Shown here piece by piece: positions 1 through 64,000 of a DNA stretch of 64,000 nucleotides; position 1 is the first letter of the stretch; every line of letters begins with the position of its first letter. Position numbers and translations under genes: made by a program. This DNA comes from Archangiaceae bacterium (GTDB lineage Bacteria > Myxococcota > Myxococcia > Myxococcales > Myxococcaceae), in NCBI GenBank assembly GCA_016879935.1, contig JAACJQ010000227.1:1-64000 (forward strand), given 5' to 3'. The notes under the pieces are model-generated. The model did not search any database. It was not told where the DNA came from and worked only from the letters and a program-made list of their open reading frames with translations.

Positions 1-566
1 AGGCGCGTGCGAATCGAGGTCAGGTTGTCGATCGAGAACGTCAGCAGCGTGAAGGAGCGGCCGTAGCGGCGGGCCTTGTAGATCTCCTTCGTCGCGTAGT
101 CGGTGAAGTAGCTGAGCGTGTACGCGCCGGTCTCACGGTCGCGCAGGCCCTGTCGCTGCAGCAACGCGAAGCGCGCCGCCGTCTTCAGCGACGACGCGGC
201 GAACGCACCGAAGCGCTGCGTGTCGGCCACGAACGAATCAGAGAAGGTGCCGTTGAGCGAATCGCCGAGCTGAACGAGGCCTTGAATCTCGCCGGCTGAC
301 GTCACGAGCGGCACGAGAAACGAGGCGCCCGCGAGCCACGGGTTCGCCTGCACCAGCGTCGGGTCGACGATGTCGGGCAAGGCCGTGCGATCGATCAGCC
401 CACGCCACGCGCGGAGCCGAAGACCGCTTCGTTCACCCGCCACCCACAGCGCGCCCGACTGCGCCCCACAGTGCTCGCAGAGTTCCTGAAGAATGCGCTC
501 CTGCAGCATCTCGATGTCGTTGAGCCCGACGATCGCGAGCGCCCGATCTTCGATCGCCACGCTCAT
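1..566 (-). CDS. GAF and GGDEF-like signalling protein, 5' part only (cut by window start)
   Basis: An open frame reads leftwards from an ATG at 566 and runs off the window after about 188 codons. Its ATG overlaps the TGA of dapF (ATGA), so the two are probably co-translated. Residues from about 15 to 140 look like a GAF sensor domain (CGAQSGALWVAGE, then FLVPLVTSAGEIQGLVQLGD). After it comes RDRETGAYTLSYFTDY, which resembles the opening of a GGDEF diguanylate-cyclase domain (D-x-LTGxxNRRxF), followed by YGRSFTLLTFSID, the usual next strand. The GG(D/E)EF signature itself would lie outside the window, so catalytic competence cannot be judged. The domain assignment is by motif recognition only; a degenerate, non-catalytic GGDEF is equally possible. 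Confidence 0.6.
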   Translation of the reverse strand, partial: MSVAIEDRALAIVGLNDIEMLQERILQELCEHCGAQSGALWVAGERSGLRLRAWRGLIDRTALPDIVDPTLVQANPWLAGASFLVPLVTSAGEIQGLVQLGDSLNGTFSDSFVADTQRFGAFAASSLKTAARFALLQRQGLRDRETGAYTLSYFTDYATKEIYKARRYGRSFTLLTFSIDNLTSIRTR

Positions 567-1375
567 GGCACCGTTCCCGAATAGACGAAGCGCACTGGCC
601 CGCGGAGCCAGACCTGCGAGAGATCGCGCGCCACCTTGATGTCGAGCACCCCGCCCGGCAGCTCCACCGGAACCCACTCGTCGAAGGGGCTGCGGCCGTC
701 GAGCGCCGAGGCCACCACCGTCGCGCAGGCGCCTGTTCCACAGGCGAGCGTGATGCCGACGCCGCGCTCCCAGACGGTGACCCGCAGCCCGCCCGCCGCG
801 CGCTTCTCGACGAACTCGACGTTGGTGCGATTGGGAAAGAGTGGATGGTGCTCGAGGCCGGAGCCGAGGCGCTCGGCTTCCGACGGAGGCACGTCGAGCA
901 ACACGAGGTGCGGGTTGCCCATGCTCACGGCCGTGCCGATGAGCCCCTCGATCGGCTGGCGCACGAACGGGCCACCATGCGGGAGGATCGGCTCCTTCAG
1001 CCGGGCCGGGCCCATCGCCACCGTGACGCGATCGACCTGCCCCTCACGCCACTCGATGTCGGAGGCGAGCAGGCCGGCGCCAGTCGCGATCGCGATGCGC
1101 TGGGGGCGTTCAGCCGAATTCTCGGCCACGTGCTTGACGACGCAGCGCAGCCCATTGCCACACATCTCGGCGATCGAGCCGTCGGCGTTGTGCACCACCA
1201 TGCGGCCTTCGGTGCCGGGCTCTGGCAACACCACCAGCACGCCATCGGCGCCGATGCCGAAGTGCCGATCGCAGAGCTTGCGGCTCAGGTCGGCATCGAT
1301 GTCGAGGCCCGACGAACGGCGATCGAGCACGACGAAGTCGTTGCCCAGGCCGTGGTACTTGAAGAAGCGCTCCAC
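563..1375 (-). CDS. dapF: Diaminopimelate epimerase
   Basis: DapF interconverts LL- and meso-diaminopimelate in the cytoplasm, the step before lysine and peptidoglycan precursor synthesis. The 270-residue product matches the usual family length. It opens with FFKYHGLGNDFVVLD, the classic N-terminal motif. It carries both catalytic cysteines of this PLP-independent two-base enzyme: Cys72 in MCGNGLRC and Cys212 in ACGTGACAT. The start is a GTG at 1375; I see no good ATG alternative in frame. The next gene begins inside its stop codon. No other lysine gene is adjacent, which is common for dapF. Confidence 0.97.
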   Translation of the reverse strand: MERFFKYHGLGNDFVVLDRRSSGLDIDADLSRKLCDRHFGIGADGVLVVLPEPGTEGRMVVHNADGSIAEMCGNGLRCVVKHVAENSAERPQRIAIATGAGLLASDIEWREGQVDRVTVAMGPARLKEPILPHGGPFVRQPIEGLIGTAVSMGNPHLVLLDVPPSEAERLGSGLEHHPLFPNRTNVEFVEKRAAGGLRVTVWERGVGITLACGTGACATVVASALDGRSPFDEWVPVELPGGVLDIKVARDLSQVWLRGPVRFVYSGTVP

Positions 1376-1440
1376 GGGGGAAGCTCATAGTCAGCACCCG
1401 CCGCTGACGCGAGGAGCTTCCCCCACCCGTCACACCGGGC

Positions 1441-4400
1441 TCACAACACCGTGATGGCGCGAATCGGCGAGAGGTTGTTGGTCTCGCTCAGCTCCTGCAG
1501 GCTCTGGTTGAGGTCGACCACCACCGCCGTGAAGAACGAGCCACGCGCTCCACCCGGCGTGAAGGCGTTCACGGTGTACGACCGGGTCGCGCACGCGCCA
1601 GGAGCGAGCGAGAAGAACAGGTCGCCAATCGCGGGCAGCAGCACGTCGTTCGCACCAACCGGGTTCGCCGTCGAGAAGGCCGTGTCGCTCGAGATCATGA
1701 ACGAGATGTCGCCTGCGGCCGGAGCATTGCCACGGTTGCAGACGGTGACGTTCGACGCGAACGCGGCTCCGAACGCGACCGAGGCGGGAGCGGTGGCGCT
1801 CGAGACCACGAGGTCGGGCGCACGGCCGAGCTGGAACGAGCGCGTCAGGAGGTTGTTCGTCTCGCGCAGCTCAATCACCGAGCTGAAGGGGTCGGCAACG
1901 GCGGCGATGAAGAACGGCGTCGTCAGCGAGCCCGGCGGAGGCGGAGGAGCGCTCACGTTCATCGTCGCCTGCACCGTCTGCGTGAGGCACTGGTTCGCCG
2001 TGAGGCTGAAGAACGCGCCGGGCACCTGGGTGTCACCGGGCAACGAGATCGCCGAGTCGTTCGAGAGCACGAGATCGACCTGCGCTCCACCCGTCGCCGT
2101 GCCGCGGTTGCAGACGGTGATCGACGCCGTGAACGGCTCGAACGGCGCAATGACGGTGGGAACGACGATCGACGTCACCGTGAAGTCGGGCGCGCTGCCG
2201 ATGGCGATCGAGAAGGCAGGGCTCGTGTTGTTCGTCTCGACGAACTCCTGAACGAGGTTGCGCGGGTCGGCCACGGCGTTGAGGTTGAAGAGCAGCTGGC
2301 CGGGCACGACCGCATTCGCGACGCCCGACACGCCGACGGTGCCGCACTGGTTCGCGTTCAGCATCGGCGTCGGCGCCTGACCGACCGGCATCGAGGTGGC
2401 GCCCGACGAGAGACGAAGCTCGACCTCGGTCGACGCGGCGATCGTTCCCCGGTTGCAGACCGAGACCGTGGCGATGAACGGAGCGCCCGGCAGCACCGCC
2501 GCGGGAGCCGAGACGCCGGTGACCTGAAAGTCAGCCAGCGTTCCCACGCCCATCGGCGTCGTCGCCGCGAGCTGGTTGTTGGCCTCGTTGAACTCGGTCA
2601 CGGTATTCGTCGAGTCGAGCACGATCCCCACGAACGGCGCGAGGACCCCGGGCGGCGGGTTCGCCTGGGCGGTGAAGGACTGCGACACGCAGCGCCCAGC
2701 GAGGAGCGAGACCGAGAACGAGCCCACCACCGAGTTCGTCGGCGAGAAGAGGTCGGGAGAGAGAGTGCGTGACGAAGCGAGCACCACGAACGCTTGAACG
2801 ACTCCGTCGACCGTGCCGTTGTTGCAGAGCACCGTGCTGCCGGTGAACGCGGCACCAGGGAGCGCACTGGCGGGCGAGGAAACAGAGCTGACCGTGAAGT
2901 CAGGCAACGACCCGACGTCGAAGCGGCTGGCCGGGCTGGCGTTGTTGGTGGTGATCAACTCGAAGCCACCACGCGTCGCGACCGCTCCGATGAACCACGT
3001 GCCGGCCGCCGGCGCGAACGCGTTGACGCTCGAGGTGACGCACTGGCTCGGCGTGAGCGTGAGGCGCGACACCGCGCCGAGGAAGAAGTCCTGCGGGAGC
3101 GCGAAGGTGGTGTCGGTCGAGGCCATCACTTCGACGTCGGTCGCCGCCGTCACGTTGCCGCGGTTACACGTCGTCACCGAGACGGTGAACGAAGCACCAG
3201 GCAGAACCGCGACCGGTCCCTTCGCCGACGTCACGACGAAGTCGGGGCCCTGCCCCACCGCGATCGCCTGCACCGAGCTCGTGTTGTTCGCTTCGTTCGT
3301 CTCGACGACGTTCCCGAAGCTGTCGACCATGGCGCCGAGGAACACTGCAGGTTGCGTCGCGCCAGGAGGCGTTGCTGCGTTCGCCTGAATCGTGACGGGC
3401 TTGCACTCTCCGGCGAGCAGCGAAACCGGGGCGCCACCGACGAAGAGATCGGCGGGGCCGTTGCGCGGCGAGGTGATGACGTTGTCAGCCGAGAGGAAGA
3501 GCTCGACCGAGGTCGACCCTCCAACGGTGCCGAGGTTGCAGACGTTGAGCTGCGTGGTGAACGACGCTCCAGGCGCGACGATCGCAGGCGCGCTGGTGAT
3601 CGTGACGGTGAAGTCGGGGCCAACCGAAGGCGCGGTCGTGAACGCAACCGGTGCCGAGGTGATGGGCCCGGTCGCGCTGGTGCCAACCGCGGTCAGGGTG
3701 TGCGGGCCGGGCGGAACACTGTCGGCACTGAAGGGAGCCGTGAACGGGGCCGGCACCGGCGGCGAGACGGGCGAACCGTCGACGAGGAACTGCACGGAGG
3801 CAACGCCGGTCGCCGATGCGGTGAGCGTCGACGGCCCTCGGAGCGTGGCGCCCGCGGCTGGCGAGGTGATGGTGACCGAGGCGGCTGACGTCGGAACGCG
3901 GCAGAGCACGGCGAGCAGCGACTCCGAGCGCACCGAGAGATCGTTGAAGGTGCGCGGCGTGCCGGTCACGCGATCGGGAACCACCGTGCCCGTGAGGAAG
4001 CCTGACAGCTGCGCGACCTGCCCTGCGTTGCGGGGCGCGACGTGCAGGAACGCGGTGTTCGTGTCACCCGCGTGGCAGCCGTTGCAGGTGTTCACCGAGA
4101 AGTGAAACCGGGCGTCGGGGTTCGTGATGCCGGGCGCGTTCCAGAAGTGACCCGGGTTCGTGAGCGCCGAGCCCGCGAGGAAGGGAACTCCGTTGAACGT
4201 CGCAGGCACCAGGTGCGTGTCGGTGAGCAGCGCGGCGGTGTTGGTGTTGATGAACTGGGCGAGGTTCGACGAGTTGTTGAGCGGCAGATCGGTGGTCTGC
4301 GCGACCGGCACCTGCACCAACTGGCCGGTCGCGTTCAGGTTGAACTCACGCATCTCCCACGGCGCGGTCAGCGCGATCTCGTTGCTGCGAACCTGGTTGA

Positions 4401-5163
4401 TGGCGCTGCCATTGGGGCGCGTGGGCGAGGCGTTCGGGCCGGCGAAGCGGTTGGTGATCGCCTCGAGCGCGGTGTTGAACGCGGGGCTCCCGACCGGGAG
4501 CGTTCCGAGCGCGTGCCAGTCGGCGGCCCAACGATCGACGTCGGCCTGCGTGGTGGCCGGCAGGTTGAACTCAAGAATCACCGTGAACTGCAGCTGCGAG
4601 CCACCGGCGCCGAGCACGCCGAAGACGAAGCGGCCCTCACCCGCCGAGCCGCGCGAGAGGTTGCGCAGATCCATTCGGTTCACGATCGCAAGCAGCCGGA
4701 AGGGAGCGCGCGTGAGGTCGAGCCGCGTGCCTCCGCTCGCCGCGAGCCAGGGCTGCGTGACGACCGTGTTCATCGGGCGCGGCGCGACGTTGAGGCCGTT
4801 CACCAAACGCGGCGAGTCCCACTGCGCGAGCCAGTTGCGCACGAAGAGCTCGGGGTCGTTCGGGCCGGCCATCGTCGTCATGAGCCGGCCGAAGTGCCAC
4901 GCACCGTCGGAGGGGTTGGCGAGGTTGCCGCTCCAGTTCGTGCGGAGCGGGTCTTCGACGACGGCCAGGTTGCGGATCATCAGCTCGGCGTCCGCGTTCA
5001 CCGTGATCGGGCACTGGCCACCGTCGGGCAGCGTCAGCGCCTGCTGAGACCGCGAGCGAAACTGGTTCACGGCCCCGCCCGGCTCTCCCGGACGTTCGAG
5101 CGACGACTCTCCCGTGCACGCGAAGACCATCAGACTCGACATCACCAGCGCTGCGACTCGCAT
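1441..5163 (-). CDS. Large secreted lipoprotein: N-terminal domain with CNGCH motif, Ig-like domain and six CARDB repeats
   Basis: The ATG at 5163 follows a GAGG ribosome site by seven bases and opens a lipoprotein signal peptide ending in MVFAC; a TTG 18 bases upstream is less likely. The mature protein of about 1225 residues has three parts. The first 400 residues are a domain I do not recognise; it ends with CNGCH at about residue 360, a single c-type-haem-like motif. Next is a short Ig-like segment (VTITSPAAGATL). Then come six CARDB-like repeats of about 115 residues, each starting near (P/A)DF-V and containing a V-x-VCNRG-type strand with a conserved Cys. CARDB domains are cell-adhesion or matrix modules in bacterial surface proteins. 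An outer-membrane surface role is therefore inferred; haem binding is uncertain. Confidence 0.75.
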   Translation of the reverse strand: MRVAALVMSSLMVFACTGESSLERPGEPGGAVNQFRSRSQQALTLPDGGQCPITVNADAELMIRNLAVVEDPLRTNWSGNLANPSDGAWHFGRLMTTMAGPNDPELFVRNWLAQWDSPRLVNGLNVAPRPMNTVVTQPWLAASGGTRLDLTRAPFRLLAIVNRMDLRNLSRGSAGEGRFVFGVLGAGGSQLQFTVILEFNLPATTQADVDRWAADWHALGTLPVGSPAFNTALEAITNRFAGPNASPTRPNGSAINQVRSNEIALTAPWEMREFNLNATGQLVQVPVAQTTDLPLNNSSNLAQFINTNTAALLTDTHLVPATFNGVPFLAGSALTNPGHFWNAPGITNPDARFHFSVNTCNGCHAGDTNTAFLHVAPRNAGQVAQLSGFLTGTVVPDRVTGTPRTFNDLSVRSESLLAVLCRVPTSAASVTITSPAAGATLRGPSTLTASATGVASVQFLVDGSPVSPPVPAPFTAPFSADSVPPGPHTLTAVGTSATGPITSAPVAFTTAPSVGPDFTVTITSAPAIVAPGASFTTQLNVCNLGTVGGSTSVELFLSADNVITSPRNGPADLFVGGAPVSLLAGECKPVTIQANAATPPGATQPAVFLGAMVDSFGNVVETNEANNTSSVQAIAVGQGPDFVVTSAKGPVAVLPGASFTVSVTTCNRGNVTAATDVEVMASTDTTFALPQDFFLGAVSRLTLTPSQCVTSSVNAFAPAAGTWFIGAVATRGGFELITTNNASPASRFDVGSLPDFTVSSVSSPASALPGAAFTGSTVLCNNGTVDGVVQAFVVLASSRTLSPDLFSPTNSVVGSFSVSLLAGRCVSQSFTAQANPPPGVLAPFVGIVLDSTNTVTEFNEANNQLAATTPMGVGTLADFQVTGVSAPAAVLPGAPFIATVSVCNRGTIAASTEVELRLSSGATSMPVGQAPTPMLNANQCGTVGVSGVANAVVPGQLLFNLNAVADPRNLVQEFVETNNTSPAFSIAIGSAPDFTVTSIVVPTVIAPFEPFTASITVCNRGTATGGAQVDLVLSNDSAISLPGDTQVPGAFFSLTANQCLTQTVQATMNVSAPPPPPGSLTTPFFIAAVADPFSSVIELRETNNLLTRSFQLGRAPDLVVSSATAPASVAFGAAFASNVTVCNRGNAPAAGDISFMISSDTAFSTANPVGANDVLLPAIGDLFFSLAPGACATRSYTVNAFTPGGARGSFFTAVVVDLNQSLQELSETNNLSPIRAITVL

Positions 5164-5358
5164 CGGCCAACCTCGGGGCAAGAGTTGGCGTCGCCGTCAG
5201 CACGCGCGATGCCAACGACGCGGTGTTGCGATTTGGCGCGGTTGCCCACTCGAAGTGTCAGGTGAATGGAGCACACCGCTCCGTCACACAGGCTCAACCC
5301 TTCGAGAGCATTGAAGAAGGGGGCGAGCCTGAGGCACTCAGCGCTGAGCCTGACAGAC

Positions 5359-6690
5359 TCACCGCTCGTGCTTCCGGAGCAGTCGCTTGAAGTACATGCG
5401 ATCGATGCCGGCGGCGGCAGCGGCGCGCGTGAAGTTGCCCTCGTGCTTCTCGAGCATGCCTTTCACGTAGGTGGCTTCGAAGTGATCGACCAGGCGTTCA
5501 CGCTGCTCGACGAAGGGGCGATCGAGCGAGACCGGCACGGGAATCGGAGCGGCGTGCTCGAGCGCGTCGGGGTGCGGCTCGCCTGAGAGGGCCAGCGCTC
5601 GCTCCACCGCGTTGCGCAGCTCGCGCACGTTGCCGCGCCAGGGGTGGTGCTTCGCCGTCATCCACGGCTCCATCTGCACCACCGCGAGGGCCACCCGGGC
5701 GCGCCGTTCGTCGGCTCCGGTCTGCTGGCGCACGAGGTGATCGACGAGAATCGGGAGATCGTCGAGGCGCTCGCGCAGCGGTGGAATGCGCAGGCGAACG
5801 ACGGCGAGGCGGAAGTAGAGATCTTCGCGGAAGCTGCCGGCGTTGGTCTCGCGGAGCAGATCGCGGTTCGTCGCGGCGACGATGCGAATGTCGACGGGAA
5901 TGGGCTCGAAGCCACCGACTCGGCGAATGACGCGCGTCTCGAGCGCACGCAAGAGCCGCGGCTGCAGCTCGAGCGGGAGCTCGCCGATCTCGTCCAGGAA
6001 GAGTGTTCCTCCATTGGCGGCTTCGAAGACGCCGATCTTCTTGTCGACCGCGCCGGTGAAGGAGCCACGTTCGTGGCCGAAGAGTGCGCTCTCGATGAGA
6101 TTGGGAGCGACCGACGCGCAGTCGAAGACGATGAAGGGCGCTTCTTTTCGCGGAGACGCGTCGTGTACCGAGCGGGCGAGCAGCTCTTTGCCGCACCCGC
6201 TCTCGGCCTCGACGAGCAGCGTGGCGTTGGTGGGCGCGACGCGCGTGAGCTCGCGGAAGAGCGCGCGCATGGGAGCGCTGGCGCCGACGAGCTCACCGAA
6301 GCGGGCCTCGGGGGCCGGGAGCAGTTCTTCTCTCGCGGCCTCGATGGTGATCGAGGTGCCTCCGAGCGTGGCGGTCATGCCGGGCTCGAGCAGCGCTTCG
6401 GTGATTCGTACGCCGTTGATGGTGGTGCCGTTGGTGCTGCCGAGATCGCGCACGAGCACGCCGTGACTGGTGGCGCGAAGTTCGGCGTGGGCGCGGCTCG
6501 CGGTGGAGTCCGAGAGGAGGAGATCGCTCTCGGGGTGCGTTCCGACGCGCAGGGTGGAGTCGCGAAGCTCGACGCGGCGAACGCCCCCGCCCGGGTCGCG
6601 CACGACGAGCGTGACGATCTGCAGCTGGATGACGCGGACGTACTTCTGGACCTTGTCGGTTCGGCGGAAGTCGGAGTCGTCGCTCGTCAT
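5359..6690 (-). CDS. FHA-domain sigma-54-dependent transcriptional activator
   Basis: This is a bacterial enhancer-binding protein of 443 residues. An FHA phosphothreonine-binding domain lies at about 20-110 (SRAHAEL, LGSTNGTTING). A sigma-54 AAA+ domain follows at about 125-350, with Walker A ESGCGKE, Walker B GTLFLDEIGEL, the R-finger region and GSFTGA in place of the sigma-54-contacting GAFTGA. A Fis-type helix-turn-helix sits at the C-terminus (NFTRAAAAAGIDRMYFKRLL). I chose the ATG at 6690 because it gives a clean start 56 bases after the upstream GyrB-like gene; a longer frame to 6828 would overlap that gene. FHA-linked activators replace the usual receiver domain and are a myxobacterial speciality, signalling through Ser/Thr kinases. 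Its target promoters are not visible here. Confidence 0.88.
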   Translation of the reverse strand: MTSDDSDFRRTDKVQKYVRVIQLQIVTLVVRDPGGGVRRVELRDSTLRVGTHPESDLLLSDSTASRAHAELRATSHGVLVRDLGSTNGTTINGVRITEALLEPGMTATLGGTSITIEAAREELLPAPEARFGELVGASAPMRALFRELTRVAPTNATLLVEAESGCGKELLARSVHDASPRKEAPFIVFDCASVAPNLIESALFGHERGSFTGAVDKKIGVFEAANGGTLFLDEIGELPLELQPRLLRALETRVIRRVGGFEPIPVDIRIVAATNRDLLRETNAGSFREDLYFRLAVVRLRIPPLRERLDDLPILVDHLVRQQTGADERRARVALAVVQMEPWMTAKHHPWRGNVRELRNAVERALALSGEPHPDALEHAAPIPVPVSLDRPFVEQRERLVDHFEATYVKGMLEKHEGNFTRAAAAAGIDRMYFKRLLRKHER

Positions 6691-6745
6691 CGGGCGGCGC
6701 GAAGGTACGCGGCTTCGTCGCAGGCCGACAACGGATTCCCGATCG

Positions 6746-7798
6746 TCACTTGTCGAGCCGCGACAGCGCCCCGAGCCAGGTGATGCGCAGATCGCTTTCT
6801 TTCGAGAGTTCGCTCGCGACGAAGTCACGAATCACCGGCTGGAGCTCTGGGACGGCGAGATGCGCTCTCGTCGGGCCTTCGAAACGTGGGTGCACCAGGA
6901 GCAGGTGCATGGCGCCAACGACCCGTGAGCCGAGCTTTCGCCACCGCGCGCCGAACGCCTTCGTGAGACCGGCTTCGAGGCCCTTCACGTCGTTGCCGGT
7001 CTCGAGCGTCGCCCTGAGATTCACCCACGACGCGAGCGAGTGGGAGCGCTTCTCTGCGCGGCGCTTCGTGAGGGCAACTGAGAAGGCGATCTGGACGTCG
7101 TCGATGCTCGTCTCGAAGGCAGCCAGCGACCCCGGCACGGTCTCCCCTGCCGTCTCGGTGACGAGGGCGTGAAGTCCGGTGGGCCGTGAGATGTCTTCGC
7201 CATTGAAACGCCAGCGAAGACGGGGCGTGAGAAACGCGAGCCGACGCACGTGATCCTCGAGGTGAACGGACTCGAAGGTCTCCTTCTCGAAGATCTGTGG
7301 GTCAGGAAGCAGGCGAACCTTCGTTCCACGTCGCTCGACCGAATCGATCAACTGCAGCTGCTCGACGAGCACGCCCCGTTCGAACGCGGCGCTCCACCGA
7401 TCGCCATCTCGAGAGGTCTCGACCTCGACGCGCGCAGACACCGCGCAAGAAGGACCCAGACCCACCCCGAGGCCACTCGGCGTCGCATGAACGTGAGCTC
7501 GCTCTCCGTCTGCGGTGGGCGTGTCGTGCTGGGTCGTGAAGATCGTCTCCAGCAACGGCGTGCCATTCGCATCTCGATCAATCCTGATGCCCGCACCGTC
7601 GTCGGTCACCGTGAGCCAGCCGTCATCGAGATCGACAGAGACGGTCGTGGCGCGGCCGAGCAGGTGTTGATCGATCGCGTTGCCGATCACCTCGAGCGCG
7701 AGGTGGCGCAAGCCGGAGCCTCCAGTGCTGAAGGCCCACATGCCTGGGTGAAGCCTGACCCGAGCGAGCGACTCCGCGATGACGCGATTGGTTGCCAT
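6746..7798 (-). CDS. GyrB-like ATPase-transducer protein without TOPRIM domain, paralogue A
   Basis: The 350-residue product resembles only the N-terminal half of DNA gyrase B: a GHKL ATPase domain plus transducer. The ATPase helix reads LEVIGNAIDQ, keeping the Glu, Asn and Asp of the GyrB site. The next motif is VTDDGAGI, then a lid-like SGLGVG. The transducer has HPRFEGPTRAHL, corresponding to GyrB PKFEGQTK, with Arg replacing the lysine that contacts ATP. MYIG at the N-terminus is replaced by HPGMW. There is no TOPRIM (EGDSA) region, so it cannot cleave DNA as a topoisomerase. The start ATG lies two bases after the restored stop codon of paralogue B, showing they were once translated as neighbours. 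Function unknown; the family call is confident. Confidence 0.72.
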   Translation of the reverse strand: MATNRVIAESLARVRLHPGMWAFSTGGSGLRHLALEVIGNAIDQHLLGRATTVSVDLDDGWLTVTDDGAGIRIDRDANGTPLLETIFTTQHDTPTADGERAHVHATPSGLGVGLGPSCAVSARVEVETSRDGDRWSAAFERGVLVEQLQLIDSVERRGTKVRLLPDPQIFEKETFESVHLEDHVRRLAFLTPRLRWRFNGEDISRPTGLHALVTETAGETVPGSLAAFETSIDDVQIAFSVALTKRRAEKRSHSLASWVNLRATLETGNDVKGLEAGLTKAFGARWRKLGSRVVGAMHLLLVHPRFEGPTRAHLAVPELQPVIRDFVASELSKESDLRITWLGALSRLDK

Positions 7799-7865
7799 GG
7801 CTATCGCGAGAGCAATTGCATCCACGTGACTCGCAGGTCGCTCGCTTTCGAGAGCTGGCTCGCGA

Positions 7866-7873
7866 CGAATTCG
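7866..7873. repeat. Left inversion boundary, palindrome CGAATTCG
   Basis: This is one of a pair of identical 8-bp palindromes flanking the inverted segment. To its left the minus strand encodes the native C-terminal tail of paralogue B; to its right the plus strand encodes the internal part of the same protein. Flanking bases do not extend the match to the other copy. Confidence 0.75.
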
Positions 7874-8358
7874 GTTCCGGCCCGATCCAGAAATCCTCGC
7901 GACGCCATTCGACGCGACGGAAATCGAAGACTCGGTTCGCCAGTTTGCGTACCTGTCACCGCGCCTGACGTGGCACTTCCAGAAGCAGGATGTCTCGAGG
8001 CCTCAGGGCCTGGTCTCGTTCATCGCAGACTCAGCCAAGGGCAAGCTCGAAGCAGGTTCGACCGGACTGTTCTCGGCCGAGCTCGACGGTGTCGGAATCT
8101 CGTTCGCGGTCGGGCTCTGTCAGCGCCAGCGGTCAGAGAAGGCCCGCATGGTCTCGTCATGGGTGAACCTGACTCCGACGAGGGAGGGCGGGTCTCACGA
8201 GAAGGGCCTGCTCGAAGGACTCACAGACGCGTTCCCCGCATGGCACGAACTCGAGTCCCGGTTCATCGGAGCGGTGCACGTTCTCCTCGCCGATCCCCGC
8301 TTCGAGGGACCGACGAAGTCGAGGCTGGCCGTTCCGATGACCAGACCGCTGGTGCGCG
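7868..8358. other. Inverted DNA segment of about 491 bp inside GyrB-like paralogue B
   Basis: The segment between the two GAATTC palindromes encodes the middle of the paralogue B transducer on the plus strand, opposite to its flanks. The left junction reads GCGACGAATTCGGTTCC and the right GTGCGCGAATTCGAAGG; the shared sequence is only the 8-bp palindrome. Reversal restores an uninterrupted reading frame of exactly 345 codons with no base lost or gained, so the rearrangement was conservative. The breakpoints coincide with the recognition palindrome GAATTC, which is also how a re-ligated restriction fragment would look. Biological inversion and a cloning or assembly artefact are therefore both possible. 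Confidence 0.8.
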
Positions 8359-8364
8359 AATTCG
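8357..8364. repeat. Right inversion boundary, palindrome CGAATTCG
   Basis: Second copy of the 8-bp palindrome. To its right the minus strand carries the in-frame N-terminal half of paralogue B (ending LRIR); to its left the plus strand ends with PLVREF, which continues in the tail found beyond the left palindrome. Confidence 0.75.
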
Positions 8365-8843
8365 AAGGCCTTGCCGATCGCTCTTCCCAACGAGCTGGAG
8401 CGGCTCGACGGTGACTCCGCGAGCGAACGCGATTCGGTGGCAGAGGCCGTCTCGATGCGACTCGACCTCGAGGCGTTCCGAGAGCGCTGACACCGGAGCG
8501 AGGCCGACGCCCAATCCACTGTGAGTGACATGAACGTGGTCGCGCGGACCATCGCGCGTTGGCGTGTGGTGGAGCGAAGTGAAGACCGACTCCAGGAAGC
8601 TCAGGCCGCGGTCGTCTGTTTCGACTGAGATTCCTGGCCCGTCGTCACTCACCGTCAGCCAACCATCGTCGAGTTCCACCGAGACCGTCGTCGCGCGGTG
8701 GAGGAGAAACTGGTCGATGCTGTTGCCGATGAGTTCGAGACAGAGGTGCTGAAGGCCTCTGGGCCCGGTGTCGCCGATGTACATGCCGGGCCGCTTGCGA
8801 ACGAGATCCGGCCCATCTGGGTGCGTGTCCGCCACGCCACATT

Positions 8844-9230
8844 CTACCCGCTCAGCGGTGACTTCTTCCGCTTCACCGGCTTCGCCCACACGCCCAGCGA
8901 CGCTCCTTGCGGGTCAACGAACACGCCGATCGCGCCCATGTCTCCGATGTCCTGGAACTCCAGCACGATGGTGGCTCCGAGCTTCTTCGCCTTCGCGATC
9001 GTCTTCTTCACGTCATCGACTTCGACATACGGCAGCCACGCAGTCGGCGCTTCGGGCATCGGCTTGCGCTGCATCGCTCCGCTCGTCGCGGTCTTGCCGA
9101 GGTCGATGCCGAGATAGTCAGGCGAGCCCGGGTACGGAGCCACCTTCCACTTGAACAGCGAGCCGTAGAACTTCCGTGCGCGCGTGAGATCGTCGGTGTT
9201 GAGTTCGAGGTGAGCGAAGGGGTTCGGCAT
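8844..9230 (-). CDS. VOC (glyoxalase/bleomycin-resistance fold) family protein
   Basis: A 128-residue protein starting at an ATG preceded by GGAG at a good distance. It has the fold signature of single-domain VOC proteins: MPNPFAHLELNTDDLTRARKFYGSLFKW at the start, then WLPYVEVDDVKKTIAKAKKLGA and a C-terminal IGVFVDPQGASLGVW. These are the two beta-alpha-beta-beta-beta modules that bind a metal ion in glyoxalases and related dioxygenases and resistance proteins. Its substrate cannot be told from sequence. It sits between GyrB-like paralogues C and B, on the same strand, with 56 and 8 bases of spacing, so it is probably in the same transcript; whether it takes part in their function is unknown. 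Confidence 0.8.
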   Translation of the reverse strand: MPNPFAHLELNTDDLTRARKFYGSLFKWKVAPYPGSPDYLGIDLGKTATSGAMQRKPMPEAPTAWLPYVEVDDVKKTIAKAKKLGATIVLEFQDIGDMGAIGVFVDPQGASLGVWAKPVKRKKSPLSG

Positions 9231-9286
9231 GACAGCTCCAGGTGAGGGTTTGCCCCTGGACTGGCCGGGCGCCGAAAACTCATCGG

Positions 9287-10324
9287 TCACCCCGCAGAGA
9301 GCGCCTGAAGCCACGAAATCCGCAGGTCTGACTCCTTGCGGAGCTCGCGGGTGATGGCCGTCGACACGGCACGAAAGACGACCTCGTCCTGGAGCACGGT
9401 TCGGCTCACGCCCTCGAAGCGCGGGTGCGGCCAGCCGACGTGAATGGCGAGCACCAGTCTGCGATGCAGCGCCGCCACGTCGCCATCGAACGCCTTCGTG
9501 ATTCCGTCGACTGCGCCGCGAACGTGAGAGCCGTTGTTCGATGCGGCGAAGTTCACGAAGCCCACGCGTTTTCCTCTCGCACCCGATGCGAGCCCGGCGA
9601 CGAGCTCGAGCTGCACGCCCTCGATGGTCTCCGCGACAGTGATGATCGACCCCGGGATCATCGGCGATGGAGCAACGCTGACCGCGAGGCCGAGCAGTCC
9701 ATCGGCGTGCTGCACTGCCCTGCCCTGAAACGACCAGTGCAGCTTCGGCGTGAGCCACGCGAGCTCGTCGATTCGCGCTGCGACCGCAGAGAGATCGAGC
9801 TGCGCCGCTCCGAAGATCTGCGGATCCGGTCTGCAGCGAATGATCGTGCCGTGATCGGTGCTCGTCCCGAGTCGCGTGAGCGGTTCGACGACCTTCCCGC
9901 GAGAGAACGCGATCGCCCAGCAACCACCATCGCGGTGAGTCTCGACCTCGAGCCGCTCACTCAACGCGTTCACCACGGCAAGCCCAGCTCCCACCAGAGC
10001 GCCGGGCAGTGAGTCTGGCTGCATGTTGGTGAGCAGATCCTCAACAGGCGACCGACCGTGCTGCGACACGGGCTCGACGGCGATGCCTCTGCCGTTGTCG
10101 CGAATGCAGATGACACCACCCGCGATGTCGACCTCGATGGATTCGCCGTGCCCCCTGAGGTGCTCATCAAGGCCACATCCGACGATCTCGAACACGAGGT
10201 GTCTGAGTCCTCTTTCGTCGGTCGAGCCGATGTACATGCCCGGCCGGACTCGAACCGGCGCGACTCCCTCGATGATCTCGAGGCCCTCGGTCACGTACTC
10301 GGATTCGCCGCGTCGACTCGCCAT
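9287..10324 (-). CDS. GyrB-like ATPase-transducer protein without TOPRIM domain, paralogue C
   Basis: The first gene of the leftward cluster; its ATG at 10324 has GAAGGA upstream, and the longer frame to 10408 has no better start. The 345-residue product begins with the GyrB hallmark RVRPGMYIGSTDERG. The ATPase helix is FEIVGCGLDE, in which the Mg-coordinating Asn of GyrB is Cys. IRDNGRGI follows, then GAGLAVVNALSERLEVE, which closely matches the GyrB lid sequence. The transducer has HPRFEGVSRTVL, where the ATP-contacting Lys is Arg. With both Asn and Lys lost, ATP hydrolysis looks doubtful, although nucleotide binding may persist. It ends with the same SDLRISWLQALS tail as A and B, which is a family-specific feature. 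Confidence 0.72.
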   Translation of the reverse strand: MASRRGESEYVTEGLEIIEGVAPVRVRPGMYIGSTDERGLRHLVFEIVGCGLDEHLRGHGESIEVDIAGGVICIRDNGRGIAVEPVSQHGRSPVEDLLTNMQPDSLPGALVGAGLAVVNALSERLEVETHRDGGCWAIAFSRGKVVEPLTRLGTSTDHGTIIRCRPDPQIFGAAQLDLSAVAARIDELAWLTPKLHWSFQGRAVQHADGLLGLAVSVAPSPMIPGSIITVAETIEGVQLELVAGLASGARGKRVGFVNFAASNNGSHVRGAVDGITKAFDGDVAALHRRLVLAIHVGWPHPRFEGVSRTVLQDEVVFRAVSTAITRELRKESDLRISWLQALSAG

Positions 10325-10686
10325 GAACGAGGTCCTTCTCCCCTCACGCCTCGACACCAGGTGTCCGATGCTTGTCCCAGCGACGCAGCTTTCACCGACG
10401 CGGAGCACGTCACAGGGGAGACGCTCTGTCGAGTCGTACGGTCAACGCCCGGCCGGCAGACGTCTTCAGCGACGAGCACACCCACCCCATTGCGGGTAGC
10501 TGACGCGGCTCGCGAGCCGAGCAGGAGGGCCGCTCACGCCCGTCGTGACGCACACCACTCGCTGACCTCTCGGCGCACCTGCTCGTTCCACCGCGACCGA
10601 TCGTTCAGCACGCCGTCATCTCTCGCCTCGACGAATGAGCAGGGACAACTCAGCGGTCGAGCAGAACTCGACCCGCAGCCGCCTCA
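10325..10686. other. Intergenic region between GyrB-like paralogue C and the tgt fusion gene
   Basis: About 360 bases without a gene I can defend. An ATG overlapping the stop of the upstream gene (TGATG at 10689-10685) opens a 23-codon leftward frame ending at 10616. A one-base shift would continue it through LNDRSRWNEQVRREVSEW to a stop near 10539. This may be a small decayed coupled gene or chance in GC-rich DNA. The promoter of the GyrB-like cluster should lie in the part nearest 10324, but no clear -35/-10 pair is visible. Confidence 0.35.
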
Positions 10687-13174
<2,488 letters not shown>

Positions 13175-13183
13175 GGTCTGCAG

Positions 13184-13227
13184 GGTTCGCCCGAAAACTC
13201 CCGACGCTCAGGGGAATCGGGCGAACC
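13184..13227. terminator. Long hairpin downstream of the 12734-13174 gene
   Basis: GGTTCGCCCGA at 13184-13194 pairs perfectly with TCGGGCGAACC at 13217-13227, and the 22-base loop contains a further short stem (TCCC with GGGA). It lies between two convergent genes and could stop transcription from either side. There is no good U-run on the plus strand. Confidence 0.55.
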
Positions 13228-13287
13228 TGGAGCGCGGAACCGGATTTCGCCAATCGGCCCGCGTCGCCACGCCCGCCCCGACCTCAC

Positions 13288-13312
13288 CAAAACGACTCGA
13301 GGGCGCCCTCGG
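13288..13312 (-). terminator. Rho-independent terminator of the rplJL-rpoBC transcript
   Basis: Reading leftwards after the rpoC stop, the 14-bp palindrome CGAGGGCGCCCTCG (13298-13311) forms a GC stem and is followed by GTTTTGG, a short U-run. Position and form fit an intrinsic terminator about 40 bases after rpoC. Confidence 0.6.
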
Positions 13313-13352
13313 TGAAGAGAGTGCCCCCGAAGTCACTTCAGTTCACCGAGAC

Positions 13353-17587
<4,235 letters not shown>

Positions 17588-17677
17588 GTTCACCTTGTCG
17601 GTTGGAAAAACGGTTTCAGAATCTCTGGTTTGGCGAGAGCGACCCCTCTACTCCGGGGCCGCCCACTGTGCGACTGG

Positions 17678-17693
17678 CTGACCAGCTACCTGG

Positions 17694-17697
<4 letters not shown>
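17678..17697 (-). other. Short perfect hairpin at the rpoB stop codon
   Basis: CTGACCAG at 17678-17685 pairs with CTGGTCAG at 17690-17697 around a four-base loop, spanning the rpoB stop. The following 90 bases before rpoC hold no gene. It could be an RNA-processing or stabilising structure in the polycistronic message; there is no U-run to suggest termination. Confidence 0.4.
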
Positions 17698-21908
<4,211 letters not shown>

Positions 21909-22046
21909 TCGCTTCTCTCAGTCGGGCGATGAGGGGGAACCGGTTGAACCGGCGGATCAGCGATTGAGTTGTCTTTGGGGAGTGCTGCATTTCGACCCGG
22001 AGCTGCGGTCGGCTGCCCGTGATGGCACAGCTTTCTCAAGCGGCAA

Positions 22047-22078
22047 AGCCGGTGACCCTCCCCAGAGGATCACCGGCT
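22047..22078 (-). terminator. Attenuator or processing hairpin between rplL and rpoB
   Basis: On the minus strand AGCCGGTGA-CCTC pairs with GAGG-TCACCGGCT, 13 base pairs with one internal mismatch around TGGG, followed by TTTGCC. It stands 25 bases after rplL. In Escherichia coli the same gap holds a partial terminator that makes more L7/L12 than polymerase; a similar job here is inferred from position and shape. Confidence 0.65.
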
Positions 22079-22102
22079 GCCAGATGCGTACGACGAAGGC
22101 GT

Positions 22103-22474
22103 TTACTTGAGCTCCACCGTCGCGCCGACGGCCGTGAGCTTCTCCTTCATCTTGTTGGCGTCGTCCTTGTTCGCGCCTTCCTTCACCGTCTTGGGCGCGC
22201 CCTCGACGAGGTCCTTGGCCTCCTTGAGGCCCAGGCCGGTCAGCTCGCGGATGACCTTGATGACGTCGATCTTCTTGTCACCGGCCTTCGCGAGAACGAC
22301 CGTGAACTCGGTCTTCTCCTCGACAGGGGCCGCCGGGCCCGCCGCCGCCGGGCCAGCAACGGCAACGGCCGCCGCCGAAACGCCCCACTTCGACTCGAGC
22401 TGCTTCACGAGGTCGGCCGCCTCCATGACGGTCAGCGACGAGAGCGACTCCACGATTGCATTGATGTCTGCCAT
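22103..22474 (-). CDS. rplL: Ribosomal protein bL12 (L7/L12)
   Basis: The stalk protein that recruits translation factors to the ribosome, 123 residues. The N-terminal dimerisation and L10-binding part ([20 protein letters not shown]) is followed by an Ala/Gly/Pro hinge at about 38-54 and the C-terminal factor-binding domain with [20 protein letters not shown] and [16 protein letters not shown]. It begins at the ATG at 22474, 56 bases after rplJ, with GGAATC-type purines upstream. It is needed in four to six copies per ribosome, in keeping with the attenuating hairpin placed after it. Confidence 0.98.
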
Positions 22475-22530
22475 GGTTCTGATTCCTTCTGTGATTGATG
22501 ACTACGAATGGTTGATGGTTGAAAAACAGG

Positions 22531-23043
22531 TCACTGCTTGTCGGCCTTGGCCTTGAGAACACGGGCCAACGCGTTGGCGGGCTCTGCGATGGTGCGAACC
22601 AACTTGCCGGCAGGCATGTTGATGACACCGAGGATCTTCGCGCGCAGCTCGGGCAGACCCGGCAACTTCGCCAGCGCCTGAACGCCCTTCGCGTCGATCT
22701 TCTGACCCTGGACCACACCGCTCTTGATGGTGATGGTCTGCAGGTCCTTGGCGAACTCGGAGAGGATCTTCGCCGGCGCGACCACGTCGTCGTAGCTGAT
22801 GGCAGCAGCCACCGGCCCGACGAAATCGTCAGACACCAGCTCAACCGAGGTTCCCTTGGCGGCACGGCGGGCGATGGTGTTCTTCAACACCTTCCACTCG
22901 ACCTTGCCTTCGCGCAGTTTCCTCCGCAGCTTGTTGACGGTCTCGACGTCGAGCTTCTTGAACTCGGCGACCACGACCGACTTGGCGCGGGTGAACTTGT
23001 CGTTCAGCTCCTTCGACAGCACTTCTTTCTCGCTCTTGAGCAC
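22531..23043 (-). CDS. rplJ: Ribosomal protein uL10
   Basis: L10 anchors the L7/L12 dimers on the ribosome and represses its own mRNA. The open frame extends to 23199, but the GTG at 23043 has a near-perfect AGGAGGTG ribosome site six bases upstream. It yields a 170-residue protein starting LKSEKEVLSKELNDKF, the normal family length and N-terminus. The conserved core (VVAEFKKLDVETVNKLRRKL, then VLKNTIARRA) binds 23S rRNA; the C-terminal helix LVRTIAEPANALARVLKAK holds L7/L12 dimers. It is first in the rplJ-rplL-rpoB-rpoC unit, behind its own promoter and a leader of roughly 350 bases. Confidence 0.97.
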   Translation of the reverse strand: MLKSEKEVLSKELNDKFTRAKSVVVAEFKKLDVETVNKLRRKLREGKVEWKVLKNTIARRAAKGTSVELVSDDFVGPVAAAISYDDVVAPAKILSEFAKDLQTITIKSGVVQGQKIDAKGVQALAKLPGLPELRAKILGVINMPAGKLVRTIAEPANALARVLKAKADKQ

Positions 23044-23395
23044 TTCGACACCTCCTTCCGTTACGTGTTTCCTGGTGCAAAGTGCGAGAGCGAGAACTGC
23101 AAAGTGACCTACAACCATCACCTTTCGGCGCTCCCCGTCTCGGCAGGGCAGCCTCGTACTGACGGTGCCGTTTAAGCGTTCTGACTCGCCGTCGCCCACT
23201 TCCCCCCAACCACTTCGGTCAGGGTTCCCAAGAAGCGGGAGTGACGACCCAGAGCGCCCCTGCTGTCTTCGACCAGGGTGCTGCTATTCACCTGTGTGAA
23301 GCCGACGTGACTGCCATCGGGTTCGAATTTCCTTCGTGCCCCCTTGACGCCTTCGGAGAGTCTTCCCCTGTGCGACAGTGGAGCAGGCGTCGGGC
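23044..23395 (-). ncRNA. Probable L10-type autoregulatory mRNA leader of rplJ
   Basis: This untranslated stretch of about 350 bases lies between the promoter at 23396-23424 and the rplJ start, where L10 leaders usually occur. In the known system the L10-(L12)4 complex binds a kink-turn in the leader and blocks translation of rplJ. The sequence next to the gene (GGAGCGCCGAAAGGTGATGG and onward) is purine-rich and free of a competing gene, but I have not folded it. The assignment rests on position and family knowledge. Confidence 0.45.
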
Positions 23396-23424
23396 CCTTA
23401 CCCGAGCGCGGTGCCAGCTGTCAA
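23396..23424 (-). promoter_or_regulatory. Promoter of the rplJ-rplL-rpoB-rpoC operon
   Basis: On the minus strand TTGACA (23424-23419), a perfect sigma-70 -35 box, is followed by 17 bases and GTAAGG as -10 (23401-23396), or 18 bases and TAAGGG. The same -10 form occurs ahead of the tRNA-tuf cluster. It stands just after the rplA terminator, as expected for a separately expressed operon. Confidence 0.6.
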
Positions 23425-23430
23425 CTCGCT

Positions 23431-23474
23431 GAAAACCGAAGCGCCGCGGGGGCTTGAGGCCCATCACGCGGCGC
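23431..23474 (-). terminator. Rho-independent terminator after rplA
   Basis: GCGCCGCG (23441-23448) pairs with CGCGGCGC (23467-23474), with an extra GGGC/GCCC stem inside the loop, followed on the minus strand by CTTCGGTTTTC. It lies 20 bases beyond the rplA stop and separates the secE-nusG-rplK-rplA unit from the next promoter. Confidence 0.7.
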
Positions 23475-23493
23475 AGCGGAAAGTCGCAGCGGC

Positions 23494-24195
23494 TTACTTG
23501 TACTTGGCGGTCATCTCCGACGTGTCGAGCTTGATGCCCGGCCCCATCGTCGAGCTGATCGCGATGCCCTTCAGGTACACACCCTTGGCGGTCGCAGGCT
23601 TCATCTTCATCACGAGTTCCATCAGCGTGAGGAAGTTCTCCTGGAGCTTCTCGGCGGGGAACGACGCCTTGCCGACAGGAGCGTGCACGATGCCGGCCTT
23701 CTCGGCGCGGAACTCGATCTTGCCGCCCTTCGCTTCCTTGACGGCGCGGGTCAGATCCATCGTGACCGTGCCGACCTTCGGGTTCGGCATGAGGCCGCGG
23801 GGACCAAGCACCTTACCGAGACGGCCGACGACGCCCATCATGTCGGGCGTGGCGATGACCGTGTCGAAGTCCATGAAGCCTTCCTCGATGCGCTTCGCGA
23901 GGTCAGCCTCACCGACGACGTCGGCGCCAGCGGCGGTCGCTTCAGCCTGCTTCTCGCCCTTCGCGAACACCGCGACGCGAGAGGTCTTGCCCGTACCGTG
24001 CGGGAGCACGATGGCGCCACGAACCATCTGGTCCGCGTGCTTGGGGTCGATGCCGAGGTTGATGGCGACGTCGATGGTCTGATCGAACTTCGTGGTGACG
24101 GTCGCTTCCTTGAGAAGCTTGAACGCGTCGGCGACGAGGTAACGCTTGTTGCGGTCCACCTTGGCTGCGGCGGCCTTGAATTTCTTTCCAGGCAT
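23494..24195 (-). CDS. rplA: Ribosomal protein uL1
   Basis: The protein of the ribosomal L1 stalk, 233 residues, the usual size. It binds 23S rRNA at the E site and, in many bacteria, the leader of its own rplK-rplA message. Recognisable stretches are [38 protein letters not shown], and [10 protein letters not shown], the family signature near residue 130. The start ATG at 24195 follows rplK by 38 bases. It is the last gene before a clear terminator. Confidence 0.98.
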
Positions 24196-24233
24196 GGAGA
24201 ATTCCTCTTCGAAAAAGGTTGGGGTGAAAGTGG

Positions 24234-24677
24234 TTACTTGACCTGAATGCCCATCGAACGCGCGGTGCCGGCGATGGTGCGCATCGCGGCCTCGACCGAG
24301 GCAGCCGTGGTGTCGCCGATCTTCTGCACGGCGATCTCCTGGAGCTGCTTCGTGGTGATGGAGCCGACCACTTCCTTGCCCGTCTTCTTCGCGCCCGAGC
24401 CCTTCTTCTTCTCGGTGTGAAGCCCGGCGGCCTTCTTGAGGAGCACCGACGCGGGCGGCGTCTTGAGCTCGAAGGAGAAGGAGCGGTCGGCATACACCGT
24501 GATGATCACGGGAATGATGAGCGCTTCCTTCATCTGTGCCTGGGTCTTGGCGTTGAACTGCTTGCAGAACTCCATGATGTTGACGCCGGCCTGACCGAGC
24601 GCGGGGCCAATCGGAGGAGCCGGGTTCGCCTTACCGGCCGGAATCTGCAGCTTGACGTAGCCTGTGATCTTCTTCAT
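24234..24677 (-). CDS. rplK: Ribosomal protein uL11
   Basis: L11 forms the GTPase-associated centre with L10 and L12. The ATG at 24677 gives 147 residues and the conserved opening [20 protein letters not shown] followed by [19 protein letters not shown]; the longer frame to 24731 has no family support. The C-terminal RNA-binding domain ([24 protein letters not shown]) is complete. Between nusG and rplK lie 121 bases with no recognisable gene, which may hold an L1-binding leader. Confidence 0.97.
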
Positions 24678-24798
24678 TTCGTACTTCTCCCGTGGTTCGA
24701 ACGGCGCGGAGTCATTCTCCCCGCCTCCCACAAGCGCCTCGGGCGGAATTGCCCTCGGACGACTTCACGGCTCCCCATGAAGCGGGAGCCAACACTCA

Positions 24799-25350
24799 CT
24801 ACCCTGCGGTCTTCTCGACCTGCATGAAGTCGAGTTCGACCGGCGTCGAACGGCCGAAGATGCTCACGAGCACCTTCACGCGGCCCTTCTCGGGGTTCAC
24901 TTCTTCCACGGTGCCGTTGAAGTTCGCGAACGGGCCGTCGATCACGCGCACGGTGTCACCCTCGTCGAAGTGCACCTTCGGCTTGGGCTTCATCGCGCCT
25001 TCGCTCATCGCGGTCGTGATGCGCTGCACCTCAGACTCGCGGAGGGGCGGTGGATCGTCCTGGCCCTGTGCGCCGAGGAAGCCGGTCACCTTGGGCGTGT
25101 TCTTCACGAGCGACTTGGTGATGGGCGTCATCTCCATCTGCACCAGGATGTAGCCCGGCATCGTCTTGCGGCGCGTCTGGCGCTTCTGGCCATCACGCAT
25201 CTCGACGACCTGCTCGACGGGAATGAAGATCTGCCCGAACGACTCCTCGAGCGCCCGCTGCTTGATCAGGTCTTCGAGGCTCTTCTTCACCTTGTTCTCG
25301 AAGCCCGAGTACGTGTGAACCACGTACCATTTCTTGTCTGCAGCGGTCAT
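24799..25350 (-). CDS. nusG: Transcription elongation and antitermination factor NusG
   Basis: NusG binds RNA polymerase and couples it to Rho or to the leading ribosome. The 183-residue product has the NGN domain (KKWYVVHTYSGFENKVKKSL; KTMPGYILVQMEM) and a C-terminal KOW domain beginning FDEGDTVRVIDGPFANFNGTV. The ATG at 25350 overlaps the secE stop as TGATG, so translation is coupled. The long frame to 25797 is an accidental extension through secE in another phase. Confidence 0.97.
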   Translation of the reverse strand: MTAADKKWYVVHTYSGFENKVKKSLEDLIKQRALEESFGQIFIPVEQVVEMRDGQKRQTRRKTMPGYILVQMEMTPITKSLVKNTPKVTGFLGAQGQDDPPPLRESEVQRITTAMSEGAMKPKPKVHFDEGDTVRVIDGPFANFNGTVEEVNPEKGRVKVLVSIFGRSTPVELDFMQVEKTAG

Positions 25351-25790
25351 CACAGCATCTCCCAGAACATGGGCAGCCAGTCGACCATGAGACGCAGGCT
25401 GAGCGCGTCGATGGCAGCCAGCACCACCGAGGCGACGAGCGAGGCGAAGACGACCGCGAAGGTCGAGACGCGAGTCTCTTCCCACGACGGCCAGGTGACG
25501 CGCTTGAGCTCGGTCGCGACCTCGAGCGAGAGGCCGTGAATGCGCGGGTTGGTCCAGCAGTAGATGCCGGTGCCAATCGCGAGGACGAAGCCGATCAGAT
25601 ACGGCGGCGACGAAAACTCGATGCCCGAGATCAGCTGCTTCTGGCTGACGCCGATCTCGACGAAGAGCCTGGTGAGAATGTTGGCGAAGAAGAACGCCAG
25701 CACCAGGCCGAGCAACAGGTACGAGATGACGACGAACCGCTTGGGATCGATCTCTGCGCGGTTCGCTTGTTCGGAGGCCTCTGAAGCCAT
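25350..25790 (-). CDS. secE: Preprotein translocase subunit SecE
   Basis: The essential clamp of the SecYEG channel. The 146-residue product has three predicted membrane helices, at about 18-42, 58-78 and 110-132, as in the three-helix Escherichia coli form. The conserved amphipathic segment ELKRVTWPSWEETRVST lies just before the last helix. The start is the ATG at 25790; an upstream extension to 25889 would run toward the tRNA-Trp gene and is not expected. It lies between tRNA-Trp and nusG, its usual place. Confidence 0.94.
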   Translation of the reverse strand: MASEASEQANRAEIDPKRFVVISYLLLGLVLAFFFANILTRLFVEIGVSQKQLISGIEFSSPPYLIGFVLAIGTGIYCWTNPRIHGLSLEVATELKRVTWPSWEETRVSTFAVVFASLVASVVLAAIDALSLRLMVDWLPMFWEML

Positions 25791-25859
25791 GCGGCACCTT
25801 CCGACTGCGGAAAGAGGACGACGCCGATCGACACGAGGCCGCTCGGCGTCAGAAAAAGT

Positions 25860-25935
25860 TGGCAGGCGAGGAGGGATTCGAACCCCCAACAGGCGGTTTT
25901 GGAGACCGCTGCTCTACCATTGGAGCTACTCGCCT
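25860..25935 (-). tRNA. tRNA-Trp (CCA anticodon)
   Basis: A 76-base cloverleaf read leftwards from 25935: acceptor AGGCGAG pairs with CTCGCCT, the anticodon loop CTCCAAA gives CCA, the T-loop is GTTCGAATC, discriminator G, and CCA is encoded. It stands between rpmG and secE, its position in most bacteria. A run of five T follows the CCA. Confidence 0.97.
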
Positions 25936-25950
25936 ACGAAAAACGGAGGT

Positions 25951-26118
25951 TCAGCTGACCTTGCCTTCTTTGTGCGCCGTGTGCTTGCGGCAGCGCGCGC
26001 AGTACTTGCTCAGCTCGAGCTTGTCCTGCTGCTTCCGGCGGTTCTTGGTCGTGGTGTAGTTGCGCTCTTTGCACACCGTGCACTCGAGCGAGATCAGGCT
26101 GCGGTTGCCCTTGGGCAT
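25951..26118 (-). CDS. rpmG: Ribosomal protein bL33, zinc-binding form
   Basis: A 55-residue protein starting at the ATG at 26118 with AAGGAG upstream. It reads [20 protein letters not shown], then a basic middle and [17 protein letters not shown]. The two CxxC pairs (ECTVC and YCARC) mark the zinc-containing C+ form of L33, as opposed to zinc-free paralogues induced under zinc shortage. It lies between tuf and tRNA-Trp, a classic arrangement, and probably shares the tuf transcript. Confidence 0.95.
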
Positions 26119-26148
26119 TTGACAAACTCCTTGATGCGTAAGACGACA

Positions 26149-26181
26149 GAAGGGAAGGCCCTCTGACAGAGCCCTCCCTTC
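26149..26181 (-). terminator. Possible terminator or attenuator after tuf
   Basis: Downstream of tuf the minus strand reads GAAGGGAGGGCTCT, GTC, AGAGGGCCTTCCCTTC, an imperfect stem of about 14 pairs. It lies about 60 bases after tuf and 30 before rpmG, and would lower expression of rpmG and the genes beyond relative to tuf. The U-run is weak. Confidence 0.45.
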
Positions 26182-26242
26182 ATGTCAAGCGGTGTGCGTC
26201 AGCGACGCACCCCAACGAATGCACTGATTTCTCAGGCGACTC

Positions 26243-27433
<1,191 letters not shown>

Positions 27434-27502
27434 GTTGCCTTCCTTTGTGCGTGAGCCCGGCTGAGCTGTCTGACTTTGAACTTCGAACCCGAAACTTCGA
27501 AA

Positions 27503-27578
27503 TGGAGCCCAGAACCGGGATTGAACCGGTGACCTCATCCTTACCAAGGATGTGCTCTACCAACTGAGCTATCTGGGC
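27503..27578 (-). tRNA. tRNA-Thr (GGU anticodon)
   Basis: 76 bases read leftwards from 27578: GCCCAGA acceptor, anticodon stem CATCC/GGATG with loop TTGGTAA giving GGT, T-loop GTTCAATC, discriminator T and encoded CCA. It is the last tRNA before tuf, corresponding to thrT of the Escherichia coli tufB operon. Confidence 0.97.
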
Positions 27579-27675
27579 ACTGCCTGCTGCTGCTTCTGCT
27601 GCAACTTCACCTGCACACTGCGCGCTTCACCTTCGACGACGACTTCGAACTGCGCCCCCTACTTCGTTCTGCGAG

Positions 27676-27748
27676 AGCGGGGAACGGGATTCGAACCCGC
27701 GACATTCAGCTTGGAAGGCTGACGCTCTACCAGCTGAGCTATCCCCGC
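27676..27748 (-). tRNA. tRNA-Gly (UCC anticodon)
   Basis: 73 bases read leftwards from 27748: acceptor GCGGGGA with TCCCCGC, anticodon loop CTTCCAA giving TCC, T-loop GTTCGAATC, discriminator T, no encoded CCA. It corresponds in place to glyT of the tufB operon. About 97 bases without features separate it from tRNA-Thr(GGU). Confidence 0.97.
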
Positions 27749-27757
27749 ATGCTGGAG

Positions 27758-27841
27758 TGGAGGGGGGTGGATTCGAACCACCGAAGGTCGAGGACCGACA
27801 GATTTACAGTCTGTTGCCGTTGGCCACTTGGCTACCCCTCC
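27758..27841 (-). tRNA. tRNA-Tyr (GUA anticodon)
   Basis: An 84-base class II tRNA with a long variable arm, read leftwards from 27841: acceptor GGAGGGG with CCCCTCC, anticodon stem ACAGA/TCTGT with loop CTGTAAA giving GTA, discriminator A, no encoded CCA. Only nine bases separate it from tRNA-Gly. Confidence 0.97.
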
Positions 27842-27876
27842 GAACGAAGGCGTCTATTCACTTGTCTTGCCCATCT

Positions 27877-27949
27877 GGCCGGCGGCGGGATTCGAACCCG
27901 CGACCTACTGATTACAAATCAGGTGCTCTACCAGCTGAGCTACACCGGC
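27877..27949 (-). tRNA. tRNA-Thr (UGU anticodon)
   Basis: 73 bases read leftwards from 27949: acceptor GCCGGTG with CGCCGGC (one G-U pair), anticodon stem CTGAT/ATCAG with loop TTGTA giving TGT, T-loop GTTCGAATC. No CCA is encoded. The base at the discriminator position appears to be C, which is unusual for a threonine tRNA. It corresponds to thrU, first in the cluster. Confidence 0.95.
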
Positions 27950-28005
27950 AAGGCTCCAGAACTTCTCGGGAAACCCAGCACCCAGGGCCTGCTTTGGGCG
28001 GCGCT

Positions 28006-28034
28006 CCTTATTCATGTGCGAAAGAGCAAGTCAA
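28006..28034 (-). promoter_or_regulatory. Promoter of the tRNA-tuf cluster
   Basis: On the minus strand TTGACT (28034-28029), 17 bases, and ATAAGG (28011-28006). Transcription would start about 50 bases before tRNA-Thr(UGU). The -10 matches the GTAAGG ahead of rplJ in spacing and sequence, and the region just downstream is GC-rich, as in stable-RNA promoters. Confidence 0.6.
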
Positions 28035-28085
28035 GCGTTGAAGACGAGAGGTCTTCGTTCATCTGACGCCTGACCCGCGATTCGC

Positions 28086-29180
28086 TCATGCCGCTGGCTG
28101 GCGACGGCGCGTGATCTCCGAGAGGAGCACGGCCGCAGAGACCGAGGCGTTCAGCGAAGCCACCTGCCCAATCATCGGAATGCGAACGAGGAAATCGCAG
28201 TGCTCGAGGATGCCGCGACGCACGCCCGCGCCTTCGGCCCCGACGACGATCACCAACGGGCCCTCGAGCTTCGCGCTCCACAACGTCTGCTCGCCGGTGG
28301 GCTCCGCCGCCACCGACCAGTAGCCCGCGGTCTTGAGCTCTTCGAGGGTGCGGGAGAGGTTGGTGACGCGTGCGATCTTCGTATGTGCCGTCGCTCCTGC
28401 CGAGGCCTTCGCAACAACTCCCGTGACGGCCGCAGCGCGATCCTTCGCGATCACGATGCCGTCGGCGCCGAACGCGTGCGCCGAGCGGATGATGGCGCCG
28501 AGGTTCATCGGGTCTTGAATGCCATCGAGGATCACGATGAGGCCAGGCCGCCCCGCCTTCTTCGCGACCGCGATGATCTCCTCGACGGACGAGTAGTCGA
28601 ACTGGCGAACCTCGGCGACGACGCCCTGGTGCACCGACTTCGGAGCCATCGCATCGAGGCGCTCGCGATCGACCTGGTCGACCCGAATGCCGTGGGCCTT
28701 CGCGCGACTGAAGATCTCGCCAGCCACCGACTCCTTGAGGCCCTGTGCCTGAACGCTCAAGCGATCGATCTGACCGGGCTTCGCGCGCAGCAGCTCGAGC
28801 ACGGGGTTCACGCCGTAGATGTAGCGATCGTCACCATACGAGCGCGGGCCTTCGTTCTCGTCACGCTGGTACGGAGCGGGCCGCTCGGCCGGCGCGCGCT
28901 CGAACCGCGCACGGGGCTGCTCGTCACGCTCGAAACGTCGCGGGGGGCGAGCATCTCGCGAGGGCGGGCGGCGGTCGTCGCGACCACGGCGGTCTCCCCC
29001 GCGCTCATCACGCGCTCCACGCGATGGGCGCTCGTCACGACCACCACGCGCCGGGCGCTCGTCACGCCCTCGCGGCGGACCACGACCGGGACCACCTGAG
29101 CGAGGCCCTCGCGGGCCGGGGCCAGACCGCTTGCCGAACCGCGCACCGCCACCACCGCCACCCTTCCCGAAGCGGCTCAA
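28086..29180 (-). CDS. rlmB: RlmB-type SpoU-family rRNA 2'-O-ribose methyltransferase with Arg/Gly-rich N-terminal extension
   Basis: RlmB methylates the ribose of G2251 in 23S rRNA. The C-terminal 240 residues form a substrate-binding domain (YGVNPVLELLRAKPGQIDRL) and a SPOUT knot with the three motifs: LDGIQDPMNLGAIIRSA, VVGAEGAGVRRGILEHCD, and IPMIGQVASLNASVSAAV. About the first 120 residues are disordered, rich in Arg, Gly, Asp and Pro, with RGG-like and DERP repeats, an unusual RNA-binding-like tail. The frame is open to a GTG at 29225; I prefer the TTG at 29180, which overlaps the upstream TGA, has GGTGAC before it and gives MSRFGKGG as start. The upstream gene is probably co-transcribed. 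Confidence 0.87.
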   Translation of the reverse strand: MSRFGKGGGGGGARFGKRSGPGPRGPRSGGPGRGPPRGRDERPARGGRDERPSRGARDERGGDRRGRDDRRPPSRDARPPRRFERDEQPRARFERAPAERPAPYQRDENEGPRSYGDDRYIYGVNPVLELLRAKPGQIDRLSVQAQGLKESVAGEIFSRAKAHGIRVDQVDRERLDAMAPKSVHQGVVAEVRQFDYSSVEEIIAVAKKAGRPGLIVILDGIQDPMNLGAIIRSAHAFGADGIVIAKDRAAAVTGVVAKASAGATAHTKIARVTNLSRTLEELKTAGYWSVAAEPTGEQTLWSAKLEGPLVIVVGAEGAGVRRGILEHCDFLVRIPMIGQVASLNASVSAAVLLSEITRRRQPAA

Positions 29181-29608
29181 TTGACCGTCACCGGGAACGA
29201 CAGGTTCTTCGTCTGACGGGCGCACACCTTCTCGGTGCAGATGAAGAAGGTCATCTTCGCCTCGACAGCGGTCTTGCCAGCGCCAGCAGGCGTGAAGCCC
29301 ACCTCGAACTTCGGATCAGGGAACTCAGTCGAGCCTTCGGCCTTCTTCACGAGCGAGTCGGCGAGCGTGATCTTCTCTTTGTCGAGCTTCGCCTCCTTGC
29401 TTGACAGCTCGATGCGCAGCGGAGCCTCGTCTGAGACGTGGGCGCCGTTCTTCGCCTTGATGAGGATGACGACCTTCCCCTTCTCTCCCGCCTTCAATGC
29501 GGTCGAGGTGCCGTCGGTGCGCACCTCGTAGAGAGACGTCACGTCGGGATCAGCGGCGAAGGCAGCGCTCGCGATCAGGCTCAGCATCAGAATCAGGGCT
29601 CGCTTCAT
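29177..29608 (-). CDS. Small secreted protein with paired C-terminal cysteines
   Basis: A 143-residue protein with a clear signal peptide (KRALILMLSLIASAAFA, cut before ADPDV). The mature part is a beta-rich domain with MTFFICTEKVCARQTKNLSF near the end. A Cys pair spaced by five residues in an immunoglobulin-like fold recalls the N-terminal domain of DsbD, suggesting a periplasmic thiol-redox or copper-related role, but it has no membrane part. Homology is not established. Its stop overlaps the probable TTG start of rlmB. Confidence 0.7.
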   Translation of the reverse strand: MKRALILMLSLIASAAFAADPDVTSLYEVRTDGTSTALKAGEKGKVVILIKAKNGAHVSDEAPLRIELSSKEAKLDKEKITLADSLVKKAEGSTEFPDPKFEVGFTPAGAGKTAVEAKMTFFICTEKVCARQTKNLSFPVTVN

Positions 29609-29624
29609 GGTTGGCTCCTCTTTG

Positions 29625-30518
29625 TCACGACTTCGACTTCGGTGCTCGCGCGGCGACCAGCTGTTCGCCTCGTTCGATGATCTCCGTGGCCAGGTCGCGC
29701 TCGCAGGCCAGCTCGAGCTCGGGGAGCGATGGCATCGCGTTCACGTCAGCCACCCTCGCCCACTTTCCCTCGATGACGTCGACCGAGCACAGCTCGAGGC
29801 CACACGCCTTCGCCGCCCGCTCGGCGAGGGAGCGCACTTCGTCGGAAGGGGTCGCCCGCTCGATGCGGTCGAACTGACCAAGATTTCGCGCGGCCTTGCC
29901 AGGCTGGGCGATGCGGTGCACCGCGGCCGTCACCCGCCCACCCACGACGAGCAGCTGCAGATCTCGCTGCGAGGGCCGAATGGACTCCTGCATCACGACG
30001 TCGTGGCCGAGGCCGAGCACGGCTTCGAGCGCCGCTTCGAGCGACTGCATCGACTCGCACAACATCACGCGGCGCTGCTCACTCGCGGCGAGCAGCTTCA
30101 CGACGACAGGCAACCCGCCGACCCGCGACACGAGCGACTTGAGCGCTTTCGAGTCACGCGCGAGCACCGTGCGCGGAACGGGAACTCCCCGGCTCGAGAG
30201 GCGCTGCAGGCACCGCAGCAGATTGCGGCTGACACCGATCGCGTCGGCCGGGTTCATCACCACCGAGCCCTGGGCCTCGAGCTGGTCGACCATCGGCAAC
30301 GCGAACGCCGCCACGTTTCCGGCGAAGCGCGGAATGACGAGTTCAGGCGTGCGCATCAACTTGTACGAACGCACCAAGCGCCCACGCCGCGCGCCGAGCT
30401 GAAGCTGCAACGACGTCGGGTCGACGCAGCGAACCTGATGGCCACGTGCGCGCGCCGCCTCGATCAACCGACCGGTCGACGGAATTCGGCTCGAGCGAGA
30501 GAGCACCACCACGCGCAT
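29625..30518 (-). CDS. RimK-family ATP-grasp ligase
   Basis: A 297-residue protein of the RimK/ATP-grasp class. The N-terminal pre-ATP domain opens VVVLSRSSRIPSTGRLIEAA and has the RimK-like PELVIPRF. The ATP-grasp domain includes GLPVVVKLLAASEQRRVMLCE, DVVMQESI and, at the metal site, DVIEGKWARVADVNAMPS, comparable to the D-x-N motif of RimK. RimK-type enzymes add amino acids, often glutamate, to a protein or small-molecule carboxyl. The acceptor cannot be read from sequence. It is followed 16 bases on by the small secreted-protein gene and is divergent from the CglB-like pair. Confidence 0.85.
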   Translation of the reverse strand: MRVVVLSRSSRIPSTGRLIEAARARGHQVRCVDPTSLQLQLGARRGRLVRSYKLMRTPELVIPRFAGNVAAFALPMVDQLEAQGSVVMNPADAIGVSRNLLRCLQRLSSRGVPVPRTVLARDSKALKSLVSRVGGLPVVVKLLAASEQRRVMLCESMQSLEAALEAVLGLGHDVVMQESIRPSQRDLQLLVVGGRVTAAVHRIAQPGKAARNLGQFDRIERATPSDEVRSLAERAAKACGLELCSVDVIEGKWARVADVNAMPSLPELELACERDLATEIIERGEQLVAARAPKSKS

Positions 30519-30718
30519 GCGTCACGTCCCTTACACGCTTGCGACGCAGGCGCGCTCACCGAATTTGAGGGCTTGTGCCCGCTCGCGCGATTTCGATGTC
30601 AGCACCGATGACACTGGAGCATCGACGAACCATCGGGATTCACTGAACTTCGGACGCATGTAGGCCTTGCGGCGCGAGCGGCCGCTCACGGACACTTCGC
30701 ACTTTCAAGGGAGCCCGA

Positions 30719-31870
30719 ATGAAGCGCCTTTTGCCGCTGCTGGTCGTCGCGATGAGCTGTCAGTCGTACCAGTTCGAGCCGGTGGTGCCGGTGACGATCG
30801 TGGTGGACGAAGTGGAGATCGACCTGGCTCCGGTGCTGAAGCCCAATGTGATGCTGACGGTCGATCGTTCGGGCTCCATGGGAGCGCTCATCGACCCGTC
30901 CTGTCAGGGTGCCGGTTGCGCGACCCGAATGGGCGATCTGAAGCAGGCGGTGAGCACCTTCACCGCGCTCGCCGACAGCAGCGTTCGTCTCGGGCTCACT
31001 GCGTTCCCTCGTGATCCCACCACACAGACCGGAGCCGAAGCCTCGTGCCTGGCGGCGAATGCGGTCAGGGTGCCACTCCCCCCGTCCTCGCGCTCCGATG
31101 ATGCCCAGGCCGACCAGGCGAATCGCGCAACGGCCGGCCAGGTCAACGCCGCCGTGCAGTCGCTCAACCCGGCGGGCGGAACACCCACTGGGGCCACGCT
31201 CGCGTTCCTGAGCACCCATGACGGGCTCAACTCCGCCGACTTCCGGAACGACTTCGTGATCCTCCTCACCGATGGCTTGCCGAACTGCAACGCCGAGAAC
31301 CCGAACGACTACGTGCAGAGCGCAGCGGCGTGCCGATGTCAGACGGGTGGCGGTGATTGCAGCGGGCTCGACGTGCGACGCCGCGGGTGTCTCGATGCGG
31401 ACGCGACGGTCGCGCAGGTCGAAGCCCTCAAGGCGAAGGGCGTTCGCACGATCGTGGTTGGCTTCGGCGCCGACACCAACCAGGCCGACGCTCGAGACGT
31501 GCTGGAGCGTCTGGCGAGGGCCGGTGGCGTCGCGCGGGCGTGCACCTCTGACGCGCAGTGTGGCGCTGGAAACACCTGCTCCAACCAGGAGTGCAGCCGC
31601 TGGTCGTTTCAGGCTGGTAATCGCGCGGAGCTCGAGCAGGTGCTCTCGACCGTGCTGACCGGCCTGATGCCCGCGCGCTGCCTGCGCGAACTGCCGCAGA
31701 AGCCGGTCGTTCCTGGTGCGGTCTCGCTCATTCTCGACGGTCGGCCCATCAGCCGCGGGCCAGACACGTGGCAGCTCGTCTCGAATGACCGCCAGATTCA
31801 GCTCTCTCCAGCGTTTTGTGAGGCGAACCAGGGAGCGACGTTCAAGCTTCGGGTGGCCGGTTCTCCTTGA
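30719..31870 (+). CDS. von Willebrand A-domain lipoprotein, CglB-like paralogue
   Basis: The ATG follows AAGGGAG. The lipoprotein signal ends VAMSC, giving a mature protein that starts CQSYQFEP. The VWA domain carries the metal-binding DxSxS motif VDRSGSMG at about residue 48, the GGTPTG threonine loop near 160 and LLTDGLPNC near 185; it is Cys-rich throughout. It resembles the gene immediately downstream along its whole length (CQxYxFEPVxPxxI, LKPNxM, FVxLLTDGLPNCNAxNP), so the two arose by duplication. In Myxococcus xanthus the related CglB is the outer-membrane adhesin of the gliding focal-adhesion complex. Whether this copy has the same role is uncertain. Confidence 0.8.
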   Translation: MKRLLPLLVVAMSCQSYQFEPVVPVTIVVDEVEIDLAPVLKPNVMLTVDRSGSMGALIDPSCQGAGCATRMGDLKQAVSTFTALADSSVRLGLTAFPRDPTTQTGAEASCLAANAVRVPLPPSSRSDDAQADQANRATAGQVNAAVQSLNPAGGTPTGATLAFLSTHDGLNSADFRNDFVILLTDGLPNCNAENPNDYVQSAAACRCQTGGGDCSGLDVRRRGCLDADATVAQVEALKAKGVRTIVVGFGADTNQADARDVLERLARAGGVARACTSDAQCGAGNTCSNQECSRWSFQAGNRAELEQVLSTVLTGLMPARCLRELPQKPVVPGAVSLILDGRPISRGPDTWQLVSNDRQIQLSPAFCEANQGATFKLRVAGSP

Positions 31871-31936
31871 GCCATTCGGCAAGCTGAGCGACTCTCCCCG
31901 TCCTTCGCAGCAACGTCTTTCCCGAGGCACTCTTCG

Positions 31937-33154
31937 ATGACCCGATTCATCCTCCCCGCCCTGCTGTTCGCGACCGCCTGTCAGGTCTACGACTTCGAGC
32001 CGGTGACGCCGATCGCGATCACGCAGACGACCCAGACGAAGAACGTCGTCGCGAGAAACCTGAAGCCGAACCTGATGATCCTCGTCGACAAGTCGGGGTC
32101 GATGAACTCACCGCTCAATCCATCGTCGCCCGCGTGTGGTGGCTGCTCCGGCAGCTCGTGCCCTGCGACATGCCCGACCCGCATCAGCGAGCTGCGCACG
32201 GCCATGGGCCAGTTCCTCACCACGTCTTCGACGGTCGCACGCATGGGCCTCGCGTTCTTCCCGAACGAAGACGCCGCGTTTCAGCCTTCGGGCTGCGCTC
32301 CCACGCGCGACATCGCGGTGCAGCTGCCCGCTGGCTCGCAGAACGACACCGACACCACCCCGCTCACGATGAACGCCGGGCAGGTGAACATGCGCATTCA
32401 GTCGCTGGGCTCGACGATTCCGGTGACGGGCGGCACGCCCACCGCGCCGTCGCTCTCGTTCCTCGGGTCGTACGCCGGGCTGCTCGACGACAAGGACAAC
32501 CGCCAGGACTTCGTCCTGCTGCTCACCGACGGTCTGCCGAACTGCAATGCCGCCAACCCGCTCGCGTGCAACTCGGCGCCACCTCCCCCCGCCAACCTCT
32601 GCACCCTCGGCGCGAACTGCGTGGGCCCGTACTGCCGCGCTGGCTACCTCGACAAAGACGGCGTCGTCACGGCCGTGCAGCAGCTGCGCTCGCGCAACGT
32701 GAGCACCATCGTGGTCGGCTTCGGCGCCGACTTCGCCCAGCCCGAGGCGCTCGACGTGCTCAACTCGATGGCCGGCGAAGGCGGCTTCGGGCGCAAGTGC
32801 CCGAACGGAACGAACCAGGAGTGCGGCAGCAACAACACCTGCCTGCCCTCGAAGTACTGCCAGAAGCAGTTCTACGCCGCAGCCAACGCGACCGAGCTCG
32901 CGCAGGCGCTGGCCGACATTCAGAACCTCATCGGCAACGGAGACCCCTGCCTCTTCAGCCTCTCCGACAAGCCCACCGACGATCGCTTCCTCGCGGTGAT
33001 CATCAACGGGCAGACGACCTCGAAGGGGCCGAACACCTGGTCGCTGCTGCCCAGCGGTGCGGTTCAGTTCGCAGGTCAGCTGTGCGATCGCGTGAAGACC
33101 TCGACGACGGCGGAGCCGCTCAAGGTCGAGTTCCGCATCGTCAACACCCTCTGA
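31937..33154 (+). CDS. cglB: von Willebrand A-domain lipoprotein, probable gliding adhesin CglB
   Basis: A 405-residue lipoprotein (signal ending FATAC; mature start CQVYDFEPVTPIAITQTTQT). From memory this N-terminus is very like that of Myxococcus xanthus CglB, the substrate-binding adhesin of the Agl-Glt gliding machinery. The MIDAS metal site is VDKSGSMN at about residue 50, with GGTPTAPS and LLTDGLPNC completing it. About 18 cysteines suggest disulphides in the oxidising outer compartment. It follows its paralogue by 66 bases. Location near tuf and the rpo cluster is, as I recall, also true in M. xanthus, which supports orthology. The other gliding genes are not in this window. Confidence 0.75.
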   Translation: MTRFILPALLFATACQVYDFEPVTPIAITQTTQTKNVVARNLKPNLMILVDKSGSMNSPLNPSSPACGGCSGSSCPATCPTRISELRTAMGQFLTTSSTVARMGLAFFPNEDAAFQPSGCAPTRDIAVQLPAGSQNDTDTTPLTMNAGQVNMRIQSLGSTIPVTGGTPTAPSLSFLGSYAGLLDDKDNRQDFVLLLTDGLPNCNAANPLACNSAPPPPANLCTLGANCVGPYCRAGYLDKDGVVTAVQQLRSRNVSTIVVGFGADFAQPEALDVLNSMAGEGGFGRKCPNGTNQECGSNNTCLPSKYCQKQFYAAANATELAQALADIQNLIGNGDPCLFSLSDKPTDDRFLAVIINGQTTSKGPNTWSLLPSGAVQFAGQLCDRVKTSTTAEPLKVEFRIVNTL

Positions 33155-33161
33155 AACGAAG

Positions 33162-33557
33162 TCAGAACGACAGCAGCCGCGCAGCCTGCGTGAGCTTCCA
33201 GATGTCTGGGAGCCCCGTCACCTCGTCGAGCTGACGCGCGTGCAGCAAGTCGACGGCGTCGAGCCCGCACAACTTCACCGTGGTGTCGCACGCGATCGCC
33301 CGCGCGCCGAGCTGCCTTGCATCGGCGAGCATGTTGGCCGGGAGCGGAGCGCCAAGTCCCTGCCCTCGCGTCGCCTCCGACGACTCGCGCTCGGTGAGTG
33401 GCTTGCCGAAGGTTCCGCGCGACAACGCCCGCAGCGCGTCGAACGCGAAGACGTAGATCACCTCGTCACCCATCGCCGCGGCGGTCAACCCCAGCGAGGT
33501 CGACTGCCACGCCGCCTCGTACCCACCGTTCGAGACGAAGATGACGAGCCGGGACAT
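33162..33557 (-). CDS. DsrE-family protein
   Basis: A 131-residue protein starting at the ATG at 33557. The N-terminal RLVIFVSNGGYEAAWQSTSLGLTAAAMGDEVIYVFAFDAL is the opening beta-alpha-beta unit of DsrE/DsrF-like proteins. ACDTTVKLCGLD near residue 95 holds the cysteine pair at the place where sulphur-relay members have their acceptor Cys. The family takes part in sulphur transfer or is regulatory; no tusBCD or dsr partner is adjacent. It converges on the cglB-like gene with only seven bases between stops and is divergent from the following secreted-protein gene. Confidence 0.75.
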   Translation of the reverse strand: MSRLVIFVSNGGYEAAWQSTSLGLTAAAMGDEVIYVFAFDALRALSRGTFGKPLTERESSEATRGQGLGAPLPANMLADARQLGARAIACDTTVKLCGLDAVDLLHARQLDEVTGLPDIWKLTQAARLLSF

Positions 33558-33679
33558 GAGTTCAATCTACCGACGCCGCCCCGCTGCGTCACGACGAGAC
33601 ACACGAGGCTTGCAAGCCGCTACACTCACCGCGACTCGTCATCAGGCCCCGGCCGGGGGCCACGAAGGTCTTCCTCACG

Positions 33680-34240
33680 ATGCGCACGCTCCGCTCTGCT
33701 GCTGCCCTCGCCGTGTTGATCGCGGCTCCTGCCCTCGCCACCGTCGTCATGGCCCTCTCGATGGAAGAGATGACGGCCATGGCGCCCGTCGTCGTGCATG
33801 GCGTCGTGCGGCGCACCGAGACGAACTGGGACGACGGCAAACGGAAGATCTGGACGTGGGCCGAGATCGACGTGCGCGAGACGCTCAAGGGCGCGCCAAC
33901 CCGCACGGTGCTCGTGAAGCAGCCGGGCGGAGTCGTCGGAGGCATCGGCCAGAGCGTCTCGGGAGCCGCCACCTTCGAGAGCGGTGAAGAGGTGCTGCTG
34001 TTCCTCGAGCCCGCGGTCGACGAGAAGAATGCCTACGTCGTGCTGGCCATGTCGGCGGGCAAGGTTCGCTTCGAAGGCACCGTCGGGCCGAAGGTGGCGC
34101 GCCGCAATCTGTCGGGCTTGAGCTTCGCCGCGAGCGGCAAACGTGGCGTCGAGGGGCCCGTCGCCGAGCGCGAGAACCTCGGAGCCGCCGACGTCTTTCT
34201 CACCCGCATTCGCGCTGCCGTGAAGGGCGGTGCGCGATGA
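33680..34240 (+). CDS. Secreted protein of unknown function
   Basis: A 186-residue product with a signal peptide (RTLRSAAALAVLIAAPALA, cut before TVVMALSM). The body is a beta-rich domain: MAPVVVHGVVRRTETNWDDG, VRETLKGAPTRTVLVKQPGG and EEVLLFLEP. It resembles small exported proteins that often stand beside matrixin-type protease genes in myxobacteria, though I know no defined family name. The stop overlaps the start of the protease gene (ATGA), so the two are translationally coupled and may act together, for example as propeptide, inhibitor or chaperone; this last point is speculation. Confidence 0.72.
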   Translation: MRTLRSAAALAVLIAAPALATVVMALSMEEMTAMAPVVVHGVVRRTETNWDDGKRKIWTWAEIDVRETLKGAPTRTVLVKQPGGVVGGIGQSVSGAATFESGEEVLLFLEPAVDEKNAYVVLAMSAGKVRFEGTVGPKVARRNLSGLSFAASGKRGVEGPVAERENLGAADVFLTRIRAAVKGGAR

Positions 34241-36555
34241 GATCGCTGATCTTGATCGCCAGCACCATCGCGGCGACGAGCCTCGCGACGCCGAGCGGCA
34301 ATCGATGGTTCCTCGACAACTGCTCGTCGACCTGCACGCTCCAGAGCGGTCAGGCCAATGGCAACCGTGTCTGCGCTCGGCCTGCTGGTGCGCCCTCCAG
34401 CACGCCGCTGCGCTGCCTGCCCGAGGTGCGCTTCGCGGCGTCGATCGACAACGCGGGCGGCACCACGATTCCGGGCCAGCAGGCGATCTCCTACAGCTCG
34501 GTGCTGGCGACGATGCGGGTCGCGTTCGATCGGTGGACTCTGACGAACACCACGTGCTCGCCGGCCATCGCCTTTGCTTTCGAGACGCAGAACTTCACGA
34601 GCCCCGCCGCGACCGCTGCGGTGGCCGCCCTCGACGACAACAACAACGTCATCTGGTTGTCGGGCAACAACTGGCGCTACTCGAACGCCACCCTCGGCCT
34701 CACCACCAACACCTGGTACCCGAACGGCGAGCTCAGCGACTCCGACATGGAGATGAACGCTTCGACGGTCACCTGGGGCGCCGGCAACCCGATCTCTTCT
34801 GGCGACTACGACTACGAGAGCGTCGTCACTCACGAGGCGGGGCACTTCATCGGCATCGCGCACACGCCGAACTCGGTCGCGGTGATGTTCGCGAACATCG
34901 GCACCGGTGAGATCAAGCGCAACCTGCAGGGCCCCGACATCTCCGACGTCTGCTCGATCTACCCGGGCACGACCGGCAGCCAGGGTTCGGTCTGCACCGG
35001 CCCCAGCTGCACCAGCCCGCTCGTCTGCGAAGGGCCGACCGGCTCCTCGACGCGCATCTGCACGCGTGACTGCACCAACCTCACCGATCCCTGCCCTGCC
35101 GGCTTCACCTGCCAACCCTCGACGAACGGCAACGCGTGCCTTCCGCAGATCGGCGCGCCCGACATGTGCAAGTTCTGTACGTCGGGTCAGGACTGCTCGA
35201 CGGGCCAGTGCCTCACCGATGGCAACGGGAAGAACTGGTGCTCCATGTCGTGCAACCCGAACGTCGCGGGCCAGTGCGGCACTGGCTACATGTGCACCAC
35301 GACTGCAGCGGGCAGCTACTGCTTCCCCACCAGCGCGTGTACGAACCAGTGCACGGCGGCGAACGTCGCGACGAATTGCGCGCCCGGCTACTCGTGCGTG
35401 AGTGGAACGTGCACGCCCACGGGCAACACGGGCGATCGCTGCGAGGTCTCGGACTTCTGCAAGTCGTGCAACGCGTGCGCGACGGACGAGCTGAACACCT
35501 CGATCGCCTTCTGCCGGGCGTGCTGCAACAACGGCGCGCCGCTGTGCATGGGTTGCTCGACCACCACCTGCAGCCCCGTGGGCGGAGCGATGACGCAGTG
35601 TCTGCCCATCAACGGCCGCGCTGAGCAGCTCTGTTACCCCAGCGGCGGCTCCGCGACGTGTCAGGCCTGCAGCGCCGCGATGCCCTGCGCCGGTGGAGCG
35701 CAATGCCTGGGAGGCTTCTGCCGTGCCACCTGCAACCCCGCGAGCCCCGGGTCATGCCCCGCGTGTCTTTCGACCGTGAACGGCGGAGTGTGCGCATGCG
35801 CTCCGACCGAGATCAGCGACGCAAACCAGCCGTGCAGCGCAACCGGAACGATGCTCGCCATCTGCCGCAACGGCCTCTCGTGCATCAGCAACTTCTGCCG
35901 CCGCCGCTGCACGATGAACGACCCCAACTCGTGCCCGGTCGATGCGACCTGCCAGCAAGTCGGCCTCGAGCAGGTCTGCATTCCAGGTAACGCGGGCCAG
36001 CGGTGCGCGATGTGCGGAGTGGGCGGGCAGTGCGAGGCGGGCCTCATCTGCTACTCGAACCGTTGCTACCCGCCATGCACGACGACCTTGCAGAACCAGT
36101 GCGCGACGTGCGTTCAGGTCGAGCCCGATCCACCCGCGGGCAGTGGCGCTGGCGTCTGCGCCTGCCCTGATCAGGTCGTCGGCCCGGGAGCGAGCTGTCT
36201 GTTGCCCAACATCGCGAGCTGTCAGCCCGGCACGCGGTGCATCAGCGGGGTGTGCCAGGGCCGTTGTGATCCAGGCAACCTCAGCTCCTGTCCTCCCGGT
36301 CATCTCTGCCAGCCGCTGGGCGCGGAGTTCTATTGCGCCGTCGACAACAGCGGTCAGGGAGGTGGCGGCGCTGGCGGTGGCGGCGGCACGCCCAACGGCG
36401 GCGGTCGGCCCGGAACCGGTGGCGGCGTCGCGGTGACCGGTGGCGGTTCGGCTGGCGGCAACGTCATGGTGAACAACATGGGCTGCACCTGCCAGGGCGT
36501 CGATGGCGGTCTGTCGGTGCTGGCACTGCTCGCGCTGCTCCGTCGCCGCAGGTGA
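34237..36555 (+). CDS. Secreted matrixin-like metalloprotease with Cys-rich region and MYXO-CTERM-type tail
   Basis: The 772-residue protein has a signal peptide and a metzincin domain in the first 250 residues. The zinc site HEAGHFIGIAH begins at residue 199 and is followed by a VMF turn, VAVMFAN, in place of the usual Met-turn. Residues 260-700 hold more than 60 cysteines in repeated C-x-P-G-x-x-C units, like disulphide-rich adhesive or EGF-like repeats. A Gly/Thr-rich linker at about 705-740 leads to a final GCTCQGVDGG, a hydrophobic stretch LSVLALLALL and RRRR. This last part is the pattern of MYXO-CTERM cell-surface sorting tails, thought to be lipidated at the Cys after processing. A surface-anchored protease is inferred. 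Confidence 0.85.
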   Translation: MRSLILIASTIAATSLATPSGNRWFLDNCSSTCTLQSGQANGNRVCARPAGAPSSTPLRCLPEVRFAASIDNAGGTTIPGQQAISYSSVLATMRVAFDRWTLTNTTCSPAIAFAFETQNFTSPAATAAVAALDDNNNVIWLSGNNWRYSNATLGLTTNTWYPNGELSDSDMEMNASTVTWGAGNPISSGDYDYESVVTHEAGHFIGIAHTPNSVAVMFANIGTGEIKRNLQGPDISDVCSIYPGTTGSQGSVCTGPSCTSPLVCEGPTGSSTRICTRDCTNLTDPCPAGFTCQPSTNGNACLPQIGAPDMCKFCTSGQDCSTGQCLTDGNGKNWCSMSCNPNVAGQCGTGYMCTTTAAGSYCFPTSACTNQCTAANVATNCAPGYSCVSGTCTPTGNTGDRCEVSDFCKSCNACATDELNTSIAFCRACCNNGAPLCMGCSTTTCSPVGGAMTQCLPINGRAEQLCYPSGGSATCQACSAAMPCAGGAQCLGGFCRATCNPASPGSCPACLSTVNGGVCACAPTEISDANQPCSATGTMLAICRNGLSCISNFCRRRCTMNDPNSCPVDATCQQVGLEQVCIPGNAGQRCAMCGVGGQCEAGLICYSNRCYPPCTTTLQNQCATCVQVEPDPPAGSGAGVCACPDQVVGPGASCLLPNIASCQPGTRCISGVCQGRCDPGNLSSCPPGHLCQPLGAEFYCAVDNSGQGGGGAGGGGGTPNGGGRPGTGGGVAVTGGGSAGGNVMVNNMGCTCQGVDGGLSVLALLALLRRRR

Positions 36556-36911
36556 GGCGCGTCACGATCGTGCTCTTGCTGCTCTCGACATCAGCGAGAG
36601 CGGACGACTGGTGGGGCAGCGACAAGGGGCTCCATCTCGGCGTGAGCGTCGGCCTCGGTGCTGCGGGCTATTCCGTCGGAGCGCTGCTGAGTGAAGGCCG
36701 GGTCGATCGAGTGGCGGCGGGTGTGCTCGGCGCGATGACGGCAGGCGTGCTGAAAGAACTCGCAGACGGCCTCGGGCTCGGTCAACCGTCGTTGAAGGAT
36801 CTCACGTGGGATCTGATCGGCTCGACGGCGGGCGCGCTCCTCGGCTGGGTGATCGATCGATTCGTGGTGACGCCGTTGCTCGAATCGTTCGCGCCGCGTT
36901 TTGCTGGTTGA
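36552..36911 (+). CDS. Small exported protein resembling YfiM/DUF2279
   Basis: The GTG at 36552 overlaps the protease stop (GTGA). The 119-residue product has a short signal peptide ending STSARA and a mature start DDWWGSDKGLHLG. It has the pattern D-K-x-x-H near the start and VLKELADGLGLGQPSLKDLTWDLIGSTAG later, as in YfiM/DUF2279 outer-membrane-associated proteins, with three hydrophobic helices of small residues. Function of the family is not established. It ends in a hairpin before the convergent lipoprotein gene. Confidence 0.65.
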   Translation: MRRVTIVLLLLSTSARADDWWGSDKGLHLGVSVGLGAAGYSVGALLSEGRVDRVAAGVLGAMTAGVLKELADGLGLGQPSLKDLTWDLIGSTAGALLGWVIDRFVVTPLLESFAPRFAG

Positions 36912-36932
36912 ACGTTCGGCACCAGGACTCGC

Positions 36933-36956
36933 CACGTGACCTGGTTCACGTGGCTC
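36933..36956. terminator. Bidirectional terminator-like hairpin between convergent genes
   Basis: GCCACGTGA (36933-36941) pairs perfectly with TCACGTGGC (36948-36956) around CCTGGT. It lies between stops at 36911 (plus) and 36969 (minus). No strong U-run on either side. Confidence 0.5.
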
Positions 36957-36968
36957 AGCGTGCGGTGA

Positions 36969-37754
36969 TCAAAGCGGGTCTTCTTCGGCCGGCTTTGCAG
37001 GCGTCGGTGCCGCCTCGAGCCTGGCAGGTGGCGTGTCCTGCTGGGCGGTGCGCGTGGCCGGCGACAGGTCGAGCGCGATCTGATGCGCGACCGCCTGCAG
37101 CATCGACTTCACGCGGTTCGCGAACAGCGTGGGCGACTTCGCGACCTCGAAGGGGTCGAGGTGCTCGAGGCCCGCGTTCAGCTCGTCACTGAAGAACGCG
37201 CGGCGATAGAGCACCCCGCCCTTCACCCTGTAGAGCTGCGCGTACCCGTACAGATAGATGCCGGCCTTCCCGCCCTTGCTGCGCATGCCGTAGTCCTCGA
37301 TCACGATCTCGAGGATCGAGTCGACGCCGAGCGGCTCGAGGCGCGTCACGTCGGGAGCGTTCGCCGGCACTTCGTCGACGAGGAACGACTCGAGCACCGT
37401 CGCCACCTGCGCCGGAGGCAACATGCGGGTCCACGGCCGGGTCCTGGGCAACTCCGACACCACCTGAGCGCGCAGCGAGTCGGCGACCTGGTAGCGGTTG
37501 ATCGACCGCTCCTTGTCGGTGCCCTTCTCGAGCTTGAGGGTCAGGCGCCGATCGGCCTCGCGCGCGTCGAGCGTCTTGAGCCGCTTCGCATAGCTGGCTG
37601 CGTCATCACGAAACACCACCGACTTCGGCCCGGCGCCCTCTTCGATGCGCGCGATGAAGGCCGGCCGCTCCAGCGAATCGAGCGCCGAAGCCGATACCGG
37701 CGTGTGCGCACAGCCTACGGCGACGAGACCCAGAACCCCGAGCGTGCAGCGCAT
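36969..37754 (-). CDS. Lipoprotein of unknown function
   Basis: A 261-residue protein starting at the ATG at 37754, with a lipoprotein signal ending VAVGC. The mature chain is predicted to be mostly soluble periplasmic, with VDSILEIVIEDYGMRSKGGK and AGIYLYGYAQLYRVKGG in the central beta-rich part. The end is low-complexity (DTPPARLEAAPTPAKPAEED). I do not recognise a family; the central section recalls proteins that assemble in the outer membrane periphery. It is divergent from the metallophosphoesterase-like gene. Confidence 0.7.
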   Translation of the reverse strand: MRCTLGVLGLVAVGCAHTPVSASALDSLERPAFIARIEEGAGPKSVVFRDDAASYAKRLKTLDAREADRRLTLKLEKGTDKERSINRYQVADSLRAQVVSELPRTRPWTRMLPPAQVATVLESFLVDEVPANAPDVTRLEPLGVDSILEIVIEDYGMRSKGGKAGIYLYGYAQLYRVKGGVLYRRAFFSDELNAGLEHLDPFEVAKSPTLFANRVKSMLQAVAHQIALDLSPATRTAQQDTPPARLEAAPTPAKPAEEDPL

Positions 37755-37852
37755 GGCGTGAAGGTGTACCGCGAAGCTGCTGGACCGGCGAGTCCGTTTC
37801 CGCTAACTCCGCGCAGCCTTTCAACCTTTACGCCTGAACGAGGGGACTTCTC

Positions 37853-38998
37853 ATGTTGAGCCGGCTGTCGAAGGCAACGGTGCTGGTGAGCGCGCTGACG
37901 CTCCTGGCCTGCCCCGAGAAGAAGACTGAACCACCCAAGCCGCCGCCTGAGCCGCCGAAGGTGGTTGCTCCTGCGGTTCCTCCTGCCACGCCGAAGCCGC
38001 CTGCGGAGCGCGCCGAGAAGGAGTGCGCTGCTCCGATCGATCCCGGCCCCACGGCTGACGTGAAGATCGGCGAGCGCGCCGCGAAGCTGTCGGGCGCGAA
38101 GCTGACGTTCACCGACAAGGACGCCGACGGCGAGCTCGTCATCGGCCTGCTCGGCCCCGTGAACGAAGACTCGGGCGAGAACATTCTCGCGCTCAAGCGC
38201 TACGTGAAGTTCTTCCAGGACGAGAAGGTCGACGCGGTCGTCGTCACGGGCGACATCGGCGACATCGCGGCGGGCATCACGCGCGTGCTGAAGGAAGTCT
38301 CGGCCGCCAAGGTGCCGGTGCTCGCGTTCTCGGGCAATCAGGAGTGCCGCGCGGAGTTCACGGACGGCGTCACGGCGGCCCAGAAAGAGGCCTCCAACGT
38401 CGTCAACATGAACGCCGTTCGCGTGGTCGAGTTCCCCGAGTTCGCGCTCGTCTCGCTGCCCGGCTACCACGACGCGAACTACATCAAGTGCAGCACGGGC
38501 TGCCGCTACTTCCAGACCACGATCGACGAGGTCGTGCGTGAAGCGAAGGACCTCAAAGTTCCCGTCGCGCTCGTCTCGCACGGCCCGCCGCACGGCAGCG
38601 GCAACCAGGCGCTCGACTTCGCTGGCGCGGCCGGCAACGTCGGTGACGAGGCCATCGCCAAGGCCATCGCCGAGGCGAAGATCAACTTCGCGTTCGCCTC
38701 GAACATCAAGGAGGCCGGTGGTCGCGCGACGTCTGACGCGGCCGGCACCAACCTGGTCAAAGAGGGCACGCCGTCGAAGTCGCTCTTCGTGAACCCGGGC
38801 CCCGCCGACACGTTCGGCTGGGAGATGAACGACGGCACCAAGAGCGTCGGCATGGCCGCCGTCGTGAAGGTGAAGGGCGCGGAGGCGCAGTGGAAGGCGT
38901 TCCGCATGAAGCCCCTCACGGCGGCCGAGAAGGCCGAAGCCAAGAAGCTCGCGCCGCCCGCGCGTGCGCCTGCCGAGAACAAAGAAGGCACGAAGTAA
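37853..38998 (+). CDS. Lipoprotein with metallophosphoesterase-like domain
   Basis: The ATG follows GAGGGG. The signal peptide ends LTLLAC, and a Pro/Lys/Glu-rich spacer occupies residues 20-60. The remaining 300 residues look like a calcineurin-like phosphoesterase. VVVTGDIGD stands for the GD motif, GNQE for the GNH(E/D) motif (His replaced by Gln), LPGYHD and ALVSHGPPHG for the late GH(T)H motifs. The N-terminal D-x-H is not obvious (GLLGPVNED), so catalysis is uncertain and it may be a binding protein. A periplasmic or outer-membrane site is expected. A strong terminator follows. Confidence 0.72.
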   Translation: MLSRLSKATVLVSALTLLACPEKKTEPPKPPPEPPKVVAPAVPPATPKPPAERAEKECAAPIDPGPTADVKIGERAAKLSGAKLTFTDKDADGELVIGLLGPVNEDSGENILALKRYVKFFQDEKVDAVVVTGDIGDIAAGITRVLKEVSAAKVPVLAFSGNQECRAEFTDGVTAAQKEASNVVNMNAVRVVEFPEFALVSLPGYHDANYIKCSTGCRYFQTTIDEVVREAKDLKVPVALVSHGPPHGSGNQALDFAGAAGNVGDEAIAKAIAEAKINFAFASNIKEAGGRATSDAAGTNLVKEGTPSKSLFVNPGPADTFGWEMNDGTKSVGMAAVVKVKGAEAQWKAFRMKPLTAAEKAEAKKLAPPARAPAENKEGTK

Positions 38999-39020
38999 CG
39001 ACCTCTCGGTGGTGAGAGAA

Positions 39021-39053
39021 AACGCCGGCGCTCCTTCGGGGAACGCCGGCGTT
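39021..39053 (+). terminator. Rho-independent terminator after the phosphoesterase-like gene
   Basis: AACGCCGGCG (39021-39030) pairs perfectly with CGCCGGCGTT (39044-39053), with a stable CTTCGG-type loop region, followed by CTTCGTTCT. It lies 22 bases after the stop codon. Confidence 0.75.
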
Positions 39054-39151
39054 CTTCGTTCTGTGCGTGGGTTCACCTGCACTTGATTCTTCGCATGGGG
39101 CCATCGGGCGAGATGTTGCCCGGCACGTTCGCGCTGGTACCCTGCCCGGCG

Positions 39152-39940
39152 GTGACTGCGCGTACGCCCAATCGTCTTCGTCGTCGGCTCGGAGAGCTGC
39201 TCATCGAAGCGGGTGTGCTCGACGAGTCGCGACTGAAGGCGGCGCTGGCCGAGCAGCGGAAGTGGGGCGGCCGTCTGGGTCGAACCGTCGTCGAGATGGG
39301 CTTCGTGGACGAGTCGGCGATGTGCCGTGTGCTGGCCCAGCAGCTGCGTCTGGCCACGATCGCGCTCGACACCGATGCCCTGCCCGACCGCATCACCGAG
39401 CACCTGCGCCTCGATCTCGCCGAGCGCTACGGCGTCTTTCCCGTCGGCTACGACCCGCAGGCGCGCACGCTGTCGATCGCCACGTCCGATCCCACGAACG
39501 TCGAGGCGCTCCAGGAGATCGAGTTCGCGACGAGCCTGAAGATCACCCCCGTCGTCGCCACCGCGTCGTCGATCGATCGAGCGGTGCGCCGGTACTACTT
39601 CGGTGAGAGCACCTCTTCGACCAGGGCGGCGACTCCCGGCGAGCTGGGCATGACCGAGACGGCGTTCGAGCTCGATCAGCTGCTCTCGGCGCCCGCCGCG
39701 TCTCCCAGGCCGCCCGCGCCCCGCCCCTCGCAGCAGCCCCCGCCCCCGCCGCCTCCAGATGCGCGCCCAGAGGTCGACGCGCTTCGGAAGGAGATCGCGA
39801 TTCTGCGCGAGCAGGTCGACGGCATGGAGGGGATCATCAGCAGTCAGGTGCGTGCGCTGCGCAGCCTGCTGGAGATTCTCATCGAGTCGGGGCTGATCAC
39901 GCGCGACGAGTATCTCGAGCGCATTCATCGCCACGAGTAG
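39152..39940 (+). CDS. GspE/PilB N-terminal-domain (MshEN) protein
   Basis: The product (262 residues from the GTG at 39152) contains the domain found at the N-terminus of type II secretion and type IV pilus assembly ATPases: RLGELLIEAGVLDESRLKAALAEQRK, LGRTVVEMGFVDESAMCRVLAQQL and YGVFPVGYDPQARTLSIATSDPTN. In several of these the domain binds cyclic-di-GMP. There is no ATPase domain. Instead a Pro-rich linker (residues 195-225) leads to a coiled coil, DALRKEIAILREQVDGMEGIISSQ. It probably signals or docks rather than powers secretion. Starts upstream (TTG 39083, ATG 39095) are possible but lack better support. Confidence 0.75.
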   Translation: MTARTPNRLRRRLGELLIEAGVLDESRLKAALAEQRKWGGRLGRTVVEMGFVDESAMCRVLAQQLRLATIALDTDALPDRITEHLRLDLAERYGVFPVGYDPQARTLSIATSDPTNVEALQEIEFATSLKITPVVATASSIDRAVRRYYFGESTSSTRAATPGELGMTETAFELDQLLSAPAASPRPPAPRPSQQPPPPPPPDARPEVDALRKEIAILREQVDGMEGIISSQVRALRSLLEILIESGLITRDEYLERIHRHE

Positions 39941-39971
39941 TCGCGAAGCTCGGCACGACCGTACCGGTGCC

Positions 39972-42473
39972 TCACACCATCGAGGCCGTCGCGTCGGGCC
40001 GGACCTGCAGCGCTGCGTTCTGTTTGCGGCGCTCGTCGGTGAGCTCGGCCACCTGCTCGAGAATCTGCGGGTGACTCATGATCAGCTGATCGAAGTCCTC
40101 CCGCGGCAATCGCAGGAACGACGTTCGACGCGTCGTCTTCACGGTCGCGCTGGTCGGCGAGCGCGTGAGCAACGACATCTCGCCGAACACCTGCCCTTCC
40201 TTGAGCGTCGCGACCTGGCGGCCTCCGACCACCACCGAGACCTCTCCCGTGAGCACCACATAGAGCCCGTCTGACGGCTGGCCTTCGCGAATGAGCACTT
40301 CGCCCGGCACCGCGTCACGCGCGCGGAAGCGCTGCACGAGATCGCGCCGCTCGGACTTGGTGAACGGCTTGAAGAGGGCCGCGCTGTTCATCAGGTTCGC
40401 CAGCAGGCGCTGACGACAGAACTTCTTGAGCGCGGTGGCGACGGTCGGGAACTGCGTCGAGAGATCGGTGAGCACGATCGCCGGAATCTCGAGCAACTGC
40501 GTGTCTTCCGAGGCGGCCTCGACGCTCGCGCTGCGAGGCGCATCAGAGAGCAACGCCATCTCTCCGAAGAACGCGCCCTCTTCGAGGGTGGCCAGTTCGC
40601 GAGTGGCGTCTCCGTCGGTGCGGAGCACGCGGACCTTGCCCGCGCAGATGACGAAGAAGCTCGTGCCCTGGCTGCCCTGCTCGATGATGCGATCGCCCGG
40701 CTCGGCGCGCCGCAGCGGGCAGCGCTCGAACAGCGCGATGAAGGCGTCTTCGGGCAGATCGGAGAAGAGCGGGATCTTCGGCAGCGCGCCGGGATCGGGC
40801 TTGAGATCGTCCGGAGCCTCCATGACCTCCTCGACGTTGATCTGAACGGAGGGCGAGCTGCGGGGAACGTCTGCACCGATCGCGGCTGCGGCCTCGACGG
40901 CCTGGAGCAACGAGTCGCCCTCGAGCTCGAGCTCGGTGAAGCTGGCGACGGTCGGCGCCTGACGGGGCTGTGGTGCGGGAGGGGGCGGTGCGGCGAGCGG
41001 CTTGGTGACTGGCGCGGGCTTCGGAGCGTCGACGTCGAATTGGGCAAAGACCTCGAGGCTGCGCTCGAGTTCGGTCTGTGCGGCCGTCGGCTCCACGACG
41101 GCGGTCGAGGGCGTCGCGCTCGCGGCCGGTGAGGTCGGAGCTGGAGGCGCGGGCGCCTGGAAGGCCGGCGGCAACCAGATTCGCGCGCCGCTCGGCGAAC
41201 TCTGCGGCGTCGGTGGCGATGCGGCCGGAGCGTCGGGACGGCGCGGCTTGAGGCCCGGAGGCGCTTCCGACTTCGAGGGGCTGCTGGTGAAGGGGGACGG
41301 CTCGCGCTTCCTGGTGAGCACCACCACATCGTCTTCGGGCGCGGGGTCGAGCGAGTTGGAGGACGAGGCCGCAAGCGGTGCCACGACGGCAGGCGGCGGT
41401 GCCACGACGGCAGGCGGCGGTGCCACGACGGCAGGCGGCGGTGCCACGACGGCGGGAGGCGGTGCCACGACCGCGGGAGGCGGTGCCACGACGGCGGGAG
41501 GCGGTGCCACGACGGCGGGAGGCGGTGCCACGACGGCGGGAGGCGGTGCCACGACGGCGGGCGGCGGTGCCACGACGGCGGGCGGCGCGACGGGAGGCTC
41601 CTCCACCACCTGTTCGAGGTCGACGATCGCTTCAGGCGCGGGCGGAGGTGGCGGCGCCTCATGCACCTGCTCGAGTTCGACGGTCTCGAGTGGCTCGGAG
41701 GGTGAGTCGACATCGAGCTCGTAGCTGGGTGGCCCGGCGGGAACGTCGAGTTCGTACGAGGGCGGCGGCGGCGGTGGAGCAAGTCCGATGTCCAACTCGG
41801 CTGGCAGCTCACCTGGCTTCGGAAGGTTCACCGCGGCTGGCGGATCGAGCTCGGTGCCGACGATTGGCACTTCGATCTCGCCCGAGGCGGGTTGAGACCC
41901 CAGCTCGATCTCGATGCCGTCGCTCGAGTTCAGTGGAGCCGGCGGCGGCTTCGGCTGATCGACTGCTTCGACTTCGATCGGCACCTCGATCGCATCGGCG
42001 CGGGTCGTCGGAGACGCCGGCGGCGGCGCCGCTGGAACATCGTCTTCGACCGTGATCTCGATCGCGTCGGCGCGATTGGTTGGCGACGGCTCGACGGCCT
42101 TCGCGACGGGGTCGGCCTTCGCGCCGATCGTGCGAGCCGTCGCGGGCCGGGTGGCGCCGCTCTTTCGCGCGTAGAGATCGGCCAGCATCTGCGAGATGCC
42201 CTTGTGGCCAGGGTCGAGCTCCAGCACCAGCTTCGACGCAGCGATGGCGCGCGGCAGAAAGCCGTCTTTCGCGAAGCCCTCGGCAGCGGCCTGGTAGGCG
42301 ATGATCGCCTTGTCCTTCTTGCCGCACTTCGACCAGGCGTCACCCATGCGCAGGCGGGCCTGCAGATCCTTCGGGTCTGCCTTGCAATACGCCTCGTAGG
42401 TCTCGGCCGACTTGGCGAACTTGCCCTTCGAGAAGAGCTCGGTGGCCTTGTCCTTCAGCTCACGCGGATCCAT
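39972..42473 (-). CDS. TPR protein with Pro-rich repeat linker and two cyclic-nucleotide-binding domains
   Basis: The 833-residue protein has TPR-like helices at 1-100, a long acidic/Pro-rich disordered region, including ten tandem VVAPPPA units at about 295-365, and two CNB domains at about 565-690 and 690-815. The first has the full phosphate-binding cassette (FFGEMALLSDAPRSASV, with the phosphate-contacting Arg). The second has VFGEMSLLTRSPTSATV, where that Arg is Thr, so it may not bind nucleotide. No enzymatic domain follows, suggesting a scaffold that responds to cAMP or cGMP. It is coupled to the HEAT gene upstream (TAATG overlap). Confidence 0.82.
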   Translation of the reverse strand: MDPRELKDKATELFSKGKFAKSAETYEAYCKADPKDLQARLRMGDAWSKCGKKDKAIIAYQAAAEGFAKDGFLPRAIAASKLVLELDPGHKGISQMLADLYARKSGATRPATARTIGAKADPVAKAVEPSPTNRADAIEITVEDDVPAAPPPASPTTRADAIEVPIEVEAVDQPKPPPAPLNSSDGIEIELGSQPASGEIEVPIVGTELDPPAAVNLPKPGELPAELDIGLAPPPPPPSYELDVPAGPPSYELDVDSPSEPLETVELEQVHEAPPPPPAPEAIVDLEQVVEEPPVAPPAVVAPPPAVVAPPPAVVAPPPAVVAPPPAVVAPPPAVVAPPPAVVAPPPAVVAPPPAVVAPPPAVVAPLAASSSNSLDPAPEDDVVVLTRKREPSPFTSSPSKSEAPPGLKPRRPDAPAASPPTPQSSPSGARIWLPPAFQAPAPPAPTSPAASATPSTAVVEPTAAQTELERSLEVFAQFDVDAPKPAPVTKPLAAPPPPAPQPRQAPTVASFTELELEGDSLLQAVEAAAAIGADVPRSSPSVQINVEEVMEAPDDLKPDPGALPKIPLFSDLPEDAFIALFERCPLRRAEPGDRIIEQGSQGTSFFVICAGKVRVLRTDGDATRELATLEEGAFFGEMALLSDAPRSASVEAASEDTQLLEIPAIVLTDLSTQFPTVATALKKFCRQRLLANLMNSAALFKPFTKSERRDLVQRFRARDAVPGEVLIREGQPSDGLYVVLTGEVSVVVGGRQVATLKEGQVFGEMSLLTRSPTSATVKTTRRTSFLRLPREDFDQLIMSHPQILEQVAELTDERRKQNAALQVRPDATASMV
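41380..41590. repeat. 21-bp tandem repeat encoding VVAPPPA
   Basis: About ten direct copies of a 21-base unit (GGCGGTGCCACGACGGCGGGA-type on the plus strand), differing at a few positions. Units stay in frame, so length changes of the linker would not break the gene. Slippage between copies is likely to make it variable between strains. Confidence 0.85.
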
Positions 42474-44590
42474 TACTTCGCGCCCTCGGCTGGAGGAGAC
42501 ACCTTCGAGACGGCCGTCGACGCCGCTTCGCGGACGCGGAGCGAGTAGTCACCCTTCAGCGCGTCGAGGCTCTCGAGCTGGGACTTCGCGCCTTCGCCCT
42601 GAAGCGCGAGCGCGTCGGCGGCGGCCGCGCGAACCCCCGAAGAGTCGCTGAAGAGTTCGCGCCCGAGGGCAGCCACCGCCTCGGGTGACTTCACCTTGCC
42701 GATCGAGGCGATCAGCTCGCGTCGGCCGACGACCGTGTCCTGCCTGAGCAGCTCGGCGATCGCGCCCACCGACTCGGGAGCCTGCAGCTCGGCGAGAATC
42801 GCTGCTGCGGTCGAGCCATCGGCGCCGCCCTCTTTCACCAACGCCAACAGAATCGGAGCAGCGGTGGGCGGCAATGGCTGAGAGCGCAACGGCTCAACGA
42901 GCCGCGACCGATCACCGACGAGCTGAGCGATCGCCTCGAGCACCGCGACGCGCCCCTCGTTCGACGTCTCAGCCAGTGCCTGCGCGGCGGCGGCCTGCAC
43001 CGAACGTTCGGCATCGAGCAGCGCGACCTTCACCACGCCGACGGTCTCGGGCCCGAGCATCGCGAGGCCTGCGTAGGCGGCAGCGCGCAGCGTGGGCGAC
43101 TGCTCTTCGGTGAACGGCTCGATCTTCGCGCGGGCTCCGTCGACCTTGAGGCGGCCGAGCGCCCGAAGCAGCGCGCCCATCAGCTGGTACTGCTCCTCGG
43201 TGCCGTCATCGACGATCTCGCGCGGAGGACGAGCCTGGAGCGGTACCTTGCCGCGCTCCTTGAGCCGCTGCGCATCGAGCGCCTGCACGCGCTTGAGCAT
43301 CTCCGAGGTGCGCGCTTTCGAGACGCGGTTGAAGGCATCGTGCTCGGGTGGTGCCTCGTCAGGGTTGAAGCCGGGGGCGTACTTGAGGGCGAGATCGGCC
43401 GGAATCCAGTCGGCGCGAAGGGGCTCGATCGCTTTGAGCTCGGCCTCGAACGCCTTGATCACCGCGCCGGCGCTCGCGGGGTCGCGCAGCTCGGCCAGCG
43501 TGTCGACGGCGAGTCGGCGCGTGAGGGGATCGTTCGACGTGAGGAGCGGCGTCACTTTCGCCGCGTGCTCCTTGAAGGCGGGCCCGAGCGCGATGAAGGC
43601 GCGCAGCGCGGGGTTCGGAGAGCCCGTCTTCAGCTTCTCGAGGAGCGGTTCAGCTGGGCACCCACCACGCTGACGCAGCTCTTTGCCCGCCGCGTCGACC
43701 TCGGGCCCACCACCACTCGCGACCACGTCACACAGTGCCTTGTTCGTCTCGGGGCCCGCGGGCAACGCGATGATCGCCCGGGTCGCCAACGGGCTCGACG
43801 GGCTGCCCTCGAGGGCCACGGCCGTCAGCTTGGGGAGCGCGCTCGGATCTTTCAGGCGTGACAGCGCTTCGCAGGCCGCTTCGCGCAGCTCGGGAAAGTT
43901 CTCGTCGAGCAGCGCGGTGAGCGCCGGCACTGCGCGAACGTCGCGAGCCGAGCCCAGCCCACGCGCGGCCGCCGCCGCGAGCACCACCTGCTTGTCCTTC
44001 AGCAGGGGCACGAGGCGATTCACGGCCTCCGGTCGACCGGAGCGGCCGAGCTCCTCCGCGGCCCCCACCCGCTCGGGCAAGGCGCCGTCTTGCAGGGCCT
44101 TCAGGTTCTGCTCCCAGATCGAGTTCGCCTCGGCGGCGACACAGCTGGCCATCGCCCCGGGCACGTTCGCGCTCTTGAGGCCTTCGACGATCACCAGCCG
44201 CGTGCTGCGCCCTCGCCGCGAGTACTGCAGCGTGAGGTACCCGCGCGCCTTGTCGTTGCGAATCACCGCCAGGGAACGGGCTGCAGCCGCCTGAACGTCT
44301 TCGTCGGGGTCACCAAGCGCCTCACCGAGCAAGTCGACCACCCGCGGGTCGGCGCTCTTGCCGAGCGCGCCCATCGCCTCGGCGCGCACCATGCCCACGG
44401 GGTCTCTCGCGGCCTGGGTGAAGAGCGGCAGATCGTCGGCATCGAACTTCTCGGCGAGCTTCTTCACTGCGATGGCGCGCTCGTCGGGGCGCGGGCTCTG
44501 CAGCTGCGCGAGCCACTTGTCGCGGCCACCCGAGCACGCCGCCAGCCACACGATCGAGGAGAGGCAGATGAACCGGGCCGACATGCCCAT
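42473..44590 (-). CDS. HEAT-repeat lipoprotein
   Basis: A 705-residue lipoprotein from the ATG at 44590 (GGAG seven bases upstream; signal ending VWLAAC). The mature protein consists of HEAT/PBS-lyase-type repeats of about 31 residues with recurrent D-(D/E)-A-A-A and A-A-x-A-L patterns, such as DPDEDVQAAAARSLAVI, DERAIAVKKLAEKF and LAETSNEGRVAVLEAI. Such solenoids bind proteins; here the location is the periplasmic side of a membrane. It sits between rluB and the cyclic-nucleotide protein, overlapping the latter's start codon. Partner unknown. Confidence 0.85.
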   Translation of the reverse strand: MGMSARFICLSSIVWLAACSGGRDKWLAQLQSPRPDERAIAVKKLAEKFDADDLPLFTQAARDPVGMVRAEAMGALGKSADPRVVDLLGEALGDPDEDVQAAAARSLAVIRNDKARGYLTLQYSRRGRSTRLVIVEGLKSANVPGAMASCVAAEANSIWEQNLKALQDGALPERVGAAEELGRSGRPEAVNRLVPLLKDKQVVLAAAAARGLGSARDVRAVPALTALLDENFPELREAACEALSRLKDPSALPKLTAVALEGSPSSPLATRAIIALPAGPETNKALCDVVASGGGPEVDAAGKELRQRGGCPAEPLLEKLKTGSPNPALRAFIALGPAFKEHAAKVTPLLTSNDPLTRRLAVDTLAELRDPASAGAVIKAFEAELKAIEPLRADWIPADLALKYAPGFNPDEAPPEHDAFNRVSKARTSEMLKRVQALDAQRLKERGKVPLQARPPREIVDDGTEEQYQLMGALLRALGRLKVDGARAKIEPFTEEQSPTLRAAAYAGLAMLGPETVGVVKVALLDAERSVQAAAAQALAETSNEGRVAVLEAIAQLVGDRSRLVEPLRSQPLPPTAAPILLALVKEGGADGSTAAAILAELQAPESVGAIAELLRQDTVVGRRELIASIGKVKSPEAVAALGRELFSDSSGVRAAAADALALQGEGAKSQLESLDALKGDYSLRVREAASTAVSKVSPPAEGAK

Positions 44591-44626
44591 GGTTGTACTC
44601 CGCAGGTGGCGCACCGAGGGCGACAT

Positions 44627-45511
44627 TCAGGAACGAGTGGGAGTCTCGCGTTCACGTCGGTCAGCGCGTTGCCGAGGCCCGCCCTCTGAGCGCCGGGGCG
44701 GTTCGGGCGCCTCTTCCTCGGGCTCGTCCTTCCCGATGCCATGGCCGTGGCGGCGCGGGGGCAGCTTGAGCGCCGGGTCGGCGCCGCCCTTGCCTTCCGA
44801 GATCTGGTGAATGCGCTTCACCTCTTCGGTGGTGAGCTCACGCAGGTGTCCCGGCTTCAGGCCATCGACGGGAATGCCGGCGTGGCTGGGGCGGAACAGG
44901 CGCACGACGGGGTGACCGATCGCCGCGCACAGTCGCTTGATCAGGTGGGGCCGGCCTTCGGTGACGACGAGCCGGAGCCAGGTGTTCTTGTCGGCCTTCT
45001 CGAAGCGCGAGACGTCAGTGGGCTTGGCGAAGCCGTCTTCGAGGCGCACGCCGCCGCGCAGCTTCTCGAGCGACGCGTCGGTCGGGTCGCCCTTCACCTT
45101 CGCGAGGTAGACGCGGCGAACCTGATGACGCGGGTGCATCAGCTTGTTCGCGACGTCGCCGTCGTCGGTGAGCAGCAAGGCGCCTTCCGCGTCGTAGTCG
45201 AGGCGGCCGACGGGAAAGACGCGAGACGGAACGCCGTGCAGGTAGTCGCTGATCGTCGGGCGGCCCTGAGGATCTTTCAGGGTCGTGACGACACCTGGCG
45301 GCTTGTAGAGCAGGAACCAGGTCTTCTCGCTCGGCGCGACCGCAGGTTTGCCGTCGACGACGACGAGATCTTTCGCGCCATCGACCTTCGTGCCGAGTTC
45401 ACGAACGATGGAGCCGTTCACCTTGACGCGCCCGGCGGTGATGAGCGTCTCGGCGGCACGACGTGAGGCGATGCCCGCGCGGGCGAGGTACTTCTGCAAC
45501 CGTTCCTGCAT
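44627..45511 (-). CDS. rluB: 23S rRNA pseudouridine synthase, RluB/RsuA type
   Basis: The 294-residue enzyme has an N-terminal S4 RNA-binding domain (RLQKYLARAGIASRRAAE) and the catalytic motif GRLDYDAEGALLLTDDGD, in which the Asp attacks uridine. The sequence WFLLYKPPGVVTT is typical of the RsuA/RluB/RluE/RluF group. The basic and acidic Pro-rich tail of about 50 residues is longer than in enterobacteria. Its position after scpB is a widely conserved arrangement and favours RluB (23S rRNA position 2605). Two bases separate it from scpB. Confidence 0.92.
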   Translation of the reverse strand: MQERLQKYLARAGIASRRAAETLITAGRVKVNGSIVRELGTKVDGAKDLVVVDGKPAVAPSEKTWFLLYKPPGVVTTLKDPQGRPTISDYLHGVPSRVFPVGRLDYDAEGALLLTDDGDVANKLMHPRHQVRRVYLAKVKGDPTDASLEKLRGGVRLEDGFAKPTDVSRFEKADKNTWLRLVVTEGRPHLIKRLCAAIGHPVVRLFRPSHAGIPVDGLKPGHLRELTTEEVKRIHQISEGKGGADPALKLPPRRHGHGIGKDEPEEEAPEPPRRSEGGPRQRADRRERETPTRS

Positions 45512-45513
45512 GA

Positions 45514-46482
45514 CTAGCTCCCCGCCGGTGGTGGCGTCGGGCCGCCGTCAGCGGGTGGAGGGGTTCCACCTTCAGGCGTCGGTTCTGGTGGTTTCGGCGG
45601 GTCGAGCACCTTCGACACGGCCTTGGTGGTGACGTCTGCGGTCTCGATGGCGCTCTCGAGCTGCTCGAGGGCAGCCTCCGAGGCCTTCTCCTGCTCGGCG
45701 ACGCGCGCCTGGAACGTGGGGTCGGCGAGCGACTCGACGGTGCCTGCGGCGGTGGGCCGTGGCGTCTCCTTCTCGACGATCTCCTGGTGCTCTTCGGTGA
45801 GCTCGTGGAACTCGCGCAGCGTGGGGAGCGCGTTCAGATCCTTCAAGGCGAAGAACTCGAGGAACTCGCGGGTGGTGCCGTAGAGAATCGGGCGACCCAC
45901 TTCTTCCTTCTTGCCGACGATCTTGATGAGGCGGCGGTCGAGGAGCGCCTTCAGCACGGCGCCAGAATCGACGCCGCGAATGTCTTCGATCTCGGGGCGT
46001 GTCACCGGCTGGCGGTAGGCGCAGATGGCGAGCGTCTCGAGGGCCGCGCGGGTGAGGCGCTGCGGCTTCACCTTGAGGAAGCGCTTCACGAAGTCGCTCG
46101 ACTCGGGAGCCGTGCGCAGCTGCCAGCCGCCGGCCACCTCGTGCAGCACGATGCCGGCGAGACCTTCACGGCGTTCGCCCTGCAGGGCTTCGAGGCCCTT
46201 CTGGAGCTTCTCGCGATCGATGCCGGTGGCGTCGAAGAGCTGATCGATCGTCTGCGGCTCGGCCGCCACGAAGAGCACGCTCTCGAGCACGTGCCGAACC
46301 TGGGCCTCGCTCAGCTTGCGTGCGCGCGCGACGACCTTCTCGAAGGGCGTCTCGAGATCGGGTGCGTCGATGGTCGCCGCTTCGACCTCGTCGAGCTCGG
46401 GGTCGGTCGACGGGCCGGCGGTGACGGCGGCGACCTCTTCTTCGGAGAAGGGCGAAGGCCCGCCGGACTTAGTGGTACTCAC
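45514..46482 (-). CDS. scpB: Segregation and condensation protein B
   Basis: ScpB pairs with the kleisin ScpA and SMC in chromosome condensation. The GTG at 46482 has GAGGAG seven bases upstream and lies 14 bases inside scpA, giving 322 residues. The two winged-helix domains are recognisable: LSEAQVRHVLESVLFVAAEPQ, LQTAPE-like GGWQLRTAPES, and LTRAALETLAICAYRQPVTR with DIRGVDSGAVLKALLDRRLI. N- and C-terminal acidic and Pro-rich extensions make it longer than most. The TRPEIEDIRG segment is a strong family signature. Confidence 0.94.
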   Translation of the reverse strand: MSTTKSGGPSPFSEEEVAAVTAGPSTDPELDEVEAATIDAPDLETPFEKVVARARKLSEAQVRHVLESVLFVAAEPQTIDQLFDATGIDREKLQKGLEALQGERREGLAGIVLHEVAGGWQLRTAPESSDFVKRFLKVKPQRLTRAALETLAICAYRQPVTRPEIEDIRGVDSGAVLKALLDRRLIKIVGKKEEVGRPILYGTTREFLEFFALKDLNALPTLREFHELTEEHQEIVEKETPRPTAAGTVESLADPTFQARVAEQEKASEAALEQLESAIETADVTTKAVSKVLDPPKPPEPTPEGGTPPPADGGPTPPPAGS

Positions 46483-47341
46483 GATCGATCTCCTCGGAAC
46501 CCAGGTTCTGCGCCGCGACCGACGACAACGCGTCATCGCGCTCGCTGATCATGATTTCTCCGCCCACCTCGGCCTGGAACACGCGCAGGAACCGGTGTTT
46601 GCACATCTCGAGCATGGCGAGGAACGTGATGATGACCTGGCTGCGCTGGCGAAGGCCTTCGAAGAGCGTGAAGAAGCCCACCGACGCGCCCTTCCCTGCG
46701 GCCTTCACCTGATCGGCCACCTTGCGCATCGCGGCCGACAACGACATCACCTCGCGCACCACCTCGTGCTGCTTCTGCGGAATGAGCTTCTCGAGCACGC
46801 GATCGAGGGCCTCGATCAGTTTGTAGACGCTGACCTCCTGCAGGCCGACCTCTTCGGCGTCGAGCGGAATCTCGTGCGTCGTCACGCGGCGCGGGAACAC
46901 GTCGCGATCGAGCAGATCGTTCATCGCGAGCTGCTCGGCCGAGTGTTTGTACTTCTGGTACTCGAGCAGGCGGCGCACGAGCTCGGCGCGCGGGTCGAGG
47001 GGCTCCTGCGCCAGCTCGCCACCCTCGGGGCCGGCCACACGTTCTTCGCGCGGCAACAGCATGCGCGACTTGAGGTGCAGCAGCGTCGACGCCATCACCA
47101 GGAACTCGCCGGCGATGTCGAGATCGATCTGCCGCATCTGCTCGAGGTGCGCGAGGTACTTCTCGGTGATCAGCGCGATCGGAATGTCGAGGATGTCGAC
47201 CTTGTGCTCGCGGATCAGGTGCAGGAGCAGGTCGAGCGGGCCTTCGAAGTTGGGCAACGCGATGCGGAAGGCATCGTGCGGCGCCACCACCTCGCCCAGC
47301 CCGTCGTCAGGTGCAGGACTCACGTCCTTCACGTTGGCCAA
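46469..47341 (-). CDS. scpA: Segregation and condensation protein A
   Basis: The kleisin that bridges SMC heads. The N-terminal LPNFEGPLDLLLHLIREHKVDILDIPI and the helix LAHLEQMRQIDLDIAGEFLVMAS are diagnostic. The winged-helix C-terminus (SQVIITFLAMLEMCKHRFLRV) binds SMC. I chose the TTG at 47341, seven bases after GGGAG; the GTG at 47332 is nearly as good, and the frame upstream to 47536 lies in the gene-spacing region and lacks support. It is first in a probable operon scpA-scpB-rluB-HEAT-cNMP. Confidence 0.92.
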   Translation of the reverse strand: MANVKDVSPAPDDGLGEVVAPHDAFRIALPNFEGPLDLLLHLIREHKVDILDIPIALITEKYLAHLEQMRQIDLDIAGEFLVMASTLLHLKSRMLLPREERVAGPEGGELAQEPLDPRAELVRRLLEYQKYKHSAEQLAMNDLLDRDVFPRRVTTHEIPLDAEEVGLQEVSVYKLIEALDRVLEKLIPQKQHEVVREVMSLSAAMRKVADQVKAAGKGASVGFFTLFEGLRQRSQVIITFLAMLEMCKHRFLRVFQAEVGGEIMISERDDALSSVAAQNLGSEEIDREYH

Positions 47342-47441
47342 GAGATCGCTCCCAGGCCGGGAAATCGGCCTCGCAGTCGTATAGCCCAGCCAGCGGCAAA
47401 CGCGACTCCCCGACCGTCGAAAGGGCCGGGAGCCCCCGAAA

Positions 47442-50093
47442 TCAGGGCAGCTGCACCTCTTTTGGGACCAACAGCCGGGTGCCTGCGTCGGCAACTCCGC
47501 TGCTGCCCGTAGCCCCCCAGGCGAACAGGCGCCCATCGGCGGTCAGTGCAACAGAGGTGTCGCCACCTGCACCCAGCTTGACCACGTTCGACGGAAGCCC
47601 GACGACCTGAACGGGGCTCGAGGCGCTCGTCGTGGTGCCGTTGCCGAGCTGCCCCTGGGTGTTCGTGCCCCACGCCCAGACGAGGCCTGCGGAGTCGAGC
47701 GCCAGCGCGTGTGAATCGCCCGCCTCGAGGTCGACGACGTCGGTCACTCCGAGCACGGCGGGCATGGCGAACTGGTAGCGGCCGTTGGGAATCGCGGGCG
47801 CTCCGAACGAGAAGCCATCTTGATCGCCGAAGACGAAGACCCCGGCATCTGACGTCGCGATGTAGCCGCACGAGTTGCCGCACGCGAAGTCGACGACGTT
47901 CGCAATGGGTGTGTTGCCGACCTTGACGATGGAAGCGGCACCGGGCTCTCCGCCCGTGAAGCGGGTGTAGCCCACGCCGATCGCTTCGACGTTGTCGTTG
48001 CGGCCCACCGAGTACATCGCGCCGCTGCTCGTGATGAAGGTCGTGAAGTAGTTGCAGCTGATCGTTCGACTCAGGCCCGTCACGACTCCGGCGTCGGCGA
48101 AGCGGAGCGTGCGCGGCGTGGCAGTGGCTCCGCCGGGTTGAGAGTTCGCGGCGCCCCAGCAACTGCCGGTGCCGTCACCGTGAATGGCGCAGTTGGGCCC
48201 GAAACCGGCGCGCGAGTTCGCGAGGCTGACGACGTTCGACAGACCGGGAATGGTGACGAACGATGGGAGCGGGACGGGGCTGGGCCCACAGTCCATCGAG
48301 TTGCCGACGCAGGTAACCGTGCCGTCGGAACGCAAGAACAGGGAGATCGAGCCCAGCGTGTTGGTGGCCGTGGCGGTGACGTCGGTGAGCGACGGAATGA
48401 ACCCGAACGTCGGCACGGTCATGCCGGTGCAGGCGCCGCCGCTCCCCGTCATCAGCACGAGGCCGTCCTGGCGAACGACGTAGCGGCAGTTCGAGACGTA
48501 GCCCAGCGCAGCGGGCGCGCTCGGCTGAACGATCACCACGTTGACCGCTGCAATGAGCGAGGTGGTCATGTTGCCGGCCAGATCGCGGGCTCGAGCGACG
48601 AAGCGGTGAGCGCCGTTGTTCATCGCCGTGAAGCTCCGGGTGAACTGGTACTGGTTGCCCGACGTCGGCGCTGATCGCTGTTCGACGAGCGTGAGCCCCT
48701 CGAAGAGCTCGACGAGCGTCACGCCGACGTTGTCGGTCGCGGTCGCGGTGATCGTGACGGCCCCAGCGGCCGTGATCGTATTGGGTGCAATCACGAGCTG
48801 AATGACTGGTGGTGTCGTGTCGGGAACTCCGGCGTCGACCGCGCTTCCGCCTGCACTTCCTCCGGCTGCGCTTCCTCCGGCTGCGCTTCCACCGCCTGCA
48901 CTTCCTCCGGCTGCACTTCCTCCGGCTGCGCTTCCACCCGCACTTCCACCGGCCGCACTTCCACCGGCCGCACTTCCACCGCCTGCGCTTCCACCGCCTG
49001 CACTTCCACCGGCCGCACTTCCACCTGCGGCGCTTCCACCTGCGGCGCTTCCACCGGCTGCACTTCCACCTGCCGCGCTACCACCTGCCGCGCTTCCGCC
49101 TGCCGCGCTTCCGCCTGCCGCGCTACCACCTGCCGCGCTTCCACCCGCTGCACTTCCACCGGAGGAACCTCCGCCAGCGCTTCCACCGCCGAACGAGATC
49201 GTCCCCTCCCCCGCTTCGAGTTCGTACGGTCCCACCTCATTCGGGCCCGCCTGAACCAGCACACCATCGACTCGCAGCGGTCGAAGCCCCTGCTTCTCGA
49301 ACGCGAGCGAGTACACGCCTGTCGCGAGTGACTCGAAGACGAAAGTCCCGGCGGAATCGGTCGACACGTTGATCGTCGTCCCCTTCACTGCTCGAACCTG
49401 AACGGCCGCGATCGGAGTCCCATCAGCGAGGGCCACCTTTCCCGTCAGGCGACCAACCGGAGCCTGGCCAGGGCTCGCGCGCAGCGTCACCGTGCCCACG
49501 CGCTTCTCTTCGGCGGCTGCGACCGACAGCGGCGTCGCCTCAGCCGCGTACCCGCTCTTGAAGAACGCGAGCACGAGGTCGCCTTCGGGAACGCCTGAGA
49601 GAACGAACGAGCCATCGTCTCCGGTGCGCGCGACCTGCGGCAGCTGGGGCAGGAAGACGTCGACCCCGCCATGACCGCTCGGCAGCAGAGCCCGATCGCC
49701 GAGCAGCACCCGGCCCGAGATCGTCGCGTTGCGACCGAGCACGACGGTCCCGAGGTTCACGTCTTTTCCGAAGCCGGCCTGCAAGGCCTCGAGCGTGAAG
49801 GCCCGGGCACGATCGACCGTACCGTCGGTGTCAGCGTCGAACTGAAACAGCAGGCGACCCGAGGTTGCAGTGAGCCCCGAGAGGACGACCGCGCCTTCGT
49901 CATCGGCAGTCGCAGTCTGGCCGGTGCTCACGAGCGTCACGGTTGCCCGCTTCGCAGCGACGAGGTCGGCGCGGCCAGGCACGGCGGTCACGACGCTCGC
50001 GCGAATCGTTCCCGGCTTCACCTGCTGGCGCTGCGGCAGGCCGACATCGAGACAGCCGACCAACGTCATGGCCAACCAGAAGAAGCGCTTCAT
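47442..50093 (-). CDS. Lipoprotein with carboxypeptidase-regulatory-like, Gly/Ser/Ala repeat, Ig-like and RCC1 domains
   Basis: The 883-residue lipoprotein starts at the ATG at 50093 (signal ending TLVGC). Three carboxypeptidase-regulatory-like beta domains (LTGKVALADGTPIAAVQVRA and similar) occupy residues 30-290. A low-complexity linker of GGSAA-type units runs at about 300-415. An Ig-like domain (ATDNVGVTLVELFEG) follows. The C-terminal 350 residues are RCC1-like beta-propeller blades, ending VWAWGTNTQGQLGNGTTTS and LFAWGATGSSG. RCC1 propellers in bacterial surface proteins have no known common function. It lies 28 bases beyond trpS on the same strand. Confidence 0.8.
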   Translation of the reverse strand: MKRFFWLAMTLVGCLDVGLPQRQQVKPGTIRASVVTAVPGRADLVAAKRATVTLVSTGQTATADDEGAVVLSGLTATSGRLLFQFDADTDGTVDRARAFTLEALQAGFGKDVNLGTVVLGRNATISGRVLLGDRALLPSGHGGVDVFLPQLPQVARTGDDGSFVLSGVPEGDLVLAFFKSGYAAEATPLSVAAAEEKRVGTVTLRASPGQAPVGRLTGKVALADGTPIAAVQVRAVKGTTINVSTDSAGTFVFESLATGVYSLAFEKQGLRPLRVDGVLVQAGPNEVGPYELEAGEGTISFGGGSAGGGSSGGSAAGGSAAGGSAAGGSAAGGSAAGGSAAGGSAAGGSAAGGSAAGGSAAGGSAGGGSAGGGSAAGGSAAGGSAGGSAAGGSAAGGSAGGGSAAGGSAAGGSAGGSAVDAGVPDTTPPVIQLVIAPNTITAAGAVTITATATDNVGVTLVELFEGLTLVEQRSAPTSGNQYQFTRSFTAMNNGAHRFVARARDLAGNMTTSLIAAVNVVIVQPSAPAALGYVSNCRYVVRQDGLVLMTGSGGACTGMTVPTFGFIPSLTDVTATATNTLGSISLFLRSDGTVTCVGNSMDCGPSPVPLPSFVTIPGLSNVVSLANSRAGFGPNCAIHGDGTGSCWGAANSQPGGATATPRTLRFADAGVVTGLSRTISCNYFTTFITSSGAMYSVGRNDNVEAIGVGYTRFTGGEPGAASIVKVGNTPIANVVDFACGNSCGYIATSDAGVFVFGDQDGFSFGAPAIPNGRYQFAMPAVLGVTDVVDLEAGDSHALALDSAGLVWAWGTNTQGQLGNGTTTSASSPVQVVGLPSNVVKLGAGGDTSVALTADGRLFAWGATGSSGVADAGTRLLVPKEVQLP
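48835..49170. repeat. 15-bp tandem repeat encoding Gly-Gly-Ser-Ala-Ala/Gly
   Basis: Roughly two dozen near-identical 15-base units (GCTTCCACCTGCCGC-type on the plus strand), in frame inside the RCC1 lipoprotein. They code a flexible surface linker. Third-base variation between copies shows some age. Confidence 0.85.
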
Positions 50094-50121
50094 GTGAACG
50101 TCCCCCGACGACGACGAAACT

Positions 50122-51153
50122 TCAGAGCCCGACTGCGTCACGAACCCGCTTGATGACGGGCGCAGCATAGCCCCGGGCCTTCTCGGCTCCGGCCTTCAGA
50201 ATGCGCTCGACCTCGGCCGGCTCCTTCATGAGTTCGTTGTAGCGCTGCCGAGCGGCACCGAACTCCTGCTTGTAGCCATCGAGCAAGAGCCCCTTGAAGT
50301 AGCCGTAGCCGTTCGTCTTCGGATCTCCGCCGGTCCTCCAGGCCTTGTCGGCATCGGCGAAGGCAGCGGGCGGCAGCACGACCTTGAGCAGATCGTAGAG
50401 CGGCTGGTTCTCGGTCGGCTTCGGAGACTCGGGCGGCGTGGAGTCGGTCTTCACCGACTTGATCTGCTTCTCGACCTCTTTGTCGGGCGCGAACAGATCG
50501 ATGGTGTTGCCGTAGCTCTTCGACATCTTCTGGCCGTCACGCCCGGGCACGACGGCGGTCTCGTCGCGGGTTCGCTCGACGGGCAGCTTGAAGACGCCCG
50601 CCTTCTTCGACTTCTCGCCAGTCGGGTCCTGCGGGTCGTAGCCGGTCACGTAGGCGACGTTGAACTTCGTGGCCCAGTCGCGGGTGAACTCGAGGTGCTG
50701 CTTCTGGTCCTTCCCGACCGGCACCACATCGGAGTCGTAGAGCAGAATGTCGGCAGCCATGAGCACCGGGTACGCGAACAGCCCGAACTCGGGGTTCGTG
50801 ATGCCGCGGTTCTCGATCTTGTCGCGGTAGCTGTGCGCGCGCTCGAGGTTCGACATGGGCACGACGCTGCCGAGAATCCAGTACAGCTCGGTGACTTCGG
50901 GAATGTCGCTCTGCCGAAAGAGCGTCGCCTTGTTCGGGTCGAGGCCGAGGGCGAGATAGGCCAGCGCCGTCTCGAAGGTGAGCTGCCGGGCCTGGAGCGG
51001 GTCCTTCACGCTCGTGAGCGCGTGGTAGTTCGCGATGAAGTACAGCGCGTCGCCCTCGTGCTGCATGCGCACGAACTCGCGAATTGCGCCGTAGTAGTTG
51101 CCGAGGTGGAGCCGACCGGAAGACTGAACGCCGCTGAGTGTCCGAAGTGCCAT
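50122..51153 (-). CDS. trpS: Tryptophanyl-tRNA synthetase
   Basis: A class I synthetase of 343 residues. The HIGH motif appears as GRLHLGNY and the KMSKS loop as GQKMSKSYGN. VQSSGRLHLGNYYGAIREF and YDSDVVPVGKDQKQHLEFTR are typical of bacterial TrpRS. The C-terminal part contains a family-normal helical end (YNELMKEPAEVERIL). The protein begins at the ATG at 51153. It has an insertion around TGYDPQDPTGEKSKKAG relative to Bacillus TrpRS, seen in several Proteobacteria. Confidence 0.97.
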   Translation of the reverse strand: MALRTLSGVQSSGRLHLGNYYGAIREFVRMQHEGDALYFIANYHALTSVKDPLQARQLTFETALAYLALGLDPNKATLFRQSDIPEVTELYWILGSVVPMSNLERAHSYRDKIENRGITNPEFGLFAYPVLMAADILLYDSDVVPVGKDQKQHLEFTRDWATKFNVAYVTGYDPQDPTGEKSKKAGVFKLPVERTRDETAVVPGRDGQKMSKSYGNTIDLFAPDKEVEKQIKSVKTDSTPPESPKPTENQPLYDLLKVVLPPAAFADADKAWRTGGDPKTNGYGYFKGLLLDGYKQEFGAARQRYNELMKEPAEVERILKAGAEKARGYAAPVIKRVRDAVGL

Positions 51154-51223
51154 CGCGCGCCTTTGTGACGAAGCAGACGGTCAAAGTCCACTCTCGCTGA
51201 CAGGGCTGGCAGACTGGCGGCTC

Positions 51224-52669
51224 GTGCTCCGTCTCGTGATCCTGCTCCTCCCCACCGCGGCCAGCGCGCAGCTGCTGCTCGAGGAGCCATTCGACACCTC
51301 ACCTGCCGATGGCGGGTGGACGGCGATCGCTCAGCCCGTCGGTGGGTTCGCCGATCTGACCATGGGAAAGGTCGCCAGTGGCTGGCGCGTCACGCACCCT
51401 GACGCGGGCCTGGGGCTGGCCAATCGATCGCCCTGCTTTCGCAGAGCCTTCGACGGCGGCGTCGGCGCCGTCACGGTTCGCTACTGGCTGAACGCGTCGA
51501 GCGTGAACGACGAGTTCGGCATGTACCCCGTCATCATTCAGTCGCCGGCCAACACCCTCGCCGAAGTTCGGTTCGCCGGAATGCCGATGAGCTCGTTCAC
51601 GCCGGTCCTCCAGTGCACTGACGCCACAGGGACCTTTCGCGTGTGCAGCGGCGGCACCAGCCCGGTGCTGAGCTCTCAGACGTGGCACCTGGTCGAGCTG
51701 CGCATGGATGGCGTCGGCTCCGGCCAGGGGCTCTGTCGTGCCGCCGTCGACGGCACCGAGTTCTGCAGTCAGCCGATGAATTGGACGGGGCTCCAGCCGA
51801 CCAGCGCGTTCATCGGGCTCTGCGCACTCCAGCAGGCATGGGCGGGAGCCATGACGATGGACGAGCTGCGGGTCGTCGCTGGCCCGCAGGGATCGCGGCT
51901 TCGGATCAACGGCCCTCACTCAGGCACGCAGGGTGACTGCCTTCGCTTCACCATCGACACCATCGACGCGTTCACCCAGCAGCCAGCCCCCGTCGCCGCC
52001 CACACGCCGCTCGACACTGTCGCGTTCACGGGGGCTGCCGCGTTCTTCGCCAGCGACTGCTCCACCCTGGGGTCGCCACCCGAGCTTTCTCCAGCCGCTC
52101 CCGTCTGGGAGGTCTACGCGAGGGCTGGAACGATCGACATCCGCATCACCGCGACAGCGAGCGACCTGCTTCCTGCGATTCCGTTCAGCGTGCACATCAC
52201 ACCAGTCGATGCGGGTGTACCGGACGCGGGAGCGCTCGATGCGGGCACGCTCGACGCCGGCGCACTTGATGCGGGAGCGCTCGACGCGGGAGCACTCGAC
52301 GCGGGAGCACTCGACGCGGGAGCACTCGACGCGGGAGCACTCGACGCGGGAGCACTCGACGCAGGAGCACTCGACGCGGGATCGCTCGACGCGGGATCGC
52401 TCGACGCAGGAGCACTCGACGCAGGAGCGCCCGACGCGGGCACACTCGACGCGGGCACAGTCGACGCGGGAGCACTCGACGCAGGAGCACTCGACGCAGG
52501 AGCACTCGACGCAGGAGCACTAGACGCAGGAGCAGTCGACGCGGGCGCACTCGACGCAGGGGGCACTCCTGTCCTCATCACCTACGACGTCGGCTGCGGC
52601 TGCACGGGGGCTCCGCTGCTCAACCTCATCGCCGCGATCGCCCTGCTCTTCCGCCGTTCACGTCGCTGA
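51224..52669 (+). CDS. Secreted protein with LDAG repeat linker and MYXO-CTERM-type tail
   Basis: The 481-residue protein starts at GTG 51224 with a signal peptide (LRLVILLLPTAASA, cut before QLLLEEPF). Residues 20-220 look like a concanavalin/LamG-type beta sandwich (EPFDTSPADGGWTAI; WHLVELRMDGVGSG). A second domain follows, then about 24 tandem five-residue units (x-L-D-A-G) at residues 328-447. The end, DVGCGCTGAPLLNLIAAIALLFRRSRR-like (GCGC, hydrophobic stretch, Arg tail), is of the MYXO-CTERM sorting pattern. The last 12 bases overlap the stop end of the convergent recombinase gene. A surface-anchored binding protein is inferred. Confidence 0.78.
   Translation: MLRLVILLLPTAASAQLLLEEPFDTSPADGGWTAIAQPVGGFADLTMGKVASGWRVTHPDAGLGLANRSPCFRRAFDGGVGAVTVRYWLNASSVNDEFGMYPVIIQSPANTLAEVRFAGMPMSSFTPVLQCTDATGTFRVCSGGTSPVLSSQTWHLVELRMDGVGSGQGLCRAAVDGTEFCSQPMNWTGLQPTSAFIGLCALQQAWAGAMTMDELRVVAGPQGSRLRINGPHSGTQGDCLRFTIDTIDAFTQQPAPVAAHTPLDTVAFTGAAAFFASDCSTLGSPPELSPAAPVWEVYARAGTIDIRITATASDLLPAIPFSVHITPVDAGVPDAGALDAGTLDAGALDAGALDAGALDAGALDAGALDAGALDAGALDAGALDAGSLDAGSLDAGALDAGAPDAGTLDAGTVDAGALDAGALDAGALDAGALDAGAVDAGALDAGGTPVLITYDVGCGCTGAPLLNLIAAIALLFRRSRR
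52206..52563. repeat. 15-bp tandem repeat encoding (A/S/T)LDAG
   Basis: About 24 copies of GCACTCGACGCGGGA-type units, in frame in the preceding gene. Several consecutive copies are identical at the DNA level, indicating recent expansion by slippage or unequal exchange. The repeated unit has the same length, 15 bases, as the repeat in the RCC1 lipoprotein nearby. Confidence 0.9.
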
Positions 52670-53590
52670 GGGAGGCCGCTTGGCCTTCGAGCGCGGGTGG
52701 TGCTTGTCGTACGTCGTGCGAAGCCGCTGGCTGTCGACGTGCGTGTAGATCTGCGTCGTCGCGAGATCGGCGTGGCCCAGCATCGCCTGCACCGCGCGTA
52801 GATCGGCACCGCGCTCGACGAGGTGGGTGGCGAACGAGTGCCGCAGCTTGTGCGGAGACAACTCCTTCGTGATGCCGGCCGTGCGCGCGTGCCGACGCAG
52901 CAGCTTCCAGAACCCCATTCGCGAGAAGCCTTTGCCCCTTGGCGTCACGAAGAGCGCCGACGACTCGCGCCCCTTGAGAATCGTCGGCCGCGCCGACGCG
53001 ACGTACGCTCGCACGTGCTCGATGGCGTGACGCCCGAGAGGAACGATGCGCTCCTTGCGGCCCTTGCCCATCACCATCACGTAGCCGTCGACCAGGTTCA
53101 CGTCGTTGATGCCGAGCTTCACCAACTCGCTCACGCGCAGGCCCGTCGCGTAGAGCACCTCGATCATCGCGCGATCGCGCAGGCCGGCCGCCGCCGACGT
53201 GTCAGGCGCCTTCAGCAGCGCCTCGACCTCGTCGAGCGTGAGAAAGATGGGCAACTTCCGCGCGTGCTTCGGCGTGTCGAGATCGTCGGTCGGGTTGCCC
53301 GGTGACAACTTCTCGTCTTCGAGGAACCGGTGAAACCCGCGCAGCGCGGCGAGGTGCCGGGCCCGACTGCGTGGCGCGAGCCCCTTCCGACTCAGCCACG
53401 CCAGGTGTTCGAGCACGTCGTCGCGCGTCGCTGCTTCGACGGCGATCTTCCGGCGCGTGAGTTCACCCAGCCAGTCACGCACGTCCATCGCGTAGGCGTC
53501 GACCGTCTTGGGCGCGAGGTTCCGCTCCGCACGAAGGAAGGTGACGAAGGCATCGAGCAGCGCGTCGCTCACGAGGTGATTCTCCAGCAT
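52658..53590 (-). CDS. xerD: Tyrosine recombinase of the XerC/XerD type
   Basis: From the ATG at 53590 the 310-residue protein has a SAM-like N-terminal DNA-binding domain (LLDAFVTFLRAERNLAPKTVDAY) and a complete catalytic domain. Active-site residues are Arg152 (ATGLRVSEL), Lys176, His247 and Arg250 (SPHKLRHSFATHL), His273 (LGHADLATTQIYTHV) and Tyr282. Length and pattern fit the housekeeping Xer recombinases that resolve chromosome dimers at dif, rather than integrases of mobile elements. Whether it is XerC or XerD is not certain. The longer frame to 54076 has no support and would run under a divergent gene. Confidence 0.88.
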   Translation of the reverse strand: MLENHLVSDALLDAFVTFLRAERNLAPKTVDAYAMDVRDWLGELTRRKIAVEAATRDDVLEHLAWLSRKGLAPRSRARHLAALRGFHRFLEDEKLSPGNPTDDLDTPKHARKLPIFLTLDEVEALLKAPDTSAAAGLRDRAMIEVLYATGLRVSELVKLGINDVNLVDGYVMVMGKGRKERIVPLGRHAIEHVRAYVASARPTILKGRESSALFVTPRGKGFSRMGFWKLLRRHARTAGITKELSPHKLRHSFATHLVERGADLRAVQAMLGHADLATTQIYTHVDSQRLRTTYDKHHPRSKAKRPPSAT

Positions 53591-53678
53591 TCGTGCCAGT
53601 CGCCAAACAACCTGCCGAAAAGGAACTGCGCTCGGCCCTGCGGTGCTCCACGGCCGCAAGAAACTCCCGGAGGAACTC

Positions 53679-54368
53679 ATGCGCTTCGCACTCTTCTCCC
53701 TCATCCTCGTCAGCGTCCCCGCGCTTGCCGACGAACTCGCCACGCCACCTGCTCCGCCAGCGACCGTCGCTTCCGTCACCCCACCCACCTGGTCTCTCGG
53801 CGCAGGGCTGACCTTCTTCGCGCCCACGACGCAGCTGATCGGGGTGCTCGGGGGAACGGGGGGACTCTCGGCGTTGGCGACGACGACCCCGGTCAGCCCG
53901 AGCGTCTCGATCGAACGGCTGTTCTCACCACAGTTCGCGCTCGGACTCGGCCTCGACGCATCGCTCGAGTCGACCAGCCTCACGGGCATCGCGGCCACGA
54001 GCCCGCGCGGATCGGTCGGCGTCGGCGTCAGCCCCCGCTTCATCGTGACGAACCCCGACGCGCCGGTCTCGTTCACCCTCTACTCGACGCTGTTCCTCGG
54101 CTACGCGAGCGGCGGGCAGGCCGTCGTCGGTGCGGTGGGCAACGCGTTGACCTCGGCGGTGTCGGGTGGCGTCGGCGGCGGCATCGCGCTCGAGCTCAAG
54201 CTGCTCGAACGGCTCTCGGTGCGAGCCCAGGCGAACCTGGTGCGACTGACGGTCTCGCGCTCCACGATCGCCGTCTCGAGCGGCGGAGCCACCAGCGAAT
54301 CGGTCTTGAACACGGTCGGCGTGAACGTGCTGCCCACGCCATCGCTCGAGTTGCGGCTCTACCTCTGA
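53679..54368 (+). CDS. Predicted outer-membrane beta-barrel protein
   Basis: A 229-residue protein with an excellent AGGAGG ribosome site and a signal peptide (MRFALFSLILVSVPALA). After a Pro/Thr-rich stretch come alternating amphipathic strands rich in Gly, Ser and aromatic-ended turns (WSLGAGLTFFAP; FALGLGLDASLESTSL; GIALELKLLERLSVRAQAN), with the terminal strand ending LELRLYL. This is the usual look of eight-stranded outer-membrane barrels. No finer identity can be given. It is divergent from the recombinase and converges on a methyltransferase with four bases between. Confidence 0.7.
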   Translation: MRFALFSLILVSVPALADELATPPAPPATVASVTPPTWSLGAGLTFFAPTTQLIGVLGGTGGLSALATTTPVSPSVSIERLFSPQFALGLGLDASLESTSLTGIAATSPRGSVGVGVSPRFIVTNPDAPVSFTLYSTLFLGYASGGQAVVGAVGNALTSAVSGGVGGGIALELKLLERLSVRAQANLVRLTVSRSTIAVSSGGATSESVLNTVGVNVLPTPSLELRLYL

Positions 54369-54372
54369 AGGC

Positions 54373-55125
54373 TCAGCCGCCGTCGCGAGACAGGGGCGGC
54401 TTCTCACCCGGCTCTTTGCGGCGCGCCACGATCACACCGTACGTGGCGCTGGCTTTTCCACCCTGCGCCCGGTGCACCGCGATCTCGGCCTTCACCTGCT
54501 TCACCGCGTCGGTCTCTGCCGGCTGACGGGCCAGCGCGATCTCGATCTCTTTGTAGAACTCGTCCATCTCGGGGTCGCCGAGGCTCTCGACCATTTCGGG
54601 CTCGAAGCCTTCGGGCTCCATCGAGAGCAGCGTCTCGCGAGGAGAGACGATCGGCCGACCGAGACGATCGGCCCAGCTCTCGAGCGCGACCTTCGCGGGC
54701 TGGCGGCCGACGGCCATGACGTAGGTGAGCGCGAGGCGGCCCTTCTCGTCGAGCCAGGGGCGGCACTTGCGCGCGAGCGCGTCGGGGTAGCCCGCGATGC
54801 GGCCGAACGAGAAGATTCCGTCGAACGACTTCTCGGGGAAGTTCACCGTCGCCAGCGGTTGCACGAGCCACGTCACCTTGTCGCCGATGCCCGCCAGGCG
54901 CGCGCGTTCCTTCAGGGTCTCGGCCACTTTCTGATCAGGCTCGACGACGGTGATGGTGCAGTTCAGCGCACGCGCCAGCGCGAGACCGCCGAGGCTGCCG
55001 TGAAGCTCGAGCAGCCGGGAGCTCCCCGTGAAGTGCGCGGCCTGCGCGAATCGACGCAGCAGCGATTCGCTCTGGAAGAGCCGACGAGCTTCAGCGGGAA
55101 GATACAGCGGGAACGGATCGGCCAT
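54373..55125 (-). CDS. SAM-dependent methyltransferase-like protein
   Basis: The 250-residue protein shows a Rossmann methyltransferase fold: LLELHGSLGGLALARAL stands for the glycine-rich SAM loop and TITVVEPDQKVAETLKERARLAG for the acidic strand end. FPEKSFDGIFSFGRIAGYPD and LARKCRPWLDEKGRLALTYVMAVGR are like the later strands of class I enzymes. Loop glycines are fewer than usual, so activity is plausible but unproven. The substrate is unknown. It is 62 bases downstream of the DUF493 gene, probably the end of a greB-phoH-DUF493 run. Confidence 0.75.
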   Translation of the reverse strand: MADPFPLYLPAEARRLFQSESLLRRFAQAAHFTGSSRLLELHGSLGGLALARALNCTITVVEPDQKVAETLKERARLAGIGDKVTWLVQPLATVNFPEKSFDGIFSFGRIAGYPDALARKCRPWLDEKGRLALTYVMAVGRQPAKVALESWADRLGRPIVSPRETLLSMEPEGFEPEMVESLGDPEMDEFYKEIEIALARQPAETDAVKQVKAEIAVHRAQGGKASATYGVIVARRKEPGEKPPLSRDGG

Positions 55126-55187
55126 GGGCGCACGCAGCCCTTACACAGTCTCTGTCGCCCTGTCATGTCCCCGCGGTCGGGAACGGC

Positions 55188-55478
55188 TCAGAGGTAGTAA
55201 AGGATTCGCTTCTCCTGATGGAGCTGCAGGTAGATCGACTTCCGGTGTTCCTCGCTCAGCAGGTACACCGAGACGGTGAGCGAGATGTACGTGCCCTTGC
55301 TCGACGGCACGACCTCGATGGAGTCCTGCGAGACTTCGCTGCCCATCAGCCGCGTGAACAGGGTGCGCACGTACTCCGAGAAGCCGTGCTCCTGTTTCCC
55401 CATGACCTTGAACGCGTAGACGGTCGGGTACTCGATGAGCGGTGGAGCCGCCTGCTCTGGCGCCTTCGACTCGCTCAC
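55188..55478 (-). CDS. DUF493 (YbeD-like) protein
   Basis: A 96-residue protein whose GTG start overlaps the stop of the PhoH-like gene (GTGA). The core YPTVYAFKVMGKQEHGFSEYV is the DUF493 signature, and the rest has the expected alpha/beta ferredoxin-like pattern with SSKGTYISLTVSVYL and a closing KRILYYL. The family has an ACT-like fold and no established function. Close coupling with phoH is noteworthy as a possible functional link. Confidence 0.8.
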   Translation of the reverse strand: MSESKAPEQAAPPLIEYPTVYAFKVMGKQEHGFSEYVRTLFTRLMGSEVSQDSIEVVPSSKGTYISLTVSVYLLSEEHRKSIYLQLHQEKRILYYL

Positions 55479-56791
55479 AACAGGTTCGTCGCCAGCTCGG
55501 CCAGCGCGCTCCGTTCGCCCTTGTTCATGGTGATGTGGCCAGCGATGCGCTCGTTGCGGAAGCGGTTCACCACGTGCACCAGGCCGTTGTTGGTCGAGTC
55601 CACGTAGGGGTTGTCGATCTGGTACGGGTCGCCGGTCAGCACGATCTTGGTGCCGTCACCGACGCGCGTGATGATCGTCTTCACCTCGTGCGGCGTGAGG
55701 TTCTGCGCCTCGTCGACGATGATGTACTGGTTCGGAATCGAGCGGCCGCGAATGTACGTGAGCGGCTCGATCTCGACGATGCCGAGATCCATGAGCTCGT
55801 GGTGCCCGCGGCCGGCCTTCTTGTCCGAGCGCGAGAGGTTCAGCAGGTATTCGACGTTGTCGAAGATGGGCTGCATCCACGGGTTGAGCTTCTGCTCGAC
55901 GTCACCGGGCAGGTAGCCGATGTCTTTGCCGAGCGGGAAGATCGGCCGGCTGACGAGCAGCTTCTGGTACGTCGCGTCTTCGGTCACCTTCGAGAGGCCC
56001 GCGGCGATCGCGAGCAGCGTCTTGCCGGTGCCGGCCTTGCCGACGATGGTGACGAGCTTGATGTCGTCGTTCAGCAACAGGTCGAGCAGAAAGCCCTGCT
56101 CCATGTTGCGCGGGCGAATGCCCCAGGTGCCGTCCTTCACGCCGCGGTTGAGCGGCACGATCTTCTTCTGCGCGCCGTCGAAGCGGCCCATGGCGGTGTG
56201 TGACGGGTTCGCCGCGTCTTTGAGCAGCACGAACTCGTTCGCCGAGAGCTTCGCGTCGAGCACCACTTCGGCGCCGGGCTTGTAGAGCTGGTTGATGACC
56301 TCGGCCGAGACGGTGTGCTCGCTCACGCCCGAGTACAGCTCGCTGATCTCGACGCGCTCGGGCTCGTAGTCTTCGGCGAGCAGACCGAGAGCGTCGGCGC
56401 GAATACGAAGGTTGGTGTCCTTCGTGATGAAGACGGTCTGGGCCTGCGGGTCACGCTGCCGGGTCTCGATGGCGACCGCGAGAATGCGGTTGTCCATCAG
56501 GCCGCCGTCGGCCATCGACTTGGGCAGATCGCGCTCGACGAAGCTCACCTTCAGCATGCCGCCGTTCGGCAGCGGAACACCTTCGGCCAGGGTGCCCTCG
56601 ACGCGGTGCATGTCGAGGTAGCGGGCGATCTGGCGCGCGTTGCGCCCGAGCTCGCTCATGTCTTTCTTGAACTGGTCGAGCTCCTCGATCACGTAGATCG
56701 GAATGACGACGGTGTTGTCGTCGAAGCTGTAAATCGACCTCGGGTCGTGCAGCAGAACGTTGGTGTCGAGAACGAAGTTCTTCCGCGACAA
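55475..56791 (-). CDS. PIN-PhoH family ATPase (PhoH2-like)
   Basis: The 438-residue protein joins an N-terminal PIN ribonuclease-like domain (VLDTNVLLHDPRSIY; ITKDTNLRIRA) to a PhoH ATPase domain. The P-loop is GKAGTGKTLLA at about residue 253, and Walker B is VDEAQNLTPHEVKTI. RGRSIPNQYIIVDEAQN and LTGDPYQIDNPY are typical of this family. PhoH2-type proteins are RNA helicases and ribonucleases. The start is a TTG at 56791 with AGGGGG upstream, giving the conserved opening SRKNFVLDTN. It is the second gene after greB on the same strand. Confidence 0.9.
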   Translation of the reverse strand: MSRKNFVLDTNVLLHDPRSIYSFDDNTVVIPIYVIEELDQFKKDMSELGRNARQIARYLDMHRVEGTLAEGVPLPNGGMLKVSFVERDLPKSMADGGLMDNRILAVAIETRQRDPQAQTVFITKDTNLRIRADALGLLAEDYEPERVEISELYSGVSEHTVSAEVINQLYKPGAEVVLDAKLSANEFVLLKDAANPSHTAMGRFDGAQKKIVPLNRGVKDGTWGIRPRNMEQGFLLDLLLNDDIKLVTIVGKAGTGKTLLAIAAGLSKVTEDATYQKLLVSRPIFPLGKDIGYLPGDVEQKLNPWMQPIFDNVEYLLNLSRSDKKAGRGHHELMDLGIVEIEPLTYIRGRSIPNQYIIVDEAQNLTPHEVKTIITRVGDGTKIVLTGDPYQIDNPYVDSTNNGLVHVVNRFRNERIAGHITMNKGERSALAELATNLL

Positions 56792-56860
56792 ACGGCCCCC
56801 TGGAATTCAGCCTGCGTGGAGTGCGGTGCGACGTCGATGAAGCACCCACAACATAGCCGC

Positions 56861-57436
<576 letters not shown>

Positions 57437-57497
57437 GTGCAGGGAGGTACCGCGAGACGTGACGCGTGGGTAGCAGGTCGTGCTATGCGCGCACGCC

Positions 57498-58079
57498 ATG
57501 CGCCGAATCGCTCTGGCTGTGCTCGCCACCGTCGCCATCGCCTGCGACAAAGTCGACTACATCGAGATCGCTCCCGCCGACGTCGAGTTCCAGAGCCGGG
57601 GCGAGTCGAAGAACCTGTCGGCGCGCTGCATGTCGCGCGCAGGCAAACGGGCCGAGCGGGCGATGGTCTCGTGGTCGGTGAAGGACCCCGAGATCGCAGA
57701 AGTGAACGGCAAGGGCATTCTGAAGCCGAAGAAGAGCGGCAACACCGAGGTCGTCGCCCACTATGAAGACGTCGAGGCGGCGATTCCCGTGAAGGTGTCG
57801 TTCGTCGAGAAACTCGAGGTCGTGAACAAGGTCGTCACCATCAAAGAAGGGGCCGAAGCGGTGCCCATCCAGTTGAAATTCCTTGGCCTGAACAACCGCG
57901 ACCTCGGAAAACGTGGCGCCACCTACACCCCGAAGGACAAGCAGATCGCCGCGATCGTCGGAGGCAATGCCATTCTTCCGCTCGATCCCGGCAAGACGAC
58001 GATCGACATTCAGGTTGACGGCATCAACGCGTCGTTGGAAGTGACGGTCGAAGAAGACAAGGCGCTGAAGAAGAAGTGA
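57498..58079 (+). CDS. Lipoprotein with bacterial Ig-like (BIG2) domains
   Basis: The ATG at 57498 opens a signal peptide RRIALAVLATVAIAC. The mature 175 residues have BIG2-like features: SWSVKDPEIAEVNGKGILKPKKSGNTEVVA, containing the W-x-S-x-(D/N)-x-x-I-A-x-V and G-x-(V/I)-x-G-x-x-x-G pattern, and a second less obvious copy with KDKQIAAIVGG and DPGKTTIDIQVDG. Ig-like lipoproteins of this sort are usually exposed adhesins or inhibitors. The C-terminus is basic (KALKKK). It ends 32 bases before tRNA-Lys. Confidence 0.75.
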   Translation: MRRIALAVLATVAIACDKVDYIEIAPADVEFQSRGESKNLSARCMSRAGKRAERAMVSWSVKDPEIAEVNGKGILKPKKSGNTEVVAHYEDVEAAIPVKVSFVEKLEVVNKVVTIKEGAEAVPIQLKFLGLNNRDLGKRGATYTPKDKQIAAIVGGNAILPLDPGKTTIDIQVDGINASLEVTVEEDKALKKK

Positions 58080-58111
58080 GGAATTTCAGAGAACGCAAAA
58101 ACAACAGGTGC

Positions 58112-58187
<76 letters not shown>

Positions 58188-58190
58188 GTC

Positions 58191-58263
58191 GGCCCCATCG
58201 TCTAGAGGCCTAGGACGTGGCCCTTTCAAGGCTAAAACTCGGGTTCGAATCCCGATGGGGTCA
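58191..58263 (+). tRNA. tRNA-Glu (UUC anticodon)
   Basis: 73 bases starting three after tRNA-Lys: acceptor GGCCCCA with TGGGGTC, anticodon loop CTTTCAA giving TTC, T-loop GTTCGAATC, discriminator A; the next bases are ACA, so CCA is added after transcription. The two tRNAs are certainly co-transcribed. Confidence 0.96.
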
Positions 58264-58273
58264 ACACAACACG

Positions 58274-58313
58274 CGAGCCTGGCGGCCATGTGCCGCCAGG
58301 CTCGTCGTGTTTT
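58274..58313 (+). terminator. Rho-independent terminator of the tRNA-Lys/tRNA-Glu transcript
   Basis: A perfect 13-bp stem, CGAGCCTGGCGGC (58274-58286) with GCCGCCAGGCTCG (58292-58304), loop CATGT, followed by TCGTGTTTTC. It is the strongest hairpin in the window. The next gene starts within or just after it. Confidence 0.85.
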
Positions 58314-59038
58314 CGGCGGCGCTGATGCTCGCGGGCTGCCCGTCGAACGCCGAGCGCCATCTGCAAGAGGGCCATCAACAGGCGAAGAAGGCGAAGTGGA
58401 ATGACGCGGCGGCCTCGTATCGATCGGCCGCGATCTCCGATCCGAAGAATGCGCATGCGCTCGCGCTCGCCGGGCTGGCGAACCTGAAGCTCGAAGACGC
58501 AGGCGCGGCGCAGGAGTCGTTCGCGGCGGCCCTGGCGGTCGACCCACTCGAGCCCAACGCACGAATCGGGCTCGCCGGGCTCGCGGTGCAGTCGATGGAT
58601 GCTGGCGCCGCCCTGTCGCTGCTCGACGGCATGACCGACCCGGCGGCAGGGCTCGTTCGTGGTCGCGCGTTGCTGCTCCGCGGAGGCCCGGGCGATGCCG
58701 AGACGGCGCTCACTCAGGCCAGGGCTGTGTTGGCGATCGCGCCCGAGTCGATCGAAGCGCGCTACCTCGAGGGCTCTTCCCTGCTCGTGCTCGGCCGCTT
58801 CGCCGAAGCGCAGACCGCTTTCGAGGCGCTCGAGAAGGCTGCGCGCGAATCGCCGTTCGGGCCCTATGGCCTGGCCCGTGTCGCGGCGGCCCAGAAGCGC
58901 TCGACCGACGTGCTGCTGTACCTGAAAGCCGCTCGTACGGCGTCGAAGCAGTCCTGGCAGGCGGGGGCGGTTGCAGCTGACCCGGCGTTCGCCTTTCTTG
59001 CGGGTTCTCCCGCTTTCATCGAAGTCGTCGGGCCGTAA
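58307..59038 (+). CDS. TPR lipoprotein
   Basis: A TPR-rich lipoprotein of about 243 residues with signal core FSAALMLAGC. Repeats include HLQEGHQQAKKAKWNDAAAS, DPKNAHALALAGLANLKLED and AIAPESIEARYLEGSSLLVL. The start is unclear: the frame is open upstream to a GTG at 58217 within tRNA-Glu. Between the tRNA and the signal peptide the only usual start codon is GTG 58307, in the tail of the terminator, which gives a short signal peptide without a basic residue. It is followed after three bases by plsC. It resembles the TPR lipoprotein on the other side of plsC in style. Confidence 0.7.
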   Translation: MFSAALMLAGCPSNAERHLQEGHQQAKKAKWNDAAASYRSAAISDPKNAHALALAGLANLKLEDAGAAQESFAAALAVDPLEPNARIGLAGLAVQSMDAGAALSLLDGMTDPAAGLVRGRALLLRGGPGDAETALTQARAVLAIAPESIEARYLEGSSLLVLGRFAEAQTAFEALEKAARESPFGPYGLARVAAAQKRSTDVLLYLKAARTASKQSWQAGAVAADPAFAFLAGSPAFIEVVGP

Positions 59039-59041
59039 GCC

Positions 59042-59827
59042 ATGCTCCGCAACCTGTTCTGCATCTTCATCGCCGTCACGTGGACGACCGTGCTCTTCCC
59101 CGTGACGATCGTGGTCTCGATTCTCACGCTCGACGTCTCGACGTCGCTGTTCGTGGTGCAGCGCATCTGGTCGCCCGTCTTGCTCTGGGCCGGCGGAGCG
59201 CAGTTCAAGGTGATCGGGCGCGAGAAGGCCGACTTCACGAAGCCCGCCATCTACGTCGCCAATCACCAGTCGACCCTCGACATTCCTGCGCTGTTCGTCG
59301 CGCTGCCGGTGGCCTTCCGCTTCGTCGCCAAGCAGCAGCTCAAGTACGTGCCCTTCATGGGCTGGTACATGTCGATGGCGAAGTTCGTGTTCATCGATCG
59401 CAGCAACCACAAGAAGGCCGTGAAGTCGCTCGAGCTCGCGGCCAACCGCATTCGCAGCGGCATCTCGATCGCGATGTTCGCCGAGGGCACGCGCAGCGAC
59501 GATCTGTCGATCATGCCGTTCAAGAAGGGCCCGTTCGCGCTCGCGATGAAGGCCGGCGTTCCCGTGGTGCCGGTCGCCATCGAAGGGTCGGGCAAGCTGA
59601 TGCCGAAGAACTCGTGGAACATCACCCCGGGCCCGGTCACGGTGATGGTGGGGCAGCCCATCGACCCCGCGCAGTTCGGAGACGATCGCGAAGCGCTCAT
59701 GAAGGCCGTGCGCGATTGCATCATCGATCTCTCGGCCCAGATGGGCGGCAAAGGCGGAGACAAGGCGACGGTCGTGGCCCAGAAGGGCTCCGAGGGCGTG
59801 GCCCGCCGCAATCAGGCGACCGCATGA
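59042..59827 (+). CDS. plsC: 1-acyl-sn-glycerol-3-phosphate acyltransferase
   Basis: A 261-residue membrane-bound acyltransferase that makes phosphatidic acid. Two N-terminal hydrophobic segments (residues 5-30 and 38-55) are followed by the H-x4-D motif NHQSTLD and the FIDRSN block. Next come FAEGTRSDD (the EGTRS motif) and KGPFALAMKAGVPVVPVAIEGS. All four conserved blocks of the family are in order. It is placed between two TPR lipoprotein genes, overlapping the start of the second by four bases (ATGA). Confidence 0.92.
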   Translation: MLRNLFCIFIAVTWTTVLFPVTIVVSILTLDVSTSLFVVQRIWSPVLLWAGGAQFKVIGREKADFTKPAIYVANHQSTLDIPALFVALPVAFRFVAKQQLKYVPFMGWYMSMAKFVFIDRSNHKKAVKSLELAANRIRSGISIAMFAEGTRSDDLSIMPFKKGPFALAMKAGVPVVPVAIEGSGKLMPKNSWNITPGPVTVMVGQPIDPAQFGDDREALMKAVRDCIIDLSAQMGGKGGDKATVVAQKGSEGVARRNQATA

Positions 59828-61149
59828 CGCGGGGTCTGCTCATGCTGCCGCTGCTGTTCGCAGCGTGTGTCACCACCTCGACGAAGACGGTGCTCTCACC
59901 GCGTGAGCAGGCGATGGTGGCGCTGCAGAAGGGGAACGCCGCCGAGGCGGTGCGGGTGCTCGAGCCGCTGCGTCGTGAAGCCCCCAACGATCTCGATCTC
60001 GCGCGTGCGTGGGCCGAAGCGAACGTGAAGAACGGTACTGGCCAGCAGGTGCTCGCTGAGGCCGCCACGCAAGACACCGCGGTCGCGCACTACACGCGCG
60101 GGCTCATTCTCTTCTCGAACGCACGTGAAGCCGGAGCCTCGGCCGTCGACGCGTTCAGGAAGGCCGTCGAGAAGGCGCCGCAGGAAGGCGAGCTGCACTA
60201 CCGGCTGGGCATCGCGCTGCTCGAGTCGGAGCAGTTCGAGCCCGCCCGCGAGAGCCTCGCCGCCGCCATCGAGCGCACGCCGGGCAAGACGAGCTGGCAC
60301 CTCGCCTACGCGAAGGCGCTCCACCGCGTCGGGCGCTCGAAAGACGCGATCGCCTCGGTTCGCACGGTGGTGACGGGAGAATGCACCGTGCAGGAAGCGG
60401 CGACGGCGCGCGCGCTGATGGACGAGATCGCCGACCCCTTCGCTGGTTTTCCGAAGTCGGCGCGGCCGAAGCTCGACCAGGCCCTGGGGTGGATGCAGGT
60501 CGCCGACGTTCCGCAGCAGGCCATCACCGAGCTCGAAGACATCGCGCGCGAGTTCCCCGATCTCGGCGTCGTGCACGCGTTGCTCGGGCTCGCGGCTGCC
60601 CGCGTGGACGACGCCGGCCGCGCGATCGAAGAGCTCAAACGCGCCATCGAGCTCTCACCCGATGACGGCAAGGCGTACCTCTACCTCGCCGATCTCTACA
60701 CGGCCCGGCAGCGTGGCTCGCAGGCGAAGGAGCTGTACGAGAAGGCGCTCGAGAAGAACCCGACGCTCGACGACGCGTGGTTCAAGCTGGGTGATGCAGC
60801 GCTCGAGCGGCAAGAGCTCGAGAAGGCCCGCACGGCGTTTCGCACCGCGGCGCGACTGAAGCCCGACAACTGGTTCTCGCGAGGCAAGCTCGCGCTCGTC
60901 TACCAGCTCGAGAGCAACTGGCCCGCGGCCGATCGTGAGCTCAAGGCCGAGCTCGAGCAGCGCCCCGACAACCTCGAAGCCGCGCTCCGACTCGGGCTCC
61001 TGCACACCGAGAAGTACCTCAAGGTGAAGACCCCGGCCGAGAAGCAGGCCGCCCAGACCGAGGCCTCGAAGTGGCTCGAGCAGGTGCTGGAGGCGCAGCC
61101 CGAGAACGCGCTGGCCTCCCGCGCCCTGGAGCGCGTCAAACAGCCCTGA
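59824..61149 (+). CDS. TPR lipoprotein, larger
   Basis: A 441-residue lipoprotein whose ATG overlaps the plsC stop. The signal peptide ends LLFAAC. The mature protein is a chain of about ten TPR units, for example EGELHYRLGIALLESEQFEPA, DGKAYLYLADLYTARQRG and LDDAWFKLGDAALERQELEKA. TPR lipoproteins in these bacteria scaffold envelope or lipid-trafficking complexes. Coupling with plsC makes a link with lipid or envelope assembly reasonable but unproven. A longer frame that begins at 59080 within plsC is not real. Confidence 0.82.
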   Translation: MTRGLLMLPLLFAACVTTSTKTVLSPREQAMVALQKGNAAEAVRVLEPLRREAPNDLDLARAWAEANVKNGTGQQVLAEAATQDTAVAHYTRGLILFSNAREAGASAVDAFRKAVEKAPQEGELHYRLGIALLESEQFEPARESLAAAIERTPGKTSWHLAYAKALHRVGRSKDAIASVRTVVTGECTVQEAATARALMDEIADPFAGFPKSARPKLDQALGWMQVADVPQQAITELEDIAREFPDLGVVHALLGLAAARVDDAGRAIEELKRAIELSPDDGKAYLYLADLYTARQRGSQAKELYEKALEKNPTLDDAWFKLGDAALERQELEKARTAFRTAARLKPDNWFSRGKLALVYQLESNWPAADRELKAELEQRPDNLEAALRLGLLHTEKYLKVKTPAEKQAAQTEASKWLEQVLEAQPENALASRALERVKQP

Positions 61150-61170
61150 GTTTCGGCTACAGTCGCCGGC

Positions 61171-61818
61171 GTGGACGAGAAAGACGACAAGGGCCTTCCG
61201 GAGTTCAGCCCCTCGGGCCTCGAGCTCGATCTGCCGCCTCCGCCGATGAAGTCGCAGCCGAGCAACCCGAACATGCGCGCGGTTCGTTCGGCCATGCGGG
61301 ATCAGCCCCTGACGCCCGAGCCCAAGAAGCAGCTCGACAAGGCGGCCATCAAAGAAGGCGCGCTCGACACGCTGCTGAACTCGGTGTCGATCCTCTCGGA
61401 GATCGCCGAGGACTTCCGCACCAGCGATCGGTTCTTCAAATACAAGGCGTTCGTGCTGATCGCGTGGCTCACGCTCTCGGTCACCAGCGTGGGCGTCGCC
61501 TGCGGCAACCAGGGCCCGTCGAACGACATCAACGCAGTGCTCGTCGCGGGCGGCGATGCGGCGCGGCCCGTCTACCTCGTGAAGAACGAGTCGCTCGAGG
61601 TCTGGCAGGACGTCGAGGTGCTCGTGAACGGGCAGTACCGTGCGACGCTGGCGCAGATGGAGGCGAACGGTGGCTCCATCGCGCTCTCGCCGGCCGTGCT
61701 CTTCGACGGCGCTGGCAAGAAGGCTCCGTCGAACCTCGTCATCACCGAGATCGTCGTGAACGTCAGCGACCCGAACGAGTCGGTCACGCTGCTGCGGGGC
61801 GGGCAGATCGTGAAGTAG
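61171..61818 (+). CDS. Single-pass membrane protein of unknown function
   Basis: A 215-residue protein starting at a GTG 21 bases after the TPR gene. An acidic/Pro-rich cytoplasmic N-terminus (LPEFSPSGLELDLPPPPM) of about 85 residues precedes one membrane helix (YKAFVLIAWLTLSVTSVGVAC, residues 90-111). An extracytoplasmic domain of about 100 residues follows (VYLVKNESLEVWQDVEVLVNG). The motif EFxPSGLELDLPPPP recurs in myxobacterial membrane proteins as I recall, but I cannot name a family. It is the last of the rightward group. Confidence 0.68.
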   Translation: MDEKDDKGLPEFSPSGLELDLPPPPMKSQPSNPNMRAVRSAMRDQPLTPEPKKQLDKAAIKEGALDTLLNSVSILSEIAEDFRTSDRFFKYKAFVLIAWLTLSVTSVGVACGNQGPSNDINAVLVAGGDAARPVYLVKNESLEVWQDVEVLVNGQYRATLAQMEANGGSIALSPAVLFDGAGKKAPSNLVITEIVVNVSDPNESVTLLRGGQIVK

Positions 61819-61968
61819 TCAGGGCGCGCCGCCCCTCACCTGCACATCGACCAGGGGCTCGTTCCGGCAGCGGTCGGAGGCGAGCTTGCGCAGCGACTCC
61901 GCGAGCATGAGGCCGCCACCCCGGGGAATCGCGAAGGTCGAACTCGGGGCGCGACGGTCAGGTCCGCG
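61819..61968. other. Spacer between convergent genes
   Basis: About 150 bases with no supported gene. After the ArsA-like TGA the minus strand stays open in the same frame for 49 codons to a stop at 61821 (FAIPRGGG, then LMLAESLRKLASDR), with an internal ATG near 61909. In DNA this GC-rich an open stretch of that length is expected by chance, so I do not call a gene. No hairpin with U-run is visible. Confidence 0.4.
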
Positions 61969-63072
61969 TCAGCCGGCGGCGAGCGCGTCAGCCACCGTCA
62001 CCAGCGTCGCGATGTCGTCGGCGCCGTTGGGCAGATCGGGCAGCGCCATGGCCGTCGCGCCCTGCCCTGCCCGCTTCGTGAGCTCACCCAGCAACGTGAA
62101 GTCTCGCTTCGCAGCCGACTGCTCGAGCTCGGCCAGGCCCTGGAGCTTCGGGAGCCCGCTGCGCACGGCCTCGTTCGCGTCAGACGGGAGCGACGGCATC
62201 GGGCGGTCGGCCTCGGTCGCGCGACTGCGGTTGAGCACGAAGCCGCGGAACGGAAGCGAGAGCTCGCGCGTCTTGTCGTGAAAGAACGAGGCCTCGGTGA
62301 GCGCGGCAGGAGCCGGCGACGACACGAGCAGGAACGCCACGTCGTCACCCGAGAGGAACCGCCGCATCTCGTTCACGTCGACGTTGAGCGACTGGAAGAT
62401 GCTGGTGAAAGTGCCGATGAAGCCGACGAACTCGTGGGCGAACTCTTCGCCGAACACGGCCGAGAGAATCTTCTCGATCACCCGCGAGGCCGCGCGCGCC
62501 ACCATGCTGTCGGACTTGGGCAGGAACGCCGAGATGGCGCGCGAGTCGACGAGGCCCGAGAGCCGGCGGGGCGCTTCGAGAAAGTCGAGCGCGTTGCGTG
62601 ACGGCGGCGTGTCGAGCACGACGAGATCGTAGCGGCCCTCGTGAACGAGCCGGTGCAGCGCCTCCATGGCCGTGTACTCGTGCATGCCGGCGACCATCGT
62701 CGAGACCTGCTGGTAGATGCGGTTCGTCAGAATGCGCTGGGCGTCGGCTTCGCTCTTCACGAGGCGGCGAACGGCGCCGTCAGAGACGAGCTTGATGTCG
62801 AGCATCCACGCGTCGAGGGTGCCCGTGGTGATGCCCGCGGCGTCGGAGCGCTCCTTCGGAATACGAACGGGATCGGTCGGGTTGCGCGAGACGCCCAGGG
62901 TCTCGGCCAGGCGACGGGAGGGATCGATGGTGAGGACGAGCACCTTGCGCCCGGCACGGGCGGCGGCGATCGAGATGGCAGCCGCGGTCGTGGTCTTGCC
63001 GACGCCACCAGCACCGCAGCACACGATGACCTTCTTCTTCCGCAGCAGGTCGCCGATGCGAACGTCGGTCAT
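61969..63072 (-). CDS. ArsA/Get3-like ATPase, second of a pair, signature lysine missing
   Basis: A 367-residue P-loop ATPase of the ArsA/Get3 branch of the MinD/ParA superfamily. The deviant Walker A reads CCGAGGVGKTTTAA: the P-loop Lys-Thr is present, but the upstream signature lysine of KGGVGKT is Ala. The A-loop DTPPSRNALDFLEAP replaces the DTAPTGHTLR of ArsA and Get3, losing the His. The VFGEEFAHEFVGFIGTFTSIF segment gives the helical subdomain. The ATG at 63072 overlaps the upstream stop as TGATG, so the two are made in equal amounts. A heterodimer with the upstream product is inferred; the cargo is unknown. Confidence 0.85.
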   Translation of the reverse strand: MTDVRIGDLLRKKKVIVCCGAGGVGKTTTAAAISIAAARAGRKVLVLTIDPSRRLAETLGVSRNPTDPVRIPKERSDAAGITTGTLDAWMLDIKLVSDGAVRRLVKSEADAQRILTNRIYQQVSTMVAGMHEYTAMEALHRLVHEGRYDLVVLDTPPSRNALDFLEAPRRLSGLVDSRAISAFLPKSDSMVARAASRVIEKILSAVFGEEFAHEFVGFIGTFTSIFQSLNVDVNEMRRFLSGDDVAFLLVSSPAPAALTEASFFHDKTRELSLPFRGFVLNRSRATEADRPMPSLPSDANEAVRSGLPKLQGLAELEQSAAKRDFTLLGELTKRAGQGATAMALPDLPNGADDIATLVTVADALAAG

Positions 63073-64000
63073 CACGCACCTCCCGTCGGCAGGGGCAGCG
63101 GCGTGAGCGTGTCGAGCACGCCCGAGAGCGAGGGGATCAGCCCGTCGTGCGACAGCTCGGGCGTGACGAAGATCGGCAACGCGGTGTGGCTCCGCAGCCG
63201 GGCGAGCTCACGGTGCGCGATGATCGGCTTCTTGAAGAGTTCACGCCCCAGCCATGCGTGCTGATCGACGAGCGGCGCCAGCGCCTCGCGTTCGTTCTTC
63301 GTGAACGGGTCGACGGGCATGCGGTTCACCACCACGCCACCGACCGGCATCTTCGTCTTCTTCAGACCGTCGACGAGCTCGAGGCACTCGCTGATGGGCA
63401 GCGTCTCGGGGAGCGTGACGATCCACGCCGAGGCCAGCTTCGGGTCGTTGAGGTACGCCTGCCCTTCCTTGAGCGCGGCGGCGATCGGCCCACCCGGCAC
63501 GAGCTTGAGCAGCAGCTCGGGCAGCCCGGTGAGCGACAGGGTGTGACCGGTCGCCGGCATGTCGATGAGAATGAGCTCGTGTTTCGGCTGGTCGCCCGTC
63601 TTCTCGCGCAGCGCGGTCAGCAGCTGAAAGAAGACGCCCATCTCGCGGAACGAGGGGCCGGCCGAGAGCAGGCGCCGCAGCGCATCGCTGTTGAGTGCGG
63701 CGCGCGCGATGGTGCCTGAACGGAGCACCGACTTGAGGAAGAGCTCCTGACCCGTGCGGGCGAGGAGGACGGCGCCGTGAATGTTGTGCTCGAGCGGCTC
63801 GGGTAGACGGGGCAGACGCTCACGGTTCCAGTGACGAGCGAGTGGCGAGTAATCGTCGCCTTCGTCGCCGACCTCGGTGACCAACACTCGACGGCCACGC
63901 TTTGCAGCGAGCTTGGCGAGGGCTGCGGTCATGACCGAGCGACCGACGCCGCCCTTGCCCGTGATGAGTACGACGCGTTTGTTGACCAGCTCGTCCAGGG
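63072..64000 (-). CDS. ArsA/Get3-like ATPase, first of a pair, cut by the window end
   Basis: The frame runs from the window end to a stop at 63072. Its first visible residues are LDELVNKRVVLITGKGGVGRS, so only the N-terminal few are missing. The Walker A is GKGGVGRS: the signature lysine is kept, but the P-loop lysine is Arg and Thr is Ser. The A-loop DMPATGHTLSLTGLPELLLKL is close to the ArsA DTAPTGHTLR. The C-terminal half has LPIFVTPELSHDGL. It is complementary to the downstream protein, each lacking a different Lys. The family handles tail-anchored proteins, oxyanions or septum-type targets; none can be chosen here. Confidence 0.85.
   Translation of the reverse strand, partial: LDELVNKRVVLITGKGGVGRSVMTAALAKLAAKRGRRVLVTEVGDEGDDYSPLARHWNRERLPRLPEPLEHNIHGAVLLARTGQELFLKSVLRSGTIARAALNSDALRRLLSAGPSFREMGVFFQLLTALREKTGDQPKHELILIDMPATGHTLSLTGLPELLLKLVPGGPIAAALKEGQAYLNDPKLASAWIVTLPETLPISECLELVDGLKKTKMPVGGVVVNRMPVDPFTKNEREALAPLVDQHAWLGRELFKKPIIAHRELARLRSHTALPIFVTPELSHDGLIPSLSGVLDTLTPLPLPTGGA

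Follow-up and report, generated by a model that had tools for sequence, protein, structure and literature searches.

Site-specific recombination promoted in vivo by EcoRI was reported by Chang and Cohen in 1977 (cited in PMC13076061), and an inversion between short inverted repeats that is independent of a recombinase was reported for E. coli by Schofield et al. in 1992 (cited in PMC4272514). In yeast, template switching inverts the spacers of inverted repeats, and the study in question saw this only where the arms exceeded 9 bp and the spacer was no longer than a few bases (PMC8604942). Finally, inversions that have their limits inside genes, the intragenic invertons, were described by Chanin et al. 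in 2024 (cited in PMC11868660).

Here we consider a window of 64,000 nucleotides (positions 1 to 64,000 of contig JAACJQ010000227.1 of an Archangiaceae bacterium), in which a short GyrB-like gene is split by an inversion between two copies of the palindrome CGAATTCG. As in the recombination promoted by EcoRI, so far as the citing article describes it, the rearrangement ends at GAATTC with zero base loss; different from it, we appear to be dealing with a single event in a draft genome in which no EcoRI-type enzyme was found. The case of Schofield et al. resembles the present one in that a segment is inverted between short inverted repeats without a recombinase, a likeness that is drawn from the title of that work and not from its repeat length, whereas the repeats here are of 8 bp and palindromic. 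The locus also shares with the intragenic invertons, as they are presented where cited, that the inversion limits lie inside coding sequence and that the protein is altered. Invertons are, however, defined by reversibility and mixed orientations, whereas here we have one orientation from one genome, a very short repeat and no dedicated recombinase nearby. Our reading, to which we assign a probability of roughly two in three, is that a one-off, balanced micro-inversion of 491 bp between 8-bp palindromes disrupted one of three clustered truncated-GyrB paralogues. Being natural, balanced and delimited precisely by the site of a type II restriction enzyme, such an inversion would allow one to ask cleanly whether chromosomes in nature are rearranged by cutting and rejoining of the restriction type.

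The broken gene and its palindromic limits

Codon-usage scoring, which makes no use of homology, shows that the coding strand changes from minus to plus and back to minus at the two palindromes (Table 1), and CGAATTCG has no further copy within the window. The GyrB-like ATPase domain starts on the minus strand at about position 8835 and is interrupted at the first palindrome that it meets, and the gene resumes on the minus strand for its final 21 codons and its stop. Reversal of the segment between the palindromes restores a single minus-strand open reading frame of 362 residues when counted from position 8889, or of 344 amino acids plus stop (345 codons) when counted from the GTG at 8835. The inversion is balanced, as the length is unchanged and no base is lost, and both of its limits lie in GAATTC. 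This bears out the initial annotation, which had proposed a GyrB-like gene split by an exact 491-bp inversion at 8-bp palindromes, with 345 codons back in frame on reversal and without loss of a base. Its strand layout also holds as to the minus, plus, minus pattern and needs correction as to the start of the plus-strand part, which lies earlier, at FRPDPEILATPFDATEIEDSVRQFAYLSPRL before TWHFQ, and runs through PLVREF. Shuffled sequence leads one to expect about two copies of CGAATTCG per 64 kb, and the sites by themselves therefore mean nothing. What cannot be put down to chance is the location of the two strand breaks, each precisely inside CGAATTCG, together with two junctions that are in frame after flipping.

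Table 1. Features of the split gene and its neighbouring paralogues (window coordinates)
Feature	Position	Strand	Basis or remark
5' portion of the split gene, coding for the GHKL ATPase domain, original orientation	8365..8835	-	frame open to 8889, true start uncertain
CGAATTCG palindrome, junction of 5' part and inverted piece	8357..8364		sequence match
Inverted 491-bp piece, end of ATPase domain and most of transducer domain, FRPDPEIL...PLVREF	7870..8360	+	true ends anywhere within both palindromes
CGAATTCG palindrome, junction of inverted piece and 3' tail	7866..7873		sequence match
3' tail, VASQLSKASDLRVTWMQLLSR, stop 7803-7801, original orientation	7801..7865	-	restored ORF
Paralogue A, intact truncated GyrB, immediately downstream of the broken gene	6746..7798	-	domains and alignment
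Paralogue C, intact truncated GyrB, upstream past a glyoxalase-like gene	9287..10408	-	domains and alignment

The restored protein contains the domains HATPase_c (PF02518, E 2e-9) and DNA_gyraseB (PF00204, E 1e-10), and a domain search of the restored frame found no TOPRIM part. It thus has the layout of a short truncated GyrB, in which a GHKL ATPase domain is followed by the GyrB transducer domain. In sequence comparisons it matches structures of GyrB and ParE over their N-terminal part. A further match is PDB 3cwv ('DNA gyrase, B subunit, truncated'; E 9e-10), which like the restored protein comprises the N-terminal part of GyrB only; different from 3cwv, the gene studied here is broken by an inversion, and the match to 3cwv is weaker than those to full GyrB N-terminal fragments. 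As the initial annotation had it, the restored protein matches its neighbours throughout, aligning end to end with both paralogue A (52% identity) and paralogue C (37%). All three clustered short GyrB-like genes lie on the minus strand between 6746 and 10408, the broken one being the second and the glyoxalase-like gene lying between the second and the third. The restored stop is located two bases ahead of the ATG of paralogue A, as expected of genes of one operon. In its present state the broken gene would specify a truncated ATPase domain followed by a junk tail and is presumably inactive. As a single event in a paralogue that looks nonessential, the inversion would have little further consequence.

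Orientation in relatives and the possibility of a switch

An intact, uninverted homologue of 358 amino acids is present in a genome of the same genus (G003); it shows 59% identity to the restored protein over an end-to-end alignment, and GAATTC is absent from the 4 kb of DNA around it. Comparable short proteins were found in G004, G006, G018 and G021. Across the GyrB-family matches in 60 relatives, the window locus is the sole place for which parts of a single gene on opposite strands were reported.

Could the segment then be a live phase-variation switch, that is, an intragenic inverton that toggles the gene between on and off? Since both sites are still identical, the segment could in principle be flipped back, and the restored frame is open. 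Then again, the segment is bounded inside the gene by inverted repeats whose identity is exactly 8 bp: in the 60 bp around each junction, compared in both senses, the 26 bp on either side are unrelated. The position of the actual break is thus fixed only to within these 8 bp. The junctions therefore do not look like an invertase site, a reading that this comparison led us to reject. The recombinases Hin and Gin act on sites of about 26 bp, from which an identity of 8 bp is far removed. Moreover, neither a dedicated invertase near the inversion nor a repeat of more than 8 bp with extended homology was found at the locus. The genome was found to contain two large serine and three tyrosine recombinases, none of which adjoins the inversion, and the only one found on the window contig is XerD (52658-54076), about 44 kb away. 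The putative role of the gene would likewise give no hint of phase variation, and the same inversion has been reported in no relative.

We therefore regard a live switch as very improbable. The initial annotation, which had offered a DNA switch as one possible cause, rightly judged the 8-bp repeat to be short for an invertase site. As to the check that it proposed for a serine invertase elsewhere in the genome, the two large serine recombinases found are not next to the inversion. Nor does the comparison of orientation with related genomes lend the switch support: in 59 relatives, no homologue with parts on both strands was reported. Very improbable, too, would be a living inversion system that switches the gene on and off by acting on nothing more than the 8-bp palindrome, with an enzyme that cuts GAATTC perhaps serving as the recombinase.

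Occurrence in the genome and the possibility of an artefact

The draft assembly comprises 9.53 Mb in 445 contigs, which are not ordered by length and none of which, among those fetched, is shorter than about 3 kb; judged by this fragmentation, contig order and minimum size, it is probably a metagenome bin. In 2.2 Mb sampled from this genome there are 73 pairs of GAATTC sites less than 5 kb apart, and one of them, the pair in the window, gains coding continuity at both junctions when the intervening segment is flipped (score 10.8, as compared to 3.9 for the next-best pair). None of the other 72 restores a frame at both junctions. A tblastn search in which 1,384 predicted proteins were run on these 2.2 Mb, and in which one protein had to be matched by adjacent pieces on opposite strands, revealed no second gene split across strands, and it did detect the window locus by way of both paralogues; such a search can detect only genes that have a relative inside the sample. 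Finally, 38 of the 42 scorable coding GAATTC sites, namely those flanked by clear coding to the left and right, keep strand and frame, a rate equal to that of control hexamers. From this read-through, and from the lack of any other flipped pair or split gene in the sample, it follows that there was no general EcoRI cutting and re-ligation of the sample and that such inversions do not abound in the genome.

A scan by codon usage for further inversions at 6-bp palindromes and 8-bp inverted repeats is noisy at GC-rich palindromes, and its top candidates, among them a ketoacyl-synthase-like ORF in L092, were dismissed as each proved to be an intact gene already on one strand. The true case escaped a stricter, full-ORF form of the scan on account of its short 3' tail of 65 bp. 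A false candidate also drew attention to a large minus-strand ORF in the window (39972-42548) with a long run of TTAGGGATxA-like repeats, part of which, when read inverted, translates as repeated TTAGGGA residues.

These results bear on the possibility that the living gene is intact and that an EcoRI fragment was re-ligated backwards during library preparation, or that the assembly is in error. Such an artefact would be in line with junctions that are exact EcoRI sites, with the fragmented state of what is probably a metagenome bin, and with the restored gene being free of stops and frameshifts. A wholesale form of the library effect that the initial annotation had entertained is disfavoured by the in-frame read-through at the control rate, and the lack of another flipped GAATTC pair among the 73 also speaks against an artefact. 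Moreover, ambiguity in the assembly should not by itself flip a piece that is bounded by a repeat of 8 bp, as this is far below usual assembly k-mers. We consider an artefact unlikely. The case also serves as a warning that small inversions can cause gene callers to split genes of draft genomes into several unrelated short ORFs.

Routes to the inversion and its age

Of the causes that the initial annotation had offered, a one-off micro-inversion at a short palindrome fits best, the case being unique among the 73 pairs and in the scan of 2.2 Mb. We infer that the event took place in the cell, and only once, and two mechanisms are candidates for it. In the first, an EcoRI-type nuclease present in the cell, whether resident, plasmid-borne or incoming, would have made sticky-end cuts at both GAATTC sites, after which the fragment would have been rejoined backwards by the host ligase. 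In the second, illegitimate recombination or template switching of a polymerase would have led to strand exchange within the identical 8 bp, without involvement of a site-specific nuclease. By either route a single balanced inversion between the two copies of the palindrome would have broken the gene.

An identical palindromic 6-bp site at both breakpoints and the loss of nothing are what ligation of cohesive ends predicts. In addition, among 33,621 pairs of 8-bp inverted repeats 300-700 bp apart in 1.3 Mb, palindromes account for 826 (2.5%), and the sole palindromic pair with GAATTC is that of the window. Were every short inverted repeat open to use, only about 1 event in 40 would thus involve a palindrome, and palindromic breakpoints therefore favour cutting at sticky ends and rejoining. 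But is there an enzyme to make the cuts? In the draft, which is 95% complete, the EcoRI_methylase family (PF13651) has no match, with a positive control; the EcoRI endonuclease family (PF02963) has no match either, yet here the control was likewise silent. The search covered these two EcoRI families. Two N6/N4 methylases were found, the stronger of which resembles CcrM, whose target we take to be GANTC. Neither is GAATTC avoided: its 590 sites in 9.53 Mb correspond to 62 per Mb, which is within the range of the genus (18-66 per Mb). For the GAATTC restriction system that had been envisaged, this leaves a methylase result that is negative and an endonuclease result that decides nothing, at a site that is not depleted. 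The failure to find a suitable enzyme, together with the fact that 8 bp are shared where 6 would suffice, counts against cutting and rejoining, as does the lack of a further inverted GAATTC fragment among the 73 pairs. The action of EcoRI in vivo was reportedly seen in a laboratory setting. On balance we find this first route doubtful.

For exchange between the repeats there are precedents in the inversion of Schofield et al. (1992; cited in PMC4272514), as far as its title conveys, and in template switching in yeast, although the arms of 8 bp and the spacer of 483 bp found here lie outside the range in which spacers were inverted in yeast (PMC8604942). Nor does this route explain why the arms are palindromic. 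We nevertheless give it slightly more weight, since it calls for nothing that is missing from the genome, and hold it, tentatively, to be possible.

The initial annotation took the inversion to be recent or still reversible, which is not established. The restored frame is free of stops and frameshifts, and the inverted part retains its conserved residues and has a third-position GC of 0.78, a value typical of coding sequence, all of which argues against long neutral decay. On the other hand, the inverted part has undergone more amino-acid change: measured against G003 and paralogue A, the branch of the broken gene has a length of 0.40 substitutions per site for the inverted part versus 0.13 for the N-terminal part, whereas the other two branches are even between the two parts, and the sign was the same in all 2,000 bootstraps. 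This roughly threefold branch length, which is confined to the lineage of the broken gene, would not by itself be explained by a very recent event. Selection may have been relaxed, be it before the inversion or after it, or the N-terminal half may have undergone gene conversion between the neighbours. A recent origin of the inversion is thus plausible but unproven.

Elsewhere in the window, a minus-strand ORF of 713 amino acids (10687-12828) is predicted to encode a fusion of tRNA-guanine(34) transglycosylase with a methyltransferase domain of the MnmC2 type, the latter with a score under the curated cut-off; enzymes of both types act at the wobble position 34 of tRNA. On the plus strand, an ORF at 51224-52669 contains a long run of LDAG residue repeats, which is followed by a C-terminal tail resembling a membrane anchor.
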